Part shown: in pieces, positions 1-64,000 of the stretch
Position numbering within the stretch: position 1 is the first letter of the stretch
Layout of the letters: every line of letters starts with the position of its first letter
Virus record (IMG/VR): IMGVR_UViG_3300023184_000088
Coordinates: 1 to 64,000 of that record
Reading direction: 5' to 3' (one strand)
Origin: a virus
Length of the DNA: 64,000 bases
Notes under the pieces: generated by a model
What the model was told of the DNA's origin: nothing
Databases searched by the model: none
The model's input: the letters and a program-made list of their open reading frames with translations, nothing else
Program-made: the position numbers and the translations under genes

Positions 1-910
1 CGCTAGAACCGCTAGACCCAGAAGTCCCTCTAGTCCCTGAAGTTCCTGAAGAACCGCTAGTTCCGGATGTACCACTAGAACCTGAAGTTCCTTTAGTTCC
101 ATCTGTTTCACCACTTGTTCCGCTTGTTCCTGAAGTTCCGCTAGTACCTTTAGTACCATCTGTCTCACCGCTTGTTCCTGAAGTACCTGAAGTACCTGAA
201 GTTCCATTAGTTCCGGATTTACCGCTAGAACCTGAAGTTCCTTTAGTCCCTGAAGTTCCTGAAGAACCGCTAGTCCCGGATGTTCCACTAGAACCTGAAG
301 TTCCTTTAGTCCCATCTGTCTCACCGCTTGTTCCGCTTGTTCCCGACGTTCCTTTAGTACCATCTGTCTCACCACTTGTTCCGCTTGTTCCTGAAGTTCC
401 GCTTGTTCCTGAAGTTCCGCTAGAACCGCTAGACCCAGAAGTCCCTCTAGTCCCTGAAGTTCCTGAAGAACCGCTAGTTCCGGATGTACCACTAGAACCT
501 GAAGTTCCTTTAGTTCCATCTGTTTCACCACTTGTTCCGCTAGTCCCTGAAGTACCTTTAGTACCATCTGTCTCACCACTTGTTCCGCTTGTTCCTGATG
601 TTCCGCTTGTCCCTGATGTTCCGCTAGAACCGCTAGAGCCTGAAGTTCCTTTAGTCCCTGACGAACCTGAAGTCCCGCTAGAACCTGAAGTCCCTGAAGT
701 CCCTGAAGTACCTTTAGTACCATCTGTCTCACCACTTGTTCCTGAAGTTCCGCTTGTTCCTGAAGTTCCGCTTGTTCCTGAAGTTCCGCTAGAACCGCTA
801 GACCCAGAAGTCCCTCTAGTCCCTGAAGTTCCTGAAGAACCGCTAGTTCCGGATGTACCACTAGAACCTGAAGTTCCTTTAGTTCCATCTGTTTCACCAC
901 TTGTTCCGCT
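1..910. repeat. Long duplicated cassettes inside the collagen-like gene
   Basis: A block of about 120 bases beginning CGCTAGAACCGCTAGACC occurs near-identically at about 1, 419 and 787. Shorter cassettes of the same triplets recur at about 920, 1077 and 1226. The copies are far more similar than codon-level selection on G-x-y repeats requires. This points to recent duplication or recombinational homogenisation. Confidence 0.75.
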
Positions 911-3253
911 AGTCCCTGAAGTTCCGCTAGTTCCTGAAGAACCACTAGAACCTGAAGTTCCTTTAGTACCTGAAGAACCGCTTGTTCCTGAAGAACCGCT
1001 AGTACCTGAAGAACCACTAGAACCTGAAGTTCCTTTAGTACCGTCTGTTTCACCACTTGTTCCGCTAGTTCCTGAAGTTCCGCTAGTTCCTGAAGAACCA
1101 CTAGAACCTGAAGTTCCTTTAGTACCTGAAGAACCGCTTGTTCCTGAAGAACCGCTAGTCCCTGATGTACCACTAGAACCTGAAGTTCCTTTAGTACCAT
1201 CTGTCATACCACTAGTTCCGCTAGTTCCTGAAGTTCCGCTAGTTCCTGAAGAACCACTAGTTCCTGAAGAACCACTAGAACCTGAAGTTCCTTTAGTACC
1301 TGAAGAACCGCTTGTTCCTGAAGAACCGCTAGTCCCTGATGTTCCACTAGAACCTGAAGTTCCTTTAGTACCATCTGTCATACCACTAGTTCCACTAGTT
1401 CCACTAGTTCCACTTGTTCCACTAGAACCTGAAGTTCCTTTAGTACCTGAAGAACCACTTGTTCCTGAAGAACCACTTGTCCCTGAAGAACCACTTGTCC
1501 CTGAAGAACCACTAGTTCCTGAAGAGCCACTAGTTCCTGAAGTTCCTGAAGAACCGCTAGTACCTGAAGAACCGTTAGTTCCTGAAGTTCCTGAAGAACC
1601 GCTAGTTCCTGAAGTTCCTGAAGTTCCTGAAGAACCGCTAGTCCCTGAAGTTCCTGAAGAACCGCTAGTACCTGATGTTCCACTAGACCCTGATGTTCCT
1701 GAAGAACCTGATGTTCCAGAAGTTCCTTTAGTCCCTGATGAACCAGAAGTTCCGCTAGACCCTGAAGAACCTGCTGCTCCTGACGCTCCATCAAGATTTG
1801 TAACCCATGAAGAAAAATCTCCAGTACCATTTATAACGGTTACGGTAACTTGTAAATCACCTGTTGATGCGGAGTAAGATATAACATCACAAAGAAATTT
1901 ATTTGTGTTAGAATTGGCAATAATTAAATGTTGTCCTATTGTGTAAGATAATCCTGTTGATGTAGTTAATGATAATGTCTGGCCACTAACTAAAGTTGAT
2001 AAGTTTATATAATTAGTTGATTGTCCAATAACCCCTAAACTAGTTCCTGAAGAACCATCAGAACCTGAAGAACCTGAAGAACCTGAAGTCCCACTTGTTC
2101 CTGATGAACCTGATGTTCCGCTAGTGCCTGATGAACCAGATGTTCCGCTAGTACCTGAAGAGCCACTTGTTCCTGAAGAGCCACTTGTTCCTGATGAACC
2201 TGAAGTCCCGCTAGACCCAGATGTTCCGTCAATTCCGCTCGTCCCGCTAGACCCAGATGTTCCGTCAATTCCGCTTGTCCCACTAGAACCCGATGTTCCG
2301 TCGATTCCGCTTGTCCCACTAGAACCCGATGTTCCGTCGATTCCGCTTGTACCGCTAGACCCCGATGTTCCACTTTCTCCTGAAGTTCCTGCAGTACCAT
2401 TTGACGACCCTGAGGTTCCGCTAGCACCACTAGAACCTGTTGCTCCTGAAGAACCACTAGTCCCTGAAGAGCCGCTAGCACCACTAGAACCTGTTGCTCC
2501 TGAAGAACCACTAGTTCCTGAAGAGCCGCTAGAACCTGAAGTTCCTTTACCCGAAGAACCACTTGAACCCGAAATTCCTGAAGTACCGCTAGTTCCATCA
2601 ACACCTGTTAAATTAATAGGTATTGTTGCACCATCATTTCTAAATAAATCTAATCTAGATGTTGCGGAAAAATAAGTACCCCCCGTAACATATATATCTT
2701 GTATTGCTGTTGCAAATTTTCTCCATCTGGCGTTGATTCTAGTAACCCCGTTAATACCTTCAATCGTGGAACCTGTCCAAGTATTAATAAGTGATTGACC
2801 TTCCGGCGAATTGTTTTTTACTGTTGTTCCGAAATCGGATATAACGACAGTGTCGCCACCAGGTCCTGAAGCTCCTAAAGCGTCAGACCATAATGTGTTA
2901 TAATTATCTATTGAGAATTGATATACTTGGTCTGTTTCATAAACATAAACCAACATACCCAATCGTCGTCTACCTGATGAAATATTATCAGAATTTAATG
3001 TTATTGTGTCAAATGAAAATGAAGAATTAATTCCTTTATAAAATTGAATAGGAATAGTATTACCTGAATATTCAATATCCCCTGTATTTCCAAGAGGTAT
3101 TACATAAATTAAATCATTTAAGGTGTAAACCTCCATAAAACCACCCGTATTTAAAACACTAAATGTTGTTCCAAATGTGCTGGTTCTTGTTGAAGATATA
3201 CCCCCTACAGCGATTAAAGGAGTTAATGGATTTTTATAATTTAAGTTAGACAT
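1..3253 (-). CDS. Collagen-like tail fibre protein (3' end beyond window)
   Basis: The frame is open from an ATG at 3253 to the left edge, so more than 1080 residues are present and the C-terminus is missing. Residues 1 to about 215 are globular. Then come long Gly-x-y runs dominated by GTS, GSS and GTK triplets, interrupted near residues 405-485 by a Thr/Ser-rich globular insert. Such collagen-like triplets form trimeric shafts in phage fibres. Pro is almost absent, so stability would come from Thr/Ser packing or glycosylation, which is inference. The neighbouring fibre genes lie on the same strand. Other open frames inside the repeat are byproducts of its 9-base periodicity. Confidence 0.8.
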   Translation of the reverse strand, partial: MSNLNYKNPLTPLIAVGGISSTRTSTFGTTFSVLNTGGFMEVYTLNDLIYVIPLGNTGDIEYSGNTIPIQFYKGINSSFSFDTITLNSDNISSGRRRLGMLVYVYETDQVYQFSIDNYNTLWSDALGASGPGGDTVVISDFGTTVKNNSPEGQSLINTWTGSTIEGINGVTRINARWRKFATAIQDIYVTGGTYFSATSRLDLFRNDGATIPINLTGVDGTSGTSGISGSSGSSGKGTSGSSGSSGTSGSSGATGSSGASGSSGTSGSSGATGSSGASGTSGSSNGTAGTSGESGTSGSSGTSGIDGTSGSSGTSGIDGTSGSSGTSGIDGTSGSSGTSGIDGTSGSSGTSGSSGTSGSSGTSGSSGTSGTSGSSGTSGTSGSSGTSGTSGSSGSSGSDGSSGTSLGVIGQSTNYINLSTLVSGQTLSLTTSTGLSYTIGQHLIIANSNTNKFLCDVISYSASTGDLQVTVTVINGTGDFSSWVTNLDGASGAAGSSGSSGTSGSSGTKGTSGTSGSSGTSGSSGTSGTSGSSGTSGTSGSSGTSGTSGTSGSSGTSGTNGSSGTSGSSGTSGTSGSSGTSGSSGTSGSSGTSGSSGTSGSSGTKGTSGSSGTSGTSGTSGTSGMTDGTKGTSGSSGTSGTSGSSGTSGSSGTKGTSGSSGSSGTSGSSGTSGTSGTSGTSGMTDGTKGTSGSSGTSGTSGSSGTSGSSGTKGTSGSSGSSGTSGTSGTSGTSGETDGTKGTSGSSGSSGTSGSSGTSGSSGTKGTSGSSGSSGTSGTSGTSGTSGETDGTKGTSGSSGTSGTSGSSGTSGTRGTSGSSGSSGTSGTSGTSGTSGTSGTSGETDGTKGTSGTSGTSGSSGTSGSSGTKGTSGSSGSSGTSGTSGTSGTSGTSGETDGTKGTSGTSGTSGETDGTKGTSGSSGTSGTSGSSGTSGTRGTSGSSGSSGTSGTSGTSGTSGTSGETDGTKGTSGTSGTSGETDGTKGTSGSSGTSGTSGSSGTSGTKGTSGSSGKSGTNGTSGTSGTSGTSGETDGTKGTSGTSGTSGTSGETDGTKGTSGSSGTSGTSGSSGTSGTRGTSGSSGSS

Positions 3254-3270
3254 AATTTAATAATTATTTG

Positions 3271-4284
3271 TTACGGAGAAACATTATTTCCTCTGAAATA
3301 AATACTTTGATTATTGTTTAATGCGAATATTCTATGAGGAAAAGTCGTATAAACTCTATATGTTGTTGGAGGAATTGTTCCACCACTATATGTGAAAGTA
3401 TAAGTGTTAATTGTTCTTTCTGTATTTATTGTTGCTAAAGAATTAGGGTCACCATCACTATTAACATCTATTGATGTTTGTCTTTGATTGTTCGTTAATA
3501 AAACAGGGATTATCCAAGTATACCAAGCCGTGTCTGATATTGTATTTTGAAGAATTTCTGTTGTTAAGAAATTATATCTAATAATTGGATTACCAAAAGT
3601 GTCTAATCCTCCACTTTGTTGTGGAACCGATTGACGAATAACTGACGGGAATAAACCACTAGTCCAACCACTAAAGTCAACATAACGATTCATATCTAGG
3701 TTAAATTGAGTTTGGTTTTGATTTGGTTGGCTATTATTTGAGAAACCAAAGAAGTTAGACTCACCATCAAACATCCATTGACCAATTTCAGTGGCTCCTG
3801 ACATTGGCTCAATAAATAAGGTTGCGAAATAAACAGGTGTTGGTGTTGGAGTCGGTGTTTTTGTCGGTGTTTGAGTATTTGTCGGTGTTGGTGATAACCC
3901 AATAGTTGGTGTAGGTGTTTTTGTTACCGTTCTTGTTGGTGTTGGTGTACGAGTTGGTGGTATTGGTGGGCAAGGATTAAATGTTGGCGTAACCGTTGGT
4001 GTTGCCGTAGGTGTTGGTGTTTGAGTTTTTGTTGTTGTAGGTGTAGGTGTTACCGTAGGTGTTGGTAACGGAACGTTTAAAATATTAGGGCAGTCACTAT
4101 CCAATACTAATATAGTATAGGTTCCATATACACCTCTAGGTGGTGTTAATAATCCGGGAACAAATAAATACGGTAATACTTGATTACCCAAATTAATGAC
4201 AATGAGTTCATTATAAGGTTTGAATAAAATATTTGCTACTTCTCCATCGTAATTAACACTTTTTATCGTTATTGATTGTGACAT
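3271..4284 (-). CDS. Fibre-type protein with Pro-Thr linker
   Basis: This protein has 337 residues in three parts: an N-terminal domain (1-70), a linker of PTPT/TPTxT repeats (about 72-150), and a C-terminal beta-rich domain (150-337) with many Asn, Gln and Thr. Pro-Thr linkers recur in every fibre-like gene of this window and probably act as stiff, possibly glycosylated spacers. It ends 17 nt before the collagen-like gene and follows the 4296-4886 gene by 11 nt, so the three are probably co-transcribed. The function is inferred from architecture and context only. Confidence 0.65.
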   Translation of the reverse strand: MSQSITIKSVNYDGEVANILFKPYNELIVINLGNQVLPYLFVPGLLTPPRGVYGTYTILVLDSDCPNILNVPLPTPTVTPTPTTTKTQTPTPTATPTVTPTFNPCPPIPPTRTPTPTRTVTKTPTPTIGLSPTPTNTQTPTKTPTPTPTPVYFATLFIEPMSGATEIGQWMFDGESNFFGFSNNSQPNQNQTQFNLDMNRYVDFSGWTSGLFPSVIRQSVPQQSGGLDTFGNPIIRYNFLTTEILQNTISDTAWYTWIIPVLLTNNQRQTSIDVNSDGDPNSLATINTERTINTYTFTYSGGTIPPTTYRVYTTFPHRIFALNNNQSIYFRGNNVSP

Positions 4285-4295
4285 TTATAATATGT

Positions 4296-4886
4296 TTACG
4301 AAATTGTACTGATTGTTATTGCGACAGATGGTGTTGATGGTCTGTTATGAGGAGACGTTACTGGTCCCACATATTTTAAATACACGGTACGGTCATCCGA
4401 ATCAAACACAAATTCAACATATTGACCAGCAGTTAAAACATACGAATATGGTATAAAAGGTAATTGTTCATTATTATTATTTAATAATACAAGTTCACCC
4501 GCACTTCTTTCTACATCAACACCATCAACTCTTGTCCAAAAATATACTGTTGCATTTGCTGGTGAGGATGTATTTTTATCCAATTGGAATGATACTCCAA
4601 ATAAGTATGTTCCATCCTGTAATGCCGTGAATTTTGAATTATCAACTAATTCAAACCCCACCTGAGATTCTATAGTATCAACATATACAACTTGAGGTAA
4701 ATCTAAATCTACTGTAGAACCTGATACAGGTTGGTTTACTGTTGATGTGTATGAAGCGTTTGGTTTTGCTAAAATTTGAGAGTAGTTAATATGGTAAGTT
4801 ACACCACTTAATTCCACTGGAGCAACCATATTTGGATTTGGCGTTGATAATAATGGTAATTCGCTAATTGTTTTTCCTGTTAACAT
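4296..4886 (-). CDS. Fibre or decoration protein with C1q/TNF-like jelly-roll
   Basis: This protein has 196 residues. The N-terminus (ISELPLL...MVAPVELSG...) resembles the anchoring motif seen in phage fibre and head-fibre proteins. The rest reads as a jelly-roll: a strand with DGTYLFGVSFQL, a mid strand with TVYFWTRVDGV, and a late strand with AGQYVEFVF. This is the pattern of C1q/TNF-like trimeric heads. A late-promoter motif lies just upstream of the ATG. The jelly-roll assignment is by eye. Confidence 0.6.
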   Translation of the reverse strand: MLTGKTISELPLLSTPNPNMVAPVELSGVTYHINYSQILAKPNASYTSTVNQPVSGSTVDLDLPQVVYVDTIESQVGFELVDNSKFTALQDGTYLFGVSFQLDKNTSSPANATVYFWTRVDGVDVERSAGELVLLNNNNEQLPFIPYSYVLTAGQYVEFVFDSDDRTVYLKYVGPVTSPHNRPSTPSVAITISTIS

Positions 4887-4901
4887 AATTTTGTTTTATT
4901 T

Positions 4902-4908
4902 ATAAATA
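4902..4908 (-). promoter_or_regulatory. Late-promoter motif TATTTAT
   Basis: TATTTAT followed by AAATAAAA lies 16 nt upstream of the ATG at 4886. It matches the motif shared by the late genes of this window. Confidence 0.6.
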
Positions 4909-4961
4909 TTGTTTATTTTTAATTAAATTTTAAATACTTCGTATTTTATACTGAAATATAT

Positions 4962-7900
4962 TTATACAATGGTTGGTGTTGGTGTAGGAGTTTGAGTTGG
5001 AGTTTCCGTAATTGTTGGGGTTGGTGTTGGAGGTATTTCTATATATTTTAAATAAAGTTTATCAAATATTGCAGTATTACCTGTAAGTGTTGACCCGAAA
5101 TTATAAAAATACCCGAACGAATCTAATGTTGTGTTTGTGTATGTTCCATCTGTCGCCACACTAGAAATACTATATCCTGTTGTTAGTGTAGGGTCAACCC
5201 AAGCCGCTCCATCATTTCTGAAATATAATTGCCAATTATTTGTTATCGAATCATAAGAAACCTTTAAACTTAAATAATCACCATCACCGAACCCTGGTGA
5301 ATTTGGTGTTGATAAAATCGTTGTTATATTAGCATTTGCTTGCAAACCACCTGTAAAACTAACTAAACGCCATTGTCTAGTCCCTGACCCTCCATAAACT
5401 AAAGCATAACCATAACCATCAGTTAACACATTAGTCCCACTTGACGCTAAAATAACAACTTGACCAAAAAGACCTGAATCAAACCCACTTAAAATGGTGG
5501 TCCAGTTATTTCTTACATTCACAGACCAGTTAACAACTGTTGGGTTTAAGTTTAATTGAGAATAAAAATTAGGATTATTCACTAAAGTATATGTGGACAT
5601 TGTGTAAAGTCTTCCGGTTGTGTTTGTATTATCCGCTCTTAATCTTAAATAGTTTGAACTAACGATGGAGATATTACCTGTGTTTGTTATTGTAGATGTA
5701 TATGTGATAGATGGTGTTCCACCAGGACTAACTGACACTCTATTAAAATCGTCCACAAAAACATCATAACCCGGTGCGTATGGGTTTGATGGTGTTGGTG
5801 TATTTGTTGGTGTTTGTGTGGGCGTTTCAGTATTTGTTGGTGTTTGTGTAGGTGTTTCGGTGTTTGTCGGTGTATTAGTTGGGGTTTCAGTGTTAGTTGG
5901 TGTTTGTGTGGGCGTTTCAGTATTTGTTGGTGTTTGTGTAGGTGTTTCGGTGTTTGTCGGTGTATTAGTTGGGGTTTCAGTGTTAGTTGGTGTTGGTGTT
6001 TGAGTTGGAGTTTCGGTTGGTGTTTGAGTTGGAGTTTCAGTTGGTGTAGGGGTTTGAGTAGGGGTTTCAGTAGGTGTTTGAGTTGGTGTTTCGGTATTTG
6101 TTGGAGTTTGAGTATTTGTTGGTGTCGGTGTCGGTGGTATTCCAAGAAATTTTAAATAAAGTTTATCCCCCACCAAGATATAGTCACCAATTCCATCTAA
6201 AATAGCGTTATTTATAATTTGTTCCGGTGTTGTTGGTGTTGGTGTAGGCGTTGTTGTTGGTGTAGGCGTTGTTGTTGGTGTGGGTGTTGGTTCTAACCCG
6301 GCAATTCTTAAATATAAAGAATCTCCTACAGAGATATATTCTATTTCGTTAGTTATAATAGCGTCATAAATATTGTCTTCCACTTGAGTTGGTGTAATTG
6401 TTGGTGTAATTGTTGGAGTAATTGTTGGTGTGTTAGTTGGTGTAGGTGTTGGAGGGTACACATCAATTTCATAAGTAAAATCATCTATTAAACATACATT
6501 AGTATTACAATCCGGACAATCCGGATTAAACATTTTGAAAGTGTCTTTTAATAACTTAAAGTTATGTTTTATTTCAGGTGCCGATAATGGTGAAACATAC
6601 ATTCTAAATTGAGATATTCCCCCATCAAAAGTTCCAGCAAAATTCTGTTCTATTAATATATTATTATTTAAACCTGAAAATGTTGTCCCACTTAAATCAT
6701 TAGTTGGCAGACATTCAGGGTCTTGTATGTATGGACCTAATGGAGATGTGGATGAAGAGAATGTTAAATTTTCTCTTAAACCTTGAGTGCCACCACCCCA
6801 CGAAACATTAAAGGGAACACCAACTTGTTTTTCTTTATCAGTATTTAATCCTCTTGGGATAATCTCTTCAAAATCCTCAATAGTGTAAAATATTTTACCA
6901 TTAATATAAATTTTTAATCTACCTTTTCTATAGTCTTTATCTAATAACCATTTTTCATTTAAATTAACTAATTCTATTTGTTCTGGTGTACGACCATTTG
7001 TATGTGTATAAGGTACTGTGATTAACGATACCGTGTTATTAGCTAACGATTCTAAATATTTTCTTTCTGTTATATCACCAAGACCTCCACGATACCATAA
7101 ATCACAAGTGTCTAACCAAGTATATCTTTCCCAAACCGCATTTAACTGAAACCAATGTTCTTCCTCTAAATAAGCTGGGTTAATTATCTCACAATCAGGG
7201 TATATTCCACCAGGTGAACAATATTCGGTAATTGTATATCCTGTTGTGTAAGTGATTCCTGTTGTCTCACAACTACCAGTTGTTTCACATCCTCCGGTGA
7301 ATCTTAAAACTTTTACGCCAATTTGTGGATTCTTTGGGTCACCACAAAGTTTGAATGATAATGCGTTGGACATTGAATCATATAATGGGTCAACCTCACA
7401 AGTATTTTCTATTGATGTGAATCCTGTGGTATTACAAGTGTCGCAAGTATCACAAGTGGTACAATTACTACAAGTTGGGGTACATATTGGGGTTATAACA
7501 CAATTAGATTGAGTTGATGTTGGCGTAGGAGTTGGTGTTGGTGTTATATCAATAATCGTCTCACAGATATGGTCTTGACATTCCCAACCACAACTTGCAC
7601 AAGAAGTTTCATTACAACCACAACCACAACTAATTTTAGTTACTGGATTTCCCCCACATAAATCACAACCATAACTGGCGTGAGTATCGTGTTGATTATT
7701 TATAGACCTAGGTGGATAAACATATATACAACGACTATTAGTTATTGTATTATCACAACAAGCACAAGTTGTCACACCCGTTAATTCAGATGTTATTCTT
7801 GTATATCCTGTAAAACAATTTGGAGTACCATTTGCGTGATGATAAAATTTATTTTCCGCCCTTGTACCTAAATAAAAGAATGTGTTCTTATTTTGGGGAT

Positions 7901-8618
7901 ATATTACATTAAGAGTTGTCTCACCTGAACTTGGTGTGTATTCATCAATTAAACGAGGTTTTAAAACCATCTCAACGCTCCACCCTTTATTTACTCGTTC
8001 AGGGAAAATTTCATAATCATATCCAAATAATTTATAAAACCCTTGATAAAATCCTCCATATAATTCGTGGTATTTACCTTCCGATAATCCTTCTTTACTT
8101 ACAACCTCATATAATATGGTTTTATTAAACCCTGAAAATCTAACATTAGGTGATTGGGTATTACCTGTTATTTGAAATAATTTTAATCTTCTATCAAATG
8201 ATAACCTATCAAATTTAATAAAATCTGAATATAATCCTTTAGTGAAATTAATTGTTTCACCGCTCATTTTATCAACCAAACCATTATCAATACCTGTTAA
8301 TCCAATATCGCAAGATGTTGATGATGAAAAACAAGATAAATCTTCATTATTTGGGTTATAGTAATTTTGAGATACAAAAATATTATTAACATTATAATTT
8401 TTATAAGTTAATGTTTGGTCTTGTACTATAAGGGGGTTATTTATATCGAAATAAAACGGCAATCTATTACCGTAAGTTTGAGCAATCAAATATGGTGAGA
8501 AAATTACTTCCTCATTATAGTCTCGTTCATCATTAGTTAACGACATATCTTGTGAGTCTAAACTCAACTTTAGAGACCAATTTGACTTATAATATTGATT
8601 TATATTCTGACTCGCCAT
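4962..8618 (-). CDS. Large modular fibre/adhesin with Pro-Thr linkers
   Basis: This protein has 1218 residues. Positions 1-265 form a globular domain. Positions about 268-408 are unusually Cys-rich, with CxxC pairs and clusters such as CGCGC. Then short modules of about 30 residues ending in (D/S)xLYL(K/R) alternate with PTPT linkers. The longest linker (about 825-945) carries ETPTQTP/NTPTNTE repeats. Residues 948-1190 form a beta-rich domain clearly homologous to the C-terminal domain of the 38410-39663 protein. The C-terminus returns to a Pro-Thr tail. A late motif precedes the start. It is probably a tail or receptor-binding fibre; the exact position in the virion is unknown. Confidence 0.7.
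5811..5990. repeat. Perfect 90-bp tandem duplication
   Basis: Bases 5811-5900 are repeated exactly at 5901-5990, adding 30 in-frame codons to the Pro-Thr linker of the fibre gene. Perfect identity at synonymous sites implies a very recent event. Confidence 0.9.
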
Positions 8619-8628
8619 CTTTTTTATG

Positions 8629-8635
8629 ATAAATA
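8629..8635 (-). promoter_or_regulatory. Late-promoter motif TATTTAT
   Basis: On the minus strand TATTTAT is followed by CATAAAA and lies 11 nt upstream of the ATG at 8618. It is back-to-back with the plus-strand copy at 8649. Confidence 0.6.
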
Positions 8636-8648
8636 CTCTAAAACGAAG

Positions 8649-8655
8649 TATTTAT
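8649..8655 (+). promoter_or_regulatory. Late-promoter motif TATTTAT
   Basis: TATTTATATGAAAAA lies 13 nt upstream of the ATG at 8669. With the motif at 8629-8635 it forms a divergent promoter pair. Confidence 0.6.
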
Positions 8656-8668
8656 ATGAAAAAGTTAT

Positions 8669-9499
8669 ATGATAAATTTTAACACGGAGTACTTCAGTAA
8701 TAATTATTACTTCTTTTTAAAAGATAGAGGAGATAAAATATCCCTATATTATTCTGTTGCGGATACTTTAACCGAATCAAGAAAAAAAGATGACAAGATT
8801 GACTTTGATAAAAAAGATACAAAAAAAATTAAAGATGTTATGTCTAAAGTTTTAAAGTCAAAGAAAAAAGTGTCAAAAGACGATTTAACTAAAACTTTAA
8901 AAAATGTTAAATCCAAAACGGAAATAGAAGAATTTGTTGATGAGGATGGTACAATGTTAACATCTAGAATACCATATATTAATACGGCACTATCTCCAAG
9001 AAAAACAATGGACCAAACCGTTCCTATGGCAAGAACAACTAACGACCCTGTTACTAGAGGTTATAGAGTTTATTATGGTGAGGGTGAAGAAAAGGGTGAT
9101 GAGATGATAAATGAGATTGACTATTCCGAAGCATTTGGATATGTTGAAACTGAAAATATGGATTACGATAATACGGTTAAAACTCTCGCTAAAATGGGTG
9201 TTGAAAATCCTGAAGAAAGAGCTCAAGAATTTGGAAAACTTCCAAAACAAAAAAAACACGATGGTAAGTTAAAACAAAGATTATCAGAGAAAGATACAAT
9301 AGAAGAACAACAGAAACAACAAATGACTAAAATGGTTGAGGATATTTTAACCAAAAAATCAAAAGACGATTCTGGTGTTATAAAAAATAATGGTATCAGT
9401 AAAATATTAATGAAAAATCTACAATCTATTAAAAAAATTGCTGAAAAAGAAGGTATTAGTATTAATATGTTAATTAAATCACTAAAATCAAATGAATAA
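8669..9499 (+). CDS. Hypothetical late protein, lysine-rich
   Basis: This protein has 276 residues and I do not recognise the family. It is highly charged, with a Lys/Asp-rich stretch at 40-90, a short central segment with RIPYINTALSPRK, and a helical Lys-rich C-terminus. It opens a late plus-strand operon (8669-11278) that ends at a strong terminator. An in-frame stop shortly after the earlier ATG at 8656 rules that start out. A virion or assembly role is inferred from the promoter class and neighbours. Confidence 0.6.
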   Translation: MINFNTEYFSNNYYFFLKDRGDKISLYYSVADTLTESRKKDDKIDFDKKDTKKIKDVMSKVLKSKKKVSKDDLTKTLKNVKSKTEIEEFVDEDGTMLTSRIPYINTALSPRKTMDQTVPMARTTNDPVTRGYRVYYGEGEEKGDEMINEIDYSEAFGYVETENMDYDNTVKTLAKMGVENPEERAQEFGKLPKQKKHDGKLKQRLSEKDTIEEQQKQQMTKMVEDILTKKSKDDSGVIKNNGISKILMKNLQSIKKIAEKEGISINMLIKSLKSNE

Positions 9500-9962
9500 G
9501 GATTTATACGGAAAATCTTTTGCTATCCCCCAAGATGTCATTGAATATTTACATCAATGCAATCAAGCTGTTGGTGAAGTTGATGAAACAACCGAAGGAT
9601 TTAAAAGAAATAAAGATTTAAGAGATAAGAAAGAAATTACATACCAACAATTAAAACGAATGAAAAATTGGTTTGATAATTTTGATGGTCACGAAAATGA
9701 TACTACTCATATTTTAAATGGTGGACATTATGTGAAAAATTGGGTCAATGATACATTAAATTCTATGAGAGATAATGTTGAGAATACTAAACAGAATAAG
9801 TCTGAAGTATTACCAAATCAATTTATCCAACCTCACGAAAAAAATGATATGACCACAATGAATAGACCAACTCAAGCACATAAATCAGCGGTTAATAGAT
9901 ATGATTCAGCAATTGTTGAGAATTTACAAAGAATAAACGATTTAATAAAAAAAATAATTTAA
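9492..9962 (+). CDS. Hypothetical protein
   Basis: This protein has 156 residues. Its ATG overlaps the end of the upstream gene by 8 nt, which suggests translational coupling. The sequence is hydrophilic and mostly helical (IPQDVIEYLHQC..., LKRMKNWFDNF...), with a C-terminal motif VENLQRINDLIKKII that may be a helix for oligomerisation. No family is recognised. Confidence 0.6.
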   Translation: MNKDLYGKSFAIPQDVIEYLHQCNQAVGEVDETTEGFKRNKDLRDKKEITYQQLKRMKNWFDNFDGHENDTTHILNGGHYVKNWVNDTLNSMRDNVENTKQNKSEVLPNQFIQPHEKNDMTTMNRPTQAHKSAVNRYDSAIVENLQRINDLIKKII

Positions 9963-9965
9963 GTT

Positions 9966-10259
9966 ATGGCAAATATAGACCCAACAGACTTAGCTCAACC
10001 AGAAAATAAGTTGTCGTCAATTGCGACAGCTCAAAGAGCAATATTATTCCCGAAAAATGATTATAAAACAACCAACCAATATTCTTCGGTTAATCCTGAC
10101 GCATTGGCGGATGGTGATACTAAAGGTAAAGGAACTGGTGGAGATTTAGATGTTTATAATCAAGGTGCCGGAGCAATCCAAGACATTTTAGAAAGAAAAT
10201 CTGAAATAGTAGTGAATACCTTTAAACCAAACGCACCTTACACCACACCAAGCGCTTAA
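9966..10259 (+). CDS. Hypothetical small protein
   Basis: This protein has 97 residues and starts 3 nt after the previous stop. It is polar and low in hydrophobics, with a Gly-rich centre (GDTKGKGTGGDLD) and probably extended. The last base of its stop is the first base of the next ATG, so the genes are tightly coupled. The function is unknown. Confidence 0.55.
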   Translation: MANIDPTDLAQPENKLSSIATAQRAILFPKNDYKTTNQYSSVNPDALADGDTKGKGTGGDLDVYNQGAGAIQDILERKSEIVVNTFKPNAPYTTPSA

Positions 10260-10660
10260 TGAAACTTTACAATACATTTAAGTCCCTTATTTTAGAAGTA
10301 GCGTCAGTTGACTCAATAGTCAATGCTATAAAAAATAAAGACAAGATAATAATTTACTACGATGGTGATGAACCAGGTGGTCGTGGATTAAGGGAGATAG
10401 AACCTGTATGTTTTGGATACAGTAAAGCCGATAACCCTGTCTTACGAGCTTGGGATACTCAAGGAGCGTCTCACACCGGTTATAAAGGAGAACAACCCTT
10501 ACCAGGATGGAGACTTTTTAGAGCGGATAAAATCCTTTCTTTTAAACCATCCGGAGAAAAGTTTGACACACCAAAATCCGGCTATAATACAACCGGAGAT
10601 AAAAGTATGACAAGAGTTATCATAAATGTGGTTTTTGATGAAGAACCAATACAATATTAA
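10259..10660 (+). CDS. WYL-like domain protein
   Basis: This protein has 133 residues. The pattern IKNKDKIIIYYDGD...GGRGLREIEPVCFGYSK...NPVLRAWDTQG...GWRLFRADKI matches the stand-alone WYL-like (SH3-fold) proteins common in large phages. WYL domains usually sense ligands or nucleic acids in regulators. No HTH is present here, so this copy is not a classic transcription factor. The neighbours are late genes. Confidence 0.6.
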   Translation: MKLYNTFKSLILEVASVDSIVNAIKNKDKIIIYYDGDEPGGRGLREIEPVCFGYSKADNPVLRAWDTQGASHTGYKGEQPLPGWRLFRADKILSFKPSGEKFDTPKSGYNTTGDKSMTRVIINVVFDEEPIQY

Positions 10661-10666
10661 AACATT

Positions 10667-11278
10667 ATGACAAACGAAAATAGTTTAATGGAAAAATTAA
10701 TGGTGTCTAAAAAAATGATAGATATCCATAACCAAACACCAAGAGGGGGATTACCTTCTATGGATTCTTATAATTCACCAGAAGTTGCCTCATATGACGC
10801 ACCAAAGGCTAATTATGTTTTACCTCAAGAGTTTTTACAAGAAAACTCAACAACAAATGAGCCTTATCTATCATCAATTCCAAAAACACCAACGACACAA
10901 CAACCAATGACTCAAGATAGAGTTATGTCGTCTAAATTACCGGATGAGATAAAACGATTAATGATAGAACATCCAATCAGTCAACCAAACTCTATGGGGG
11001 GTGGTTCAGTATTGTCAGATGAATTAGTTGAGAAGGCGTCTAAATTAATGAATTTAAAAGGTCCTCAACAACCAAAACAAGTTGTTAAAGAACAATCATC
11101 TCAAACAAATTTTAATAACAAACAATTAAAAGAAATGTTAAAAGAAGTTGTTGAAGAAGTGTTGTTAGAAAATGGTATACTTGCCGAATCAACACAAAAA
11201 TCAAATGAAGTCTTTTCTTTTAAAGTTGGGAAACATATATTTGAAGGTAAGGTTACAAAGATAAAAAAACTATCTTAA
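10667..11278 (+). CDS. Hypothetical protein, last gene of late operon
   Basis: This protein has 203 residues. The N-terminal 140 residues are Pro/Ser/Gln-rich and probably disordered. The C-terminus holds a helix (LKEMLKEVVEEVLLENGIL) and a short beta segment (VFSFKVGKHIFEGKVTKI). I recognise no family. A terminator follows immediately, closing the 8669-11278 operon. Confidence 0.55.
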   Translation: MTNENSLMEKLMVSKKMIDIHNQTPRGGLPSMDSYNSPEVASYDAPKANYVLPQEFLQENSTTNEPYLSSIPKTPTTQQPMTQDRVMSSKLPDEIKRLMIEHPISQPNSMGGGSVLSDELVEKASKLMNLKGPQQPKQVVKEQSSQTNFNNKQLKEMLKEVVEEVLLENGILAESTQKSNEVFSFKVGKHIFEGKVTKIKKLS

Positions 11279-11298
11279 CTTTATTTACTCTCAAGATT

Positions 11299-11329
11299 AA
11301 CCCTCATCTACCAAGTTGGGGGTTTTTTT
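11299..11329 (+). terminator. Intrinsic terminator
   Basis: AACCCTCA pairs with TGGGGGTT (one G-U pair) around a 10-nt loop, followed by seven T residues. It ends the late operon 20 nt after the stop at 11278. Confidence 0.8.
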
Positions 11330-11341
11330 ATGGGGTAATGG

Positions 11342-11372
11342 TTGATATTTTCATTAAGTATTGTTATATTTT
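11342..11372 (+). promoter_or_regulatory. Possible host-type promoter for the glycosyltransferase operon
   Basis: TTG, a 20-nt spacer and TATATTTT approximate the Bacteroidota promoter, but the last base of TAnnTTTG is T rather than G. It lies 18 nt before the ATG at 11391 and after the upstream terminator, so a promoter is expected here. Confidence 0.45.
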
Positions 11373-11390
11373 CATTTATAATTTAATAAT

Positions 11391-12608
11391 ATGAAAGAAA
11401 AAATTAATGTATTAGTTCTACCATCAGATACGTCAGGTGTTGGAAAATTTCGTTCGGTAGACCCTCATGTATTCTTACAAAACCAATATCCCGATGATTT
11501 TCATGTGGATATTGACTATACCCCAAAGATAGATGATATTAATTATTGGAAAAAATATCAGATAATTCACGCACATAGAACTATTGGTAATAACTACGAA
11601 GTGTCGTCACAAATAATCAAAGGGTTAAAAGAATTAGGGATTATTGTTATTGTTGATATTGATGATTATTGGTTACCAACAATAGACCACCCAATCCATA
11701 GTATTATTGTAAAACATAAAATTCATGAGAAAATTGTTGCGAATTTAAAAGAAGCCAGTTATGTAACAACAACAACTGATTTATTTGCAAACGAAATTCG
11801 TAAGCTTAATAAAAATGTATTAGTTTTACCAAACGCTATAAATCCAAAAGAAGGACAATTTAATCAACCAACACCACCATCAGAAAAAATTAGAGTTGGA
11901 TGGCTCGGAGGTAGTTCTCACATTGAGGATTTAAATTTGTTGGGGGATTTTGTTCAAAAAAATCAAGACATAAATGATAAATTACAATATGTTATTTGTG
12001 GTTTTGATATTAGAGGTACCGTAACAGAACTTAACCCACAAACAGGTGAAGAACGAAAAAGAGACATATTACCTCACGAAACTGTTTGGACTAAATATGA
12101 AGATATTTTTACCAACAAATATAAAACTGTCGATGAGAACTATAAAAAACATTTATTAGAGTTCAAAGAACGAGAATTCTTATCAACAAGTGATTTACCA
12201 TATGTTAGAGTTTGGACAAAACCTGTTACAACTTATGCTATGAATTATTCAAAATTTGATATATCTTTGGCACCGATTAAAAATCATATCTTCAATAGGA
12301 TGAAATCTCAATTAAAAGTGATTGAGGCTGGGTTTTATAAAAAAGCATTAATTGCATCAGAAATAGGTCCTTACACCATTGATTTAAAACATTGTTTGAA
12401 AAATGGTAATTTTACTGATGGTAATGCAATTTTAATTCCTGAAAATAGAAATCATAGTGATTGGTCTAAATCAATTAAAAAGTTGGTTCAAAACCCTGAA
12501 ATGATTACTGAATTGGGTGAGAGATTATTTGAGACCGTTAAAGACAAATATGATTTAAAAAATGTTACGATTACAAGAGCAGAATTTTACAAATCTTTAA
12601 TTAAATAA
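11391..12608 (+). CDS. GT-B glycosyltransferase
   Basis: This protein has 405 residues. A Rossmann-like N-terminal half carries VIVDIDDYWL and the segment NVLVLPNAINPKE. The C-terminal half carries VGWLGGSSHIEDL and the late motif MKSQLKVIEAGFYKKALIAS, where family-4 enzymes bind the sugar nucleotide. This is the layout of phage group-1 glycosyltransferases. It would transfer a sugar to a phage or host acceptor; the donor and acceptor cannot be read from the sequence. It is the first of five glycosyltransferase genes between 11.4 and 19.7 kb. Confidence 0.7.
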   Translation: MKEKINVLVLPSDTSGVGKFRSVDPHVFLQNQYPDDFHVDIDYTPKIDDINYWKKYQIIHAHRTIGNNYEVSSQIIKGLKELGIIVIVDIDDYWLPTIDHPIHSIIVKHKIHEKIVANLKEASYVTTTTDLFANEIRKLNKNVLVLPNAINPKEGQFNQPTPPSEKIRVGWLGGSSHIEDLNLLGDFVQKNQDINDKLQYVICGFDIRGTVTELNPQTGEERKRDILPHETVWTKYEDIFTNKYKTVDENYKKHLLEFKEREFLSTSDLPYVRVWTKPVTTYAMNYSKFDISLAPIKNHIFNRMKSQLKVIEAGFYKKALIASEIGPYTIDLKHCLKNGNFTDGNAILIPENRNHSDWSKSIKKLVQNPEMITELGERLFETVKDKYDLKNVTITRAEFYKSLIK

Positions 12609-12611
12609 AAA

Positions 12612-13313
12612 ATGATAAACATACCTTTAACCAAAATATTGTTTCTTGATATTGAAACAGTTGGTGGATGTAAAAACTATACCGAGTGTAAAGTTAACAA
12701 TCCAAATGTCGCAAAACAATTTGAGAAATATTTTGATTGGTTTCAAAAAAGATTTCCGGAAGATATTGGAGAATCATTAGACTATGTTTTTGAAAACCGA
12801 GCGGCTTTAGTTCCCGAGTTTGCAAAAATTGTTTGTGTTAGTGTAGCGTTTGTTATGGACAATGGTGATATTAAAAAACAATCATTCTCCGGAGATGATG
12901 AAAAAAAATTACTAAAAGATTGCCAAACATTACTTAATCGTTGTGGTAAATTAGATTTTTATCTATGTGGACATAATCTTAAGAATTTTGATATACCAAT
13001 GTTGGCAAAACGAATGATTGTTAATGGTTTAATGCCTTCATCAATATTACCATCTTACAATACAAAACCTTGGGAGATTAAAGCCATTGACACCAAAGAA
13101 ATTTGGCAATACGGAGCTTACACCGCAATTGGTTCATTGGACTTAATGTGTTCTTGTATGGATGTTCCATCACCAAAGGAAGGTGATGTTACCGGAGATA
13201 AAGTTCACGACGCGTATTGGAATAAAAATATGTTACCAGAAATCACTGCTTATTGTGAACGAGATGTGTTGGTATTAATTGATGTAATAAAAAAATTAAA
13301 AGAATTAGAATAA
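12612..13313 (+). CDS. PolB-related 3'-5' exonuclease (DnaQ/RNase H fold)
   Basis: This protein has 233 residues. The three exonuclease motifs are visible: Exo I LDIETVGG (near residue 13), Exo II GHNLKNFDIP (near 120) and Exo III YCERDVLVLI (near 215). They supply the acidic residues that bind two metal ions. This matches the stand-alone exonucleases related to the family-B DNA polymerase proofreading domain. It probably trims or proofreads DNA during phage replication. Its stop overlaps the ATG of the dUTPase gene by one base. Confidence 0.75.
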   Translation: MINIPLTKILFLDIETVGGCKNYTECKVNNPNVAKQFEKYFDWFQKRFPEDIGESLDYVFENRAALVPEFAKIVCVSVAFVMDNGDIKKQSFSGDDEKKLLKDCQTLLNRCGKLDFYLCGHNLKNFDIPMLAKRMIVNGLMPSSILPSYNTKPWEIKAIDTKEIWQYGAYTAIGSLDLMCSCMDVPSPKEGDVTGDKVHDAYWNKNMLPEITAYCERDVLVLIDVIKKLKELE

Positions 13314-13909
13314 TGGAATATAATAATTTAGATTTTTTAGAGGAAAAGGCTAAAGAATTAAGACAAAGATTAGAGGGTGATTTTGAAGATTTAGATATGA
13401 CCGAAATGATGAATGAATTGGGTGTTGATATTAAAGATTTAGAGGATAAAATGTTAAATCATAGAACTAAACTACCATTACAATTTAATAAATTACATCC
13501 CGATGCAACAACACCAAAATATAATTATGAAGGTGATTCAGGGTTTGACTTACATTCTATTGATGAAGTAGTTATACCCCCATTTGGGAGAGCATTAGTC
13601 CCTACAGGATTATCCTTTGACATTAAAGATGGTTATGAAATTCAAGTTAGAACCAAAAGTGGGTTAGCCATTAATCAGGGTCTTATGATATTAAATTCTC
13701 CCGGAACAGTAGATTCCTCATACACTGGAGAAATAAAAGGAATTATTTTTAACACTAACCCTTTTGAGTTTACAATACATAAAGGTATGAAAATAGGACA
13801 AGCTGTTCTATGTCCTGTTGTAAATGGGGGTTGGGTTGATTTAATAGAAGTTAATAAAATAAACGAAAAAGATAGAGGCGAAAATGGATTCGGAAGTACA
13901 GGAATATAA
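13313..13909 (+). CDS. dut: dUTPase with N-terminal extension
   Basis: This protein has 198 residues. It hydrolyses dUTP to dUMP, keeping uracil out of phage DNA. All trimeric dUTPase motifs are present: SGFDLHS (about 76), RTKSGLA (about 113), GTVDSSYTGE (about 130) and the C-terminal RGENGFGSTGI. About 50 extra acidic, helical residues precede the usual start, making it longer than typical phage enzymes of about 140-150. The extension has no recognised domain. The next gene starts within its last 26 nt. Confidence 0.88.
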   Translation: MEYNNLDFLEEKAKELRQRLEGDFEDLDMTEMMNELGVDIKDLEDKMLNHRTKLPLQFNKLHPDATTPKYNYEGDSGFDLHSIDEVVIPPFGRALVPTGLSFDIKDGYEIQVRTKSGLAINQGLMILNSPGTVDSSYTGEIKGIIFNTNPFEFTIHKGMKIGQAVLCPVVNGGWVDLIEVNKINEKDRGENGFGSTGI

Positions 13910-14642
13910 CATAAAAGTTGCATTAGTCTGTATTGCTAAAAATGAGGATAATTACATTCAAGAATGGGTTGATTATAATAAAAAATTGGGGTTTGACGAC
14001 ATTTTCATTTATCAAAACAATTGGAGGTGTTCAATTGACGAACCTAACGTAATTAAAATAGAATACGATGGAGTAACAAGACAAATACCCTGTTATAATG
14101 AATTTATTAAAAATTATAAAAAAGATTATGATTGGGCCGCGTTTTTTGATGTTGATGAATTTTTAGTGTTAAAAAAACATAAAAACATTAAAGAATTTAT
14201 TTTTGATTATAAAGACCACAATGGTATTGGTATTAATTGGGTCATGTTTGGAGATAATGGTTTATCTGAAATTAACAATGAATATACCGTGATTAAAAGA
14301 TTTACCAAATGTCAGTCAATCCCTAACAAACATATAAAAACAATTCTTAATTTAAAAGAATATAATCATATGAGTGTTCACGCTCCAAACAGAGAAATTG
14401 TTGATACTAATTATAGAAAATTTAAAGGCCCTTTTAACGATAAAGGATTAATAGACATAGCACAACTTAATCATTACGCTTGTAAAACAAAAGAAGAGTT
14501 TATCCTTAAATGTGGTAGAGGGAGAGCTGATTTAAAAATAGGTAGAAATATTAAAGAATTTAACGACTTCAATTTTAACGAAATAACCGATTTAACCGCA
14601 TACAATTTTTTATATGATAACAATAATATACTCAACACATAA
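13884..14642 (+). CDS. GT-A glycosyltransferase, family 92-like
   Basis: This protein has 252 residues. The opening VALVCIAKNEDNYIQEWVDYNKKLGFDDIFIYQN and the metal-binding motif FFDVDEFLVL are the signature of DUF23/family 92-type glycosyltransferases. A conserved LNHYACKTKEEF motif follows near residue 195. It overlaps the dUTPase gene by 26 nt and the next gene by 29 nt, so all belong to one transcript. The acceptor is unknown. Confidence 0.7.
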   Translation: MDSEVQEYNIKVALVCIAKNEDNYIQEWVDYNKKLGFDDIFIYQNNWRCSIDEPNVIKIEYDGVTRQIPCYNEFIKNYKKDYDWAAFFDVDEFLVLKKHKNIKEFIFDYKDHNGIGINWVMFGDNGLSEINNEYTVIKRFTKCQSIPNKHIKTILNLKEYNHMSVHAPNREIVDTNYRKFKGPFNDKGLIDIAQLNHYACKTKEEFILKCGRGRADLKIGRNIKEFNDFNFNEITDLTAYNFLYDNNNILNT

Positions 14643-16131
14643 AGACGAAGCATACAATAACAAATTTAGACAACATTTGTTACAAAGTTCCGGATTAAAA
14701 GATATTCAAATATTAGAATATATTAACCATAATCAATATAGTTTATCCGAATTATATAATAAAGGGATTTCAGAATCAATTTACAATATAATAGTTTGTT
14801 GCCATAATGATATCAAACTTGAAAATGGTTGGGGTAAAAAATTACTTAACGATTTTAATGAAAATCCTGATTATGGTATTATAGGCAAAGCAGGTTCTTG
14901 CTATTTTCCTAAATCCGGAATTTACTGGGAAAGAATGAATCAAACAATGGTTGGTCAAGTTTATCACCACCCTGAAGGTCAGAAAAAATGGATTAACACA
15001 TATTCATCAAAATTACCATATTTAATACCTGTGGTAACTATTGATGGATTATTCATATCGTTTAATAAATTAAAAGTTAATCATCAATTTGACGAAACAA
15101 TTGGTAAATTTCATTTTTATGACCATTTATTTTGTATACCAAATTATTTAGATGGTGTTAAAATTGGTGTTACCTCATCTTTTGAAATTACTCACGAATC
15201 CGTCGGACAACCAAACCAAGAATTTTTTGAATCAAAAGATAAATTTGTTGGAAAGTGGGGTAATAAATTACCTTTGGATTTAAAACCATTTGAGGTTCAC
15301 ATACCAATTATAAAAGAAAAACCATTAAAAAATATTGGTAAAGTAGCTGTTATTATACCAACAAAAGGTAAAACTGAACTACTATTTTCTTGTGTTAATT
15401 CCTTTATTACAAATTGTAATACCAATTTATTTGACATTTTTATTGCCGATACAGGGTCTTCTGAATTTGAGAAAATTGAAATTAAAAAATTTATATTAGA
15501 TAATCAAAATATTATTAATATAAATTTAATTGAATATGATTACTACAACTTTGGTAAAATTAATAATGACGTTGTTAAAAATCATATAACCAATGAATAT
15601 GAATTTTTATTATTTTGTAATAATGACATTAAAATCCTTAATAACATTATCTATGGGATGTTAAAAACTTTTAAGGAAAATCCAAAAATTGGGACAGCGG
15701 GATGTCGACTACATTATGAAAATAACACAATACAACATAATGGTGTTGTTGCTTATATAGATTCTAAAGGTAGTTTTGGTGTGGGACATTTGGAATTAAA
15801 TAAATACTATTCTAACTCATACACAATTAATGATGTTATCGGTTCAACAGGGGGTTTATTAATGATTAAAAAAGTTCTTTTTGAAAAATTGGGAAGTTTT
15901 AATGAAAATTATATTTCTTGTTTTGAGGATGTTGAATTGAATTTAAAATCTATTTTATTAGGATATAGAAATATTTGCGACACTAATTTAGTTGCTTACC
16001 ATTTTGAAAGTCAGACTAGAAATGAAGACCCTAAAAATTTGGAAAAATTAGAAGTAGATTTTAAAAATAATTTGTTCCCTTTTGTTTCTAATAATATTGA
16101 AAAACTACACAAACATCTTTTAAAGATTTAA
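14614..16131 (+). CDS. Two-domain GT-A glycosyltransferase
   Basis: This protein has 505 residues. Residues 1-225 form one glycosyltransferase-like domain (IIYSTHKDE..., IIVCCHNDIKLENGW). Residues 240-505 form a family-2 domain with VAVIIPTKGKTELL, FLLFCNNDIKIL and the acceptor-side motif GGLLMIKK...CFEDVELNLKSILLGY. Fusion of two transferase domains suggests sequential addition of two sugars, which is inference. It overlaps the upstream gene by 29 nt. Confidence 0.72.
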   Translation: MITIIYSTHKDEAYNNKFRQHLLQSSGLKDIQILEYINHNQYSLSELYNKGISESIYNIIVCCHNDIKLENGWGKKLLNDFNENPDYGIIGKAGSCYFPKSGIYWERMNQTMVGQVYHHPEGQKKWINTYSSKLPYLIPVVTIDGLFISFNKLKVNHQFDETIGKFHFYDHLFCIPNYLDGVKIGVTSSFEITHESVGQPNQEFFESKDKFVGKWGNKLPLDLKPFEVHIPIIKEKPLKNIGKVAVIIPTKGKTELLFSCVNSFITNCNTNLFDIFIADTGSSEFEKIEIKKFILDNQNIININLIEYDYYNFGKINNDVVKNHITNEYEFLLFCNNDIKILNNIIYGMLKTFKENPKIGTAGCRLHYENNTIQHNGVVAYIDSKGSFGVGHLELNKYYSNSYTINDVIGSTGGLLMIKKVLFEKLGSFNENYISCFEDVELNLKSILLGYRNICDTNLVAYHFESQTRNEDPKNLEKLEVDFKNNLFPFVSNNIEKLHKHLLKI

Positions 16132-16186
16132 ACATAGACATTTAAATTAAAAGAAGTATTCTTATAAAATAAAAAACAATTATAAA

Positions 16187-16948
16187 ATGGCTGAACAACG
16201 AAAAAAGAAACCAATAACTACATCTACACCTGAACCAACAGGTAAACCGGTAAGTAAAAAAGAGTTAATTGGTCAAATCATTAAGAGAAAAACTAAAGAA
16301 AAATTTTTAACTCTAAATCAAAAAAAGTATTACGACACTTTAATTGATAGTGAAATAACAATTTGTTCCGGACCGGCAGGTGTTGGTAAAAGTTATATAA
16401 CAATGAAGGCGGCTATTGATTTACTTTCAGAACCAAAAAACTCTTACGAGAAAATAATCATTGTTAGACCGGCTGTTGAGGCTGAAGAAAAATTGGGTTC
16501 CCTACCAGGGAATGTTGAGGAAAAACTTGACCCTTATATTTTCCCATCTTATTACTTATTAAATAAAATTATAGGTAAAGAATCTAGAGAAAAGTTAAAA
16601 GAGATTGAAGTTATTGAAGTATTTGCTTTAGCTTTTATGCGAGGTATGAACATTGATAATTCTATTTTAATTTTTGAAGAAGGTCAAAATGCTTCTCCAA
16701 GTCAAATGAAACTACTGTTAACTAGAATTGGATATAATAGTAAATTCTTTATATCTGGAGATGTGGAACAATCCGATAAATATAAAAATAAAACACATAG
16801 TGGTTTATGGGATGCAATTGAAAAATTTAGAGATGATGATTACGTATCAACATTTGAATTTAAAGATAAAAACGATATTGTAAGAAATCCTTTAATTAGT
16901 AAAATATTACGTAAATACGATAACGAATCCGATGAGAATAGCAATTGA
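16187..16948 (+). CDS. phoH: PhoH-like ATPase
   Basis: This protein has 253 residues. Walker A GPAGVGKSY lies at about 62-70 and Walker B ILIFEEGQNA at about 160, followed by the sensor-like SGDVEQSD. This matches the PhoH P-loop family, frequent in large phages and related to helicase-type ATPases. The first 35 residues are Lys/Thr/Pro-rich and probably disordered. The cellular role of phage PhoH is not settled; RNA-related functions are proposed. The next gene overlaps its 3' end by 17 nt. Confidence 0.85.
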   Translation: MAEQRKKKPITTSTPEPTGKPVSKKELIGQIIKRKTKEKFLTLNQKKYYDTLIDSEITICSGPAGVGKSYITMKAAIDLLSEPKNSYEKIIIVRPAVEAEEKLGSLPGNVEEKLDPYIFPSYYLLNKIIGKESREKLKEIEVIEVFALAFMRGMNIDNSILIFEEGQNASPSQMKLLLTRIGYNSKFFISGDVEQSDKYKNKTHSGLWDAIEKFRDDDYVSTFEFKDKNDIVRNPLISKILRKYDNESDENSN

Positions 16949-17531
16949 GATTAATGGCGTTTTAAGAAACACTATTGGTAAAATAGAACAAACATATCAA
17001 AAATATTATATTGACAAAACTGATGGTATTGAAGATGAGATATTCAGTTATGGTATGTCTTTACCGGTAACATCACTAACATTACAAGACCATTTCAAAT
17101 TTCAAAATGATGATGAATTATTTTCATTTTTATATGAAGAATTTCCAATGGAGATATTTGGTCATTCACAATCTTCGGAATACTCAACATTCACCGATTT
17201 AAATGAGATATATGTGAATTTAAGAGACAATCACGAATTATTAATCGTGTCTGACGAAATTGGTAGGTCTAAACCAGCGTCATTATTTTTCTTATCAAAA
17301 TTTGGTTGTTTATTAGAAAAAGTAAAATTTTATAGTAATTCCACAATAAATTCTATGTGGAACGAAATTGATGTTTTACTTACATCAAATCCTACCTTAT
17401 TATTAGAACATCCTTCAGATAAAATATTAATAAAATTTGAGACGGAGTACAATAAAGAGATTAACACAATCCATTCAATAACATCAATTAAAGAACTGGA
17501 AGATAAATTAAAAAAAATTATAGAATGTTAA
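16932..17531 (+). CDS. Degenerate HAD-like protein
   Basis: This protein has 199 residues. IAIEINGVLRNT at the N-terminus aligns with HAD motif I, but the nucleophile Asp is replaced by Glu. LLIVSDEIGRSKPASLFFLSKFG (about 100) resembles the later HAD motifs. It may have lost phosphatase activity or act as a regulatory subunit. It overlaps phoH by 17 nt and the next gene by 7 nt. Confidence 0.45.
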   Translation: MRIAIEINGVLRNTIGKIEQTYQKYYIDKTDGIEDEIFSYGMSLPVTSLTLQDHFKFQNDDELFSFLYEEFPMEIFGHSQSSEYSTFTDLNEIYVNLRDNHELLIVSDEIGRSKPASLFFLSKFGCLLEKVKFYSNSTINSMWNEIDVLLTSNPTLLLEHPSDKILIKFETEYNKEINTIHSITSIKELEDKLKKIIEC

Positions 17532-17800
17532 AAGTATTAGGTGAAAATTATTATTTGGATTTAGATAAAATTGATGCTTATGTTCAAATAGAAGAGAAAG
17601 TATCGTCATCCGGAGAAACAGAGGGTACAGCAATTAGTATTATAAAATACGAAACAATTAAATTAATGTTAGAAATAATAATGGACGAACAGGAAGAAAT
17701 TGACGATAAATTAGGTATTAAAGGTATTAGTCAATTATCAATTCCGTTTAAATTAGCCTTTAACACTTTATTATATAAAAATTTACTAAACAAATTATAA
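17525..17800 (+). CDS. Hypothetical small protein
   Basis: This protein has 91 residues and overlaps the upstream HAD-like gene by 7 nt. It is acidic in the centre (MDEQEEIDDKLG), with alternating beta and helical segments. No family is recognised. Confidence 0.5.
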   Translation: MLKVLGENYYLDLDKIDAYVQIEEKVSSSGETEGTAISIIKYETIKLMLEIIMDEQEEIDDKLGIKGISQLSIPFKLAFNTLLYKNLLNKL

Positions 17801-17804
17801 CACA

Positions 17805-18866
17805 ATGACACAAGAACAAATTTCAAAATTAGAGAAATCTATTCAGAACATGAAAGATAAGAAATCTAGAATTTATCTTTTAGTTCAAGACACTAAAGGC
17901 AACGCGAAAGCCTCATTATCCTATATCTACAATTTAGGTATGACATTATTAAATGAAGGGTATAATCCAATTATGTTACACGAAAAATCTGACTACACGG
18001 GAGTTCAAAGTTGGTTAGGTCAGGAGTACATGGATTCATTACCTCATAAACCAATTGAGGGTGAAAATTTAGAGGTTTCTCCTGAAGATTTCATTATTTT
18101 ACCTGAGCTTTATGGGTTTGTAATGAGTCAAATTTCCAATTTACCTTGTGGTAAGATAGTTTTATGTCAAGCATATGACCACATATTAGAAACTTTACAA
18201 CCAGGTCAAACTTGGTCTCAATTAGGGTTTTTCAAATGTATAACAACTTCAGAGATTCAAAAAGAATATTTAGAAAATATTATGAGAAATATCTCATTTG
18301 ATATATTAAAACCATTTATTTCCGACGAATTTATACCAAATCCATTACCGGCTAAACCAATTATTGCCATACACGCTAGAGACCAAAGAGAGTCCACTAA
18401 TATTATAAAATCTTTTTATATTAAATTCCCCCAATATAGATGGGTAACATTTAGAGATATGAGAGGATTATCTGAGACTGAATTTGCAAAAGCACTAAAA
18501 GAGTGTTTTCTTTCTGTTTGGATTGACGAAACAAGTTCGTATGGTACCTTCCCATTAGAATCTATGAAATGTAATGTTCCTGTTTTAGGGTTAGCACCTA
18601 ATTTAGTACCGGAATGGATGAATGAAGATAACGGTATTTGGATTAATAATAAAACACAAATAGTTGATTATATTTCTGACTTTTTACAAAATTGGTTAGA
18701 GGATAGTATTAACGAAAATTTAGAAGGTGAAATGTTAAAAACAGTTGAATCATTGTCAACTAAAGAAACTTTCAACTCCGAAGTAATAAACCTTTTTGAA
18801 AGATACTTGTCTGTTAGATTAGAATCATTTGAAGAACAATTATCTAAACTAGAAACAATAGAATAA
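17805..18866 (+). CDS. GT-B glycosyltransferase
   Basis: This protein has 353 residues with two Rossmann-like halves. The N-terminal half carries RIYLLVQDTKGNAKASLSYIYNLG and FIILPELYGFV. The C-terminal half carries PIIAIHARDQRES and the donor-site region WIDETSSYGTFPLESMKCNVPVLGL, typical of family-4 enzymes. It belongs to the phage glycosylation cluster and ends one base before the next gene begins. Confidence 0.68.
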   Translation: MTQEQISKLEKSIQNMKDKKSRIYLLVQDTKGNAKASLSYIYNLGMTLLNEGYNPIMLHEKSDYTGVQSWLGQEYMDSLPHKPIEGENLEVSPEDFIILPELYGFVMSQISNLPCGKIVLCQAYDHILETLQPGQTWSQLGFFKCITTSEIQKEYLENIMRNISFDILKPFISDEFIPNPLPAKPIIAIHARDQRESTNIIKSFYIKFPQYRWVTFRDMRGLSETEFAKALKECFLSVWIDETSSYGTFPLESMKCNVPVLGLAPNLVPEWMNEDNGIWINNKTQIVDYISDFLQNWLEDSINENLEGEMLKTVESLSTKETFNSEVINLFERYLSVRLESFEEQLSKLETIE

Positions 18867-18867
18867 T

Positions 18868-19680
18868 ATGGAAGAAACTAAAACATTTGATGTATCCGTA
18901 ATATTACCGATAAAATCAGGTAAAACATTAGGATTTACAGAGTATTTTGAAAAATGTATACTATCATTACAAAATCAAAAAGTAGAAATAAATGAACTAA
19001 TAATTGTTCATACTGACGAAAGTTATTTGGTTGATTATTTAAACAAGTTTGACTTTGGAAGTTTAACGGTTAAGAAATACGAATGGACTAAAGACCCTAA
19101 CTACGCCGACCAAATAAACTATGGTGTTAGAAATTCAAATTCAGAATGGGTTTCATTGTTTGAATTTGATGATGAGTATTCTAGTATTTGGTTTAAAAAT
19201 GTTAACCTTTATAGTGAGGTATATCCTGATGTAAACGCTTTTTTACCAATAGTTGTTGATACTGATGAATCGGGTAAATTTGCTGGATTCACTAATGAGG
19301 CAACTTTCGCAGCTAATTTCAGTGAAGAAATGGGTGTGTTAACTAATGAAACATTACTTGACTATCAGAATTTTCAAACATCAGGTATGGTTATTAAAAA
19401 ATCATCATTCCTTGATTTTGGATTAATTAAATCGTCGTTTAAATTAACCTTTGGCTACGAATTCTTTTTAAGAATGACACATAACTCGGTAAAAATTATA
19501 TCAATCCCAAAAATAGGTTATAAACACACAAATTTAAGACAAGGGTCTATTTTTTGGAATTATAAAAATGGTGAAAATGTGTTAACCGATGATGAGATTA
19601 AGTTTTGGATTGATTCAGCAAAAAAAGAATATTTTTTTATTAATGACAGAAACATAAAATACGAACCTCAAGAAGTTTAA
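18868..19680 (+). CDS. Family 2-like glycosyltransferase
   Basis: This protein has 270 residues. VSVILPIKSGKTLGFTEYFEKCILSLQNQ is a family-2 opening. Positions about 95-105 (WVSLFEFDDEYS) give the metal-binding acidic cluster and HTNLRQGS lies near the C-terminal catalytic loop. The stop overlaps the ATG of the sigma-factor gene by one base. Confidence 0.68.
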   Translation: MEETKTFDVSVILPIKSGKTLGFTEYFEKCILSLQNQKVEINELIIVHTDESYLVDYLNKFDFGSLTVKKYEWTKDPNYADQINYGVRNSNSEWVSLFEFDDEYSSIWFKNVNLYSEVYPDVNAFLPIVVDTDESGKFAGFTNEATFAANFSEEMGVLTNETLLDYQNFQTSGMVIKKSSFLDFGLIKSSFKLTFGYEFFLRMTHNSVKIISIPKIGYKHTNLRQGSIFWNYKNGENVLTDDEIKFWIDSAKKEYFFINDRNIKYEPQEV

Positions 19681-20429
19681 TGAGTGAAATAATTAATTTA
19701 ACAGGAGATACCGTTGTTGAGTTAAAAAAGAAAGGTAGAAAACCAACTCAATTAAATTATTTTGATGTTCGGGAAGAATTGGCGGTTGTTAGATTTTTAT
19801 CAACCGAGGATTATGAAGAAAGAAATAAAATTTATAATGAGTTTTTAAAACAACCTTTAGATAAAATGATATCCTCGATTATTCGTCGATACAAATTATA
19901 TAGAAAAGACATGGATTTCACCGAAATTCATGTAGACACTCATTCATTTTTAATGACCAAGATAGAAAAATTTAAGCCTTCTAGAGAAAAGAAGGCGTAT
20001 TCTTATTTTGGTACCATATGTAAAAATTATTTAATGGGTCAAATCATTAAAGACCAAAAAGAAACAAATAGAAAAATCTCATACGAGGATATCTCAACTA
20101 GTATAGAAAATAATGAAATGTTTTCATATAGTATAGAAAACGATGGGTTAGACCCCGAAAGAATTATTAGACATTTTTTATTAGAATTAGAAAAATTAAT
20201 TAAAGATGGTAATCTTTCAGAAAACGAAATTAAATTGGGACACGCTTTGTACGAAATATTTGAGAATTATGATAAAATTTTTATAGGAAATGATAATAAT
20301 AAATTTAATAAAAACATTATTTTATTATCGCTACGAGAGATGACAAACTTAACAACAAAGGAAATTAGAGGGTCTATGAAAAAATTTAAAAATATGTATT
20401 TGGTGTTAATTCAAAATATGGTTAAATAA
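19680..20429 (+). CDS. gp55-like late sigma factor
   Basis: This protein has 249 residues. The segment FKPSREKKAYSYFGTICKNYLMGQIIKDQKE (about 100-128) is a sigma region-2-like core as in T4-type late sigma factors. A Lys-rich basic region precedes it. No full region 4 is visible, as in gp55, which relies on a coactivator. It would direct host RNA polymerase to late promoters. It sits at the end of the glycosyltransferase operon and immediately before the first TATTTAT-type late gene, consistent with that role. Specificity for this motif is inferred. Confidence 0.65.
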   Translation: MSEIINLTGDTVVELKKKGRKPTQLNYFDVREELAVVRFLSTEDYEERNKIYNEFLKQPLDKMISSIIRRYKLYRKDMDFTEIHVDTHSFLMTKIEKFKPSREKKAYSYFGTICKNYLMGQIIKDQKETNRKISYEDISTSIENNEMFSYSIENDGLDPERIIRHFLLELEKLIKDGNLSENEIKLGHALYEIFENYDKIFIGNDNNKFNKNIILLSLREMTNLTTKEIRGSMKKFKNMYLVLIQNMVK

Positions 20430-20443
20430 ATCACACACCTAAA

Positions 20444-20450
20444 TATTTAT
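20444..20450 (+). promoter_or_regulatory. Late-promoter motif TATTTAT
   Basis: AATATTTATCATT lies directly before the ATG at 20455, right after the sigma-factor gene. Confidence 0.6.
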
Positions 20451-20454
20451 CATT

Positions 20455-20835
20455 ATGGCAAGACCGAAAAAAAACGAAATTAATTTATCTAAAGAATCAA
20501 TGTTATCATTGATGCAAGAAATCTATAATGAACTAGTAGAACAGAGAAACACCGCAATCAGAATTCAAAATAAAATGTTGACAATGATGAAGGAACCTGA
20601 AGATATGACTATCATAGGACCTGTAATTGAGAAACAACAAAAAATAATTAATGATTGTGTTGAGAAAAAATTAACTCTTTCTAAACTTCAATCTGGTATG
20701 TGGGAAAAATCTAATAACAATAATAGTGGTGAAAGTTTTTCTATTACTGATTTAGGTGACGATGACGATTTACTAAAAACATTAATTGAAAAAGACATAT
20801 CCAAAAGTTCTGATTCTTATAAAATGAAAAAATAA
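20455..20835 (+). CDS. Hypothetical structural or packaging protein
   Basis: This protein has 126 residues. The MARPKKNEINLSKES start and helical body resemble small-terminase or assembly proteins in general character, but I see no diagnostic motif. The C-terminus is acidic and Ser/Lys-rich. It is the first gene after a late-promoter motif, ahead of baseplate-type genes. Confidence 0.5.
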   Translation: MARPKKNEINLSKESMLSLMQEIYNELVEQRNTAIRIQNKMLTMMKEPEDMTIIGPVIEKQQKIINDCVEKKLTLSKLQSGMWEKSNNNNSGESFSITDLGDDDDLLKTLIEKDISKSSDSYKMKK

Positions 20836-20841
20836 TTTAAA

Positions 20842-22764
20842 ATGGGGTTAGATTTAAACTTTGACTATAATTCTGTTCAAAATAAAATAAATGCGACAAA
20901 GTCATATACCGATTTAAAAGGTCAGTATGATAATACCACTAAAAAAGCTGGAGAATCGTTTGAGAATGCAAAATCAGACATTACCGGTCAAATTCAAAAT
21001 TTAAAAAATCAATCTAAAAGATATCAAAAAGAGATTAAAACTCAACTTGAACAACTATTAGACATTAATAAAATTACCGGTGGTAAAGGGAGTAATTCAA
21101 CTAGATATGTTAAAAGATTATTTTTAACAGCCCTTAAAAATATTGAACCTAAAATTGCTAAAATTTTATCTGAAGAGGCGTTAAATGCTGTTGGATGTGA
21201 CCAACAGCAATCTTTTAGTGCTCAAACTATATACATTAAAGTTAAATCAATTGATTTGATTAATCTTTTAAAATTATCTCCAACTGAAGATGATGGAAAA
21301 CCATTGTACGAAAAACAACAAATAGATGTACAAAATTATCCATTTGCGATGAATAAAGAACTATATGAATTAATTCAAAATGGTAACCCATATTCAACAA
21401 CTAATGGTCAATTATATAAAGGGCAATCGGGACAAAATTTATTTGACATTCAATATGTTGAACAGGATAATTTTTTTGTTACCGGACCGTGGTATAAAAT
21501 AACATTACAAGACCGTATTGGGATTGGTGGAGGAACACCAAATAAAGTTGGTGAATTTATGGTGGATTATTTTAAAACAATTAAAGTTGTTGATACCACA
21601 AATATAATGGCAAATATTATGGAAGCTTTGTCGGGAGCAATCTCAATTAAAGCCAACGCAGGTATTGGTCAAATTGGTGACCAAACTAAATTTGGCTCAA
21701 TTGTTCAAAGAATATTGGGGTTATGTTTTGATAACAGAAAAGAAATTGATGTTAGTGGAATTGCCAAATTAGCTGATTTAGATGGAGTTGATGAATCATT
21801 TTTTGAATTTAACGAAATTGATTTAAGGAAAATAGAACAGACAATCACAAATATAAAAAATGGGGTTATTGAATTTGAAGGGTGTGATAACATTAAAGTA
21901 CCTGTGAATGCAAACGCAATTTTTGAAGATTTAAATAATTTAAATTTTGTTTCCGATAATGATTTGGTTGATGCAATGGATAATCTAACCAATTCGTTAA
22001 TTAATGACCCAGTATGGGGATTATCACCTCAAATAGACGTACAAGCAGCCGTTGATTTTAGTTTTATAAAATTAATGTGTCAAGGTATTGCATCATCATT
22101 ATTATCACCAAAAATATTATTACCAATTTACATTATGTTAAAATCTTTAGGTCAATCTGCGGTTGATTTAATTAATTCTTTTATGGCTTTTATTAAAGAG
22201 TTTAAGAAATTCGCTATTAATGTTATCTCAAAAGTTGGTGCAATATTTATCGAAGAATTATTTGAGTTAATTAAAAAAGATATAATGGCATTAATTCAGA
22301 AAGTAATTACTGATTTAATCAAAGAAAAAATTGATAAAAGATTAACGATGATTTTAAAATTAGTACAATTATTATTAATTGTGTCAAGTTTTATTAGTGA
22401 TTGGAGACGATGTAAAAGCGTTGTTGATGAAATATTATCAATGTTATCGTTAATAACATCATCAATACCTGGTCTTGGTGGTGGAATACCATTACCATTA
22501 TTATTCGCTTCACAACTATTAGACGGGTATTCAGCATCAAGAGCTTTTATTGGTTCTATTGAGGAATTCCAAAAAATTGGGGTTCCAACAGGTGCATTAC
22601 CAGATGGGAGCCCAAATTTAGATATATTGTCAAAATTTGGCCAAATGAGAGCCATGGCAAATGAAGAAGATTCAAATGGTAAATTAGAGATAGCTATAGG
22701 ACCATTAACAATGACACCTGCAGGTTTAACTATCCCATCCAAAGCCACCGGAAAAAAAATATAA
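20842..22764 (+). CDS. Large structural protein, baseplate region
   Basis: This protein has 640 residues. The N-terminal 80 residues are a helical coiled-coil region (YDNTTKKAGESFENAKSDIT...). The middle is mixed alpha/beta. Residues about 415-560 are strongly hydrophobic helices (ILLPIYIMLKSLGQSAVDLI, LVQLLLIVSSFIS), either a buried core or a membrane-interacting stretch. It sits just before the gp5-like hub gene. I do not recognise the family; a baseplate or tail role is inferred from position. Confidence 0.55.
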   Translation: MGLDLNFDYNSVQNKINATKSYTDLKGQYDNTTKKAGESFENAKSDITGQIQNLKNQSKRYQKEIKTQLEQLLDINKITGGKGSNSTRYVKRLFLTALKNIEPKIAKILSEEALNAVGCDQQQSFSAQTIYIKVKSIDLINLLKLSPTEDDGKPLYEKQQIDVQNYPFAMNKELYELIQNGNPYSTTNGQLYKGQSGQNLFDIQYVEQDNFFVTGPWYKITLQDRIGIGGGTPNKVGEFMVDYFKTIKVVDTTNIMANIMEALSGAISIKANAGIGQIGDQTKFGSIVQRILGLCFDNRKEIDVSGIAKLADLDGVDESFFEFNEIDLRKIEQTITNIKNGVIEFEGCDNIKVPVNANAIFEDLNNLNFVSDNDLVDAMDNLTNSLINDPVWGLSPQIDVQAAVDFSFIKLMCQGIASSLLSPKILLPIYIMLKSLGQSAVDLINSFMAFIKEFKKFAINVISKVGAIFIEELFELIKKDIMALIQKVITDLIKEKIDKRLTMILKLVQLLLIVSSFISDWRRCKSVVDEILSMLSLITSSIPGLGGGIPLPLLFASQLLDGYSASRAFIGSIEEFQKIGVPTGALPDGSPNLDILSKFGQMRAMANEEDSNGKLEIAIGPLTMTPAGLTIPSKATGKKI

Positions 22765-22766
22765 TT

Positions 22767-22982
22767 ATGACAAAAATAGAAGAATCAGAAAAGGCGTTAG
22801 ATATTATAAAAAATTATAAATCTTCATCAAACAAAGATTTAATTTTTGTTATGGATTTTATTCAAGAAGATTTTAAATTAACAAAAGAAACTATTATAAA
22901 ATTAACAGAACATTTAGATAAGGTTGAGATTACTTATAACACAATTCTAAAAGAATATCAAAAAAGAACAAACACTAAATAA
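22767..22982 (+). CDS. Hypothetical small helical protein
   Basis: This protein has 71 residues, highly charged and entirely helical by eye (SEKALDIIKNYK..., FKLTKETIIKLTEHLDKVE). It starts 2 nt after the previous stop, and its own stop overlaps the next ATG by one base. It may be a chaperone-like or structural partner of the hub gene. Confidence 0.5.
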   Translation: MTKIEESEKALDIIKNYKSSSNKDLIFVMDFIQEDFKLTKETIIKLTEHLDKVEITYNTILKEYQKRTNTK

Positions 22983-24559
22983 TGCAAATAGATAGTCAAA
23001 ATAAGTATCAAATATTATTTGCTGGTAGAGTATATGATGACCAAGACCCCACTATGCTTGGTCGTTTACGTGTTTTACCTGAAAGTAAAGATTATTCAGC
23101 CATAATAGGTGCTGTTCCAGATTGGGATGAAGAGATTGATAAATGGACAATTAAAGACCCAATTGTTTTTATACCATTATTACCTTTCTACTTTAGTCAA
23201 ACACCTAAAATTGATGAATATGTTCATATAATTTATATGAACAAAAAATTTCCAAATCAGAATCAATTTTATATTCAAGGACCATTTTCTTCACCAACAA
23301 AAACATCGTTTGAACAATTTAATGCTGCTCAAACATTTTTAGCATCTGGTGATAAAATAAAAGAGGGGATATCAATTAAAAATCAAAATGGTGAATATAG
23401 AAACCCAACTTTAAATAAGGGTATTTATCCTGAACCAGGCGATAACGCTTTATTGGGTAGAGGTTCTGCTGATGTCGTTGTAAAACAAAATGAGGTATTA
23501 ATTCGTGCGGGTAAATCAAAACCTCTTACTGGTGCATTACCTGAAGTTAACACAAAAAGGGGATTTTTACAATTATCTAATTTCTCAACAGAAGAAATTC
23601 CAGGTAATCCAACTTTAGATACTAGATTTGAAGAGGTTGTTGACATGGTTAAAAAAATGATAATATGGGATATAACAACATTAGAAAGTAATTCTAATTT
23701 TACGGGAACTGTTAGTTTACATAATGTAATACCAAGTATATCTGTTAACACTAAAAATTTTAGACCTGAAAGTATAACTACATTAAGTATTGGAACTAAT
23801 TATACAAACGCTATTGAGAATTATTCATTTGTTGGGGAATCTTTTGAAAGTTGTGTTAATAAAATTAATACTTTTATTACATCGGTTTTTAATGGTCGCA
23901 TTAATATTCCGGGTTATGCTGTTAGAAACCCTCAAAATTTTGCTGAAGGGGCTAATTTACCTTTAATTGTTACACCATCAAAATTATCGTATGAATTAGG
24001 TAATAATTTTACAGCAACTAAAACTAGTGGTGATATTACCATATTAACAAATTATCTTAAATTTTATTCTAAAATTAAATGTAATTCAACACAAACTAAA
24101 ACCGGTTTTTTTTTAATATCAACTAGAAACTCAAAAGGTACACCATTTATAGGACCACAGTTTGATAAAAAAGAAGAAATTTCAATATTAAACAATTTTC
24201 ATAATTCTGATATAACTTATGGAATATTAGGTAGTCAAAGGGTTTATTTATTATCTCACGATTCCACAGGACCAAAAGGTTTGATTGATTTATCTGATAC
24301 TCTTTATGGTATTCCCCAAGATAGATTTGTTAGAGGTGAGGGAAGTATTCTCAATAAAACTTATCCTGTTGTTAGAGGAGACCAATTGATGATATTACTC
24401 CGAAAAATGTTTGCATTTGTTACCGGTCATGTACATCCAACGGCAACAATGGCACCAGTTCCAGTGGCATCCGGTAATGGACAAACTAGTTTTGAGGTAG
24501 AAAGTATTTTAGCCAATGCGGAAAATGACATACTAAATCAAAATATTCGAATTAATTGA
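22982..24559 (+). CDS. gp5-like baseplate hub/spike protein (OB-fold)
   Basis: This protein has 525 residues. Residues 10-90 match the OB-fold start of T4 gp5-type hub proteins: FAGRVYDDQDPTMLGRLRVLPE, then DPIVFIPLLPFYF and EYVHIIYM. The segment GDNALLGRGSADVVVKQNEVLIRAGK (about 155-180) is also typical of gp5-like proteins. No lysozyme domain is visible in the middle. The C-terminal GHVHPTATMAPVPVASG may be the start of a spike tip. It would sit at the tip of the tail tube in the baseplate centre. Confidence 0.65.
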   Translation: MQIDSQNKYQILFAGRVYDDQDPTMLGRLRVLPESKDYSAIIGAVPDWDEEIDKWTIKDPIVFIPLLPFYFSQTPKIDEYVHIIYMNKKFPNQNQFYIQGPFSSPTKTSFEQFNAAQTFLASGDKIKEGISIKNQNGEYRNPTLNKGIYPEPGDNALLGRGSADVVVKQNEVLIRAGKSKPLTGALPEVNTKRGFLQLSNFSTEEIPGNPTLDTRFEEVVDMVKKMIIWDITTLESNSNFTGTVSLHNVIPSISVNTKNFRPESITTLSIGTNYTNAIENYSFVGESFESCVNKINTFITSVFNGRINIPGYAVRNPQNFAEGANLPLIVTPSKLSYELGNNFTATKTSGDITILTNYLKFYSKIKCNSTQTKTGFFLISTRNSKGTPFIGPQFDKKEEISILNNFHNSDITYGILGSQRVYLLSHDSTGPKGLIDLSDTLYGIPQDRFVRGEGSILNKTYPVVRGDQLMILLRKMFAFVTGHVHPTATMAPVPVASGNGQTSFEVESILANAENDILNQNIRIN

Positions 24560-24566
24560 TATTTAT
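24560..24566 (+). promoter_or_regulatory. Late-promoter motif TATTTAT
   Basis: GATATTTATAAGTAAAA lies 15 nt before the ATG at 24582, directly after the hub-gene stop. Confidence 0.6.
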
Positions 24567-24581
24567 AAGTAAAACACTTAA

Positions 24582-26063
24582 ATGTCAATTAATAACTCGT
24601 ATTTTAGCAAGAACAATACCCTTACTTCAAATAGTTTTGTAAATACTGGAAGAAACCCAGTTACTGAGCTTTTTTATGGTTCAGTTATTAGTTCTCAATA
24701 CCCAAACGGGTATAGTAGATTTATCTTTGATTTAGATTTAACCTTATTAACTCAAAAAGTTTCTGATGGTACAATAAGTTTAAATTGTGATGAATTACCT
24801 ACACATACTTTAAGAATGGTAAACACCTCATCATTTAATGAAGAATTATTAAATACTACCACATCTCAAGGTAGAATGAGAGCGACATCGTTTGATTTAA
24901 TTTTATTTAGAATACCGTATATTGATAACGACCCTGACCAACCTCAAGTTTGGGATGAAGGTGTTGGTTACGATTTCGCTGATTTAATTTATGATTATAG
25001 TCCATCGGATAAAAACTTTTCTGATAGAGCATCAAATTGGTTTCAAACAACGACTATTGGTACTTGGGAAGAAGAAGGTTTATATAATAATCAAAATCTT
25101 GGTAATGTTCCTTATAGTGGTTTAACAATTGTTGATACACAACATTTTGAATTTGGTGATGAGAATATTAGTTTTAATATGTCTAACGAAATAAATGCAA
25201 TTTTATTTGGACAAAGTCAGTTAACTAATGTATCTGGATGGGGTATTGCTTACAAACCACAAGTTGAGAACTTAACGGGATTAACCGATAACTACGAAGT
25301 TCAATTTTTTACTCGTCATACACAAACATTCTACGAACCATTTTTAGAAACATCTTACGATGATTTAATTGAGGATGATAGAAACTCTTTTAGTTTGGGT
25401 AAAGTTAACAAATTATACTTATATCTTTTTGATAATGGCAATCCAATTAATTTAGATAATAACCCAATTGTAGATATTTTAGATATGACAGGTACTGAAA
25501 TACCTGGTTTAATTGGTCTTGAGACTTGCCAAAAAACTAAAGGTGTTTATGAAGTTATTATTCCACCTCTTTTAGGTTATAAAACTCCTTGTACTTTTTC
25601 AGATAGATGGTATGATTTAAATTTAAATGGATTTGAATTACCTCAAATGACTAATGATTTTGTTATATACCCATTAAAAAACTCAATTCAAATGGGGGTT
25701 GTTTCATCTGAACCTAAATTATATGGTTTTGACTTTTATGGTTTAAAACAAGATGAGAAAATATATAATACCGACATGAGAAAAGTTGGTGTGGTTATTA
25801 AACAAGCATACTCAACACAAAAATTATTACAAAATGTTAGTGCGTATTATAGAATTTATGTTAGAGAAGGACAAACTGAAGTTCAAGTTCAAGATTGGAC
25901 AAAAATAAACAGAACCCCCAATGAATATTATTTTATGTTTGACACAAGAGATAAAATCCCTAACGAATATTATGTGGATATGAAGGTCATTAGCAGTGGG
26001 GAAATAAATACTTACAAAAAACAAATTAAATTTCAGATTGTTAATGTGAAGTATTTGGAATAG
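24582..26063 (+). CDS. Structural protein of the baseplate/tail region
   Basis: This protein has 493 residues, rich in Asn, Thr, aromatics and beta segments. A central IPYIDNDPDQPQVWDEGVGYDFADL and a C-terminal Ig-like stretch (SAYYRIYVREGQTEVQVQDWTKINR...) are visible. It follows the hub gene with its own late motif, suggesting a baseplate or tail-fibre-attachment protein. No family is recognised. Confidence 0.55.
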   Translation: MSINNSYFSKNNTLTSNSFVNTGRNPVTELFYGSVISSQYPNGYSRFIFDLDLTLLTQKVSDGTISLNCDELPTHTLRMVNTSSFNEELLNTTTSQGRMRATSFDLILFRIPYIDNDPDQPQVWDEGVGYDFADLIYDYSPSDKNFSDRASNWFQTTTIGTWEEEGLYNNQNLGNVPYSGLTIVDTQHFEFGDENISFNMSNEINAILFGQSQLTNVSGWGIAYKPQVENLTGLTDNYEVQFFTRHTQTFYEPFLETSYDDLIEDDRNSFSLGKVNKLYLYLFDNGNPINLDNNPIVDILDMTGTEIPGLIGLETCQKTKGVYEVIIPPLLGYKTPCTFSDRWYDLNLNGFELPQMTNDFVIYPLKNSIQMGVVSSEPKLYGFDFYGLKQDEKIYNTDMRKVGVVIKQAYSTQKLLQNVSAYYRIYVREGQTEVQVQDWTKINRTPNEYYFMFDTRDKIPNEYYVDMKVISSGEINTYKKQIKFQIVNVKYLE

Positions 26064-26068
26064 TTAGA

Positions 26069-26075
26069 TATTTAT
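26069..26075 (+). promoter_or_regulatory. Late-promoter motif TATTTAT
   Basis: GATATTTATAAATAAAA lies 12 nt before the ATG at 26088. Confidence 0.6.
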
Positions 26076-26087
26076 AAATAAAAAATT

Positions 26088-26453
26088 ATGGCAAATATAT
26101 ATTACTCAGGAACATCTTGTGTTGATAGTTCACCAATTGAGATTATTTCGGTTGAGGGTTTGTTAACCGGAAAAACATATCAAGATTTTAGTTTAAATTG
26201 TGTTTCATTAACATATAGTGCATCTACAACCGGAGAAACTAACACAACATTCTTATATGGTCCATTCGACGATTGTACCGAGTGTAACGCTCCGCTATCA
26301 GCGGGAACTGAATATAATGTATGTGATTTAGATTGTAGTGGTAATACTATCTCTATAACGCCCCCTCACCCAACTTACACAAATGAGTTTGGTAAAGCTG
26401 TGGTAGAATTAAACTCTGTCGCATTAGGAGGAATAAATGGATTAAACAATTAA
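26088..26453 (+). CDS. Hypothetical small structural protein
   Basis: This protein has 121 residues, beta-rich, with six Cys including CTEC and CDLDC and no signal peptide. It lies behind a late motif and ahead of another small beta-rich protein. A virion decoration role is possible but not shown. Confidence 0.5.
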   Translation: MANIYYSGTSCVDSSPIEIISVEGLLTGKTYQDFSLNCVSLTYSASTTGETNTTFLYGPFDDCTECNAPLSAGTEYNVCDLDCSGNTISITPPHPTYTNEFGKAVVELNSVALGGINGLNN

Positions 26454-26468
26454 AAATAAATAAAAATT

Positions 26469-26810
26469 ATGTTATACTTACAAATTACACCAGCAGCTGA
26501 AAAAACAACACAAGTAACCCCTTTTTCAGCAATTACTGAATCCGCAGACTTAATGTTTGCTGTGGCAAGACCATACACATTAGGAGCGTCAAGAGTTAAC
26601 TTCCAAGTAACTTTTGGAAATGGAACTATCGCCGATAATCAAGTGTCCGATTTTGTGGAATTATTAAACACAAATGTTGTGTTAACTAGTGAAGAATTTT
26701 CTAATTGGGGTACCGACGATTCAGTTATATTAGAAACTATAGCGACTAAATTAGGTACAACATCTTTAGGTGTTTATACCTCATCTCCACAACAAGGAAA
26801 CAATTTTTAA
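26469..26810 (+). CDS. Hypothetical small structural protein
   Basis: This protein has 113 residues, beta-rich and low in charge (MLYLQITPAAEK..., VNFQVTFGNGTI, VVLTSEEFSNWGTDDSVILETIATKLG). It starts 15 nt after the previous gene. It was probably expressed with the baseplate genes; the function is unknown. Confidence 0.5.
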   Translation: MLYLQITPAAEKTTQVTPFSAITESADLMFAVARPYTLGASRVNFQVTFGNGTIADNQVSDFVELLNTNVVLTSEEFSNWGTDDSVILETIATKLGTTSLGVYTSSPQQGNNF

Positions 26811-26850
26811 TTAAAAGTTTAATTTTTCTTTTTTATATCATTTTTATTCT

Positions 26851-26858
26851 TATCTTTG
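26851..26858 (+). promoter_or_regulatory. Host-type -7 element TATCTTTG
   Basis: A perfect TAnnTTTG box lies 21 nt before the ATG at 26880. No clear TTTG is seen about 19 nt further upstream, so the promoter may be weak or activated. Confidence 0.5.
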
Positions 26859-26879
26859 TCGAATAATATAAAAATAAAA

Positions 26880-27290
26880 ATGATGAGAATTTTAAGGAGA
26901 TTAAGAAAAAAAATTAATTATAAGATTGTTAAATTCTTCAGAAATTTAACAAGTGGTGATAGACCAATACTTGAGGATAATGAGAGAATCTGTACATCTG
27001 TATGTAGGAAATTAATTAATCACCCAAATTCTAAATTTTTAATAGCCCCCCTCTCAATGAAGAGGTACATTAAAAATAGTGAGTTAGAATTGTTTATTGT
27101 TTTACAAGATAGACAAATTAGTATCACTAACCACGTATATCATTATGATGTTGTTATTAGTAATAGAAATTGGGAAAGAATTACAAATATGTACGATAAT
27201 AAAACCGAGAAAATTAGACAAGAATTTGAAAATGAAATGAGTTCTCAAATAAAACATTCTTTATCAACGATACTATCTAAATTAGATTAG
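26880..27290 (+). CDS. Hypothetical basic protein
   Basis: A -7 box TATCTTTG covers 26851-26858, so the TTG at 26856 cannot be the start. ATG 26880 is chosen, giving 136 residues. The N-terminus is very basic (MMRILRRLRKKINYK), followed by alpha/beta segments. Unlike the preceding genes it has a host-type promoter, so it may be expressed early. The function is unknown. Confidence 0.5.
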   Translation: MMRILRRLRKKINYKIVKFFRNLTSGDRPILEDNERICTSVCRKLINHPNSKFLIAPLSMKRYIKNSELELFIVLQDRQISITNHVYHYDVVISNRNWERITNMYDNKTEKIRQEFENEMSSQIKHSLSTILSKLD

Positions 27291-27317
27291 TGTTTTTCAG
27301 ATAAAACCTTTTTAATT

Positions 27318-27349
27318 AAATCCCTTAACGATTCGTTTTGGGATTTTTT
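27318..27349. terminator. Terminator between convergent genes
   Basis: AAATCCC and GGGATTT form a 7-bp stem followed by T residues on the plus strand. It separates the plus-strand gene ending at 27290 from the minus-strand gene ending at 27351. Confidence 0.7.
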
Positions 27350-27350
27350 A

Positions 27351-28349
27351 TTAAAACATATCTTCAAGTCTATACAAATGTTGTTTAACAATATCTAAAT
27401 CACTTATATCGGTAAAGGTCATACCTTGTTTTTTTAATTTCTGAACTTGAGTGTGCAATTGTGTCATCATCTGTTTAACAGCTGAAGACATCATAGGGTA
27501 GTTTGTAACCATTTGGTCTAACTGATAATACTCATTAGGTAATCCTAAACCTTTCCCAATTTTATTAACCCAATTTTTGCCATAATTATCAGCATCCATT
27601 TCCATATCCCAATAAATTTTGTAGAACTCTTCAAAGTCCTCAATATCCCCCATATAGGAATCGGCCAAATCAAACTCACTCATTTGTTGTTCGTGTTTTA
27701 ATTCGTGAAATAAAACATAAACGAACCCTGCTAAATTAGGTATTGTGTCCGGAGAACATAAAATGATTGAATCTCTTGTACGAACACCTCTATATCCTGT
27801 CTGACATCCATTAATAACTTTTATGTTAAATCCTCGGTCTTGTATAAAGTCCTTTATCTTATTAAACATAACATCAAGTTTATGGTGATACTCTTGAGGT
27901 ATCTTACTTTTAAATTTGTCAATTACTCTATCGTAATTAGAGGGTGTTTTTAGAGCGTTTGGGACAATATCTTCTAAAATGGTGTCTTTGGTTATCTCAA
28001 ACCATTCCGTTACAATAGGGACTATCCCCTTCTTCTTACCGGGGGTTTGATTGATATTGTTTCCATCGTCATCACTCGCAGTTAGATTGGGATGTTTTTC
28101 CATATACTTGGAAATTTTTTTAGCTTTAGACTCAATCTTTTTGATTTGTTTTTTTGGTTCATCCATAGACCCATCATAACTATCATACTCCAACATCGCA
28201 TCATCATACTTAGATACAGGGATGTTAAACGGTTGCATATCAGATTTTTTAAATATTCTAATTCCCGGTTGCATAGGAGCAATATATGAACCTCTACCCC
28301 CACTTCCATCAGATGATGCCTCGTTAATATGTATTTTATTATTTTTCAT
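27351..28349 (-). CDS. Zinc metalloprotease, possible virion protein
   Basis: This protein has 332 residues. HELKHEQQ near residue 213 is a HExxH zinc motif, and EMDADNYG near 249 supplies the third ligand in gluzincin style. The N-terminus HINEASSDGSGG closely resembles the capsid protein sequence LINEATSDGSSG, where a gp21-type protease should cut after INE. This protein may therefore be processed and packaged with the prohead. It has a late motif upstream and lies beside the head genes. The substrate is unknown. Confidence 0.65.
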   Translation of the reverse strand: MKNNKIHINEASSDGSGGRGSYIAPMQPGIRIFKKSDMQPFNIPVSKYDDAMLEYDSYDGSMDEPKKQIKKIESKAKKISKYMEKHPNLTASDDDGNNINQTPGKKKGIVPIVTEWFEITKDTILEDIVPNALKTPSNYDRVIDKFKSKIPQEYHHKLDVMFNKIKDFIQDRGFNIKVINGCQTGYRGVRTRDSIILCSPDTIPNLAGFVYVLFHELKHEQQMSEFDLADSYMGDIEDFEEFYKIYWDMEMDADNYGKNWVNKIGKGLGLPNEYYQLDQMVTNYPMMSSAVKQMMTQLHTQVQKLKKQGMTFTDISDLDIVKQHLYRLEDMF

Positions 28350-28358
28350 AGTATAATT

Positions 28359-28365
28359 ATAAATA
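28359..28365 (-). promoter_or_regulatory. Late-promoter motif TATTTAT
   Basis: On the minus strand GATATTTATAATTATAC lies 10 nt before the ATG at 28349. Confidence 0.6.
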
Positions 28366-28381
28366 TCTTATATAATTAAAT

Positions 28382-28618
28382 ATGGAACAACAACCTGAAA
28401 TATTCGGAAAACTATTTGAATCAATCCCCCTACACACTGAAGAACACTTAGATATTCTTTTAGACACTATGGATAATGATAGAGCTAACTACTTTTTAAT
28501 ACAAGCCGTTAAATATGCCTTTCATTCCGGAATATACTCTCTCGGTGAAGCTGAAGTGATTTCTAAATCAATTAGGGTTTTATCTAAAAAAGATATAGAA
28601 AAAGTTGTGGAGGAATAA
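28382..28618 (+). CDS. Hypothetical small protein
   Basis: This protein has 78 residues, acidic and helical (PEIFGKLFESIPLHTEEHLDILLDTMDNDRANYFLIQAVKYAFH). It is divergent from the metalloprotease gene with a 32-nt gap, and convergent with the homing endonuclease gene. No family is recognised. Confidence 0.5.
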   Translation: MEQQPEIFGKLFESIPLHTEEHLDILLDTMDNDRANYFLIQAVKYAFHSGIYSLGEAEVISKSIRVLSKKDIEKVVEE

Positions 28619-28622
28619 TTTA

Positions 28623-30332
28623 TTATAATTCTAATCGATATTTAAATAACCCACAATCCCATATTTTGTCATAACCCAGTTCAGATGTGAGTTCTTTTTC
28701 CGTTTTATTATAGTCTAAATCCGGAAATCTTTTTTTAAGATTATTTTTACCAAATCCAAATTTATGAAATCTTTTATATTTACTAATTTTTGAATTATAA
28801 TAATAATAATTTGGTTTTGTTATTGATACTAAATTAAACCCCAAATTAGTATATAGATTATTTTCCGGATTAATTGTCCATCTTCTATCCGCAAAACTAA
28901 TTATTGATGTTGGGTTATACTCATTAATAAAATGTTTAATAAATTTAGAGGCTAACCCTCTAATTAAATAATTTTGTTTTGTTGCGTATCGACTTAATTC
29001 AAATTCACCGTCATTATTTTTAGTCATATTTCTATGACTATTAAATGTTATAACACCAACTAATTCATTATTATAATACGCCCCGTAATATATGTTTGAC
29101 TTATCGGTGCCTTGTATATGATTATTATTTAAAAAAAATGTTTTATCTTCTAAATTTATTTTTTTAATGACAACATTTCTACCACCAATTTTAACACCAT
29201 CATTCACATTTAATAAATGTTTTAATTTTGATTTAACTAATTCAGTATTTACAACCCATTCATCCTCAAAAATATGTATTAATTTATACCCTATTTGATT
29301 ACACTCTATTGTTTTATTTAGATGATATGATGAAGTTTTTCCCATTTTTTCTGTGTGATAATATAATCCATCATACTCAATACAAATATTGGTACCATCA
29401 ACAATCAAATCAATTTCTTTACCATCTAATAATTTACGATTTTTACCTTTATTAACCATAAACCCAACACTTTCAATAAACTCTTTAATCTCCGTCTCAC
29501 CTTTTGATGTCCAAGTAGGTGTCATATTAATGTTTGTTAGTTTCGCTAAATCACTTAAACATTCAGAAATAGATGTTGAAACTATTTTTTCATTAGGATA
29601 TTTTAATTTATATTCTAATGTTGTGATATTATGTTTATTTTTTAAATGAGTGTTTGATATACTTTTCATTTTTTCGCCACAAATTTTACAAATAACATAA
29701 TTTTTACTTTTAGATAAAAATTTGGTTAATTCTGTTTTTTTTATATAATTTGGGTGATGTTTAATATCTTCAGGGAATTTTAATAAATAATCGTCTAATG
29801 TTATTTTATGAGATTTACTTATATGTGTCTCAAAACAACCTGTTTTATTTGAAGTGTCTTCTGTTACCCATTCACATAATTTACATTTTCTTGTAGGAGA
29901 ATTTTCAATCTTAATTATGTTGAAATATTCCTCAAACCACTTTTTGTTGTTAATTAATTCGTATTTTTTTCTTTGGTAAGTATTGGATGGAATCCATACA
30001 TCTCCATATAACTCAATAATATGTTTGGTTAATTTACCGGATAAATTATTGGGGTCTTTAATTACTACATTAGTTTTTTTACATTGTGCAATTAATTCGT
30101 GGGTATCTGATGTTGTGTATAAATTAGATTTTGTAGATTCAATTTCAAAACTATTACCCATTTGGTTTTGACCACCCTTTTTATTAATCACAACATTATT
30201 TTCTTTTAATATTTGACTAATTTTTTTATGACCAACTTTAAATTTTTCAGCTAATTTATGAGTACTCGGAATTTCAGTTTGATATAATTCAATAATATTA
30301 ATCATATTTTCAGGGGTTAATTTGGTTTTCAT
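28623..30332 (-). CDS. Homing-endonuclease-like protein (VSR/PD-(D/E)XK type)
   Basis: This protein has 569 residues. The N-terminus looks like an HTH (AEKFKVGHKKISQILKEN). Two zinc-finger-like units follow: CKLC...H...H near 151 and CKIC...HLKNKH near 214. Residues about 276-355 form a VSR-like nuclease domain with GETEIKEFIESVGF, KEIDLIVDGTNICIEYDGLYYH and KLIHIFEDEW. Beyond 400 lies an acetyltransferase-like domain (HIQGTDKSNIYYGAYYNNELVGVITF). This matches mobile endonucleases of T4-like phages. It is a free-standing insertion between gp23 and the metalloprotease gene and may promote its own spread into relatives. Confidence 0.7.
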   Translation of the reverse strand: MKTKLTPENMINIIELYQTEIPSTHKLAEKFKVGHKKISQILKENNVVINKKGGQNQMGNSFEIESTKSNLYTTSDTHELIAQCKKTNVVIKDPNNLSGKLTKHIIELYGDVWIPSNTYQRKKYELINNKKWFEEYFNIIKIENSPTRKCKLCEWVTEDTSNKTGCFETHISKSHKITLDDYLLKFPEDIKHHPNYIKKTELTKFLSKSKNYVICKICGEKMKSISNTHLKNKHNITTLEYKLKYPNEKIVSTSISECLSDLAKLTNINMTPTWTSKGETEIKEFIESVGFMVNKGKNRKLLDGKEIDLIVDGTNICIEYDGLYYHTEKMGKTSSYHLNKTIECNQIGYKLIHIFEDEWVVNTELVKSKLKHLLNVNDGVKIGGRNVVIKKINLEDKTFFLNNNHIQGTDKSNIYYGAYYNNELVGVITFNSHRNMTKNNDGEFELSRYATKQNYLIRGLASKFIKHFINEYNPTSIISFADRRWTINPENNLYTNLGFNLVSITKPNYYYYNSKISKYKRFHKFGFGKNNLKKRFPDLDYNKTEKELTSELGYDKIWDCGLFKYRLEL

Positions 30333-30346
30333 AGTATCATATTTAT

Positions 30347-30353
30347 ATAAATA
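30347..30353 (-). promoter_or_regulatory. Late-promoter motif TATTTAT
   Basis: On the minus strand TATTTATATAAATATG lies 14 nt before the endonuclease ATG at 30332. Confidence 0.5.
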
Positions 30354-30413
30354 TAATAATAATTATTTAAAAATCAAATCATAATCCATTTATTTTTAAC
30401 CCATTCTATAAAT

Positions 30414-30442
30414 AAAAAAAGAGGACTATATGTCCTCTTTTT
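30414..30442 (-). terminator. Terminator of the major capsid transcript
   Basis: GAGGAC and GTCCTC form a 6-bp stem extended by A/T pairs around a 5-nt loop. On the minus strand a run of T follows. It lies 24 nt after the gp23 stop. Confidence 0.85.
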
Positions 30443-30465
30443 GTTAAATATAATAAGATTTTTGA

Positions 30466-32307
30466 TTATCTCAATTCTCTTAAGTCAAATGTTCTTACAC
30501 CATCTACAGTGATACGTCCGTAAAAACGGTTATTCACCATTTTCTTCGCGTATCTCGTCATAATCCCTTTAATTGGTGTAAAATTAAATGGGTTATACAT
30601 TGTAGGTGTTAATTGTAATGGTACGTATGGTGCGTAGATGTATCCTGTGTCTAACAATGATGTTCCTTTATGTCCAATTAACACTGTGTTAGCTGGGAAG
30701 TAAGGGTCACGGTAAACTTGGTAACGACCTGCTAATGTTCCAACTCTTTCAATACCCATGTTATATTGGTCTTGTTCAGGAGAAGCATTAGATACGTGGA
30801 AGTACTCTAAATCATCAAAGATAGCAGAAACCTCAGAAGATACAACAATCCAGTTTGCTCCACCTCTTAAAGTAGATTTGTGGATTTGTGCAGACAATTG
30901 GTTGATTGCTGTAATTAATGTTTGGTTCCAATCTTTTTGAGTATAAGAAGTTGTCAAAGATAAACGTTTCCAACCATTGTAATCCCATCTCAAGTTCCAA
31001 GCAGCACCTTTACGTAAATCTCTCAAGATTTCACGGTCAATTTCAGCAGCAACTTGTTCAGATAATAAAGCTGTTAATTCAGCTTCAGCATCGATGTTGT
31101 GGAAAGCCGCAACGTCTTGAGCTAACTCAGGAGACCATTGTGCTCTTAATTTTCTTTCTGTAACAGAAACAGTAACTGAATCTAATTCGAAAGAAACCTC
31201 ACCGATTTTATCTTCAAATTCTAATTCTTTATATCTTCTGAAAACACAAGAGAAGTCATCATTCGCTAATGTTCCAATTGTTGTTCCTGTGTAACCGTCT
31301 AAAGAGTCAGCACCACATGAAATACATACAGGACAAGATAAATCAACTTCTAAATAGATAATACCATCTCCACTACAGATATTATTATAGCTACCACCAT
31401 TACCATTAGTTGCCCAAGTAGTAGATGCTTGATTACCGTAAGCAACGATACCTTTACCGTATTGTTGAGTAACAACTCTAAACAATAAAGAATTAGGTGT
31501 ACCAGCAGCGTTAAATACTACATCACAAGGAGAAGCTCCTGACCAAGTACTATCTGTTGCGGTACCGTTAGCGAAAATTTTCAAATCAGATAAGAAAGTT
31601 TCAGAATCATATTCGTTACCATCAGGTCCGATTAATTTACCAGCACCAGAGTTAGCGAAACCTGACATTTTAACGATTACTTTTCTAATGTTTTGGTTAT
31701 TATAAGCTCCGTCAGCATCATCTAATCCACCATCAACCCAAGCTTGAACTGTTGTTGTAGCAGTAACTGCTGACCATTGTCCTTTAGAATAATCAAACAA
31801 TCCTGGAGGGTCTAATTGACCTTCATTTCCTTCATAGAATAAATCATAAAGATTTTTCTTGTAAGCTCCAGCACTGTCTCCGTAACCATCCCCAATTGCT
31901 GTTGCGTTACTGTTTGGTGCTCCGTATGGAGAATAGTGTTCTCCTGATTCAGATGCACTTCCGTTATCATATCCTTGAATTTTAGGTACAAAGAAGAATA
32001 ATTTACCGATTGGTAAATTCATTGCTTGTACAGATACGATTTCATTCGCTAATAATTTAGAGAATACTCTTCTTACGATAGGGAATACAACAGTTTCGAA
32101 TGAACCTGAAGACCCGTCAGAAGTAGCTTCGTTGATTAGGAAAGACGCTTGGTTCTCATATAATTGAGCTACGTTTTCTTTTAAGTGACCTTTAAGTCCT
32201 TCTAGGAATCCTAATTTATCCCATTTGTTAATTGTGTCTTCTTTAATAACTTTAAGGTGTTTTAACCCGATGTTACCAACTAGACCTGATTCTAATAATG
32301 CTCCCAT
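30466..32307 (-). CDS. 23: Major capsid protein, T4 gp23-like
   Basis: This protein has 613 residues. Gene order (after protease and scaffold) and the segment FETVVFPIVRRVFSKLLANEIVSVQAMNLPIGKLFFFVPKIQG identify a T4-type gp23. The first 60 residues are a helical propeptide ending LINE, followed by ATSDGSSG. That fits the (I/L)xE cleavage rule of gp21-type proteases, so mature gp23 should begin near Ala61. A central region (about 200-360) carries an inserted Cys-containing domain. No TATTTAT motif lies directly upstream, so it is probably read from the scaffold promoter. A strong terminator follows. Confidence 0.9.
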   Translation of the reverse strand: MGALLESGLVGNIGLKHLKVIKEDTINKWDKLGFLEGLKGHLKENVAQLYENQASFLINEATSDGSSGSFETVVFPIVRRVFSKLLANEIVSVQAMNLPIGKLFFFVPKIQGYDNGSASESGEHYSPYGAPNSNATAIGDGYGDSAGAYKKNLYDLFYEGNEGQLDPPGLFDYSKGQWSAVTATTTVQAWVDGGLDDADGAYNNQNIRKVIVKMSGFANSGAGKLIGPDGNEYDSETFLSDLKIFANGTATDSTWSGASPCDVVFNAAGTPNSLLFRVVTQQYGKGIVAYGNQASTTWATNGNGGSYNNICSGDGIIYLEVDLSCPVCISCGADSLDGYTGTTIGTLANDDFSCVFRRYKELEFEDKIGEVSFELDSVTVSVTERKLRAQWSPELAQDVAAFHNIDAEAELTALLSEQVAAEIDREILRDLRKGAAWNLRWDYNGWKRLSLTTSYTQKDWNQTLITAINQLSAQIHKSTLRGGANWIVVSSEVSAIFDDLEYFHVSNASPEQDQYNMGIERVGTLAGRYQVYRDPYFPANTVLIGHKGTSLLDTGYIYAPYVPLQLTPTMYNPFNFTPIKGIMTRYAKKMVNNRFYGRITVDGVRTFDLRELR

Positions 32308-32339
32308 TTTTTTGGTTTTTATTAATTTTTAGTTTATTT

Positions 32340-33800
32340 TTATTTTAATTTTCCCATTAAATCCTTCATTCTAAGGAATTGAGGATTTTCATAAGTTTTT
32401 GATTCAATTAAGTTAATCGCTGAACCTGATATTGGAGTTTTTTGAATTGCTCTTTCCATTGATTCGTTCATTGGTTGTGTAGTCTTAACTGAAAGTTCTT
32501 CTTTAAGATTTTGATATAAATTTTTAGATTCTTTGATAGTTTCAACACCGTCAAATCTTCTTAATATATTTATTTTTTCTTGTTTTGATGTTGAGTGTTC
32601 TGTAAACAAACGAGTAGCGTAAGCTAAGTTTGAATTAAATACTGCAACTTCATTCAATTTATTTCTAAATACATTAAGAGCTTTTCTATACTCTTCATTC
32701 TTTTCTCTAAGAATTGTTAATTCATTTGATTCTGTATTTTCAAATGTTAGATTTCTGTTAGGTGTAATACCTTTTCTTAATCCTCTACCTGATTTAGAAC
32801 CATTTCCGTATGTGTGTGCAGCTTCTTTAGTTTCTACTTTTTTAACGGACGATTTTTTAACCGGTGCTTTTTTAATGGCTTTAAATTCACCATCAAGATT
32901 TTCACCTTCTTTGTATTCAAATTTAGCTTTACCTGTTCCAACTGATTTTGGTGCTTCTTTTTTCTTCACATCAAATCCTTTTCCTTGGTTTGGTTTAGCA
33001 TCGTATTTGAATTTAGGACTTCCGATTCCAGTACCTTTAGGTTTTACAGACATTTTAGATTCCATAACAGGCTCCTCTTCGTCGCCCATATCGTCATCTT
33101 CATTCATCTCTTCTTCCTCTTCTTCGTCTTCTTCTTCGTCTTGTTCGTCCATTTCAATTTCATAAACTAATTCTTCAGACTCATCAAATTCTTCAAAATC
33201 TTCTTCGTCTTCATCATCTTCGTCTTCGTCATCAAAAGAAAATTCCTCTTCTTCTTCGTCGTTTCCAAAAATTCTTTCAACAATAGATTCGATAGATTCA
33301 TCTGATTCATCAAATTCTTCTGATTCATCAAATTCTTGATATTCATCGTCATCTTCTTCACCTTCTGTAACAATCATATATTCAGCGTCGGTTTCGTTGT
33401 CTTTAATATTAATGTTACCAGAATCATCTTTAGTAACAACAATATTATCGTCCGGACCCATCAATTTGAATACACGTAAGATTTCTTCGTCATCTTTAAT
33501 GTTAGTTAGGTCGATAACATCTTCATCATCTGAATCGTCATCGTCCATATCAAGGTTATCCATATCCATTTCATCACCTTCTTCATCGTCAGACTCTTCG
33601 TCCTCCATGTCAGGTAATTCCATGTCAATGTCAGTTTCAATCTCATCTTCTTCTTGTTCAGTTAGAGATTCTTTTACTAGTTCGTTGATTTCTTCCTTCA
33701 TAGTAGAAGCAAGTATTCCTTTTGCATTTTCAGCTACCGCTTCTTCCAAATTTTTCATTTGGATGATAGCTTCTTCAACTAAAGATTTTTCTTTTGCCAT
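32340..33800 (-). CDS. 22: Prohead core scaffold protein, gp22-like
   Basis: This protein has 486 residues. It directly precedes gp23 in transcription order, as gp22 does in T4. The N-terminus is helical. Residues 50-245 are extremely acidic, with long Asp/Glu runs. Residues 250-340 are Lys-rich with repeats of GTGxxKF(K/E)Y, and the C-terminal third is helical. The acidic centre is much longer than in T4 gp22 and may balance positive charge inside the prohead. It is expected to be degraded by the gp21 protease. A late motif lies upstream. Confidence 0.7.
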   Translation of the reverse strand: MAKEKSLVEEAIIQMKNLEEAVAENAKGILASTMKEEINELVKESLTEQEEDEIETDIDMELPDMEDEESDDEEGDEMDMDNLDMDDDDSDDEDVIDLTNIKDDEEILRVFKLMGPDDNIVVTKDDSGNINIKDNETDAEYMIVTEGEEDDDEYQEFDESEEFDESDESIESIVERIFGNDEEEEEFSFDDEDEDDEDEEDFEEFDESEELVYEIEMDEQDEEEDEEEEEEMNEDDDMGDEEEPVMESKMSVKPKGTGIGSPKFKYDAKPNQGKGFDVKKKEAPKSVGTGKAKFEYKEGENLDGEFKAIKKAPVKKSSVKKVETKEAAHTYGNGSKSGRGLRKGITPNRNLTFENTESNELTILREKNEEYRKALNVFRNKLNEVAVFNSNLAYATRLFTEHSTSKQEKINILRRFDGVETIKESKNLYQNLKEELSVKTTQPMNESMERAIQKTPISGSAINLIESKTYENPQFLRMKDLMGKLK

Positions 33801-33822
33801 TTGTTTTATGTTATTTTAATAT

Positions 33823-33829
33823 ATAAATA
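33823..33829 (-). promoter_or_regulatory. Late-promoter motif TATTTAT
   Basis: On the minus strand TATTTATATATTAAA lies about 22 nt before the scaffold ATG at 33800. It probably drives gp22 and gp23. Confidence 0.65.
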
Positions 33830-33916
33830 TATGATATTATGAAAAAAGCACATTTGTACTAATATTCACAACATCTTTTTATTTATTAATAAATATCACA
33901 AAAATGTAAAAAACAA

Positions 33917-33942
33917 AAAAAGGAGACAAAATGTCTCCTTTT
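33917..33942 (-). terminator. Terminator after the gp21 transcript
   Basis: AAAAGGAGAC and GTCTCCTTTT pair around a 5-nt loop. On the minus strand a T-rich tract follows. It isolates gp22-gp23 from upstream head genes. Confidence 0.85.
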
Positions 33943-33964
33943 AGTTTAATTAATTAAAATTTTT

Positions 33965-34174
33965 TTATTCTATAACTTCGTTAATTTTACTTTCAACGAT
34001 AGCGGTTATTCTCCACTCCATAGAATAATTTTCAAATACTTTAGTGACTTTTGCCTCTACGTCAGTGGGATTATAACCACTAACCAATTTTTCTTCTCTT
34101 AACTTTTTAAGTTTTCCTGTTTCAGTATCTACTGAATCCAATGTAATTTTTGCGATGAAATACTTTTCGTCCAT
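33965..34174 (-). CDS. DUF4494-like small protein
   Basis: This protein has 69 residues. The pattern KYFIAKITLDSVDTETGKLKKLREEKLVSGYNPTDVEAKVTKVF resembles the small Bacteroidota DUF4494 family by eye. It lies between gp21 and gp22, 14 nt after the protease gene. The function is unknown. Confidence 0.5.
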   Translation of the reverse strand: MDEKYFIAKITLDSVDTETGKLKKLREEKLVSGYNPTDVEAKVTKVFENYSMEWRITAIVESKINEVIE

Positions 34175-34188
34175 AATGTTTAATTTTT

Positions 34189-34914
34189 TTAGTATCCTAA
34201 ATAATCGTTTAATTTTTTCATTAAGTCAAGTGATTTGTTTCCAGATTCACCAACTTGTCTTTCTATTTTCATTTTTTTCTCTTCTTCCAAATTCTCGTCA
34301 AAGTTAAATCTATCGTCAGGATTTTGAAAAAGGTACGCTCCCGGAGTAGATGGTGATGAAACTAAATCAAAACAGATTAATTCAAAATCGTCCTGTACTT
34401 CATTTTGTTCACCAACTTTTTTAAGAGACCCTACACCTCTTGAAGATATACCCAATGTAACACCTTGTCTAAGATAATTTGCTGCTAAATCACCTTTAGT
34501 TGATACAATCCCTCTTTCATGGAAACCCGGAGATGTTAATAACTTTATTTTACCCATTAAAACGGGTCCTTCCCACCATATCTCTGTAATTGCGTGAGAT
34601 ACTCTATCTAAATCAATTAACGACGATTCAGGATGATTTAATTCAGAAAGGGCGGTACCCTTATTAATCATTTTTTTATAATTCTCAGCCTCTCTTTTTA
34701 ATATTCTTTCAGGATACAATCTACCATTTCTATTTGGTGTGTTATATTTTTGTAGAACAGCATAAAATTCAAAAGGTTTTGAATGGTCTAAATCTTCTTT
34801 AGACTCTTTAATCATTGCGGCATTTTTTTTATCTGTCGGTGAAATAAACCCAGCATCTTCTTCAATTAATATTCCCCTCCCTATTTCATTTGGTTTTAAA
34901 ATTGTTAAATTCAT
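34189..34914 (-). CDS. 21: Prohead core protease, gp21-like
   Basis: This protein has 241 residues. It is a serine protease of the phage prohead family: catalytic His in ELNHPESS (about 91), Ser in LGISSRGVGS (about 151), and FDLVSSPSTPGAYL near 180. It cleaves scaffold and capsid propeptides after (I/L)xE sites inside the prohead. Gene order portal, protease, scaffold, capsid is kept. A late motif lies upstream. Confidence 0.85.
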   Translation of the reverse strand: MNLTILKPNEIGRGILIEEDAGFISPTDKKNAAMIKESKEDLDHSKPFEFYAVLQKYNTPNRNGRLYPERILKREAENYKKMINKGTALSELNHPESSLIDLDRVSHAITEIWWEGPVLMGKIKLLTSPGFHERGIVSTKGDLAANYLRQGVTLGISSRGVGSLKKVGEQNEVQDDFELICFDLVSSPSTPGAYLFQNPDDRFNFDENLEEEKKMKIERQVGESGNKSLDLMKKLNDYLGY

Positions 34915-34930
34915 TTTGAATGTTTTATTT

Positions 34931-34937
34931 ATAAATA
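34931..34937 (-). promoter_or_regulatory. Late-promoter motif TATTTAT
   Basis: On the minus strand ATATTTATAAATAAAA lies 16 nt before the gp21 ATG, overlapping the last bases of the preceding intergenic gap. Confidence 0.6.
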
Positions 34938-35408
34938 TTAAACATTCTCAATTTGTACTGGTTCTTCTAACGATTTGATTTTTTTTGTTAGATAAAATTT
35001 AAAATTTTCATTTTCTAAAAAGTTATCTAAAAAGATTTGGTTAATAATTTCTTTTAGTGAATTTTTGATTTCATCGGATTTAAAGTCCATATCAGTTTGA
35101 ATTATAAAAAAATTAATTTCTAAATTCATAAAAGATTTTTTTCCGGTTGATAGACCGCTTGACCTTAAATCTAAATCAACAATAAAATTTGTATCAAAAA
35201 TTGTTTTGTCTAATGATTCATAGACTGAATGTTTTATACCTCTACTCATATTAAGAACTGTCCTTGTCCAGTTATTAGATTCGTAAATTGGTTCTACCCA
35301 CGTTTGAATGTTTAGGTAGAGAGATTTTAAACTCATTGAGTCGACTGTTCCGTATATTATTTTAGCAGTCTTAAACCCATGAATTTGTGAGGTTTTCCCC
35401 TTTTTCAT
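34938..35408 (-). CDS. Hypothetical head/neck protein
   Basis: This protein has 156 residues. Mixed alpha/beta with segments AKIIYGTVDSMSLKSLYLNIQTWVEPI, KSFMNLEINFFIIQTD and a C-terminal Lys-rich helix. It lies between the portal cluster and gp21, so a head-completion or neck role is plausible. No family is recognised. Confidence 0.5.
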   Translation of the reverse strand: MKKGKTSQIHGFKTAKIIYGTVDSMSLKSLYLNIQTWVEPIYESNNWTRTVLNMSRGIKHSVYESLDKTIFDTNFIVDLDLRSSGLSTGKKSFMNLEINFFIIQTDMDFKSDEIKNSLKEIINQIFLDNFLENENFKFYLTKKIKSLEEPVQIENV

Positions 35409-35502
35409 TAATTTCCATATTTTCTCGTTTATTTTTTAAAAAAATAGGTGAAAATACCACAATAGTCAAAACTTTTTGGGAATATGGGGATATATGTAGT
35501 AT

Positions 35503-35697
35503 ATGTTAATAGTTAAATTAGATAAAAACACTACGATTGAGAGGGCTTTAAAACTTTATAAAAGTAAGGTAATAAAAACTCGACAAAGTTCTGAACTTGT
35601 TAAAAGAAAAGAATTTGTTAAAAAGTCTGTTATTAATAGAGCGGAAATTTCCAAGGCAAAGTATGTCCAAAAGAAATTTAAATCAAATAATGACTAA
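35503..35697 (+). CDS. rpsU: Ribosomal protein bS21 (phage-encoded)
   Basis: This protein has 64 residues. MLIVKLDKNTTIERALKLYKSKVIKTRQSSELVKRKEFVKKSVINRAEISKAKYVQ follows the whole bS21 pattern: a beta start, the xIERALKxYKxK motif, then a basic C-terminal helix with KxSVxxRAxxxKAxY. bS21 binds the 30S platform next to the anti-Shine-Dalgarno region; in Bacteroidota it helps hide that region. It is the only plus-strand gene inside the head cluster and its 3' end overlaps the convergent 35694 gene by 4 nt. Phage bS21 homologues are known in large phages and may bias initiation toward phage mRNA. Confidence 0.85.
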   Translation: MLIVKLDKNTTIERALKLYKSKVIKTRQSSELVKRKEFVKKSVINRAEISKAKYVQKKFKSNND

Positions 35698-36413
35698 AGA
35701 GTTTCGTTTAAACTTTTAAGTTTAAAATAAGTTAGTTTGTCGTATTTCTCAGAGATTACCTTGGATAGGGTATCATTGATTCTGCTATTAACTGAACTAT
35801 CATCGGAAGTAGATTTCATTTTAGTTAATTTATTAACAACACTTTCTTTAATCACATTAAAATCTTCGTTAAGGGTACTATCATCTTCAGATAGTAATTT
35901 AAACAATTCATCTTTATCAGATTCGTTTAATGATTCAATATAATTACTAATTGTTTGATTTGCGATACTAACCATTGCTTTTAAAGGTATATTAACACTT
36001 TCAGTTTTAGTGATAGGTAATTTTCTTAAATTTTCTGAAATAATTTTTTTACTTTTAATTCTTGATTCAATTGTTAAAACATCTCTTGAAAATAATTTAT
36101 CTATATTGTCGTATGAGTCGTTTGATTTAGAATCTTTAACCCATTCGTTTAATTTTTTAATTTCTGATGTAGATATTTTATTCACGGTATTTTCATATAT
36201 AGTAACACATTCATTAATGTAATCACTCACATATGATTCTGACAATGCTTTCGGTGAATTTAATTCATCGTACATATAGAAAATTTTACTGATGTTTTTA
36301 TTCTCTAACACCAATTTTTTAAAATTTTTTATTTCTTGTTTAAATGTTCCGTTATTATATGATTCTAATAACACATTTTCTATTTTCGATTTTAATATAC
36401 CAAACTTTGTCAT
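35694..36413 (-). CDS. Hypothetical head-region protein
   Basis: The longest frame starts at 36443, but that ATG precedes and its codons read through the late motif at 36429-36435. I place the start at ATG 36413 (MTKFGIL), giving 239 residues. The protein is helical, Ser/Asn/Lys-rich, with LLESYNNGTF near the N-terminus. It lies between portal and gp21. A scaffold or core role is possible; no family is recognised. Confidence 0.55.
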   Translation of the reverse strand: MTKFGILKSKIENVLLESYNNGTFKQEIKNFKKLVLENKNISKIFYMYDELNSPKALSESYVSDYINECVTIYENTVNKISTSEIKKLNEWVKDSKSNDSYDNIDKLFSRDVLTIESRIKSKKIISENLRKLPITKTESVNIPLKAMVSIANQTISNYIESLNESDKDELFKLLSEDDSTLNEDFNVIKESVVNKLTKMKSTSDDSSVNSRINDTLSKVISEKYDKLTYFKLKSLNETL

Positions 36414-36428
36414 TTTTCTTTTTTTATT

Positions 36429-36435
36429 ATAAATA
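36429..36435 (-). promoter_or_regulatory. Late-promoter motif TATTTAT
   Basis: On the minus strand GATATTTATAATAAAAA lies 15 nt before ATG 36413. It sits inside the 3' end of the portal gene. Confidence 0.6.
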
Positions 36436-38301
36436 TCAATCATTTAGAAGTTTATTCAATTCAGTCTCAATATCTCCTAAAGAATTTCTAGATTTAGATA
36501 AATCTATATAAGAATCATCATCAATCATATTACCACTTTCTAATATGATATTCCAATTTTCTTTTCTTTTAAAGGATTCCGGGGTTATTTCAGCTTCACC
36601 ACTTGCTTCAGGTGCTGGTGGGAGTTCTTCAGTACCTAATTCAGGTTCTCCACCCAAATCCGATTCTCCACCAAAACTACCTCCACCAAAACTACCTCCA
36701 CCTCCCGGTGGTGCTGGTGCGGGAGCCTCAGCTGATTGAGTTGTCCCTGATTTACTACCATATAACTTATCAATATTATCAAATATACCTGTGTGAGATA
36801 TTATTGTTGCAGTATTTGTTAATTCAGCGCCAACAGCCTTTTCTATTCTTTGTTGTTGTAAATCTAATTTAATTTCATCATCAGAGAATCCTAATACATG
36901 TTTTTTAGCCCAAGTAACCGATACAGGTGCAATACCTTCTATTGCCGTTACAGCGTCTTTATACAATAATATTTTTTCTTTCCAAACATCAATTTTTAAT
37001 AAATCTGCTTGAGTTGATGGATTAGTTAAACTTAATCTAAAGTTGGATAATTCATCCTCAAAACCTAATAAAAATAAATGAACAATTGCGATTTTATTTA
37101 ATTCGGCAATCATACATTTTTGTATTCTATTGATAGTTCTTGCAAAACGAATATCCTGTAATGATAAATTTTTTCCATCACCAACAGTTTCTTCAAACCC
37201 TAAAAAGGCTTTAGGAACACGAAGTGCTGTTAATAATTTCTTTTGGATGTATTCTATATCGGCAATTTCTGCTAAATTCTGAGCTCCTGGTAATGTTTCT
37301 ATCGGTGATGTTGCCGCTGGGTCTCTAACAGGGATAAAATAATCTTGGTCAACCGCCATTTGATTAAATCTCATATCCACGTTTCCGGTTTTAGAATCAA
37401 CAATTTGGTCTCTTTTAAATTTATTGGCAACTCGTTGTACATATGGTTCAACATCCTTATCATCCATATTACCAACAAATACTTTAAAAACTCTTCTTTC
37501 AGGTGCTCTGGATGTTCTATAAATTAACATTGCATCTTCAGATAACAATAATTGTTTCCAAATACGTCTAGCCTTTTCTAACATAGAAGTACCATAAGGA
37601 AGTTTTCTATCATCACCCAATAATCTAAAATGAGCTACTTCCCAAGCATTAAACTCCATATCTTTAGCTTTCCACTTAAATCGTAATCCTTTGTTTTCAG
37701 CGGGTTCATCAACATTCGCTGATTTTGCGGCCATACCTCTTTCTAATCTTTCAATCTCTATGTTTGGTAATTGCATACAACCAACAATACCTTTTTCAGC
37801 GTCAAGTTTTAAATACACAAAATTATCACCATATTTACAAGTGTTTCTTGTCCACATTGGTAAATTGGTGTTAAGGTCTAATACATTGTTAAATAAATCT
37901 GAAATAATCCCTTTTATCCTTTTTGATTCTGAATAAATTTGTAACATATGACCATTTTGGTCAACTGTGGTTGATTCTTCACCATAAATGTCTAACGCCG
38001 CGGAAATTTCTGGTGTATATTCCATACTCTCATAATCATAAAATGATGCTAAACGAGTTGGTTCATAATAAACGGCTTGAGTGTATAAATTACTTTCAAT
38101 TTTTGTCCACTGATTAGCTAAATAATATGTTTGTTGAGCCTGAAGTTTTTCTCTCTCATACTCGGCTTGAGATGTAGTTTTTAATAATTCTTTCTTATCT
38201 AACTTATATGTTGGGTAATCTTGATTTAATAGAGCATTTGGTCCAAAAGCTCTGGATAATCTTTGCCAAACAGTTAAGTCATTATTTTGGTTATTTTCCA
38301 T
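36436..38301 (-). CDS. 20: Portal vertex protein, gp20-like
   Basis: This protein has 621 residues. Diagnostic stretches of T4-type portal proteins are present: ISAALDIYGEESTTVDQNGHMLQIYSESKRIKGII, NTCKYGDNFVYLKL, FRLLGDDRKLPYGTSMLEKARRIWKQLLLSEDAMLIYR and LRVPKAFLGFEETVGDGKNLSLQDIRFARTI. It forms the dodecameric DNA channel at the head vertex. The C-terminus adds a Gly/Pro/Glu-rich segment (about 520-575) of low complexity. It follows the fibre gene at 38410 and precedes the gp21 cluster. Confidence 0.9.
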   Translation of the reverse strand: MENNQNNDLTVWQRLSRAFGPNALLNQDYPTYKLDKKELLKTTSQAEYEREKLQAQQTYYLANQWTKIESNLYTQAVYYEPTRLASFYDYESMEYTPEISAALDIYGEESTTVDQNGHMLQIYSESKRIKGIISDLFNNVLDLNTNLPMWTRNTCKYGDNFVYLKLDAEKGIVGCMQLPNIEIERLERGMAAKSANVDEPAENKGLRFKWKAKDMEFNAWEVAHFRLLGDDRKLPYGTSMLEKARRIWKQLLLSEDAMLIYRTSRAPERRVFKVFVGNMDDKDVEPYVQRVANKFKRDQIVDSKTGNVDMRFNQMAVDQDYFIPVRDPAATSPIETLPGAQNLAEIADIEYIQKKLLTALRVPKAFLGFEETVGDGKNLSLQDIRFARTINRIQKCMIAELNKIAIVHLFLLGFEDELSNFRLSLTNPSTQADLLKIDVWKEKILLYKDAVTAIEGIAPVSVTWAKKHVLGFSDDEIKLDLQQQRIEKAVGAELTNTATIISHTGIFDNIDKLYGSKSGTTQSAEAPAPAPPGGGGSFGGGSFGGESDLGGEPELGTEELPPAPEASGEAEITPESFKRKENWNIILESGNMIDDDSYIDLSKSRNSLGDIETELNKLLND

Positions 38302-38330
38302 ATTAATAATTTAAATATTTTTTTTTATTA

Positions 38331-38337
38331 ATAAATA
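38331..38337 (-). promoter_or_regulatory. Late-promoter motif TATTTAT
   Basis: On the minus strand CTATTTATTAATAAA lies about 30 nt before the portal ATG at 38301. Confidence 0.6.
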
Positions 38338-38409
38338 GTCCATTTTTTTATAAGACATTATTAATTTTTTTAATTAATCTAATTGTAAACCGATAATACA
38401 TCTTTATTC

Positions 38410-39663
38410 TTATGGGTAAACATAGATATTAAAGTTATCAAAAAATGTTGTGTAAAACGTTGTTGTTGCACCAAAATTATAAAAATACCCAAAAGAATCT
38501 AATGGTGTTGATACATATGTTGAATCAGTAAACGTTGAACCTGCAACATATCCCGCATCTATTCTAGAGTCGGTAAATCCACTAGAACCGTCGTTTCTAA
38601 AGTCAACTCTCCAAGTATTAGGTGGGGTGTACGTTGCACGTATACTTAAATAATCGTTATCGGCAAATCCGGGCGATAAAGGTGTTCCATATAAATTTGT
38701 TATATTAGCATTTGATTGTAATCCTCCGGTAAATCTAACTAATCTCCATTGTCTATTTACTGACGCACTACCATAAATTAAAGCATAACCCGAACCATTT
38801 GTTAACACATCTGAACCATCAGATGCTAATATAACCGCTTGTCCGAAAAGACCTGAATCAAAACCTGTTAAAGGTGATGAATAATTACTCCTAACATTTA
38901 CTGACCATGTAACTGGTTTAGTATTTAAATTTAATTGTGAATTAAAATTAGGACTATTCACTAATGTATATGTAGACATAACATAAAGTCTACCCGTTGT
39001 ACTTCCTGATGAACCTCTCAACCTTAAATAGCGAGTTCCAGTCAGTATACTAATATCTCCACCATCTGTTATTGTTGAAGTGTAGCTAACTGATGGTACA
39101 CCTCCTGGACTAACCGGATTTCTTAAGAAATCGTCAACAAAAATATTAGTTCCTGGTGCTAACCCAGGAGTTAGAGTCATAGTAGGTGTTGGTGTATTTG
39201 TTGGCGTATAGGTTGGAGTTATTGATGGTGTTGGAGTATAGGTTGGTGTTATTGATGGAGTTGGTGTATAGGTTGGCGTTTGTGTATTTGTTGGCGTTAT
39301 AGTTGGCGTTTGTGTATTTGTTGGGGTATGTGTTGGAGTTCTTGTTGGTGTTGGGGTATGTGTTGGAGTTCTTGTTGGTGTTGGGGTATGTGTTGGAGTT
39401 CTTGTTGGTGTTGGGGTATGTGTTGGAGTTCTTGTTGGTGTTGGCGATAATCCAGGTGTTGGTGTCATTGTTGGTGTCATTGTTGGTGTTCTGGTAGGTG
39501 TTGGCGTAGGTGCTGGTTCAAAATATGATTCACTATCTTGAGAATTTTTACCTTTATTAAAATTAGGTAAGTTAACTTGTACGTTAAACACATTTTGTCC
39601 ATTAACGATTAATCGAGACCCCCCAATAATATTCCCTGATTTTTTTCTATTAACAAATCCCAT
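38410..39663 (-). CDS. Fibre protein with Pro-Thr shaft and shared beta domain
   Basis: This protein has 417 residues. Residues 1-50 form an anchoring start ([24 protein letters not shown]). Residues 50-165 are a Pro-Thr shaft with four exact copies of a ten-residue [10 protein letters not shown]-type unit. Residues 170-417 are a beta-rich domain homologous to residues 948-1190 of the 4962-8618 protein; both share FVDDF, SPGG, TGRLY and [10 protein letters not shown]. Placement between terminase and portal is unusual for a fibre and suggests a head or neck fibre, or a mobile insertion. Confidence 0.65.
39321..39440. repeat. Four perfect 30-bp tandem repeats
   Basis: A 30-bp unit is repeated exactly four times (39321, 39351, 39381, 39411), each coding ten residues of the Pro-Thr shaft. 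Perfect copies suggest recent slippage or unequal recombination. Confidence 0.9.
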
Positions 39664-39676
39664 CTTCTTTTAATTA

Positions 39677-39683
39677 ATAAATA
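39677..39683 (-). promoter_or_regulatory. Late-promoter motif TATTTAT
   Basis: On the minus strand ATATTTATTAATTAAA lies 13 nt before the fibre ATG at 39663, within the 20-nt gap after the terminase gene. Confidence 0.6.
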
Positions 39684-41453
39684 TTATCTTCCTCCAAATA
39701 ACCAACCATATTTCATATAATCATCTTTAGATACTTGGCTGGAACTAAATTGGTTTATTCTTTCGGTTAAATTTGGCATAACCGGATTAAAAGAAATGGA
39801 TTGTCCTATGTTCTGATTATTACTAACCGACCAAGAATCAATCATTGCTTTGGTATGTTCTGTTACTTTGGTTAAATTACTAAATGATGATTCTGCAACA
39901 TATGTTGCCATAGCAATTGACATAATTAAATCATCGTGGTGACCTTTTTGATGGTCAGGTCTACCATTCATATAGATAAAAGTATTCATTTCCCCACATA
40001 AACGAGTACTATAAATCTTAAATCCGTGTCTTAAAACTTCTTCAAAGGATGCGATAATCTGAACCCTTTTATTATTAAAATTTATTCCTGGTATTTTATC
40101 TAAAGCTTTTGGGTCATATTTCCATTTATTTGATGCGTCAATCCCATCAATATATAAATTTCTATATCCCATCTCTTGCATTTTTCTTGCCGTTGACACA
40201 CCCATTCCTCCGGTAATATCAATAACAACAAAACACGAATACATTGTCGCCCATTTATAGGCGATTTCTGCCATAACATCGGGTGGTATTTTCCCCACAT
40301 ATTCGGCGACTTGTTCATTAGTATCAAAATCAACAATTTGGAATGAACTAAAATCTTCACTATCACCCCTAGATACATCACAACCCATAATATATTTATG
40401 TCCGATAACTGGTTCTTTCCAAATCCAAAGAGCATTACCCATCATTTTACTAATAGGGTCTTTAACCATATTTTCATGGATTCCTTGCATCATTTTAGAA
40501 TCAAATACATTATCACCTGACCCAAGAAAATTACATTCTAACTCCTGCGATACTTTACGTTTGTCGTATTTTAATTTTTTAACCATCGCTTCAAACCAAG
40601 AAGAACAAGGTTTGTATCCATCATCCATTAAAACTCTTAATTCTTTATAGTCTCTTTCATATGGTGATATGTTAGCCCAACTAATGATTTCTTTTTCATC
40701 ATAATCTTCTTTATTTAAAAGATAATGGATTATATCATCGGTTTTAACCATATATAAATCTTTAGTATAACGAGGGTCACGATACCAAAACATTTCGGTA
40801 ATCTTGAAGTCATTCATACCTCTTAAGGCTTGGTCATAAATTTCGTAGTAAATTGGGTCGTATCCATTGGGTGTTGAAACCACAATTACTTTACCCCCCG
40901 TAGATAGGGATGCCATACAGGCAGACCAGAAGTCATTGTCGGCCTCAATAAACGCCGCCTCATCAAATATTAATATTGTAGGTGTAAATCCACGAAGTGC
41001 ATCCTTTGATGTTGCAACGGCTTTTACTTCACTACCATTAAGTAATTTATAATGTTTTTGAGCGTTTTTATCAGGTGAAAACCCAATACCAACCCAGTCA
41101 GGCCATTGAGCAACAAATGCTCTAATCTTGTTCGCCATCTCAATGGATGTGTCAAGTTTATTGGCAATAATTAAGACTTTCTCGGGTTTTGTTTTTTTTG
41201 CGAAAGATAATTTCATTGACGCCCAAGCTGCGGTAACGGTTGTTACGCCCGCTTGTCGGTATTTTAACGCAATATTTTCGTTGTTGTTTTCGTAATCCTC
41301 AAGTAAGGTTATTTGGTCGGGGAATAATTCTAATGGGACATATTTTGAAACAGTATTGTCATAAGTCTGTAGATACGTTTTTAATGCGTAACTTACATCC
41401 TTATGACATTTTACATATTCTATTAATACTTGTTCTCTTGTTAAATTTGACAT
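39684..41453 (-). CDS. 17: Terminase large subunit, gp17-like
   Basis: This protein has 589 residues. The ATPase half has the Walker A variant KYRQAGVTTVTA (about 58) and Walker B ILIFDEAAFIE (about 160). The nuclease half has GCDVSRGDSEDFSSFQIVD (about 355) and the C-terminal HDDLIMSIAMATYVAE (about 504), supplying RNase H-type acidic residues. It pumps DNA into the prohead through the portal and cuts concatemers. The order terminase then portal matches T4-like phages, apart from the inserted fibre gene. Confidence 0.92.
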   Translation of the reverse strand: MSNLTREQVLIEYVKCHKDVSYALKTYLQTYDNTVSKYVPLELFPDQITLLEDYENNNENIALKYRQAGVTTVTAAWASMKLSFAKKTKPEKVLIIANKLDTSIEMANKIRAFVAQWPDWVGIGFSPDKNAQKHYKLLNGSEVKAVATSKDALRGFTPTILIFDEAAFIEADNDFWSACMASLSTGGKVIVVSTPNGYDPIYYEIYDQALRGMNDFKITEMFWYRDPRYTKDLYMVKTDDIIHYLLNKEDYDEKEIISWANISPYERDYKELRVLMDDGYKPCSSWFEAMVKKLKYDKRKVSQELECNFLGSGDNVFDSKMMQGIHENMVKDPISKMMGNALWIWKEPVIGHKYIMGCDVSRGDSEDFSSFQIVDFDTNEQVAEYVGKIPPDVMAEIAYKWATMYSCFVVIDITGGMGVSTARKMQEMGYRNLYIDGIDASNKWKYDPKALDKIPGINFNNKRVQIIASFEEVLRHGFKIYSTRLCGEMNTFIYMNGRPDHQKGHHDDLIMSIAMATYVAESSFSNLTKVTEHTKAMIDSWSVSNNQNIGQSISFNPVMPNLTERINQFSSSQVSKDDYMKYGWLFGGR

Positions 41454-41472
41454 ACATTGTCGTTTTGTTTGT

Positions 41473-42831
41473 TTAGAACCCTAGTTCTGACAAATCAAAA
41501 TCATCAAAGTCGTCATCACCGTAGTCTTCGTTATCATCATCGGAACCCATTTTTTCATCGTATTCGTCTTTTTTCAAATCTTCAGTAATTTCATTTACCA
41601 TTCTTTGAATAAATTCGCTACCTTTTGGGTCACCTTCTAAAATTAATTTAGCCACTCTCATAAATTCTGGTGCCGATAATTTTGAAAATCTAACAAATAA
41701 GTAATGTTGGATATGTTTCATATCATCGTCAAATAATTTGTCAGGATATGATTCTATAAATTTTTCCCAAAATATTGGTCCTAATCTAGAATCCCATACC
41801 TCAGCAGGTAAAGTATCTTCAGCACCTAAAACCATTTCGGCTTGTCTTGGGTCATCAGGTAAACCGTGAGTACCAAACACTTCATAAACACCTTTCACCA
41901 ATTCGTGAATTAATAAAGGAAATGTCATCGCTTTTGCCTTAACTGTTGGTGGGTCGGTTTCTTCATCAACTTCACTTTGACCCATTTGACCACCACCTCC
42001 GGCTGCCATACCTTCCATATCAGGATATAACCAATATAAATGCTCCATTAAGGATTGTGTTACACCATAAAGATTCAATAAATTAGGGTCTAATCTATTA
42101 ATTTCGTCGCTAAGTAAAACATACATATGTCCACCTTTAAATGCTGCACCTTGTATAAGAGAATTAATCATTCTTCTTTTTGCCTTCTCTAAATTGAATT
42201 GTTCAAATTCGTCGGCAAAATCTTGTAATTCTTCACTATGTTCTTCAGCCTTTTTGAAGGCATCTTTAACTTCTTCTTCACTAGGTTCTGTTGGTTCTGA
42301 TTGCATTCCTTGAGCAGCACCCATTGGTCGTTGGATAAGTTGAGCGTCAAATTGTAAAGACCCTTCAGGTATGCCCAATTCTTTTTTAACCAAATTAACA
42401 GCCAAATTCTCAAGATATTCTTTATTTTGAGATTCAACTCTCATAATTTGTTGTAGACTATTCATTACGGTTTGCATAATGTTCATCATAGGGTTATTTC
42501 CTTGTATAGCGGAAGTATCACCCAAATAACGTCTTACCTTATCAACAGAGTCTTTAAAACGCTTTGAGGATATAACCTCAACATAATCAGTATCACCATC
42601 TTTTGGTAATGCCGGATGTTCAGCGTAAGGAGTTTGTCTTGAAGTTATTTTTCTCTCGATTCCCGGCTCCATTCTTTCCGGACCTTCATAGCTAATAGGA
42701 GCCTCTTTTAAATTAGATTTAATTTCGTTTAAAATTAACTGTTCTTTTTTTGTTAAACCTTCGTTAACTAATTTTTTTTCTAAATTCGCCTTTGATTTCA
42801 ATATCTTTTCCATTTTTAAATTTACACTCAT
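41473..42831 (-). CDS. Hypothetical structural protein upstream of terminase
   Basis: This protein has 452 residues. Mostly helical, with a Met/Gln-rich centre (NPMMNIMQTVMNSLQQIMRVE), a Gly-rich patch (AAGGGGQMG) and a very acidic C-terminus rich in Asp. The ATG overlaps the upstream stop as TAATG, so translation is coupled. It lies directly before terminase. The family is not recognised; a virion or packaging role is inferred from position. Confidence 0.55.
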   Translation of the reverse strand: MSVNLKMEKILKSKANLEKKLVNEGLTKKEQLILNEIKSNLKEAPISYEGPERMEPGIERKITSRQTPYAEHPALPKDGDTDYVEVISSKRFKDSVDKVRRYLGDTSAIQGNNPMMNIMQTVMNSLQQIMRVESQNKEYLENLAVNLVKKELGIPEGSLQFDAQLIQRPMGAAQGMQSEPTEPSEEEVKDAFKKAEEHSEELQDFADEFEQFNLEKAKRRMINSLIQGAAFKGGHMYVLLSDEINRLDPNLLNLYGVTQSLMEHLYWLYPDMEGMAAGGGGQMGQSEVDEETDPPTVKAKAMTFPLLIHELVKGVYEVFGTHGLPDDPRQAEMVLGAEDTLPAEVWDSRLGPIFWEKFIESYPDKLFDDDMKHIQHYLFVRFSKLSAPEFMRVAKLILEGDPKGSEFIQRMVNEITEDLKKDEYDEKMGSDDDNEDYGDDDFDDFDLSELGF

Positions 42832-43778
42832 TACCCTTTAAGTTTAATACCTATTTCATTAAAAGACAACCAACTTGGTAAATTCTTTTTAATTGCTTTT
42901 GGAGCTGGTTTAGGTCCTGGTTTTGGACTATATGGTGACCCCGGTTTTTTAGGTTTTGTTCCCGGTTTAACCGTTGGTCTTGCCGGAGCAATTTCAGGAG
43001 ATTGTTCACCAATTTCTTTTTTCGCCTTTGGAGCTGGTTTAACACCAGGTTTAGGTTTGTATGGAGAATCAGTTCCCGGTTTTGTTGTTGGTTTAACTTT
43101 TGGTTTTGCAGGGGCAGTTTCTGACCCTTCATCTAAAAGACTTAAAAAATCTTTTTTACTCATTTTTGGAGTAATGTGTTTCTCAACTAATTTTGTAATT
43201 CTATTTTCCAATTCACTTACAAATTTAGGGTTTGATTGGACTTGTCCTACTTTATTTGACATAATTTTAGTGTGTGCGTTTTGTACCATATCTAAATAAC
43301 CTTCTTTAGTTTCTGTTTTCTTTTCAGGTAGTTTGGCAAAGTTAGTGTCTTTTGAAAATTCATCAGCCATTTTACACCATTTTTTTTGTTCTTTAGTTTT
43401 TCCATCACCACATTTTGCAAAAAATAATTTTTGTTGTTTTTTTGATTCAAACTTTTCGTCCACTTCACCTTCAACTGTTTCGTCTTTTTCAGACACAACC
43501 GTTAATTTTTTAGTTGCCGGGTCTATACTCATTGGAACACCTTTTTTAGACATCAAATCTTGAGCCGCTTTTCTATCAGCATCTACCGCTGGGTCAAATG
43601 TAGTTGTTGTGGAGGTTTTTGTAACCGATTCTTTAGTATCTTTTTTAGATTCCGTTAATTTACCAAATAATAAATTAACTTGAGATTCACTTAAATTTTC
43701 TAAAGTGGATGGTTTTAATCCGTGACCAATTAACTTTAATTTTTTTTGATTAGTGTTCATATATAATTGTTTTTTCAA
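42831..43778 (-). CDS. Lys/Pro-rich hypothetical protein
   Basis: This protein has up to 315 residues; a second ATG at 43760 is an alternative start. Residues 210-300 repeat the pattern (A/K)(R/K)PxVKPxTKPG...PYxPKPGxKPAPKA twice, a basic Pro-rich tail that could bind DNA or acidic proteins. The centre includes KLFFAKCGDGKTKEQKKWCKMA. It overlaps the neighbouring genes at both ends. It was probably a head core or DNA-binding protein. Confidence 0.5.
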   Translation of the reverse strand: MKKQLYMNTNQKKLKLIGHGLKPSTLENLSESQVNLLFGKLTESKKDTKESVTKTSTTTTFDPAVDADRKAAQDLMSKKGVPMSIDPATKKLTVVSEKDETVEGEVDEKFESKKQQKLFFAKCGDGKTKEQKKWCKMADEFSKDTNFAKLPEKKTETKEGYLDMVQNAHTKIMSNKVGQVQSNPKFVSELENRITKLVEKHITPKMSKKDFLSLLDEGSETAPAKPKVKPTTKPGTDSPYKPKPGVKPAPKAKKEIGEQSPEIAPARPTVKPGTKPKKPGSPYSPKPGPKPAPKAIKKNLPSWLSFNEIGIKLKG

Positions 43779-44160
43779 ATTCTAAAACGATATCTCGTTC
43801 ATATAATTTATTTTTAACCGATTCTTCGGTTTCTCCAAATTTAAAAACCAACCTTTTTTGGTGGTTAAAATCAACATCATCGTTTTCATTTTCCCAAGAC
43901 AATGATATAATACCATCAATAGTATCAATCATTGAGAAATAGTCAGAGTTTTGAATTACTGACATTGTTATAACGTCATTCTTCAAAACTCCTACTTTTT
44001 TTATATGCTCTAAATCAGGTGGTAATGGGTAACCGTTAGATGGTTTTGAATCCCAATTTTCCCCCCAAATATTTTCTGAACTATCCGAAAAAATAAATTC
44101 ATATATGTTATCACCCTTATAATTTGGTCCTAATTCATTAACATATATTAAATAATTCAT
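43750..44160 (-). CDS. Hypothetical protein
   Basis: This protein has 136 residues, mixed alpha/beta and acidic (NYLIYVNELGPNYKGDNIYEFIFSD..., ...ISLSWENENDDVDFNHQKRLVFKFGETEESVKNKL). The first base of its ATG is the last base of the upstream stop. No family is recognised. Confidence 0.5.
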   Translation of the reverse strand: MNYLIYVNELGPNYKGDNIYEFIFSDSSENIWGENWDSKPSNGYPLPPDLEHIKKVGVLKNDVITMSVIQNSDYFSMIDTIDGIISLSWENENDDVDFNHQKRLVFKFGETEESVKNKLYERDIVLEFEKTIIYEH

Positions 44161-45623
44161 TACAATATTTGACCTTTGGTGTTTACTCTTAATTGTTTAT
44201 TGTTCATTTCAAACACTAAATTATTTTTGTTAGTTTTACCAATTAATTTTGCTTCAGGATATTTGTTAATCACTTTAGTTGACGCAACTTCTTGAGAAAT
44301 ACTTTCAGAAAGTTTTTTAATATTATTAATTTTTTCTTTTCTAACTTCCTTTAATGAAGTTGATTGTTGTATTTTAGATTCTAAAAGTTGTTTTTCTTTT
44401 TCATTAACTTTAAAATATTTTTCTAAAATACTATCAACTTTTGATTCACTAAACAATCCTTCTATCATTTCTTCCATACGACCAGAGTGGTCATTATCCA
44501 TTTCATCTTTTTTAGTTTTAACTTTAAATGGTTTACCTGTTGTTTTTTTATAGTAATCAAAATGTTTTTCACCATTGTTTGAACCAAACCATTTTTGTTT
44601 ATCACCATATTTGTCGTGTAATTGTTTAAAAGTTTCAAATTCTTCAGTGTCAAAATCATCACCAGCTATCCCATATAACTCAGAATCTTTAACTGGTCTA
44701 TCTTTTTCATCAAAATATTTATCACCTTTGAAATCTTTTCTATCTGTATTACCAAATGAACCATACATTCCTTCACCCATTTCACCACTTGGTACTTCAG
44801 GTTGTAATTCTTCATCCGGAGCCAATTCATCGGCACCCATTTCATCTGAACTATCTTCACCACCAAAAGGATTTTCATCTTCAATACCTTCTAATTTATT
44901 CATAATATCTTCTTTATCTTCTTCTTCTAAAGATTCTAAATCTAAAGCCGATAAAATAGAGTTGATAACATATTTCACATCTTTTGATGAAAGTTTTTCT
45001 TCATCTTCATTATCTTCAAGGATTCTCAATTTTTGAGCTAATTTTCCTGTCAATTTTTGAATAACTTTAAGGTTAACAACCTCGTCACCCATTTCTTGGT
45101 CATCACCTAAATCCATATCTTCTTCCGGTTCAGGTAAATCTAATTCTTCTTCAGGAGCCGGAGCGGGTGCCGGTGCAGGAGCGGGTGCTGGTGCAGGAGC
45201 CGCCGCAGGAGCTACTTGTTCTGTAGCATCTATTTTTAAAATATATTTCGTAGCGTCATTATCGCTTTCAAAAAATAAATTAACATTATTTTCTTGACCT
45301 TCATTAACATTAATTTCTTTCGCAATTAAGTTAAGTCTTTTAAAGGCTTGTGAATATGATGAATAATATTTTCTATTTTTCATAGGGTCTAAATAATCAC
45401 CTTCACCGGTAGATTCTGATATTGTTTTTTTAATTACATAACCATTTCTTTCTTTAACAATTTGATAATTGTTTCCGTCAGCCAATACTTTATTATATTC
45501 AACTGATTTATTCTCATTAATTGAATTTGGAGTACTTTCTTTATATCTGGCAATTTCCATTATACGAGTAATTTTTTCCATACCCTCTAATTTTTCACTA
45601 CCAATTGGTTTTAATTTTCCCAT
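44160..45623 (-). CDS. Acidic protein with Ala-Pro linker, core/virion candidate
   Basis: This protein has 487 residues. A globular start (1-125) is followed by an Ala-Pro repeat linker (about 135-158), a strongly acidic region (160-290), a Lys-rich segment (330-375) and a helical C-terminus. The alternation of acidic and basic low-complexity blocks resembles the scaffold protein at 32340. A late motif lies upstream, so an internal head or assembly protein is likely. No family is recognised. Confidence 0.5.
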   Translation of the reverse strand: MGKLKPIGSEKLEGMEKITRIMEIARYKESTPNSINENKSVEYNKVLADGNNYQIVKERNGYVIKKTISESTGEGDYLDPMKNRKYYSSYSQAFKRLNLIAKEINVNEGQENNVNLFFESDNDATKYILKIDATEQVAPAAAPAPAPAPAPAPAPAPEEELDLPEPEEDMDLGDDQEMGDEVVNLKVIQKLTGKLAQKLRILEDNEDEEKLSSKDVKYVINSILSALDLESLEEEDKEDIMNKLEGIEDENPFGGEDSSDEMGADELAPDEELQPEVPSGEMGEGMYGSFGNTDRKDFKGDKYFDEKDRPVKDSELYGIAGDDFDTEEFETFKQLHDKYGDKQKWFGSNNGEKHFDYYKKTTGKPFKVKTKKDEMDNDHSGRMEEMIEGLFSESKVDSILEKYFKVNEKEKQLLESKIQQSTSLKEVRKEKINNIKKLSESISQEVASTKVINKYPEAKLIGKTNKNNLVFEMNNKQLRVNTKGQIL

Positions 45624-45656
45624 TTTTTTATTTTTGTTTTTTAAATTAATTTATAT

Positions 45657-45663
45657 ATAAATA
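45657..45663 (-). promoter_or_regulatory. Late-promoter motif TATTTAT
   Basis: On the minus strand ATATTTATATATAAAT lies about 33 nt before the ATG at 45623. Confidence 0.6.
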
Positions 45664-45699
45664 TATTCAGAATTAAAAATGTTAAAATTTTAATTCTTT

Positions 45700-46446
45700 T
45701 TATTGTATTTCATTTAAGGATAATGACTTATCGATGTACTCATTTTGAAAATCAAACAATTTTTCTAGGTATCCATTTCTTCTCAGTACCTTGAAAACTA
45801 AATTTTCATTTGATAGTTCCCCACCTTTCTCTAGTCCTGAAGTTCTATACTTTTTTAACTTATCTTTATATCTATCTATCAATTTTTTTGCGTCGTCCAA
45901 TGACTCATCTTTAGCGTTTTCAATAACATCGTCGATGGTTTTCATCCATTCTTCTGATTTTATCTTAACTGATTGGGTATCAATTTCCACATTTTCTTTT
46001 TTTGGTTCGCTAACCCATTCATCGAATAATACAGAATATTCTCCACTACTAAAATGTTTTTCAACATCATCCTGAACATACAATTCAACATCATATCCAT
46101 ATATGGTGATATTATGTTTATCGTTATATAAAGTTTTTTTTAATCTAAATAATTCTTCGTATAATGGTAATTCTTTTTTCGAAAATTGTTTAAAATCTAC
46201 AATTATATGTAAATCCACATCAGAATATTTTGACCAATTAAAATTTGCCAATGAACCTGTCATTACCACATCGGAGACAATTACATCAACACCCAAAAAA
46301 TCAATGAACTCATAAGCAATTTCTAAAAGACGTTCCCTTACTTTGGGTACCATCGTTTCTACTTCATCATCTTGTGAGTTCCAAAATTTAGGATTTAATT
46401 CGTCTTGTAATCTAAAACTGGATAATATACTTTTTAAATTGCTCAT
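45700..46446 (-). CDS. Pol beta-type nucleotidyltransferase
   Basis: This protein has 248 residues. VVMTGSLANFNWSKYSDVDLHIIVDF near residue 60 is the GS...DxD active site of the Pol beta-like superfamily, and DVELYVQDD near 118 offers the third acidic residue. The C-terminus is helical. Such enzymes add nucleotides to RNA, proteins or small molecules; the substrate is not evident. A late motif lies upstream. Confidence 0.65.
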   Translation of the reverse strand: MSNLKSILSSFRLQDELNPKFWNSQDDEVETMVPKVRERLLEIAYEFIDFLGVDVIVSDVVMTGSLANFNWSKYSDVDLHIIVDFKQFSKKELPLYEELFRLKKTLYNDKHNITIYGYDVELYVQDDVEKHFSSGEYSVLFDEWVSEPKKENVEIDTQSVKIKSEEWMKTIDDVIENAKDESLDDAKKLIDRYKDKLKKYRTSGLEKGGELSNENLVFKVLRRNGYLEKLFDFQNEYIDKSLSLNEIQ

Positions 46447-46451
46447 TAACT

Positions 46452-46458
46452 ATAAATA
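46452..46458 (-). promoter_or_regulatory. Late-promoter motif TATTTAT
   Basis: On the minus strand AGTATTTATAGTTA lies 5 nt before the ATG at 46446. Confidence 0.55.
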
Positions 46459-46476
46459 CTTAATTATTTATAATTG

Positions 46477-46719
46477 TTACAATTTTTTGTATTTGAATAC
46501 CTTTGAAATATCTGTGGTAAAAAACTTACCCTGTGATTCCGCCATTCTGAATTTTGTATATACATTATGAGGAACAGCCTCATACTCGTATTTCATACCA
46601 TTTTTAAATTCAGCGATTAATTTTTTAGTTTCTGTATCGTATTCAGTTTTTACGATATTTGTTGACTCAATTTCGTTAATAATTTTAGTCCCGTCTATTG
46701 TTTCTTTTTTTATTGCCAT
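46477..46719 (-). CDS. KTSC-domain protein
   Basis: This protein has 80 residues. The sequence from STNIVKTEYDTETKKLIAEFKNGMKYEYEAVPHNVYTKFRMAESQGKFFTTDISKVFKYKKL fits the KTSC domain, found with phage and nucleic-acid-related proteins. It overlaps the preceding gene by 35 nt. Its function is unknown; lysyl-tRNA-synthetase-associated and RNA-related roles have been suggested for the family. Confidence 0.65.
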   Translation of the reverse strand: MAIKKETIDGTKIINEIESTNIVKTEYDTETKKLIAEFKNGMKYEYEAVPHNVYTKFRMAESQGKFFTTDISKVFKYKKL

Positions 46720-47017
46720 TTTTTAAAGGTGTTTCTAAATCAATTATTTGTAATTTATCCATAAGATAAGTAGTAAACTCATTATGGTCAACATCACCGA
46801 AAAAACTTCTTAATTCTGAATAAACATTATCCCTTAATGTTGAGAATTTTTGAAAGTTTCTCATAATATCATTTGGGTAATATGGGGGACTTTTAATATC
46901 CTCATCCGACCAACCCTCTCGTTGGAATGCCAATCTAAGATTCCTATAAGTTTCTATTAGTTCATTATCAATACCTAAAGTATCGATGTATTTCATCCAA
47001 GCATTTTTATAATCCAT
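46685..47017 (-). CDS. Hypothetical protein
   Basis: I set the start at ATG 47017 (MDYKNAWMKY) because a late motif lies 4 nt upstream and the longer frame to 47209 would run through the opposing ClpC-like gene and its promoter. This gives 110 residues, acidic and helical, with LAFQREGWSDEDIKSPPYYPND near the middle. No family is recognised. Confidence 0.5.
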   Translation of the reverse strand: MDYKNAWMKYIDTLGIDNELIETYRNLRLAFQREGWSDEDIKSPPYYPNDIMRNFQKFSTLRDNVYSELRSFFGDVDHNEFTTYLMDKLQIIDLETPLKNGNKKRNNRRD

Positions 47018-47021
47018 TTTT

Positions 47022-47028
47022 ATAAATA
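47022..47028 (-). promoter_or_regulatory. Late-promoter motif TATTTAT
   Basis: On the minus strand ATATTTATAAAA lies immediately before the ATG at 47017. Confidence 0.5.
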
Positions 47029-47042
47029 TATTAAAATAATGT

Positions 47043-47073
47043 TTTGGTAATTCAAAAATATGTATTACTTTTG
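47043..47073 (+). promoter_or_regulatory. Host-type promoter of the ClpC-like gene
   Basis: TTTG (47043), a 19-nt spacer and TACTTTTG (47066-47073) match the Bacteroidota consensus exactly. The ATG is at 47130. Confidence 0.8.
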
Positions 47074-47129
47074 TCCAATCATTTGAAATAATGAAATTAA
47101 CCCTTATACTTAAATAAAACAAATTAATT

Positions 47130-49181
47130 ATGATAGAATCTATGGATGGTAACGAAGGAAGAGGTAAGAACACAAGTGTTTCCGAATCAGCAACACCAGT
47201 GTTAGACAATTTTAGTCGAGATTTAATAAAATTGGCTGAAGAAGGGAAATTAGACCCTGTTATTGGTAGAGAAAGTGAAATTACGAGAATTGCCCAAATT
47301 CTTTCTCGTAGAAAGAAAAATAACCCAATTATTATTGGAGAACCTGGTTGTGGTAAAACCGCAATCGTTGAGGGTCTTGCAATTAAAATCTATAATGGGG
47401 ATTGTCCAAGAAACTTAATGGACAAAAGAATCGTATCATTAGATATGACATCAATCGTTGCAGGAACAAAGTATCGTGGTCAATTTGAAGAACGAATGAA
47501 AGTAATTATAGAAGAATTACAAAACGCACCAAACATCATCGTATTCATTGATGAGATTCATACCATCGTTGGAGCAGGGAATTCATCAGGGTCAATGGAC
47601 GCATCAAACATCTTTAAACCAGCTCTTGCTCGTGGGGAAATCCAATGTGTTGGAGCAACAACATTAGATGAATATAGAAAAAACTTTGAAAAAGATGGAG
47701 CGTTAGAAAGACGTTTTCAAAAAGTTGTTGTTGATTCACCAAGCAAAGAAGAGACATTACTTATCTTGGAAAACTCAAAAGATAAATACGAATCTTACCA
47801 CAAGGTAACCTATTCCAATGAGATTTTAAATCTATGTGTTGATTTAGCGGAAAGATATATCACCGATAGAGAATTTCCGGATAAAGCGTTTGACATCTTG
47901 GATGAGGTTGGTGCGAGAAGTCAGGTAGAGATTAAAACTCCGGACTCAATAGAAAAGTTGAAACTCCAAGCATTCGATATTAAACAACAAAAAATGGATG
48001 TTGTTAAACGACAAGATTATGAGGAAGCCGCAAATCTTCGTGATAAAGAAAAAAGAGTCTTAAATAAACTTGAATCTGAAAAGAAAAAGTTTGAAGAAGA
48101 ACTCCTTACAAATAAAAAAGAAATCACCATTGATTTGGTTTATGAGGTTGTATCCAATATTACCAAAATTCCAATCACCAAATTAAACTCTGATGAGACT
48201 AAATTATTATCCGAAATGGAAGTTAATTTATCAGATAAAGTTATTGGACAATCTGATGCAGTTTCAAAAATTGCCAAGTCAATTAGAAGAAGTAGAATTG
48301 GGATTAAAGACCCAAACAAACCAATTGGTTCATTTATCTTTTTAGGGTCAACCGGTGTTGGTAAAACATATTTAGCAAAACAACTCGCCAAACAAATGTT
48401 CGGTAGTGAGGATAATATGATTCGTGTGGATATGTCAGAATACCAAGAAAAACATACCATATCAAGATTAATCGGAGCACCTAGCGGATATGTTGGGTAT
48501 GAGGATGGGGGACAACTAACCGAACAGGTTAAAAATAAACCATATTCTGTTATTCTATTTGATGAGGTTGAGAAAGCTCATAAAGATATTTTCTCCACAC
48601 TTCTTCAAGTATTGGATGAAGGACACCTAACCGATAGTTTAGGGAAAAAAATCAATTTCAAAAATTGTGTGATTATTATGACCTCAAATGTTGGAGCAAA
48701 AAAATTACAAGATTTTGGTTCAGGTGTTGGTTTTAAAACTGGGTCAAGTACCTATGTTGAGGAAGAATATCGTAGAGATGTTTTGAAAAAGGAATTAAAG
48801 AAATTCTTTACTCCGGAATTTTTAAATCGTGTAGACGAGATTGTAATCTTTAATTCTTTAGTGAAAGAAGATGTTAAAAAAATTGTGAAATTAGAATTGG
48901 ACATCCTAACTAATAGATTAATTGGAATGAAATACGACATCACTTTTGATGGTAGTGTTTTAGATTTAATATCTGATGTTGGATTCGATGAAACCTACGG
49001 AGCAAGACCAATTAAACGAGCTATCCAAGACAAACTTGAGGATTTTGTGTCAGAGGAGATTATAAAAGGAACTGTGGTTGAAAACACCCCATACACAATT
49101 ATCTCTGTGGATAAAGAAATTAAATTTCAAGAAGTTGTAGAAGTTGTGAAAAAGACAAGAAAGAAAAAGGGGGATGTATAA
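47130..49181 (+). CDS. ClpC-like AAA+ unfoldase without N domain
   Basis: This protein has 683 residues. D1 carries Walker A GEPGCGKT (about 70) and FIDEIHTIVGAG; D2 carries GSTGVGKT (about 407) and ILFDEVEKAH. Between them a ClpC-type M domain with QDYEEAANLRDKEKRVL is visible (about 270-340). GVGF near 532 corresponds to the ClpP-docking loop of ClpC. The double Clp-N domain that recruits adaptors is missing: only about 20 disordered residues precede D1. It could redirect host ClpP or act as a chaperone. It has its own host-type promoter and terminator, near tmRNA and SmpB. Confidence 0.88.
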   Translation: MIESMDGNEGRGKNTSVSESATPVLDNFSRDLIKLAEEGKLDPVIGRESEITRIAQILSRRKKNNPIIIGEPGCGKTAIVEGLAIKIYNGDCPRNLMDKRIVSLDMTSIVAGTKYRGQFEERMKVIIEELQNAPNIIVFIDEIHTIVGAGNSSGSMDASNIFKPALARGEIQCVGATTLDEYRKNFEKDGALERRFQKVVVDSPSKEETLLILENSKDKYESYHKVTYSNEILNLCVDLAERYITDREFPDKAFDILDEVGARSQVEIKTPDSIEKLKLQAFDIKQQKMDVVKRQDYEEAANLRDKEKRVLNKLESEKKKFEEELLTNKKEITIDLVYEVVSNITKIPITKLNSDETKLLSEMEVNLSDKVIGQSDAVSKIAKSIRRSRIGIKDPNKPIGSFIFLGSTGVGKTYLAKQLAKQMFGSEDNMIRVDMSEYQEKHTISRLIGAPSGYVGYEDGGQLTEQVKNKPYSVILFDEVEKAHKDIFSTLLQVLDEGHLTDSLGKKINFKNCVIIMTSNVGAKKLQDFGSGVGFKTGSSTYVEEEYRRDVLKKELKKFFTPEFLNRVDEIVIFNSLVKEDVKKIVKLELDILTNRLIGMKYDITFDGSVLDLISDVGFDETYGARPIKRAIQDKLEDFVSEEIIKGTVVENTPYTIISVDKEIKFQEVVEVVKKTRKKKGDV

Positions 49182-49206
49182 TCCCCCCTTTAAATACCAA
49201 AAAAAT

Positions 49207-49232
49207 AACCCCACCTTTCGGAGGGGTTTTTT
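49207..49232. terminator. Terminator between convergent genes
   Basis: AACCCC pairs with GGGGTT (inner CC/GG after an A-A mismatch), followed by T residues. It serves the ClpC-like gene and possibly the convergent peptidase gene. Confidence 0.8.
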
Positions 49233-49234
49233 AT

Positions 49235-50056
49235 TTAAAACTTATAAAAATATTTTGAATCTGTTTTATATAGATATTTTTTATATCCCAAATCCTGAAT
49301 CATCTTTTTACCCGTCTCTATTCCATTATAAACATCCTCAACAACCACATACTCATTTCTTGTGTGATAGTCGTAATAACCTATCGCAAAATTGATACAG
49401 GAGAAGTCAAATAGGTTCTTCAGAGCATAAACATCAGTATATGGATTTGAAAAGTATTCTTGTTCACCTTTAAAGTTTTCTGTTAAGACATTATCACAGG
49501 TCTTAAAAAATTCACTCTCTCGGTCAAACAATTGTGTTCCCATACAAAATTCTGTAACCATTCTGTTTCCTGGTGCATCAAATTGAATTCCGTATCCAAC
49601 ATTTATAAAGAAGTCAGGGTTTGCTTTTTTGGACCCGTGACATCCGGTTTCTTCAGATACAAAGAAAGCAGCCTTTAGATTTGGTAATTCTTTTAATAAT
49701 TCCAAACAAGCATAAACACCACATTTGTCATCACCACCAATACCGGTTGGATTTCCAAAATCGTTATAAGCCTTTAAAGCTGGTTTGAGTTCATATTGAT
49801 TGTTCTGTAACATCTCCTCACGAATATTTATCGTGTCTATGTTATGAACCGTATCTGTATGAGCAATAACACAGGGAAAATAATCTATAAATTCGTCTGT
49901 TTGTTTTGTTGCGTAGATATTATTATGTTCATCCACATTAAAGGGAATTCCATTTTCTTCTAACCAATTGATTAGAAATTCTACCATAAGGTCTTCTTGA
50001 TATGTTTTTGTCGGAACCGACAATACATCTTTTAATAATTGATAATTTCTTTCCAT
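49235..50056 (-). CDS. M20/M42-like zinc peptidase
   Basis: This protein has 273 residues. The metal ligands of di-zinc aminopeptidases are visible: AHTDTVH (about 65), GIGGDDKCGV (about 107), FFVSEETGCHGS (about 130), FDAPGN (about 157) and YYDYHTRNEY near the C-terminus. It probably trims peptides, perhaps products of proteolysis by the neighbouring unfoldase with host ClpP; that link is inference. The -7 box ends 4 nt before the ATG, so the mRNA should be nearly leaderless. Confidence 0.75.
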   Translation of the reverse strand: MERNYQLLKDVLSVPTKTYQEDLMVEFLINWLEENGIPFNVDEHNNIYATKQTDEFIDYFPCVIAHTDTVHNIDTINIREEMLQNNQYELKPALKAYNDFGNPTGIGGDDKCGVYACLELLKELPNLKAAFFVSEETGCHGSKKANPDFFINVGYGIQFDAPGNRMVTEFCMGTQLFDRESEFFKTCDNVLTENFKGEQEYFSNPYTDVYALKNLFDFSCINFAIGYYDYHTRNEYVVVEDVYNGIETGKKMIQDLGYKKYLYKTDSKYFYKF

Positions 50057-50060
50057 AGCA

Positions 50061-50068
50061 CAAATATA
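50061..50068 (-). promoter_or_regulatory. Host-type -7 element, leaderless spacing
   Basis: On the minus strand TATATTTG ends 4 nt before the ATG at 50056. The upstream -33 element is poor. Confidence 0.5.
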
Positions 50069-50097
50069 GGGAAAATAATTAACATAAAAACATTATT

Positions 50098-51459
50098 TTA
50101 ATTTATTCTAACAAAACCCTCAAATAATTCGGGTGAAACTAAAAAGTTATTAAATTCTTCTTCGGTATAACTTCTACGAGCAACACCAGTTTTAGTGAAA
50201 ACATCCATGTGTATTCTATTTGTTTCGGGGTCAATTTCTCTAATAAAAAATTCTCTACCATACGAAGTCTTACTTCTAGTATTAAGTGGGTATTTAGAGA
50301 TAACTCTATCGTAGATATTTGAGTATTCTAAAATATCCACATACTTATCAGATTCTTCTAATTCCTCAAGTATTTCATCTAATTCTTCACCTATAACAAT
50401 ATTAAGTCGTTCTTCATCAAAATCATTACATTGTATTTCATATCTATATTCATCCCATCCACCAGTATTAAATGTGTGACCAATGTCTGTTAAAACACCA
50501 TTGATATTTTTGGTGGGGTCTTGACTAATCTTGAACATTGATAATAAAAGACCAACAGTAGTATAATAAGTTCTAAAACAATCTATGTTGATTAACCCAT
50601 AATTTTGGAAAATTTCACAAATTTCATCCTTAATTTGTTTTTTAGCCTCATCGTGACGACACCCATTTTCAAGGTCCACATATTCTTCTAACATACTTTC
50701 AATTTGACCACCAAACATATCCATCAATTTTTCAGCAGCCTTTTCTTTGGTTTCCTCGCCATCTAACGAAATTAAATCAGGTGAAATATATTTTAAAATC
50801 TGTTTTAATTTAACCTTATTTTCATCTGAAAACCAACCGAAAAAATACCCCCCTTGCCAATCATCGGCGGCTACATTATAATCAACATAATCATATGTGT
50901 CGCCGTAATATGAAAATAATCTATCCACATAATAAACATCTTCTTCTTCAACCTGAAATAATTTAACATAATCCGAAATTTCATCAAAACGTAATTTGAT
51001 TGTACTTTTACCTGGATTTTTTTCATTGTAATTAAATTTATAAACTAAATCGTCAGCACCTTCCATTTCATTAGATGACACCGGTTCACCATTCTTAACC
51101 TTAACCAATAATTCATAAATTGGACTATAACCAATTATGGGTTCAAGTTCCGATTTAACTTCATCAGGTAACTCATGAAATAATTCTTTTCTATCAATAA
51201 GCCTATATCTCATAACCTCACTACCCAAATAAAGTATTTCATTATCGGGGCCTTTATGAATAACATATATTTGGATAGGTTCTTTATCTTTATCAATAAT
51301 AAAGTAAGTATCTCCATCCCGAAATTCATCCCATTTAGATTTTATCGAAGGAGGAGCGTAATATATAAAAGAATCGTAATCCATTGGTTCAACAATTAAC
51401 CAATCGTCATTGTCAAATATTGTTTTAAATTCCCCGTGAGAGTCGTTTTTATCGGGCAT
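50098..51459 (-). CDS. Acidic hypothetical protein
   Basis: This protein has 453 residues, very acidic, with a start like WLIVEPMDYDSFIYYAPPSIKSKW and DTYFIIDKDKEPIQIYVIHKG. The C-terminal half is helical and Glu-rich (EELDEILEELEESDKYVDILEYS). I do not recognise it. Unlike its neighbours it has a late motif, so a virion or late function is possible. Confidence 0.5.
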   Translation of the reverse strand: MPDKNDSHGEFKTIFDNDDWLIVEPMDYDSFIYYAPPSIKSKWDEFRDGDTYFIIDKDKEPIQIYVIHKGPDNEILYLGSEVMRYRLIDRKELFHELPDEVKSELEPIIGYSPIYELLVKVKNGEPVSSNEMEGADDLVYKFNYNEKNPGKSTIKLRFDEISDYVKLFQVEEEDVYYVDRLFSYYGDTYDYVDYNVAADDWQGGYFFGWFSDENKVKLKQILKYISPDLISLDGEETKEKAAEKLMDMFGGQIESMLEEYVDLENGCRHDEAKKQIKDEICEIFQNYGLINIDCFRTYYTTVGLLLSMFKISQDPTKNINGVLTDIGHTFNTGGWDEYRYEIQCNDFDEERLNIVIGEELDEILEELEESDKYVDILEYSNIYDRVISKYPLNTRSKTSYGREFFIREIDPETNRIHMDVFTKTGVARRSYTEEEFNNFLVSPELFEGFVRIN

Positions 51460-51476
51460 AGATATTTATTTTAATA

Positions 51477-51483
51477 ATAAATA
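51477..51483 (-). promoter_or_regulatory. Late-promoter motif TATTTAT
   Basis: On the minus strand ATATTTATTATTAAAA lies about 17 nt before the ATG at 51459. Confidence 0.5.
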
Positions 51484-51491
51484 TATTTTTA

Positions 51492-51522
51492 TTTGGAATT
51501 ATCTAAAAATGTATTATCTTTG
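51492..51522 (+). promoter_or_regulatory. Host-type promoter of the tmRNA gene
   Basis: TTTG (51492-51495), a 19-nt spacer and TATCTTTG (51515-51522) match the Bacteroidota consensus. The mature 5' end is about 14 nt downstream. Confidence 0.8.
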
Positions 51523-51536
51523 TAGAGTTAAAATAT

Positions 51537-51949
51537 GGGAGTGACACGGAATTGACTATTCGTAATAGTTATTTGGGGCACGTAGTGAGATGTTCTCTAT
51601 CACTTAAATCTATGGGCACAACAATTTAGACGGAAACGTTTTAAACAAAATGGCTCTAGTAGGTCTTGTACGTCAAGATGAGCTTGTGAACGTAGCGTAA
51701 GCAAACACACATTGGGGTCGACAGACAGATGCACCTAGCAACAGAACTGTCTTAAGGTGTAATACCACCAGAAGATGTATTAGGAGTCTCGTTCAGGGGT
51801 CTACTCCAACACAAGTGAACCCGACACAGTTATTGGTGACGATGTCAAAATAGGAACCAAATATTTGTCAGTTGAGAATTAACTGAATAAACGTGTAGTC
51901 CTTAATAGGTAATACAAGTAACACCGGAGTTCGAGTCTCCGCACTTCCA
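51537..51949 (+). ncRNA. ssrA: Transfer-messenger RNA (tmRNA)
   Basis: This RNA is about 413 nt. The 5' end GGGAGTGACACGGAATTGAC and 3' end GGAGTTCGAGTCTCCGCACTTCC form a tRNA-like domain with a 7-bp acceptor (GGGAGTG/CACTTCC) and a canonical T-arm. No CCA is encoded. GGGGCACGTAGTGAG matches the conserved post-5' segment. UAGAC at 51627-51631 resembles the E. coli UAGUC before the resume codon. Resume at GGA (51632) gives a 22-codon tag ending DELVNVA before TAA at 51698. tmRNA rescues stalled ribosomes with SmpB, whose gene lies 0.5 kb away. A hairpin terminator follows. Confidence 0.9.
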
Positions 51950-51960
51950 CAAAAAGAAAA

Positions 51961-51982
51961 ACCCATCATACGATGGGTTTTT
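51961..51982. terminator. tmRNA terminator
   Basis: ACCCATC and GATGGGT pair around a 4-nt loop, with A residues before and T residues after. It may act in both directions, also ending the minus-strand gene at 52009. Confidence 0.8.
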
Positions 51983-52008
51983 TTGTTATCAGTTCAAATG
52001 TTTATTTT

Positions 52009-52374
52009 TTAATCTTTTAATACTTGTTTATCCCCAACCGGAGACGTGAATTTGGATGTTAATTTATCTAATCTTGAATCAAAATTTCTATATACATCAC
52101 TAAACATTTTATCTACGTCATCCATTCTTTTGTTGGTGTACATATTTGTTTCAGTATATAATCTATCAACCCTATCAATCTCACCATCAATACGACGGTT
52201 TAGAGAATCCCCACCACTATTAATATCATTAAAGATATGTCCTTGAACTTGTTCTAATTGTTTGCATTTATTTTTTAATCTGTTAATCTGAATGCACATT
52301 ATAACCATAACCACAACTCCCAGTACCCCGAGAACCAAACCTATACCCATAATGAACGATGTTAAATCTACCAT
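52009..52374 (-). CDS. Membrane-anchored coiled-coil protein
   Basis: This protein has 121 residues. Residues 5-28 form one transmembrane helix (FIMGIGLVLGVLGVVVMVIMCI), followed by a basic patch and a long coiled-coil with repeated D-x-x-D-x-x heptads (DRVDRLYTETNM..., DDVDKMFSDVY). Its form resembles small spanin- or superinfection-type membrane proteins, but nothing diagnostic is present. It lies between tmRNA and smpB. Confidence 0.55.
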   Translation of the reverse strand: MVDLTSFIMGIGLVLGVLGVVVMVIMCIQINRLKNKCKQLEQVQGHIFNDINSGGDSLNRRIDGEIDRVDRLYTETNMYTNKRMDDVDKMFSDVYRNFDSRLDKLTSKFTSPVGDKQVLKD

Positions 52375-52423
52375 AATTTCTGTTTTTTATTTGTTTATTT
52401 TTGAACTGATAATTAATGATAAT

Positions 52424-52450
52424 AAAAAAAGAGACTATTTCAAGTCTCTC
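52424..52450 (-). terminator. smpB terminator overlapping the coding end
   Basis: AGAGACT and AGTCTCT pair around a 6-nt loop, with a T-rich run after it on the minus strand. The smpB stop codon lies within the stem. Confidence 0.75.
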
Positions 52451-52872
52451 TTCATATCTCTTTCAATATCCCGAGATTTAATACTATCTCGTTTATCGTG
52501 TATCTTCTTCCCTTTGGCAAGAGCAATTTCCATTTTAATTAATCCGGTTTCATTTATGAAGACACGATAAGGAACGATGGTTACACCATTGATTAACTCA
52601 TTCTCCCACTTATTAAGTTCTTTTCGTTTGGCCAATAGTTTTCTATCCTTTACGGTCTCGTGGAAGGACCCAAACCCATAATCGGAGATATTCATCCCCT
52701 TTATAAATAACTCCCCGTTATTGAAATAACAATACCCTTCAGAGATGGATACCTTCCCCTGACGAATGGACTTTACCTCTGAACCAACTAGTTTGATTCC
52801 CACAATTAGTGTCTGTAGGAATGAATACTCAAACTTGGCTTTCTTATTGACTATGTTAATTGAATTTTTCAT
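52435..52872 (-). CDS. smpB: SsrA-binding protein SmpB
   Basis: This protein has 145 residues. The start MKNSINIVNKKAKFEYSF is chosen over a longer frame because the promoter lies just upstream. The OB-fold core motifs GIKLVGSEVKSIRQGKVSISEGYC, NGELFIKGMNISDY and the C-terminal IEMALAKGKKIHDKRDSIKSRD-type tail (here MEIALAKGKKIHDKR) are diagnostic. SmpB binds the tmRNA tRNA-like domain and places its C-tail in the empty mRNA channel. The -7 box ends 4 nt before the ATG, implying a leaderless mRNA. Confidence 0.92.
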   Translation of the reverse strand: MKNSINIVNKKAKFEYSFLQTLIVGIKLVGSEVKSIRQGKVSISEGYCYFNNGELFIKGMNISDYGFGSFHETVKDRKLLAKRKELNKWENELINGVTIVPYRVFINETGLIKMEIALAKGKKIHDKRDSIKSRDIERDMKRDLK

Positions 52873-52876
52873 TGGA

Positions 52877-52907
52877 CAAAGATAATATAAAAATTGATAT
52901 AAACAAA
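52877..52907 (-). promoter_or_regulatory. Host-type promoter of smpB, leaderless spacing
   Basis: On the minus strand TTTG (52907-52904), a 19-nt spacer and TATCTTTG (52884-52877). The box ends 4 nt before the ATG at 52872. Confidence 0.8.
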
Positions 52908-52936
52908 AAAAGGTGATACAAATTAATGTATCACCT
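52904..52936 (-). terminator. Terminator of the large structured RNA
   Basis: AGGTGATACA and TGTATCACCT form a perfect 10-bp stem around a 6-nt loop, followed on the minus strand by seven T residues. It abuts the smpB promoter, so the two transcription units are separated cleanly. Confidence 0.85.
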
Positions 52937-53822
52937 TCTTGGCTAATTAGGTTGAGATTAAACCTATTATTGAGAATCTTTAAAAGGATTATTAGTTCCC
53001 TCTGTATCCACACCCTTTTGGGATGTAATCCTCAGTGACGATTGGTTAGACCAATCACTCCTCGAGTCGTAAATTACTCTCTTATTACTACACTCTCTTT
53101 AATCTTGCGAACTAATTAATCCTTGCGGGATTAGAGGTTTTTGGTAAGAATACACATCAACTTGCGGTCTTTGTGTGCTATGGACGGCCCATAACTAAGT
53201 AGTCACCTTGTCATCTACGACTGACAGACACTTTTGCTTTTTTCTGTTTAGTTTTTCACCATGTTGAAAATAGTAATTGTGTTGTGGATGTGTCGAAGAA
53301 GGGGTCTGTCGTAAGCTTCGCTATCTTTTGGACAACAAAATACTAACCTCCTCCGTGTAATGTCCCCATTACGAAATTTCAAGTGTAGTTCATATCAACA
53401 TCTTGGTAGATGTTTGATAGGGATAAAATCGACACCACTCGTTCTTTATCTTACCTTTCGGTTTTAACTCAACTCTTATTTTGGAACCCGCAATTACATA
53501 TTTGGAAATATGTTTCTTACTTGGTTCCTATGGGTTATTCTTATTGGTGTTCCCACCTCAACCGGACAATCCACATTGCCAAGTTAGTATTCCATTTCCC
53601 TACGAAGTTATCCTCGGTACTACAGGACTACTAATATCCCACTTGCTTACTCGAGTTCGGTTTCCCAAACCCCAAAATTAGTAACACAACTAATTTCGGT
53701 TTATCCTGCTTTCGCAGTTTATTTAAAGATGATAAGCCACCTATTATCTTTGATACAACACCGAAGTGTTATAATGGATAATCTAAAATTTCTAAGAACG
53801 TCTTTAAGGTTTCCCTTAATTG
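52911..53822 (-). ncRNA. Large (about 910 nt) structured noncoding RNA, GOLLD/ROOL-like candidate
   Basis: No credible coding frame fills this segment, which is less AT-rich than its surroundings. It runs from a host-type promoter at 53828-53857 to a strong terminator. Read on the minus strand, many hairpins end in standard stable tetraloops: AACAC-UUCG-GUGUU (53757-53770), CUGC-GAAA-GCAG (53706-53717) and GUAAUG-GGGA-CAUUAC (53357-53372). Other stems lie at 53117-53133 and 53040-53056. Size, lack of coding and position beside tRNAs recall the GOLLD and ROOL phage RNAs. I cannot confirm membership; it may be a new class. Confidence 0.7.
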
Positions 53823-53827
53823 TTTTA

Positions 53828-53857
53828 CAAAGGTAAGTGATTTTTTTCATTTGTCAA
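53828..53857 (-). promoter_or_regulatory. Host-type promoter of the large structured RNA
   Basis: On the minus strand TTG (53857-53855), a 19-nt spacer and TACCTTTG (53835-53828). The expected start is near 53822. Confidence 0.7.
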
Positions 53858-53890
53858 GCACTTTATAAAACTTTTTTTTAAAAAATAAAA

Positions 53891-53978
53891 TGTGTTGTGT
53901 AAGCTCTACCACTGCAGCTAAACCTTGGTCACCAGGATTACGGTTGTTGGAATCGAACCAACGACTCTACACGACACA
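53891..53978 (-). ncRNA. Permuted tRNA-like element B
   Basis: On the minus strand the order is: outer stem TGTGTCGTGTA, a T-arm with stem GTTGG/CCAAC and loop TTCGATT, an acceptor-like stem AACC/GGTT closed by a 17-nt loop, a D-arm (GCTGCAGTGGTAGAGC), then TACACAACACA pairing back to the start. The T-arm and D-arm are canonical on this strand only but in reverse order. The outer stem takes the place of the anticodon stem (TACAC/GTGTA fits positions 27-31/39-43), so ends lie where the anticodon loop should be. A T-rich tract follows. Confidence 0.65.
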
Positions 53979-53985
53979 TTTATAG

Positions 53986-54076
53986 TGGTATCAACGGGAC
54001 TCGAACCTGTGACACAGGGTTTTTCAGAACCCTTGCTCTACCAAGGGAAATAAATCTCCCACTGAGCTATAATACC
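53986..54076 (-). tRNA. tRNA-Phe(GAA)-like with D-loop insertion
   Basis: This gene is 91 nt. The 7-bp acceptor GGTATTA/TGATACC, D-stem GCTC/GAGC, anticodon stem AGGGT/ACCCT and T-arm with loop TTCGAGT are in normal order. Two features are odd. The D-loop holds about 17 extra nt that can form a GGGA/TCCC hairpin. The anticodon loop TCTGAAAA has 8 nt; with U33 as its third base the anticodon is GAA (Phe). One T-stem mismatch (A-C) is present. CCA is not encoded. It sits between the two permuted elements. Confidence 0.65.
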
Positions 54077-54087
54077 ATATAAAATAA

Positions 54088-54162
54088 TGTGGGTGTATGC
54101 TCTACCATCTGAGCTACGGATTTGAAACCGGAGGGATTTGAAACCTCGACACAACACCCACA
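54088..54162 (-). ncRNA. Permuted tRNA-like element A
   Basis: On the minus strand: outer stem TGTGGGTGT, T-arm (GAGG, loop TTTCAAATC, CCTC), a capped acceptor-like hairpin CGG...CCG of 14 nt, a canonical D-arm GCTCAGATGGTAGAGC, then ACACCCACA closing a perfect 9-bp outer stem. The order T-arm, acceptor, D-arm is a circular permutation of a tRNA with the ends in the anticodon region. No anticodon loop can be read. It is the first element after the promoter at 54193-54224. Confidence 0.65.
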
Positions 54163-54192
54163 CCATTAATTCAATGAACTTATTTTCTTCTA

Positions 54193-54224
54193 CAAAGATA
54201 ATACATTTATTTTAATCTGTCAAA
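54193..54224 (-). promoter_or_regulatory. Host-type promoter of the tRNA-like cluster
   Basis: On the minus strand TTTG (54224-54221), a 20-nt spacer and TATCTTTG (54200-54193) precede element A, tRNA-Phe-like and element B. Confidence 0.75.
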
Positions 54225-54240
54225 TCTTTTTTGATTTTTT

Positions 54241-54450
54241 TTAATTCATGTTATCCAAGAACATTTCAATAATCTCATCTTCCTCTTCATCTGTCCCCTC
54301 GGCTCCGTTAAGCCATTCTATGGTATCCACAGTGTAATCGTCCCAACTATCCCAGAACGCGTGAATTGTAAATTCTCTTCCATCCTCTGTTTGACCATCA
54401 TAATCGTAATTTGCAGAAGTTAGAACTTCGCTTGAATAATTTATTTCCAT
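54241..54450 (-). CDS. Acidic hypothetical small protein
   Basis: This protein has 69 residues and is very acidic, with a beta start (SANYDYDGQTEDGREFTIHAFWDSWDDYTVDTIEWLNG) and a Glu/Asp-rich tail. It overlaps the preceding gene by 10 nt. Highly acidic small proteins are sometimes DNA mimics; there is no other evidence here. Confidence 0.5.
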   Translation of the reverse strand: MEINYSSEVLTSANYDYDGQTEDGREFTIHAFWDSWDDYTVDTIEWLNGAEGTDEEEDEIIEMFLDNMN

Positions 54451-54584
54451 TTTTTTTCTATTTTTAATTTTTTAATCCCCTCATTAATATCATTTGATAA
54501 CCACTCTTTCCACTCATCAAATGTAAATTTTGAATCCGGATTGTCTTTCAAATAATTTTTATATTGTGTCTCTAATGTCGCCAT
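54441..54584 (-). CDS. Hypothetical very small protein
   Basis: This protein has 47 residues from ATG 54584 (MATLETQYKNYLKDNPD). A longer frame to 54641 would run into the tRNA-like gene at 54599, so I reject it. The body FTFDEWKEWLSNDINEGIKKLKIEKKWK is an amphipathic helix. The function is unknown. Confidence 0.5.
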   Translation of the reverse strand: MATLETQYKNYLKDNPDSKFTFDEWKEWLSNDINEGIKKLKIEKKWK

Positions 54585-54598
54585 ATAATTTAAATTTG

Positions 54599-54701
54599 TA
54601 GTCAGGACAGGAATCGAACCTGTAAATATTGACTTGAACAATTGCTCGAAGTCTCAACGTCTACCACGCCAGGGACATCCCTAACCTTCCTCCACCTGAC
54701 T
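54599..54701 (-). tRNA. Atypical tRNA-like gene, isotype unassigned
   Basis: This gene is 103 nt. The 7-bp acceptor AGTCAGG/CCTGACT, a discriminator A and a perfect T-arm (ACAGG, loop TTCGATT, CCTGT) support a tRNA. The rest is unusual: after TGGAGGAA comes a hairpin AGGG-ATGT-CCCT, then GTGGTAGACG resembling a class II D-arm end, then a long hairpin with stem GACTT/AAGTC capped by an AATT tetraloop where an anticodon arm is expected. I cannot read an anticodon. It could be a class II tRNA with insertions or a decoy. Confidence 0.55.
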
Positions 54702-54737
54702 ATTTTTCGCTAATGTTAAAAACTGACTCAATCTTCC

Positions 54738-54848
54738 AAAAAAACATCAACTTGGTACTTACTATATCGGCTCCCCCATCCTAGTTATATATTTACCTGA
54801 AACTTCGGCCGGCTGTTGATTGACCACTCCCACCTACTCAAGTAGTTT
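54738..54848 (-). ncRNA. Structured 3' region or small RNA candidate
   Basis: This stretch between a small gene and the tRNA-like gene is more GC-rich than its surroundings. On the minus strand it has a hairpin CTACTTGAGTAG, a GCCGGC core, and an outer stem ATCAAC/GTTGAT closed by a run of seven T. It looks like a 3'-UTR element or small RNA ending at an intrinsic terminator. No known class is recognised. Confidence 0.4.
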
Positions 54849-55103
54849 TTACACACTCATCATCCAACCCATCCGGTTTTGAGATTGATACTCACTATAA
54901 GTACATTTTCTCATTGAGGAATAGTCGGGTCTCAACTTAACATGAGTCGGATATTTTTTCTCGTGTTCTTTACTCTCTCTTATCACCTTAGCATAAGCTT
55001 CTCTTTTACTTGGAGCCCACACATCATTAAATCCACCACCTATCCAATTAAACAAATAAAGGTATTCACCGTTAACACTTCTATACAATTTCTCTTTAGC
55101 CAT
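54849..55103 (-). CDS. Hypothetical small basic protein
   Basis: This protein has 84 residues. I place the start at ATG 55103 (MAKEKLYRSV) because a perfect host-type promoter covers 55127-55157, so the longer frame from 55148 cannot be transcribed. The body contains YLYLFNWIGGGFNDVWAPSKREAYAKVIRESKEHEK. No family is recognised. A structured stretch follows its stop. Confidence 0.6.
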   Translation of the reverse strand: MAKEKLYRSVNGEYLYLFNWIGGGFNDVWAPSKREAYAKVIRESKEHEKKYPTHVKLRPDYSSMRKCTYSEYQSQNRMGWMMSV

Positions 55104-55126
55104 AATGATTAGTTTTAAATCCGATA

Positions 55127-55157
55127 CAAAGATAAGCATTAAATCCACACTTCCAAA
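55127..55157 (-). promoter_or_regulatory. Host-type promoter
   Basis: On the minus strand TTTG (55157-55154), a 19-nt spacer and TATCTTTG (55134-55127) drive the small gene at 55103. Confidence 0.8.
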
Positions 55158-55225
55158 CTTTATTTCATTTTTTTTTAAAAAATTTTTTTACTATAACGAT
55201 TCCGTAGATTTATTTACTATTTTTC

Positions 55226-55254
55226 TTGACATGACGATGATATTTATATATAAT
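55226..55254 (+). promoter_or_regulatory. Promoter region of the lipoprotein gene
   Basis: TTGACA, a 17-nt spacer and TATAAT form a perfect E. coli-type sigma-70 promoter. The same stretch contains the window's late motif TATTTAT (55241-55247) followed by ATATAATTTAA. Because the late motif recurs 20 times and the host should not prefer this -35/-10 form, the late motif is the likelier signal. Confidence 0.55.
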
Positions 55255-55280
55255 TTAACAGAATAAAAAAACAAACTATT

Positions 55281-55457
55281 ATGAAAAAGTTATTATTGGC
55301 GATTGTTATCGCAGGGTCTTTGTCTCTAACTTCTTGTTGGAAAGGTACAAAAAATGAAGAATCAACAACAGAAGTTGCAACCGATACCACACAAGTGGAT
55401 TCAGTACAGGTTGATTCAGTGGAAGTGGATACTATAAAAGTAGATACGGTTAAGTAA
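55281..55457 (+). CDS. Small phage lipoprotein
   Basis: This protein has 58 residues. MKKLLLAIVIAGSLSLTSC is a lipoprotein signal peptide with lipobox LTSC, cleaved before Cys19. The mature part is about 40 residues, acidic, with repeats of VDSV/VDTV (DSVQVDSVEVDTIKVDTVK). It would sit on an envelope membrane. Small phage lipoproteins may act in superinfection exclusion or as outer-membrane spanin parts; the lysis-like genes lie next door on the other strand. It has its own promoter and terminator. Confidence 0.8.
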   Translation: MKKLLLAIVIAGSLSLTSCWKGTKNEESTTEVATDTTQVDSVQVDSVEVDTIKVDTVK

Positions 55458-55464
55458 TCAGAAA

Positions 55465-55489
55465 CCCCTCTTAACGGAGGGGTTTTTTT
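55465..55489. terminator. Terminator between convergent genes
   Basis: CCCCTC and GAGGGG pair around a 6-nt loop, with A residues before and a T run after. It ends the lipoprotein gene and may also serve the minus-strand gene ending at 55488. Confidence 0.8.
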
Positions 55490-56051
55490 ATTTTAAAAGT
55501 TGTTTAATTCTATTAATATCTTCATTAAGTTCATCGTCTTTTTTCTTTGGTTTGTCGGATAACGCTTTATTAATAAAAGATATTGGACTTAAAAGTATAT
55601 CGGTAAAAATGTCTGACCCACCGATTCTAGGTTCATTTGATTTTACAATAGGTTCTTTGGTTTTAGGCTCTTTGGTTTTAGGGTCTTTAACATTCTTGTT
55701 AAATTGATGACCACTTAAAAAATCACCAACATTTTGTTTTGATTTGTTTTTATTTAGTATTGAGAATGATATTTCTTTATCTGAAAAATATCCAATAGTG
55801 TGTCCTTGTTTTACTGTACTACCAATTCCAACAATAACTCTACCTATTTCACAAAAATCTGAATAAAATGTCTCCCCATTAACATTATGCTCAATACTAA
55901 GATTTCCATCACAACGATTAAAGGATGGTACAACTATACCATCATAAGGACTAACTAATCTATCGTTATCGTATGACGAAAGACTAACAGTTTTTGATAA
56001 CATACCTTGTTTTAATTCACCATTAGGTGAAGGTGAGATGAAATAATTCAT
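55488..56051 (-). CDS. M23-like beta-barrel protein, possibly inactive
   Basis: This protein has 187 residues. Residues 30-95 resemble the M23 peptidase/lipoyl-like fold: SPYDGIVVPSFNRCDGNLSIEHNVNGETFYSDFCEIGRVIVGIGSTVKQGHTIGYF. The zinc-binding His motifs of active M23 enzymes are not seen, so it may bind peptidoglycan rather than cut it. A Lys/Pro-rich spacer and a C-terminal INRIKQLLK tail follow. It overlaps the M15-like gene by one base. Confidence 0.5.
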   Translation of the reverse strand: MNYFISPSPNGELKQGMLSKTVSLSSYDNDRLVSPYDGIVVPSFNRCDGNLSIEHNVNGETFYSDFCEIGRVIVGIGSTVKQGHTIGYFSDKEISFSILNKNKSKQNVGDFLSGHQFNKNVKDPKTKEPKTKEPIVKSNEPRIGGSDIFTDILLSPISFINKALSDKPKKKDDELNEDINRIKQLLK

Positions 56052-56662
56052 TATAATAAATTTTTTATACGATTAATACTCTCAAGTATTCTTTTATTTT
56101 TAAAAAAATTTTCATTATTTAACGACATAATTTTTGATATTCCAGCCGATAATAAATCACCTCCAATCTCTGGTTGTCCATCAACATAGGTAATATCACC
56201 TTCATCACCGGTTAAATCGCTTTCTGTTGAACCTTTACCTTCTGGTTGACCACCTCTATATGATATATGAAAATGACCACCAGTTGCTTTAGAAGTTGGA
56301 CTTGTATATTCATCAATATATGAAAATCCATTGTATTTTGTCTTATATGAATCTAATAATGATTTAAAGTCTGAACGACACACACTATCTAAAGTCACAT
56401 CAACCGCCTCACCTTTAGTATGACGACTAGTATAACTTGTAATTTTTTTATGAAAAGAATCATTACCGGATGTAAAAGTTAAAGGACAATTACTTTTTAG
56501 TTTTTTCCAATCATCCATGAATTTAGATAATATGTCTAAAAAATCAGGTTGTAAATCACCACCAGAGGTTAATTCATTACCCTTTTCAACATTCCCAACA
56601 CTTTTAAGTTTAGATTTGAATTCTGATGAAGATATTTCTAATAATGTTATTAATTTTTTCAT
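56051..56662 (-). CDS. M15-type peptidoglycan peptidase (endolysin candidate)
   Basis: This protein has 203 residues. SRHTKGEAVDVTLD (about 85) gives the His and Asp ligands and GGHFHISYRG (about 145) the second His, the zinc site of M15/VanY-type carboxypeptidases. It should cleave peptide cross-links of the cell wall during lysis or entry. The C-terminal tail SINRIKNLL matches the tail of the neighbouring M23-like protein. It has no signal peptide and so needs a holin or virion delivery. Confidence 0.72.
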   Translation of the reverse strand: MKKLITLLEISSSEFKSKLKSVGNVEKGNELTSGGDLQPDFLDILSKFMDDWKKLKSNCPLTFTSGNDSFHKKITSYTSRHTKGEAVDVTLDSVCRSDFKSLLDSYKTKYNGFSYIDEYTSPTSKATGGHFHISYRGGQPEGKGSTESDLTGDEGDITYVDGQPEIGGDLLSAGISKIMSLNNENFFKNKRILESINRIKNLL

Positions 56663-56663
56663 A

Positions 56664-57269
56664 TTATTGTTGTAGATGGTTCATTAAGACACCACCCAAT
56701 GAGGCTGAATACATTTTTAAATGTTGGATATCTTCTTCGTCAAGTTTAGTTTTTCTTTTTGTATAATCTAAACCTAATGTTCCAATATACTTTCCGTCAA
56801 TGGATTTGATTGGGAATAAGTATCCGGATTTACATCCGGTATCTTCAGCAACATATTTTAACCCAAAAGTCGCTATTGTTTCATCTTTATAATCTGCAAT
56901 TTCAATAGATTCGTTCTCTAATAAATAGTTGATAGATTTTGAAAATAAATTAACGGGGATATTTTGGAAGTTTGATTGGATGGATGAAACACCGGTTTTT
57001 ACTGTTTCGTAGATAACGCTAAACTTAGCCATTGATTTACCTGTTGGGTAAAAATTTCCACCATTATGAAATTGAGTCACCCAAACTCTATCGGGTTTTA
57101 ATTCGTCTTTGATACGGTCCAATTTAGTCATTACTAACTCACTAACTTTTAAAGTTTCTAAAACCATATCAGGTTTTTGACTCTTTTTATCTAATTTATT
57201 TTTAATAAATAATAATATAACTGGTCCTAAAACTCCCGTGATAAACGCTACTATTACTGATGTACTCAT
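56664..57269 (-). CDS. Membrane-anchored GAF-like protein, holin candidate
   Basis: This protein has 201 residues. Residues 3-23 form one transmembrane helix (SVIVAFITGVLGPVILLFI), then a basic linker and a GAF-like domain (about 45-195) with DRVWVTQFHNGGNFYPTGKS and GCKSGYLFPIKSIDGKYIGTLGLDYTK. It lies one base before the M15 peptidase gene behind a late motif, which suggests a lysis role. A GAF sensor fused to a membrane anchor could time lysis. The role is inferred from context. Confidence 0.55.
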   Translation of the reverse strand: MSTSVIVAFITGVLGPVILLFIKNKLDKKSQKPDMVLETLKVSELVMTKLDRIKDELKPDRVWVTQFHNGGNFYPTGKSMAKFSVIYETVKTGVSSIQSNFQNIPVNLFSKSINYLLENESIEIADYKDETIATFGLKYVAEDTGCKSGYLFPIKSIDGKYIGTLGLDYTKRKTKLDEEDIQHLKMYSASLGGVLMNHLQQ

Positions 57270-57288
57270 AATTTGTTAATATATCAAG

Positions 57289-57295
57289 ATAAATA
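57289..57295 (-). promoter_or_regulatory. Late-promoter motif TATTTAT
   Basis: On the minus strand CTATTTATCTTGATA lies about 19 nt before the ATG at 57269 and would drive the lysis-like cassette. Confidence 0.55.
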
Positions 57296-57299
57296 GTTT

Positions 57300-57334
57300 A
57301 AAAATAAAAAAAGTGAGGACAATTCCTCACTTTT
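57300..57334 (-). terminator. Terminator of the RNA-repair operon
   Basis: AAAGTGAGGA and TCCTCACTTT pair around a 4-nt loop; on the minus strand T residues follow. It lies about 12 nt after the ligase stop. Confidence 0.85.
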
Positions 57335-57345
57335 AGTCATTTTTC

Positions 57346-58371
57346 CTACAATTTTTTAAATTCCGGTTTGATTAGATTCCATATAATTTCGGAGTAATCT
57401 TTACGGTCAAACATCCTAAATAAAATACCTGATAAATGTTTAGGTTGTTGTGATACCCACTCAGCATACTCTTTTCTATCTGTGATGGGTTCTTTGTCGT
57501 TATATTTACCATACATTTTACCATCAAATTTTTTACCAGCATCTTCAGATATTTGGAAATAAAAATACCTTAATTCTTTTACATAATTTTTAATTTTGGT
57601 GTAAAATTCATCCGGAACATCTTTTAATAATTCCATTACATCTTCACCATTTTTTAAATATTCCCATATACCTGTTGTAGACACATTGGTCATAATTTTA
57701 TGAAGACGAAGATACTCAACACCTTTTACTTTAACTCTATCTCCATTTGAGAACTTCACCACGAACCCCTCTTGGTCGTTTTTAACCATTTCTTTTAATT
57801 GTTGGTAGTCCTTGATACCATCGTATTTTTTAACCACATCAAAACCCCACTCATCCCAATCTGACATGTCATAATCTTTACCCCAATTATCGAATGCTCC
57901 CAATAGGACCAGTTTCTCTTCACCTTTATAATCCAAAACAATTCTGTTTTCCGGGTAGATAATCTCAAAACAAAATGTCATATGTCTAAACATTATGTCT
58001 GTATTGTATTTCTTTAAGAGTTCTCTCGCTTTGATTGCTTGGTCTGATGTAAATGAACCACGAGTGGCAACCACCCATTGACCTTCATACCAAAATACGA
58101 TACCTAATGAACCATCCATTTTTTCATAAACTTCAAAGGTTTCAGTAGGAGTATATTTTCCTTCCTCAATATTAAAGAATTTTTTAAATGGTGTTGCAAC
58201 AATATCTCCTTTGTCGTCAGTAACTAAACCTCTTGTACTAAGAGTCACCTCATCCCACAGGTTCTCGTACTGAACTTTTTCAGAGTAGTTCCATATGGTT
58301 AATGGGAGTGTTGGATGTACTTGTTTGTAAAGTAATCCGTCTTCGTAATATTTGTTTAGTTTTTCTAACAT
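57346..58371 (-). CDS. rnlA: T4 Rnl1-like RNA ligase
   Basis: This protein has 341 residues. Nucleotidyltransferase motif I EKMDGSL gives the adenylated Lys84. Also visible are ATRGSF, FCFEIIYPENRIVLDY (motif III), EGFVVKF (motif IV) and RVKVKG (motif V). RGLVTDDKGDIVATPFKKFFN before motif I is typical of the Rnl1 family. In T4 this enzyme reseals tRNA cut in the anticodon loop by host anticodon nuclease. It is the last gene of the repair operon and lies 4 kb from the aberrant tRNA cluster. Confidence 0.88.
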   Translation of the reverse strand: MLEKLNKYYEDGLLYKQVHPTLPLTIWNYSEKVQYENLWDEVTLSTRGLVTDDKGDIVATPFKKFFNIEEGKYTPTETFEVYEKMDGSLGIVFWYEGQWVVATRGSFTSDQAIKARELLKKYNTDIMFRHMTFCFEIIYPENRIVLDYKGEEKLVLLGAFDNWGKDYDMSDWDEWGFDVVKKYDGIKDYQQLKEMVKNDQEGFVVKFSNGDRVKVKGVEYLRLHKIMTNVSTTGIWEYLKNGEDVMELLKDVPDEFYTKIKNYVKELRYFYFQISEDAGKKFDGKMYGKYNDKEPITDRKEYAEWVSQQPKHLSGILFRMFDRKDYSEIIWNLIKPEFKKL

Positions 58372-58375
58372 AATT

Positions 58376-58513
58376 TTATTTTTTCTTTTTCTTTTTTTTA
58401 ATAGGTCTTTCAGGTCTTTCTAAATATCTTGGGGGTAAAGGGATTTGTCTTCCCCCTCTGAATACACATCCATTTCCCATCATGAGGAAGGACCAAATAA
58501 ACCACCCTATCAT
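58376..58513 (-). CDS. Tiny membrane/lysine-rich protein
   Basis: This protein has 45 residues. Its ATG overlaps the upstream stop (ATGA), and its stop is 4 nt before the ligase ATG, so it is translationally coupled. The N-terminus MIGWFIWSFLMM is hydrophobic and the C-terminus ends in seven Lys. It may be a small membrane or RNA-binding factor, or only a coupling frame. Confidence 0.4.
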   Translation of the reverse strand: MIGWFIWSFLMMGNGCVFRGGRQIPLPPRYLERPERPIKKKKKKK

Positions 58514-58902
58514 AATTTTATTTCAAATCTATCTTTCATTTGGACTAATTTATCCTCCGGAACTCCGTGTTCATTGACACCACCGTGTCTATTTTCCACA
58601 ATGATGGAGAATACTTTATACCCGTATTTTGCTGCCAAGTCATAATATGGTTGCATTTCCCACTCTTGTGTGAATGTATTAGACACCACAACTTTATGTT
58701 CGTATTTCATCAAAAAATCAACTTCTTCTTGACACCAAGCGTGAGCATCTTTAATTTCAGATGGTTTGAAATTATAATTTCCATCTCTATCCACAAAGAA
58801 CATATCGGCTTCTTTGACATACCCTTTATTACCGGCAATAGATTTTGCCAATGTTGATTTACCACTTCCTGGTAATCCTCTCAATAAAAATAACTCTTTC
58901 AT
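58510..58902 (-). CDS. Polynucleotide-kinase-like P-loop kinase
   Basis: This protein has 130 residues. GLPGSGKST at 9-17 is the Walker A motif, with a DMFFVDRDG region and the lid-type VVVSNTFTQEWEMQPYYDLAAKYGYKVFSIIVENRHG. This matches the kinase half of T4 Pnkp and related 5'-OH kinases; the phosphatase half is absent. With the ligase it would restore 5'-phosphates on cleaved RNA. Its start is 2 nt after the previous gene. Confidence 0.7.
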   Translation of the reverse strand: MKELFLLRGLPGSGKSTLAKSIAGNKGYVKEADMFFVDRDGNYNFKPSEIKDAHAWCQEEVDFLMKYEHKVVVSNTFTQEWEMQPYYDLAAKYGYKVFSIIVENRHGGVNEHGVPEDKLVQMKDRFEIKL

Positions 58903-58903
58903 T

Positions 58904-59185
58904 TTAATTTTTTAAATATTTCACAATCTTTTCAATTCCTTCGGTATCATCCGAATTAATAATAAATTCATCAAACGCTCCGTACTTACATTGATAACCA
59001 AAAATATATTTCAAACCATAACTAACTCTTTCCCAAAAAGGTCGTTTAGTTAAATGAGTGTGGATATATACCATTGGATGTTTCACACCATCAATTTCGT
59101 CTTCATCATACATTACCACCATTTGATGTTCTGTGTTATGACAAGAACAGATGAATAAATCTTTTTGTGTTTGTTTAATTTTCAT
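58904..59185 (-). CDS. Hypothetical small protein in repair operon
   Basis: This protein has 93 residues, with CSCHNTEHQMVVMYDEDEIDG (near 13) and PFWERVSYGLKYIFGYQCKYGAFDEFII. Similar small proteins occur in other phages by general appearance; no function is known. It overlaps the upstream gene by 11 nt. Confidence 0.55.
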   Translation of the reverse strand: MKIKQTQKDLFICSCHNTEHQMVVMYDEDEIDGVKHPMVYIHTHLTKRPFWERVSYGLKYIFGYQCKYGAFDEFIINSDDTEGIEKIVKYLKN

Positions 59186-59678
59186 GTTTTTTTAATCTTT
59201 TTTTTATTTTTTTTAACACTATTTTATCATTCGCAGCATCTTTTAGTGAATTATATTTAGTGTAGGATTCTTTAGTTAGTTTTAATAACTCAATACTTTC
59301 TTCATCCGATAAATCAAATAAAATATGACCACAAATTACTTTTGTTATAAATCTATAAGTCGTAACTGTTGTCCAAAACTTTTTTAATCCAAAATATTTT
59401 GTCTTATAAATCTCATCCGCAGAACTATAATCCCACTGCGTATAAACTCTAATATCGGGTTCACCATCTTCAAATTTTAAAGTAAACTCCATTATATCGG
59501 GACTTATGTGTTCTGATTTGTCATAATTCTCTTTAACTTTAAACCGCTTTGTAACGTATGGTGATGGACTATAACTACCACAATATATGTGATTAGCAAA
59601 ATAACAATTGTGAAAAATATTTTCACCACCCACATTCTCTAATTCTTTGTGAATTAATTCTAAAATTTTTTCTTTCAT
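59175..59678 (-). CDS. Hypothetical protein in repair operon
   Basis: This protein has 167 residues. The start at ATG 59678 overlaps the upstream stop as ATGA and is preferred over the ATG at 59714, which lies inside the preceding gene. It contains FHNCYFANHIYCGSYSPSPYVTKRF near the N-terminus and a very basic C-terminus (KIVLKKIKKRLKKHE). The family is not recognised; the basic tail could bind RNA. Confidence 0.5.
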   Translation of the reverse strand: MKEKILELIHKELENVGGENIFHNCYFANHIYCGSYSPSPYVTKRFKVKENYDKSEHISPDIMEFTLKFEDGEPDIRVYTQWDYSSADEIYKTKYFGLKKFWTTVTTYRFITKVICGHILFDLSDEESIELLKLTKESYTKYNSLKDAANDKIVLKKIKKRLKKHEN

Positions 59679-59938
59679 CTTATTTTTACTTCTATTAATT
59701 TTTTTCTTAACCATTCTTCATTAACATAATCCGGTCTTTCCCCCAAAATAATTTCATCTATTGTCTCCCCAAGGATTTCCATTAACATTGATTTAATTTC
59801 TGATGGAGCGTCCATTGGTACATATGAAAAACAATCTTGTATCATCTCGTAAGTCAATGGTACCTCAATAATCACTCGCTTGGGGATTAAATTCCCCTTT
59901 TCATCAAAATGGGATTCTTCAATTCTCGTGTTATACAT
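59675..59938 (-). CDS. Hypothetical small acidic protein
   Basis: This protein has 87 residues from ATG 59938 (MYNTRIEESHF), which starts one base after the phosphoesterase stop; the longer frame to 60016 lies inside that gene. It contains VIIEVPLTYEMIQDCFSYVPMDAPSEIKSMLMEILGETIDEIILGE. No family is recognised. Confidence 0.5.
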   Translation of the reverse strand: MYNTRIEESHFDEKGNLIPKRVIIEVPLTYEMIQDCFSYVPMDAPSEIKSMLMEILGETIDEIILGERPDYVNEEWLRKKLIEVKIR

Positions 59939-59939
59939 A

Positions 59940-60602
59940 TTATTTTCTTTTTTTACCGTCTTCAGTTTCAATCTCATCCGTGTGGTGGTCAAATAACATA
60001 TCTGACACAATATCACGTTTATCCATTATTCTTATTATATCATCCATATCATATACTCCAAAATTTGGGTGACCATCCATACCAACATCCATTTTCTTAC
60101 CTTTACCAAATCTTAAATTTGTTGGTAAGTGAACGTGTCCATGGAGATGAATAACACCTCTATTCAAGTTCTCCCAAGAAGCTATTGGATAATGAAATAA
60201 TTCAAATGTTTTGAATTTGTATGTCATAATATCTGAACGAGAAACACTTGCAAATAACTCCTGACAATCACCTCTGTTGTTTTGAATGTGGTGGTCGTGA
60301 TTACCTAATATAAGGTGAATCTCTTTACACACAATTCTATCTCTGAATTTTTGGATGTTTTCAAATCCCCCGAAGCTCCAATCCCCAAGATGAATTAACA
60401 CATCATCTTCACCAACAACACTATTAATGTTATTAACGATTGTTTCGTTCATCTGTTCTATTGTATTAAAATCTCTCGTTTGAGATATCGGAATACTACC
60501 ATCAGGGAGACGCCATTCGGTCACTCCTCTACATATGTTTTTGTGTCCGTAGTGTGTATCGGACGTAACAAAAACTTTTCTATCTTTATCTATCTTAATC
60601 AT
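59940..60602 (-). CDS. Calcineurin-like metallophosphoesterase
   Basis: This protein has 220 residues. All motifs of the fold are present: SDTHYGH, GDWSFGG, GNHDHH and HGHVH, which bind two metal ions. In the RNA-repair context it may remove 2',3'-cyclic or 3'-phosphates left by endonucleases; that specificity is inference. The start at 60602 is set by a -7 box that ends 4 nt upstream. Confidence 0.8.
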   Translation of the reverse strand: MIKIDKDRKVFVTSDTHYGHKNICRGVTEWRLPDGSIPISQTRDFNTIEQMNETIVNNINSVVGEDDVLIHLGDWSFGGFENIQKFRDRIVCKEIHLILGNHDHHIQNNRGDCQELFASVSRSDIMTYKFKTFELFHYPIASWENLNRGVIHLHGHVHLPTNLRFGKGKKMDVGMDGHPNFGVYDMDDIIRIMDKRDIVSDMLFDHHTDEIETEDGKKRK

Positions 60603-61092
60603 ACTGCAAATGTAGTTCTTTTTTTCCAAACCAAAAAGGTTTTTCTCTATTTTTCCAAGAGGCTAAATTAATTTTAGCACCCATATAATAATTTCTATAA
60701 GATTCCACAACAGAATCCACCTTAAACTCATCCGGCATTGCCATTGCTGGTTGAGTAAAACCAATATCCGGAATGTTTGGTTTATTAATGATACACCAAT
60801 TAATCACATCTATTGATTTGTGTCTTTTACCATACCTGTGGGTATATTCCTTCCCAAGTTCTAACCCCAATTCACACAAATACAAATAATTTGATAAACT
60901 CTGACGAGCCCACACCGCACAAGGGTGATTTTTATGAGACAACTTGTACGGTACTTGGTCGTTAACTTGGTCGGTTACGTGATGAACGCTACATAATAAT
61001 TGAGCGGTTTCCAAAATCATTTTCACTACGTGTTTATCTACGTGGTATTGAGCCGATAGTTTAGGATTCTCATCCAAGAAAAATATATTCAT
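60595..61092 (-). CDS. Conserved phage protein of unknown function
   Basis: This protein has 165 residues from ATG 61092, which overlaps the upstream stop as TAATG. MNIFFLDENPKLSAQYHVDKHVVKMILETAQLLCSVHH is a strongly conserved-looking motif that I have seen in other phage genomes without a proven role. CAVWARQSLSNYLYLCELG follows. Its 3' end overlaps the phosphoesterase promoter and start. Confidence 0.6.
   Translation of the reverse strand: MNIFFLDENPKLSAQYHVDKHVVKMILETAQLLCSVHHVTDQVNDQVPYKLSHKNHPCAVWARQSLSNYLYLCELGLELGKEYTHRYGKRHKSIDVINWCIINKPNIPDIGFTQPAMAMPDEFKVDSVVESYRNYYMGAKINLASWKNREKPFWFGKKELHLQYD
60607..60635 (-). promoter_or_regulatory. Host-type promoter, leaderless spacing
   Basis: On the minus strand TACATTTG (60614-60607) ends 4 nt before ATG 60602. 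A TTTG lies 17 nt upstream, slightly short. Confidence 0.6.
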
Positions 61093-61562
61093 TATACATG
61101 TGGTATTTTGACTCTTACACAAGTTTGTGCTTGACCCTCGTTCATATAAAAATTATTTAAATAACCCATAATATTTGCACTTCCAATTGGATTAGCCGAA
61201 TGAACATATACAGTTGGAAAAACAAATTTATCTATTTTTCTCTCACTTCTTGTCATATTAAACCTTCCCTCGTTTGTATTGTGGAATAATGCAACCAAGA
61301 ATTTGGCAGCATCATATCCGGTTTTTTCGTTAATATTGTTATAATCCAAAGTATAGTTCGGAGAAACATTACCATAATACTCTTTCATCGCAGAATCACC
61401 TAAATCGTGGTCCAGGGAGATTGTACTAACATTTTCTAAACCAATTTTGTTAACTTCGTTAACAAATTCATCATAATCTCTAACAACAACCCAATCATCT
61501 CCGGTTGGAGTTCTTACATCATCGAGATAAATTCTACAAGTTGTTTTCATATTATTTTCCAT
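61092..61562 (-). CDS. cREC-type receiver domain protein
   Basis: This protein has 156 residues (152 from the second ATG at 61550). RIYLDDVRTPTGDDWVVVRDYDEF, TISLDHDLGD and VHSANPIGSANIMGYL match the cREC (cyclic-phosphate-processing receiver) domain. This family is predicted to act on RNA cyclic-phosphate ends in RNA-repair and conflict systems. It is the first gene of the operon that ends with the ligase. Confidence 0.7.
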   Translation of the reverse strand: MENNMKTTCRIYLDDVRTPTGDDWVVVRDYDEFVNEVNKIGLENVSTISLDHDLGDSAMKEYYGNVSPNYTLDYNNINEKTGYDAAKFLVALFHNTNEGRFNMTRSERKIDKFVFPTVYVHSANPIGSANIMGYLNNFYMNEGQAQTCVRVKIPHV

Positions 61563-61579
61563 ATCACATTATTTAGATG

Positions 61580-61587
61580 CAAATATA
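61580..61587 (-). promoter_or_regulatory. Host-type -7 element before the repair operon
   Basis: On the minus strand TATATTTG lies 17 nt before the ATG at 61562. No clear -33 TTTG is seen. Confidence 0.5.
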
Positions 61588-61612
61588 ATAATTTTTTTTT
61601 TAATAAAAAAAC

Positions 61613-61619
61613 TATTTAT
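61613..61619 (+). promoter_or_regulatory. Late-promoter motif TATTTAT
   Basis: CTATTTATATTAAAA lies 14 nt before the ATG at 61634. Confidence 0.6.
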
Positions 61620-61633
61620 ATTAAAATGTTAGT

Positions 61634-64000
61634 ATGAATGGTCAAAAATTAGAAATTATAAATAACGGTAATTCAAAAATAACAATAAAGTATCAAAACT
61701 TTAATGATTCTTCGTGGAAGACTGGGGTAGTATTAAACCCTAAACAATCTAAAACCATATGGTGTTTTAAAGGGACGTTTTCACATACGTTAGGTAAATT
61801 AAAAATTATCTCAAATGTTAACTGGCCCGAAACAAATATTGTTTCATCACCTATTTGTGTTTTACCCAATAATTTAAGTCCCATTGATATTTTAAAATCT
61901 GTTATCTTGGAAAATCCGAGTGAAGTAATAACGTTTGATTTAACTATTGGACCAATTTGTTATTGGATAAATTTACAAAATAGTCCGTCTTACACCAATA
62001 GAAACGCAAAAACTACCTCTTACTCTAACTATAGTTATGATACCCAACAGATGATTATGTATAACAAAAATAATGGTTGTATCGTATCTAATGGTTATTA
62101 TATGTCAAATGATTTGTTATCAGCTCAAAAAGGGGTGATAACAATAGTTGACACGGGAGATATTTGTCAAATACCTACACCTACACCAACACCAACAAAC
62201 ACTCAAACACCAACAATAACCCCAACAATAACTCCAACAAAAACAATAACCCCAACAATAACATCAACCCCAACGATAACACCAACGCCAGGTCTTGAAC
62301 ATTATTTAAGACTAACCTTTAATAATATTGGAAGTATAAACTCATTAGTTGGTGACCCAACAGACGTTACAAATTGGAATAATTTTTTTGATTTACCATA
62401 TTATGGTAATGATTTCTCATCAGTTACCATCAATGATGTAAATGTATTATTATTTGGTGGTAGTGACATTATGATAAAAAGTGGTTTATTTAATAATAAC
62501 AATTCGTTAATAGAAATTGTTGATGAGCTTAATTGTATTACTCAAATTGGTATTAGCGGATTTTCATCTTGTTTAAACCTAACAACAATTATTCTACCAA
62601 ATAGTCAATATTGTAATACTAATTGTTTTAATATAACACCAAAGGTTAACTATATTAGTTTACCAAATCTTAAAACCGCAGGTGAACAAACATTCGGGGG
62701 GGTGATAATGTTAACCAATTTATCTTTACCAAAATTAATAAATTCTGGTGAATATTGTTTTTATTCCTGTAATAATATCACAAATTTTAATCTACCAAAT
62801 TTAATTTCTATAGGTAATAATGGTTTTGATAATTGCGCATCAATGACGGAATTATATATACCATCAATTTTATCTTTAGGTGATAGTGTAGATAATGAGA
62901 ATGTTTTTAATGGTATAACCGGAAAAACAATAAATCTAACAGTTTCATCGTATATTATGACATGTAATGATGGATATCCGGATGGTGATATACAATATCT
63001 ATTATCTAATAATAATGTTACTATCATAACAATCGACATAACGCCAACCCCAACACCAACTCAAACCCCAACTCAAACTCCAACAATAACCCCAACAAAC
63101 ACTCAAACACCGACAAAAACCCCAACAAATACTCCAACAAACACTCGAACACCTGGGTTATCATCAACTCCAACAAACACCCCTACAAAAACGACTACAA
63201 ATACACCAACAAACACACCAACTAATACCGTAACACCAACAAACACACTAACACCAACAAACACACCTACAAATACGCCAACTAATACCGTAACACCAAC
63301 AAATACTGTTACACCAACAAATACCCCTACATCACTATCACCTACAGGTAGTGTATGTGTTAGTGGTGCTGGAAGTGGGGTAAATGGTACGTATATATAT
63401 TTTGGAACTCAAATAGTAAACGGATTTACTAGACCAATGTACGAATATGGTTATTTCAATGTTATACCTGTATCTACTTCAGGAGTAACAGTGTGGGCTA
63501 TATATAACTATAATGATGAGGAAACTTATTATTATGGTAACACTACACCTATACCACAATATCCTTATCAGGAAACCTCGTGGAGAATAGTAACTGTTGG
63601 TGTTCTACCGTTACCCACAGTTAACGCGTCTGCTTGTACAGGACCTACACCTACACCAACAATAACACCCACTGTTACCCCAACAAACACACCAACTAAC
63701 ACTCAAACACCAACAAACACACCAACAAATACTCAAACACCAACAAATACTCTAACTCCGACACCTACAAAAACACCTACAAATACCCCAACAAACACAC
63801 CGACTAACACTCAAACACCAACAATAACACCGACACCTACTAAAACACCTACAAAAACACCGACTAATACACCAACACCAACATTAACACCTAATATAGT
63901 TTACACATCTGTAACAATTTATAGTCAAATATGGACAAATAAAAATTTAGATGTTTCAACATACAGAGATGGAACGGTAATACCTCAAGTAACCGACCCA
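61634..64000 (+). CDS. Adhesin/fibre with BspA-like LRR and Fib_succ modules (runs off window)
   Basis: The frame is open from ATG 61634 to the right edge, 789 codons so far. Residues 1-175 are an N-terminal domain. Pro-Thr linkers follow at about 180-220, 470-575 and 670-755. Residues about 225-465 hold BspA-like leucine-rich repeats ([12 protein letters not shown]..., [15 protein letters not shown]..., [15 protein letters not shown]...), which bind host surface proteins in other systems. After residue 757, [21 protein letters not shown] begins a Fib_succ-type domain common in Bacteroidota surface proteins. It is probably a receptor-binding fibre. Confidence 0.75.

Follow-up and report, generated by a model that had tools for sequence, protein, structure and literature searches.

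Candidate tRNA-chassis RNAs in phages: a tRNA-like gene without an anticodon arm as a probable member of a family with exchangeable inserts

Background

Viral tRNA-like bodies that serve non-decoding purposes are known from the tRNA-like structures of plant viruses and the tRNA-miRNA RNAs of gammaherpesviruses, and Y RNAs are known tRNA mimics. In tmRNA (ssrA; RF00023) a tRNA-like domain, consisting of an acceptor and a T-arm, is combined with another RNA domain that replaces the anticodon arm, and the molecule is charged through an anticodon-independent synthetase. YrlA (RF02553) is a phage and bacterial RNA that mimics tRNA without decoding; its arms are permuted, its acceptor is closed by a loop, and it works with Ro60/Rsr. 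In the engineered tRNA scaffold (Ponchon and Dardel; cf. PMC3753655) the anticodon arm gives way to an RNA of interest, which is shielded and processed by means of the surrounding tRNA body. GOLLD and ROOL are large, ornate phage RNAs found near tRNA islands, and GOLLD has been reported as an RNA nanocage, proposed to hold phage tRNAs (PMC12286853).

Here we describe a non-decoding tRNA-like gene on the minus strand at 54599-54701 of a 64,000-nucleotide stretch of virus DNA (the window), which belongs to a 76.6-kb virus record that also carries a tmRNA. The gene lacks an anticodon arm and holds a D-loop hairpin and a second hairpin where that arm would be expected. We read it as a member of a large phage RNA family, for which we propose the name tRNA-chassis, in which a body probably derived from tRNA-Leu carries exchangeable cargo RNAs; we put the probability of this reading at about 0.72. 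No matching description was found in Rfam 15 or in the open-access papers searched, and within this scope the family is previously undescribed.

Like tmRNA, these RNAs have an acceptor and T-arm with other RNA in place of the anticodon arm, and they may likewise be charged by a synthetase that ignores the anticodon. Unlike tmRNA, they have U3-A70 instead of G3-U70 and retain a real D-arm with G18G19. In the Leu-like chassis, the inserts that replace the anticodon and variable arms range from 13 to 119 nt and are unrelated between copies, and at a median of 58 nt they are too short for the tmRNA ring. The chassis is present in many copies per genome, and the phages carry a separate tmRNA. Two YrlA-like RNAs lie beside the gene studied here, but the gene itself gave no YrlA match in Rfam, its arms are in the normal order and its acceptor is open. 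In contrast to the engineered scaffold, the chassis is natural, multi-copy and tRNA-Leu-like, with hundreds of cargos exchanged between phages. With tRNA-Leu it shares the D-arm GGCGGAATTGGTAGACGC, A73, A15-U48, G18G19 and A20a, but it is without the anticodon arm and the class II variable arm, and its acceptor occurs in no ordinary tRNA of these phages. The plant-virus and gammaherpesvirus RNAs differ in that the chassis is found in DNA phages, as free-standing gene cassettes with an open-ended cargo repertoire. GOLLD and ROOL are unrelated to it in sequence and size.

Results and discussion

Structure of the tRNA-like gene

Read on the minus strand, the 5' part of the gene is AGTCAGG TG GAGGAA GGTTAGGGATGTCCCTGGC GTGGTAGACG TTGA, and the 3' part consists of the hairpin GACTT-C-GAGC-AATT-GTTC-AAGTC (54631-54653) followed by AATATTT ACAGGTTCGATTCCTGT CCTGACT A. 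A previous reading of the letters (the sequence-only reading) had described the acceptor and T-arm as perfect, and indeed the 5' acceptor strand AGTCAGG (54695-54701) pairs at 7/7 positions with CCTGACT (54600-54606), while the T-stem of ACAGG TTCGATT CCTGT (54607-54623; T-loop TTCGATT) pairs at 5/5. U8 and G9 are located at 54693-54694. They are followed by a D-arm region (GAGGAA...GTGGTAGACGT, 54657-54692) which, on sequence and family comparison, is tRNA-Leu-like, with A14-A15, G18G19 and A20a. Its stem, GAG/CGT, is weaker than the family consensus GCG/CGC. The extra hairpin noted earlier in the D region was recovered as a predicted 7-bp stem with loop ATGT (GTTAGGG ATGT CCCTGGC, 54668-54685). 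Similar D-loop hairpins are present in three other loci (L149, L223 and L075), and in a fourth (L161) paired positions have changed on both sides relative to this gene.

The region at 54624-54656, which ends with U48 (54624), stands in the place of the anticodon and variable arms and contains no canonical anticodon arm. The hairpin with the AATT loop, also proposed in the sequence-only reading, is present in the minimum free energy fold, with z = -3.1 against dinucleotide shuffles. The discriminator A73 and an encoded C74 follow the acceptor (54598-54599). The gene thus has U8, A15 with U48, the D-loop GG and A73, the tertiary contacts and discriminator of the chassis family, and it shows the features by which that family is defined, AGTCAGG/CCTGACT, A73, C74, the T-arm and a non-canonical insert. 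The alanine identity pair G3-U70 is absent, as AGTCAGG/CCTGACT gives U3-A70.

ARAGORN did not call the gene as a tRNA, and against the Rfam tRNA model (RF00005) it scored 28.9 bits, with the cut-off at 29. A class II cloverleaf with a readable anticodon and U33, which would have spoken against a non-decoding gene, was sought with both programs and none was found; neither was a 5-bp anticodon stem with a 7-nt loop and U33. The exact 23-mer of the cargo hairpin was found in no other IMG/VR contig, and by this 23-mer the insert has no orthologue. Since this hairpin was seen nowhere else, the cargo reading for this copy rests on the family. With its private, small hairpin and a D-stem below consensus, this particular copy could be degenerate.

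A family with a common body

A first sample of 80 related virus loci was chosen through a neighbouring protein, irrespective of RNA content, and further loci came from two IMG/VR pattern scans with at least 120 matches each. The resulting collection comprises at least 332 distinct cassettes in related IMG/VR contigs. As a paired acceptor and T-arm was the condition for entering this set, those two parts are conserved by construction, and less biased evidence comes from reciprocity tests and the tertiary pair. The common body consists of the acceptor AGTCAGG/CCTGACT, a tRNA-Leu-like D-arm, the T-arm, A73 and an encoded C74. The interiors fall into 236 insert clusters, 190 of them singletons. 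The comparison of homologous loci called for by the sequence-only reading gave the same body with differing interiors.

Of the 225 non-canonical cassettes whose D-arm is Leu-like, 168 have the same acceptor as the gene studied here. Within the 80 protein-fetched loci, CCTGACT or a close variant was found in about 80 non-canonical elements (70 exact) and in 0 of 77 canonical tRNAs. The two halves of the body predict each other: for 143 of 162 5' halves the fitting T-arm and acceptor lie no more than 220 nt away (126 exactly), and for 238 of 251 3' halves a 5' acceptor was present within 170 nt. Among chassis selected on the T-arm and 3' acceptor only, U8 was found in 221/230 and the D-loop GG in 215/230. 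A73 is present in 293/332 cassettes and A at nucleotide 20a in 172/207 Leu-like chassis.

Positions 15 and 48 form the Levitt pair of real tRNAs. Over all cassettes, A15 is accompanied by U48 in 217 of 244 cases and G15 by C48 in 9 of 13 (Fisher p = 1.5e-8 for C48 with G15 compared with A15). Base 48 is the last base of the insert and its sole clearly conserved one (1.47 bits), which is what the A15-U48 contact predicts. This covariation bears on the least probable of the explanations considered, for which we see only a slight chance: that the cassettes are decaying tRNA pseudogenes left by recombination between tRNA arrays. Such arrays do recombine, many inserts are singletons and the D-stem at 54657-54692 is imperfect. 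Against decay, the acceptor and T-arm are perfect in hundreds of copies, these share one acceptor that the ordinary tRNAs of the same phages do not use, and the 15-48 pair covaries, which in itself disfavours the reading.

Three cassettes with the insert cargo-1, described below (L039, L075 and L081), have the T-loop TTAGA instead of TTCGA, together with changes in the D-loop GG (GATAG, GTTAG), possibly a coordinated change of the 19-56 contact. In another cassette type, found in L010, L013, L035, L051 and L086 (e.g. L010:12570-12662), an apparent second T-arm, GGTCGGTTCGAGTCCGAT, is located at the place of the D-arm; ARAGORN calls this type tRNA-Pro in L010, L012, L013 and L036.

Absence of decoding and of a split anticodon arm

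A canonical 5-bp stem with a 7-nt loop and U33 was found in 3 of 142 Leu-like members, against 0.85 +- 0.94 in shuffles, which is about what is expected by chance. It might be supposed that the cassettes are functional tRNAs with introns, or with a class II fold missed by the programs, and that splicing restores the anticodon arm. The insertions are at the tRNA intron position, the body is Leu-like, ARAGORN does call a few of the family, and a gene for a T4-type RNA ligase is located nearby (57346-58371). However, a split anticodon stem was detected in 33 of 163 cassettes, with 26.9 +- 4.6 expected by chance, the insert ends share no exon sequence save the last base, U48, and complete standalone RNAs are found among the inserts. 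The lack of conserved half-arms refutes splicing for most members, and we consider this reading very improbable. Group I and BHB-type introns were likewise rejected as candidates, as the split anticodon stem did not exceed chance.

The sequence-only reading had suggested selection for tRNA shape without decoding. Such selection is well supported by the sequence comparison: hundreds of independent cassettes from which the anticodon arm is gone have kept U8, G18G19, the 15-48 pair, the acceptor and the T-arm. What it had missed is that the insert is variable, structured and exchangeable, and that two inserts also occur as standalone RNAs.

The ends of the cassettes are of the tRNA type. C74 is encoded in 324/332 cassettes and 74/77 ordinary tRNAs of these phages, thus equally often, and U-1 is enriched (278/332 cassettes versus 49/77 ordinary tRNAs). 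These ends, and the location amid tRNAs and small genes, could fit bodies that act as punctuation, i.e. as processing signals at which long phage transcripts are cut while the interior drifts freely. We consider this quite improbable: a plain tRNA would suffice for the purpose, the uniformity of the acceptor goes far beyond what processing needs, and the inserts recur, covary and fold better than shuffles.

Different inserts at the same site in sister phages

In a sister phage (L010) the 250 nt upstream of the gene are identical to the window at 246 positions (98%). At the site itself this phage contains a different tRNA-like cassette, whose interior is 0.46 identical to that of the window, the same as shuffled sequence (0.46 +- 0.04). 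Different cassettes also occupy the site in two further phages, with interior identities of 0.45 (L011; shuffled 0.40) and 0.46 (L012; shuffled 0.46). The alignments of the sister phages break inside the shared acceptor and T-arm, which is where breakpoints should fall if the common body serves as the substrate of recombination. The insert has thus been exchanged at a single genomic site.

A 208-kb contig of a relative contained 16 pattern matches. High copy number, strong conservation of the tRNA body, very fast insert turnover and sites near phage tRNAs are all in line with a role as decoys, in which tRNA-like bodies would titrate tRNA-directed defence nucleases of the host or tRNA-binding proteins (RNase P, EF-Tu, modification enzymes); the insert would then only block decoding, or vary to escape recognition. 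We regard this as unlikely, although less so than the other alternatives. Anticodon nucleases require an anticodon, which is absent here, and the inserts do not look like filler, being structured, recurring between phages with compensatory changes and existing without any tRNA body.

Inserts as independent RNAs

Several inserts were also found within tRNA-like bodies that have other acceptors, for example that of L103 (TGTATCG/CGATACA in L170, TGTAGAG/CTCTACA in L185), and two inserts, cargo-1 and cargo-2, occur without any tRNA body, closed by a helix of their own. Cargo-1 (TGACACGCACG...TACCTCACTGTGCGTAGGTAAG) is embedded in a body in eight loci (L039, L040, L060, L074, L075, L081, L293 and L299) and is standalone in 21 distinct copies, several of which have their own closing helix or a terminator. 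This split differs from that of the script, 3 embedded and 26 standalone, as five copies with an altered D- or T-loop were reassigned by eye. In helix P4 of cargo-1, 6/6 pairs show changes on both sides and 95.5% of the alignment cells are paired; the covariation score is 0.403, whereas shuffles reach 0.130 +- 0.014 and slid structures do not exceed 0.117. A standalone copy is present in a Porphyromonas gingivalis phage (L331:1446-1571; BK068088.1; model score 74.4 bits), between a capsid gene and a head-tail gene, at a site annotated as 'hypothetical protein'. Here the pseudoknot is compensated on both strands, from ACGCAC/GTGCGT to ACGAGC/GCTCGT. The pseudoknot of cargo-1 is conserved, and this structured phage RNA, undescribed so far, was also seen in L290, L297, L301 and other loci. 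Among 198 Bacteroidota genomes no cargo-1 was found, a negative that carries no weight as evidence.

Cargo-2 (ACAAAGGGCAGGGCACAA...) was found in five embedded and four standalone copies. Each standalone copy has a different complementary closing helix, and in the embedded copies the tRNA body is in the place of that helix. Across 148 inserts, folding was better than that of mononucleotide shuffles (mean z -0.92 +- 0.09). No known RNA family reached threshold inside the inserts of 12 loci searched with Rfam 15, and a permissive Rfam 15 scan of 7 loci gave no family at the cargo sites. Antisense guides were considered as the nature of the cargos and appear less likely, as the recurring inserts show compensatory changes and not conserved linear sequence.

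Proposed mechanism and possible leucylation

The shared body, missing anticodon arm, hypervariable inserts and retained tertiary contacts are observed in the family, two inserts occur both alone and within the body, and inserts are exchanged at one site. To account for these observations, we propose that a tRNA-Leu-derived body lost its anticodon and variable arms and that a cargo RNA now sits in their place. The body would direct tRNA-like maturation (5' cleavage by RNase P, with trimming and CCA addition at the 3' end) and would fold as an L-shaped elbow that protects the RNA, with the cargo presented at the position of the anticodon arm. Homologous recombination in the common body sequence would then swap cargos between phages.

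In E. coli, leucylation of tRNA-Leu requires A73, A15-U48, G18G19 and A20a, and charging persists in variants from which the anticodon and variable arms have been removed (review, PMC9976931). Because E. coli LeuRS reads these elements and not the anticodon, the chassis may be leucylated by the LeuRS of the host. By these E. coli rules the leucine identity set is present in the gene studied here and in most family members, the hosts of which are probably Bacteroidota. Alternatively, the A15-U48/A20a set could be an unused remnant of a tRNA-Leu ancestor.

A wider proposal, which we make tentatively and give a little less than even odds, is that large phages, whose hosts are probably Bacteroidota, maintain an open library of small structured RNAs that recombine on a leucylatable tRNA-Leu body, and that these cargos act on hosts or rival phages. 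The universal chassis would then serve for processing and stability, and perhaps for aminoacylation or EF-Tu binding, as an RNA counterpart of a cassette system. If cargos can indeed be swapped on a natural tRNA scaffold, genomes would have a new route to producing and trading small RNAs. The prediction is that anticodon-less RNAs mature in the manner of tRNAs and may carry leucine. It would also account for odd 'tRNAs' in phage arrays that are annotated as tRNA-??? or with implausible anticodons. The acceptor, D-arm and T-arm together form a simple sequence handle by which phage RNAs with little else in common can be found in their hundreds; two or more of the cargos are structured RNAs missing from Rfam 15.

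Hosts

The 5' chassis was found in 7 MAG contigs among 84,980 genomes, four of which are labelled Flavobacterium, Sediminibacterium or Chitinophagaceae. We read these 7 as binned phage contigs. Together with the Porphyromonas phage the labels point to phages of Bacteroidota, and the same may hold for the window.

Neighbouring RNA elements

The sequence-only reading had counted four of four tRNA-like genes in this region without a normal anticodon loop. For the local cluster at 54 kb this is correct, but it does not extend to the phage as a whole: 14 of the other matches to the tRNA model, at 67-76.5 kb of the record, exceed 50 bits and have the appearance of ordinary tRNAs. A second probable chassis member of the same record is located at 67806-67896. 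Within the cluster two of the four genes are Y-RNA-like and not degenerate tRNAs, and a third is a separate non-decoding tRNA-like RNA; as two are Y-RNA-like and the others tRNA-like, the count holds for at least two different reasons.

The first Y-RNA-like element (54078-54173, minus strand) matches Rfam YrlA with 41 bits (E 1e-6), below the gathering score of 69 bits. Its arm order is permuted (T-arm, acceptor-like hairpin, D-arm) and it has no anticodon. The second (53875-53983, minus strand) matches YrlA with 26 bits (E 0.022), below the same 69-bit cut-off, and is 90-100% identical in eight related loci. Both resemble circularly permuted tRNAs with a terminal stem closing the whole; permuted tRNA genes were rejected as their identity on account of the Rfam YrlA match and the YrlA arm order. 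A Ro60 (TROVE) partner was detected as one partial match, in 1 of 16 related virus records.

The two YrlA-like RNAs flank the separate non-decoding tRNA-like RNA (53986-54076, minus strand) in this phage and in relatives. This RNA has a hairpin insert in the D-loop (GGGAGATTTATTTCCC in the window and in L010-L030) and an 8-nt 'anticodon' loop without U33, which is TCTGAAAA in the window and AACGAAAG or similar in relatives, varying around GAAA. It is 78-99% conserved in relatives, beside the YrlA-like elements and GOLLD. Its acceptor varies with pairing kept (GGTATTA/TGATACC, GACACTG/CGGTGTC).

The 3' domain of a GOLLD RNA (52949-53355, minus strand; Rfam GOLLD 321.8 bits) adjoins the cluster, at a distance of 1.2 kb from the gene at 54599-54701. 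Speculatively, GOLLD nanocages could interact with chassis RNAs. GOLLD is 68 to 96% identical between phages with nearly identical flanking genes, which suggests that it too is exchanged by recombination. In related virus contigs, a freshwater-1 RNA (RF02979; L064:3348-3409) lies within the array of tRNAs and cassettes of one such phage, and a group I intron match (L100:7609-8193, minus strand) is located directly beside a tmRNA gene.

Follow-up and report, generated by a model that had tools for sequence, protein, structure and literature searches.

A candidate phage RNA-repair operon with genes for an Rnl1-type ligase, a stand-alone kinase, a metallophosphoesterase and cREC

Layout of the operon

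The window analyzed here is a 64,000-nucleotide stretch of DNA from a large virus whose hosts are Bacteroidota bacteria; no near-identical DNA was matched in phage records. On its minus strand, an operon of nine ORFs runs head to tail from 61562 to 57346, preceded by a promoter element and followed by a terminator:

61580..61587, minus strand: Bacteroidota-type -7 promoter element TATATTTG, beginning 25 bases ahead of the cREC start codon
61092..61562, minus strand: cREC (cyclic-phosphate processing receiver-like domain), 156 aa, PF20274, first gene of the operon
60595..61092, minus strand: predicted EndoV-fold protein ("PyrX"), 165 aa, phrog_624, between cREC and the MPE
59940..60602, minus strand: calcineurin-like metallophosphoesterase (MPE), 220 aa, PF00149, phrog_547
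59675..59938, minus strand: small ORF of 87 aa, shared by 13 of 80 related loci
59175..59678, minus strand: small ORF of 167 aa with one counterpart among 80 related loci (94% identity; dN/dS 0.24)
58904..59185, minus strand: conserved small protein of 93 aa, encoded at 34 of 80 related loci (phrog_12660, E 2.5e-7; dN/dS 0.05-0.24)
58510..58902, minus strand: stand-alone P-loop kinase, 130 aa, AAA_33, phrog_2071
58376..58513, minus strand: doubtful 45-aa ORF, in one of 80 related loci
57346..58371, minus strand: T4 Rnl1-type RNA ligase, 341 aa, PF09511, phrog_562
57309..57334, minus strand: intrinsic terminator 3' of Rnl1 (11-bp stem, 4-base loop, T run)

From cREC to Rnl1, the junctions measure, in order, -1, -8, +1, -4, -11, +1, -4, and +4 bases. 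Together with the hairpin, they confirm a preliminary description of this DNA in which the genes from 61562 to 57346 overlap tightly and end at a single terminator; its gene list (cREC, MPE, kinase, Rnl1, and small proteins) also holds, except that the 165-aa EndoV-fold protein went unnamed. In 12 of 20 relatives, TAnnTTTG lies no more than 100 bases ahead of the cREC gene, versus a background of 10%. Values of dN/dS across the operon genes are 0.05-0.24 (0.06-0.07 for cREC), i.e., the genes are under purifying selection. The 45-aa ORF may be no real gene.

Ligase and kinase

Domain searches, which the preliminary description had suggested, gave Pfam and PHROG profile matches for the ligase, kinase, MPE, and cREC. 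Single-sequence PDB searches with Rnl1, the kinase, and the MPE gave nothing useful; profile searches worked. The ligase matches RNA_lig_T4_1 (E 5e-19) and phrog_562 (E 6e-68), and its profile matches T4 Rnl1 (2c5u) at E 2e-106, the T4 sequence itself being included in that profile. T4 residues R54, K75, F77, K99, E159, E227, K240, and K242 correspond here to R47, K64, F66, K84, E136, E201, K214, and K216, and nucleotidyltransferase motifs I, III, IV, and V are present, with K84, E136, E201, K214, and K216 invariant in the alignment with T4. The family-level PF09511 cut-off is reached; the curated NCBIfam equivalog TIGR02308 (242 bits) is not, the ligase scoring 65 bits (E 6e-18). Judged by these scores, the protein is a diverged Rnl1 relative and no T4 RnlA equivalog.

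The kinase matches AAA_33 (E 3e-12) and phrog_2071, "ATPase" (E 8e-41), and in profile comparison T4 Pnk (1ly1, E 6e-5) and the CthPnkp kinase (4gp7, E 0.002). Its K15, S16, and D33 correspond to T4 K15, S16, and D35, so that the P-loop and general-base Asp are kept; R105 aligns with T4 R122, and the counterpart of T4 R126 is uncertain. F36 and N75 occupy the positions of R38 and D85, two residues essential in T4 Pnkp. The chain stops after the kinase domain with no HAD phosphatase attached, and HAD_PNKP was not found in the record containing the window. The term "Pnkp-like" used earlier therefore fits the kinase domain, which is related to T4 Pnk, and is overstated for the protein, because a 130-aa domain that lacks the phosphatase and in which T4 Arg38 and Asp85 are not kept is not a full Pnkp. 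We regard it as a predicted 5'-OH polynucleotide kinase without a phosphatase domain. Bacterial chromosomes often carry kinase relatives that have no RNA-repair genes next to them, and the kinase by itself is thus no proof of RNA repair. The family was rejected as an RNA-repair marker, since MPE, ligase, or CCA genes were linked to it in only 3 of 80 cellular-genome contigs, and those three are possibly viral.

Metallophosphoesterase, cREC and 3'-end healing

The MPE matches Metallophos (E 1e-7) and phrog_547 (E 1e-45). The binuclear metal ligand pattern (D-x-H, GD, GNH[DE], H, GHxH) is present, and D15, H17, D74, N101, H137, H156, and H158 are invariant among 50 relatives. The structure closest to its model (pLDDT 93.1) is 1xm7 (Z 16.6); this closest solved relative is without known function, which counts against an RNA-repair reading. 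LpxH, Mre11, and YfcE rank below 1xm7 (VIA-align 2) and indicate no substrate, a match to PdeM is weak (E 0.0014, under the cut-off), and Foldseek alone gave weak matches for both the MPE and the EndoV-fold models. To our knowledge, no activity has been reported for the kinase family, the MPE family, or cREC.

The cREC_REC match (PF20274) reaches E 2e-18, i.e., 67 bits versus a cut-off of 27. The two conserved aspartates expected of the domain are present; D14, D15, D51, and D53 are invariant among 33 relatives, together with H52, H121, S122, and N124. Loss of catalytic residues, which the preliminary description had named as a ground for refutation, was not seen in alignments of the ligase, MPE, and cREC. 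Cyclic-phosphate hydrolysis by cREC is a prediction of the literature, where the domain, frequently fused to Nudix, is proposed to process cADPr or 2',3'-cyclic nucleotides (PMC7824862, PMC9503650).

With no HAD 3'-phosphatase on the kinase, 3'-end healing would fall to the MPE or cREC. Searches of 15 operon-bearing records yielded no sirtuin (SIR2), KptA, RlaP, or RtcB, and the SIR2 search did pick up control genomes; the 15 records are fragments, so the absence is provisional. It makes the MPE and/or cREC the best candidates for this step.

Linkage of the genes in other records

Among 80 Rnl1-bearing viral contigs, the MPE is present in 64, the kinase in 59, and cREC in 45. The gene set recurs in many IMG/VR contigs, and more often than chance would give. 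Non-redundant loci anchored on Rnl1 (n = 29) contain the MPE in 22 and the kinase in 22; those anchored on the MPE (n = 35) contain the kinase in 18, cREC in 15, Rnl5 in 12, and Rnl1 in 11, with at least one partner in 27. If chance is taken as 11-14% per scanned interval, MPE-kinase linkage has p = 4e-9 and Rnl1-MPE linkage p = 9e-14. Opposite-strand partners in the non-redundant sets are one Rnl1 and two EndoV-fold genes only; some of this same-strand linkage is to be expected, as genes in phages form long co-oriented blocks. Gene orders vary (MPE-Kin-Rnl1, Kin-MPE-cREC-Rnl5, Rnl1-MPE-Kin, Kin-Rnl1-cREC), and linkage kept despite shuffled order is as expected for a functional unit. Co-occurrence, on which the preliminary description had staked its reading, is thus far above chance with the MPE or Rnl1 as anchor and less strong with cREC, for which a repair partner lies nearby in 10 of 22 non-redundant loci and none in the other 12.

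Those 12 loci, together with the predicted cREC substrates and the Nudix fusions, would suit an arrangement in which two anti-defence functions are bundled, i.e., cREC and the MPE process small host-immunity signals (cyclic nucleotides or ADP-ribose compounds), with RNA repair left to the kinase and Rnl1. We consider this unlikely, given that SIR2 was not found in the 15 operon-bearing records and that the MPE keeps its linkage to kinase and ligase in loci that lack cREC.

Further partners, likewise RNA enzymes, are a CCA-adding-like enzyme and a second ligase, which is of DraRnl type and matches NCBIfam RNA_lig_DRB0094 at E 4e-57. In some relatives, the kinase lies far from the ligase or is not detectable. 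Replacement of the kinase by the DraRnl-type ligase in loci without an adjacent kinase was rejected, since several of these records contain the kinase tens of kilobases away. Homing-endonuclease-like ORFs are inserted and the small ORFs differ among relatives, as might be seen for co-transcribed accessory genes that share no pathway and are held together by lineage. The enzymes, however, are linked, and in differing orders, both among diverged contigs and among isolated phages that are unrelated, and we find this explanation very improbable.

Genomic setting and the EndoV-fold protein

The operon has tRNA genes on one side and GOLLD RNA, SmpB, and tmRNA on the other; 17 tRNA genes are in the vicinity. 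In 12 records, the present one included, about 1 kb at most separates GOLLD from a phage SmpB gene, and in the present one it is also near tmRNA, adjoining the repair genes. We know of no function for GOLLD RNA, and no paper on SmpB in jumbo phages was found in the open-access literature.

The EndoV-fold protein matches phrog_624 (E 4e-60) and, weakly, PF03013 (E 0.004), missing the gathering score of the latter (18 bits versus 23). Its AlphaFold model (pLDDT 89.8) aligns most closely with T4 endonuclease V (2end), at Z 9.2 and rmsd 3.9 over 119 residues, a similarity that could arise by chance between mostly helical folds; the next unrelated structure has Z 4.1. An hhalign comparison of its profile with T4 DenV was not significant. 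Its match in a Wolbachia phage record carries a release factor annotation.

A partner with this predicted fold suggests DNA repair and counts against RNA repair. Conceivably, the EndoV-fold protein, kinase, and MPE work on DNA ends, Rnl1 mainly attaching tail fibres: T4 Rnl1 (gp63) has a second role in tail-fibre attachment, phrog_562 carries the annotation "RNA ligase and tail fiber protein attachment catalyst", and the PdeM similarity of the MPE, weak as it is, points the same way. Such a cluster for DNA repair and virion assembly appears improbable to us, since the ligase active site is complete, the alternative partners are a DraRnl-type RNA ligase and a CCA-adding-like enzyme, and the operon is set among tRNA genes.

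Proposed RNA-repair pathway

In our reading, with a probability of roughly 0.7, the operon equips the phage to repair RNA, the most likely substrates being tRNAs with a cut anticodon loop; its reactions, substrate, and benefit are what we infer from the genes and their linkage. A host RNase would cut the RNA to leave a 2',3'-cyclic phosphate and a 5'-OH. The cyclic phosphate would be opened and removed by cREC and/or the MPE, giving a 2',3'-OH end, and the 5'-OH would be phosphorylated by the stand-alone kinase. Rnl1, self-adenylated at Lys84, would then activate the 5' phosphate and seal the break. The two healing steps that T4 Pnkp unites would here fall to separate proteins, the role of the HAD phosphatase probably being taken by a metal-dependent phosphoesterase. 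The EndoV-fold protein often accompanies these enzymes, and we assign it no step. Healing and resealing of RNA, as first proposed for these genes, is thus favored by motifs and linkage and weakened by a kinase that lacks the HAD domain and two T4-essential residues, with the roles of the MPE and cREC predicted only.

More tentatively, and with considerable doubt, RNA healing independent of sirtuin, KptA, and HAD, with the MPE and cREC at the 3' end and the EndoV-fold protein in RNA-damage processing, may form half of a phage translation-salvage island, the other half being the tRNA array, GOLLD, and SmpB-tmRNA ribosome rescue. If the RNA-repair reading is right, the MPE family and cREC would be concrete candidates for the unsolved 3'-end healing in phage RNA repair, in a compact cassette that could be rebuilt in vitro. 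The GOLLD-SmpB-tmRNA setting beside repair genes makes the question of GOLLD function testable.

Comparison with known systems

No published description of the exact gene combination and its tRNA, GOLLD, and ribosome-rescue setting was found, nor, in the open-access literature, a paper on a metallophosphoesterase with a phage RNA ligase. In T4, Pnkp (PseT) and Rnl1 (RnlA/gp63) repair tRNA against PrrC, a parallel that we draw as an analogy. Both systems have an Rnl1 homologue with all motif residues and a P-loop kinase akin to the kinase domain of T4 Pnk. Unlike T4 Pnkp, the 130-aa kinase here has neither the HAD phosphatase/cyclic phosphodiesterase domain nor residues R38 and D85; the cREC, MPE, and EndoV-fold genes are additional, and all genes form one tight operon, whereas T4 pseT and rnlA are four genes apart.

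The Escherichia phage V5/Proteus phage Mydo neighbourhood combines a sirtuin, ligase, cREC, kinase, MazG, and sometimes a calcineurin-like enzyme (PMC9503650). It shares with the present operon a T4-like ligase, cREC, a nucleotide kinase and, in some cases, the calcineurin-like phosphoesterase (PMC9503650); unlike it, the 15 operon-bearing records (fragments) yielded no sirtuin, and EndoV-fold and 93-aa proteins are added here. MiataMamis, related to the V5/Mydo phages, has homologous kinase, MPE, and Rnl1; relatives of its sirtuin or MazG-like protein were found in none of the related loci compared. Pseudomonas vB_PseuGesM_254 and Aeromonas phiA009 likewise carry adjacent phosphoesterase, RNA ligase, and kinase genes on one strand, with no cREC detected alongside the triad in phiA009 and none annotated alongside it in vB_PseuGesM_254.

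Clostridium thermocellum Pnkp unites kinase, calcineurin-like phosphatase, and ligase in a single chain. By analogy, it would share three activity types with the operon, the calcineurin-like phosphatase included; here, unlike CthPnkp, the proteins are separate and the ligase is of Rnl1 type. The MPE-Rnl1-kinase combination is already known in isolated phages, and most parts of the operon are known in other phages.

The gene run and its proteins

The nine ORFs are joined by junctions of -11 to +4 bases and are closed by one terminator, which bears out the tight gene run of the preliminary description. Purifying selection acts on the core genes and on the 93-aa and 167-aa ORFs (dN/dS 0.05-0.24).

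61562-57346, minus strand: cREC, putative endonuclease V (EndoV)-fold protein, metallophosphoesterase (MPE), 87-aa ORF, 167-aa ORF, 93-aa ORF, kinase, 45-aa ORF and Rnl1, in this order
57334-57309, minus strand: terminator

The catalytic residues of Rnl1, MPE and cREC are retained in the alignments. Rnl1 was aligned with T4 Rnl1 (from NC_000866), and its R47, K64, F66, K84, E136, E201, K214 and K216 correspond to T4 R54, K75, F77, K99, E159, E227, K240 and K242, with T4 K119 replaced by R104; the choice of essential T4 residues follows the T4 literature. All seven metal ligands of MPE are retained in 50 relatives, and its predicted model (pLDDT 93.1) is nearest to 1xm7, an uncharacterised Aquifex protein (Z 16.6). 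In cREC, D14, D15, D51, H52, D53, H121, S122 and N124 are retained in 33 relatives. The 165-aa protein is predicted to adopt the T4 endonuclease V fold, its model matching 2end with Z 9.2 versus 4.1 for the next unrelated entry; sequence comparison with T4 DenV gave no significant match.

The kinase is Pnkp-like only in part. Its P-loop K15 and S16 and its D33 align with T4 Pnkp K15, S16 and D35, R105 lies opposite T4 R122, and a profile built from 45 relatives, T4 left out, and searched against solved structures found T4 Pnk as its top match (1ly1, E 6e-5; 1ltq, E 1e-4), the CthPnkp kinase ranking lower (4gp7, E 0.002). On the other side, F36 and N75 stand at T4 R38 and D85, and the protein stops at 130 aa, ahead of where the T4 HAD phosphatase would begin.

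Linkage of the predicted repair genes

Of 80 viral contigs fetched for an Rnl1 relative, 64 also encode MPE, 59 the kinase, 45 cREC, 37 the EndoV-fold protein and 34 the 93-aa protein, always on the strand that carries Rnl1. Further contigs were fetched by MPE, cREC and EndoV-fold profiles, so that Rnl1 was not the selection criterion, and redundancy was removed at 80%; at least one other repair gene was within reach in 27/35 MPE, 10/22 cREC and 14/23 EndoV-fold loci, the opposite-strand partners being one Rnl1 and two EndoV-fold genes. With a chance expectation of 11-14%, which assumes random gene placement in a genome of ~150 kb, the binomial tail comes to 4e-9 for the pair MPE and kinase and to 9e-14 for Rnl1 and MPE, whereas for cREC and Rnl1 it is as high as 0.09; the co-occurrence on which the preliminary description depends holds, more weakly for the last pair. 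Gene order varies from contig to contig, and two further members recur: a CCA-adding-like enzyme and, in 14/80 Rnl1 loci, an additional RNA ligase belonging to the DraRnl (DRB0094) family.

L006, L019, L020, L023, L026-L028, L044-L052 (fetched related loci): DraRnl-family ligase, between the kinase or 93-aa gene and Rnl1
L012-L017, L019-L021: inserted GIY-YIG-like homing-endonuclease ORFs (judged by eye), between the kinase and Rnl1 or after cREC

In cellular contigs, most relatives of the kinase show no linkage to the other genes of the operon, and therefore the argument for repair rests on operon context.

Proposed mechanism

We consider RNA repair probable (roughly 70%). The interpretation in the preliminary description is supported in part: families, motifs and linkage uphold it, and the missing phosphatase and the unlinked kinase relatives limit it. 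The simplest reading is tRNA repair of the T4 kind, in which healing is divided among separate proteins: MPE and/or cREC would heal the 3' end, the kinase would heal the 5' end, and Rnl1 would seal the break. SIR2, KptA, RlaP and RtcB were found in none of 15 operon-bearing records, which are fragments, while 2H was above cut-off in one of the 15 and HAD_PNKP gave a weak match in three of the operon-bearing records. Exclusion of other healers partly supports the 3'-end role of MPE/cREC, provisionally, because the records are fragments.

Translation-related neighbours

Upstream of the operon lies a tRNA array; downstream follow a tRNA, GOLLD RNA and a tmRNA, the last of these on the other strand.

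Record positions 67090-76298, minus strand, as the operon: 17 tRNA genes, beyond the window
52949-53355, minus strand: GOLLD RNA (RF02032, 321.8 bits)
52435-52872, minus strand: SmpB (PF01668, E 2e-46), about 75 bases downstream of GOLLD
51537-51952, plus strand: phage-encoded tmRNA (RF00023, 67.9 bits), tag frame 51632-51700; not detected by ARAGORN

GOLLD is reported to form a 14-mer RNA cage with no known function that frequently lies close to phage tRNA genes, and its ribosome binding is cited in the same work (PMC12286853). GOLLD is present in 25/34 operon-bearing records (above its cut-off in 24), and SmpB in 14/34; in 12 of the 14, SmpB shares the strand of GOLLD and is 90-1,000 bases away, a proximity that makes a link of GOLLD to ribosome rescue possible. 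The tmRNA tag frame, GNVLNKMALVGLVRQDELVNVA here, is kept in relatives; the tags end in VNVA or VVA versus the usual LAA. An odd 91-base tRNA-like gene (53986-54076, minus strand; ARAGORN 4-base anticodon ccct) sits some 630 bases upstream of the core of GOLLD and may fall inside its 5' region; relatives carry a similar one at the same position. A ClpA/ClpB-like double AAA+ unfoldase gene (47130-49181, plus strand) shares the region of SmpB and tmRNA. Taken together, the tRNA, GOLLD, SmpB and tmRNA neighbours are consistent with a phage investing in translation protection; they are no proof of repair function.

Lineage and host

The source IMG/VR virus record is 76,614 bases long, of which the window covers 1-64000. 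Its terminase has the nearest matches in Microcystis phage Mel-JY01 and Flavobacterium immuto phages, at about 28-29% identity, which makes the virus distantly related to T4-like phages. The motif TAnnTTTG, the -7 box of Bacteroidota promoters, starts 25 bases 5' of cREC. In 12/20 relatives it occurs in the 100 bases ahead of cREC, versus 10% of random stretches of the same loci, which suggests a Bacteroidota host and an operon beginning with cREC. Long TPTP/NTPT-repeat and collagen-like reading frames (1378-2675, 4962-8618, 38410-39663, and 61634, plus strand, to record position 64528), one of them divergent from cREC, are probably fibre or adhesin genes.

Comparison with known systems

Comparative genomics has predicted cREC to be a cyclic-phosphate enzyme and has found it linked to RNA ligases (PMC7824862), and V5- and Mydo-like phages have a neighbourhood with sirtuin, T4-like ligase, cREC, kinase, MazG and sometimes a calcineurin-like enzyme (PMC9503650). 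The isolated phages Pseudomonas vB_PseuGesM_254 and Aeromonas phiA009 carry MPE-Rnl1-kinase, and MiataMamis carries Sir2, a pyrophosphohydrolase, Rnl1, kinase and MPE. Because these published neighbourhoods and isolated phages already carry most of its parts, the operon is a sirtuin-less form of an already known gene set, with an added EndoV-fold gene.
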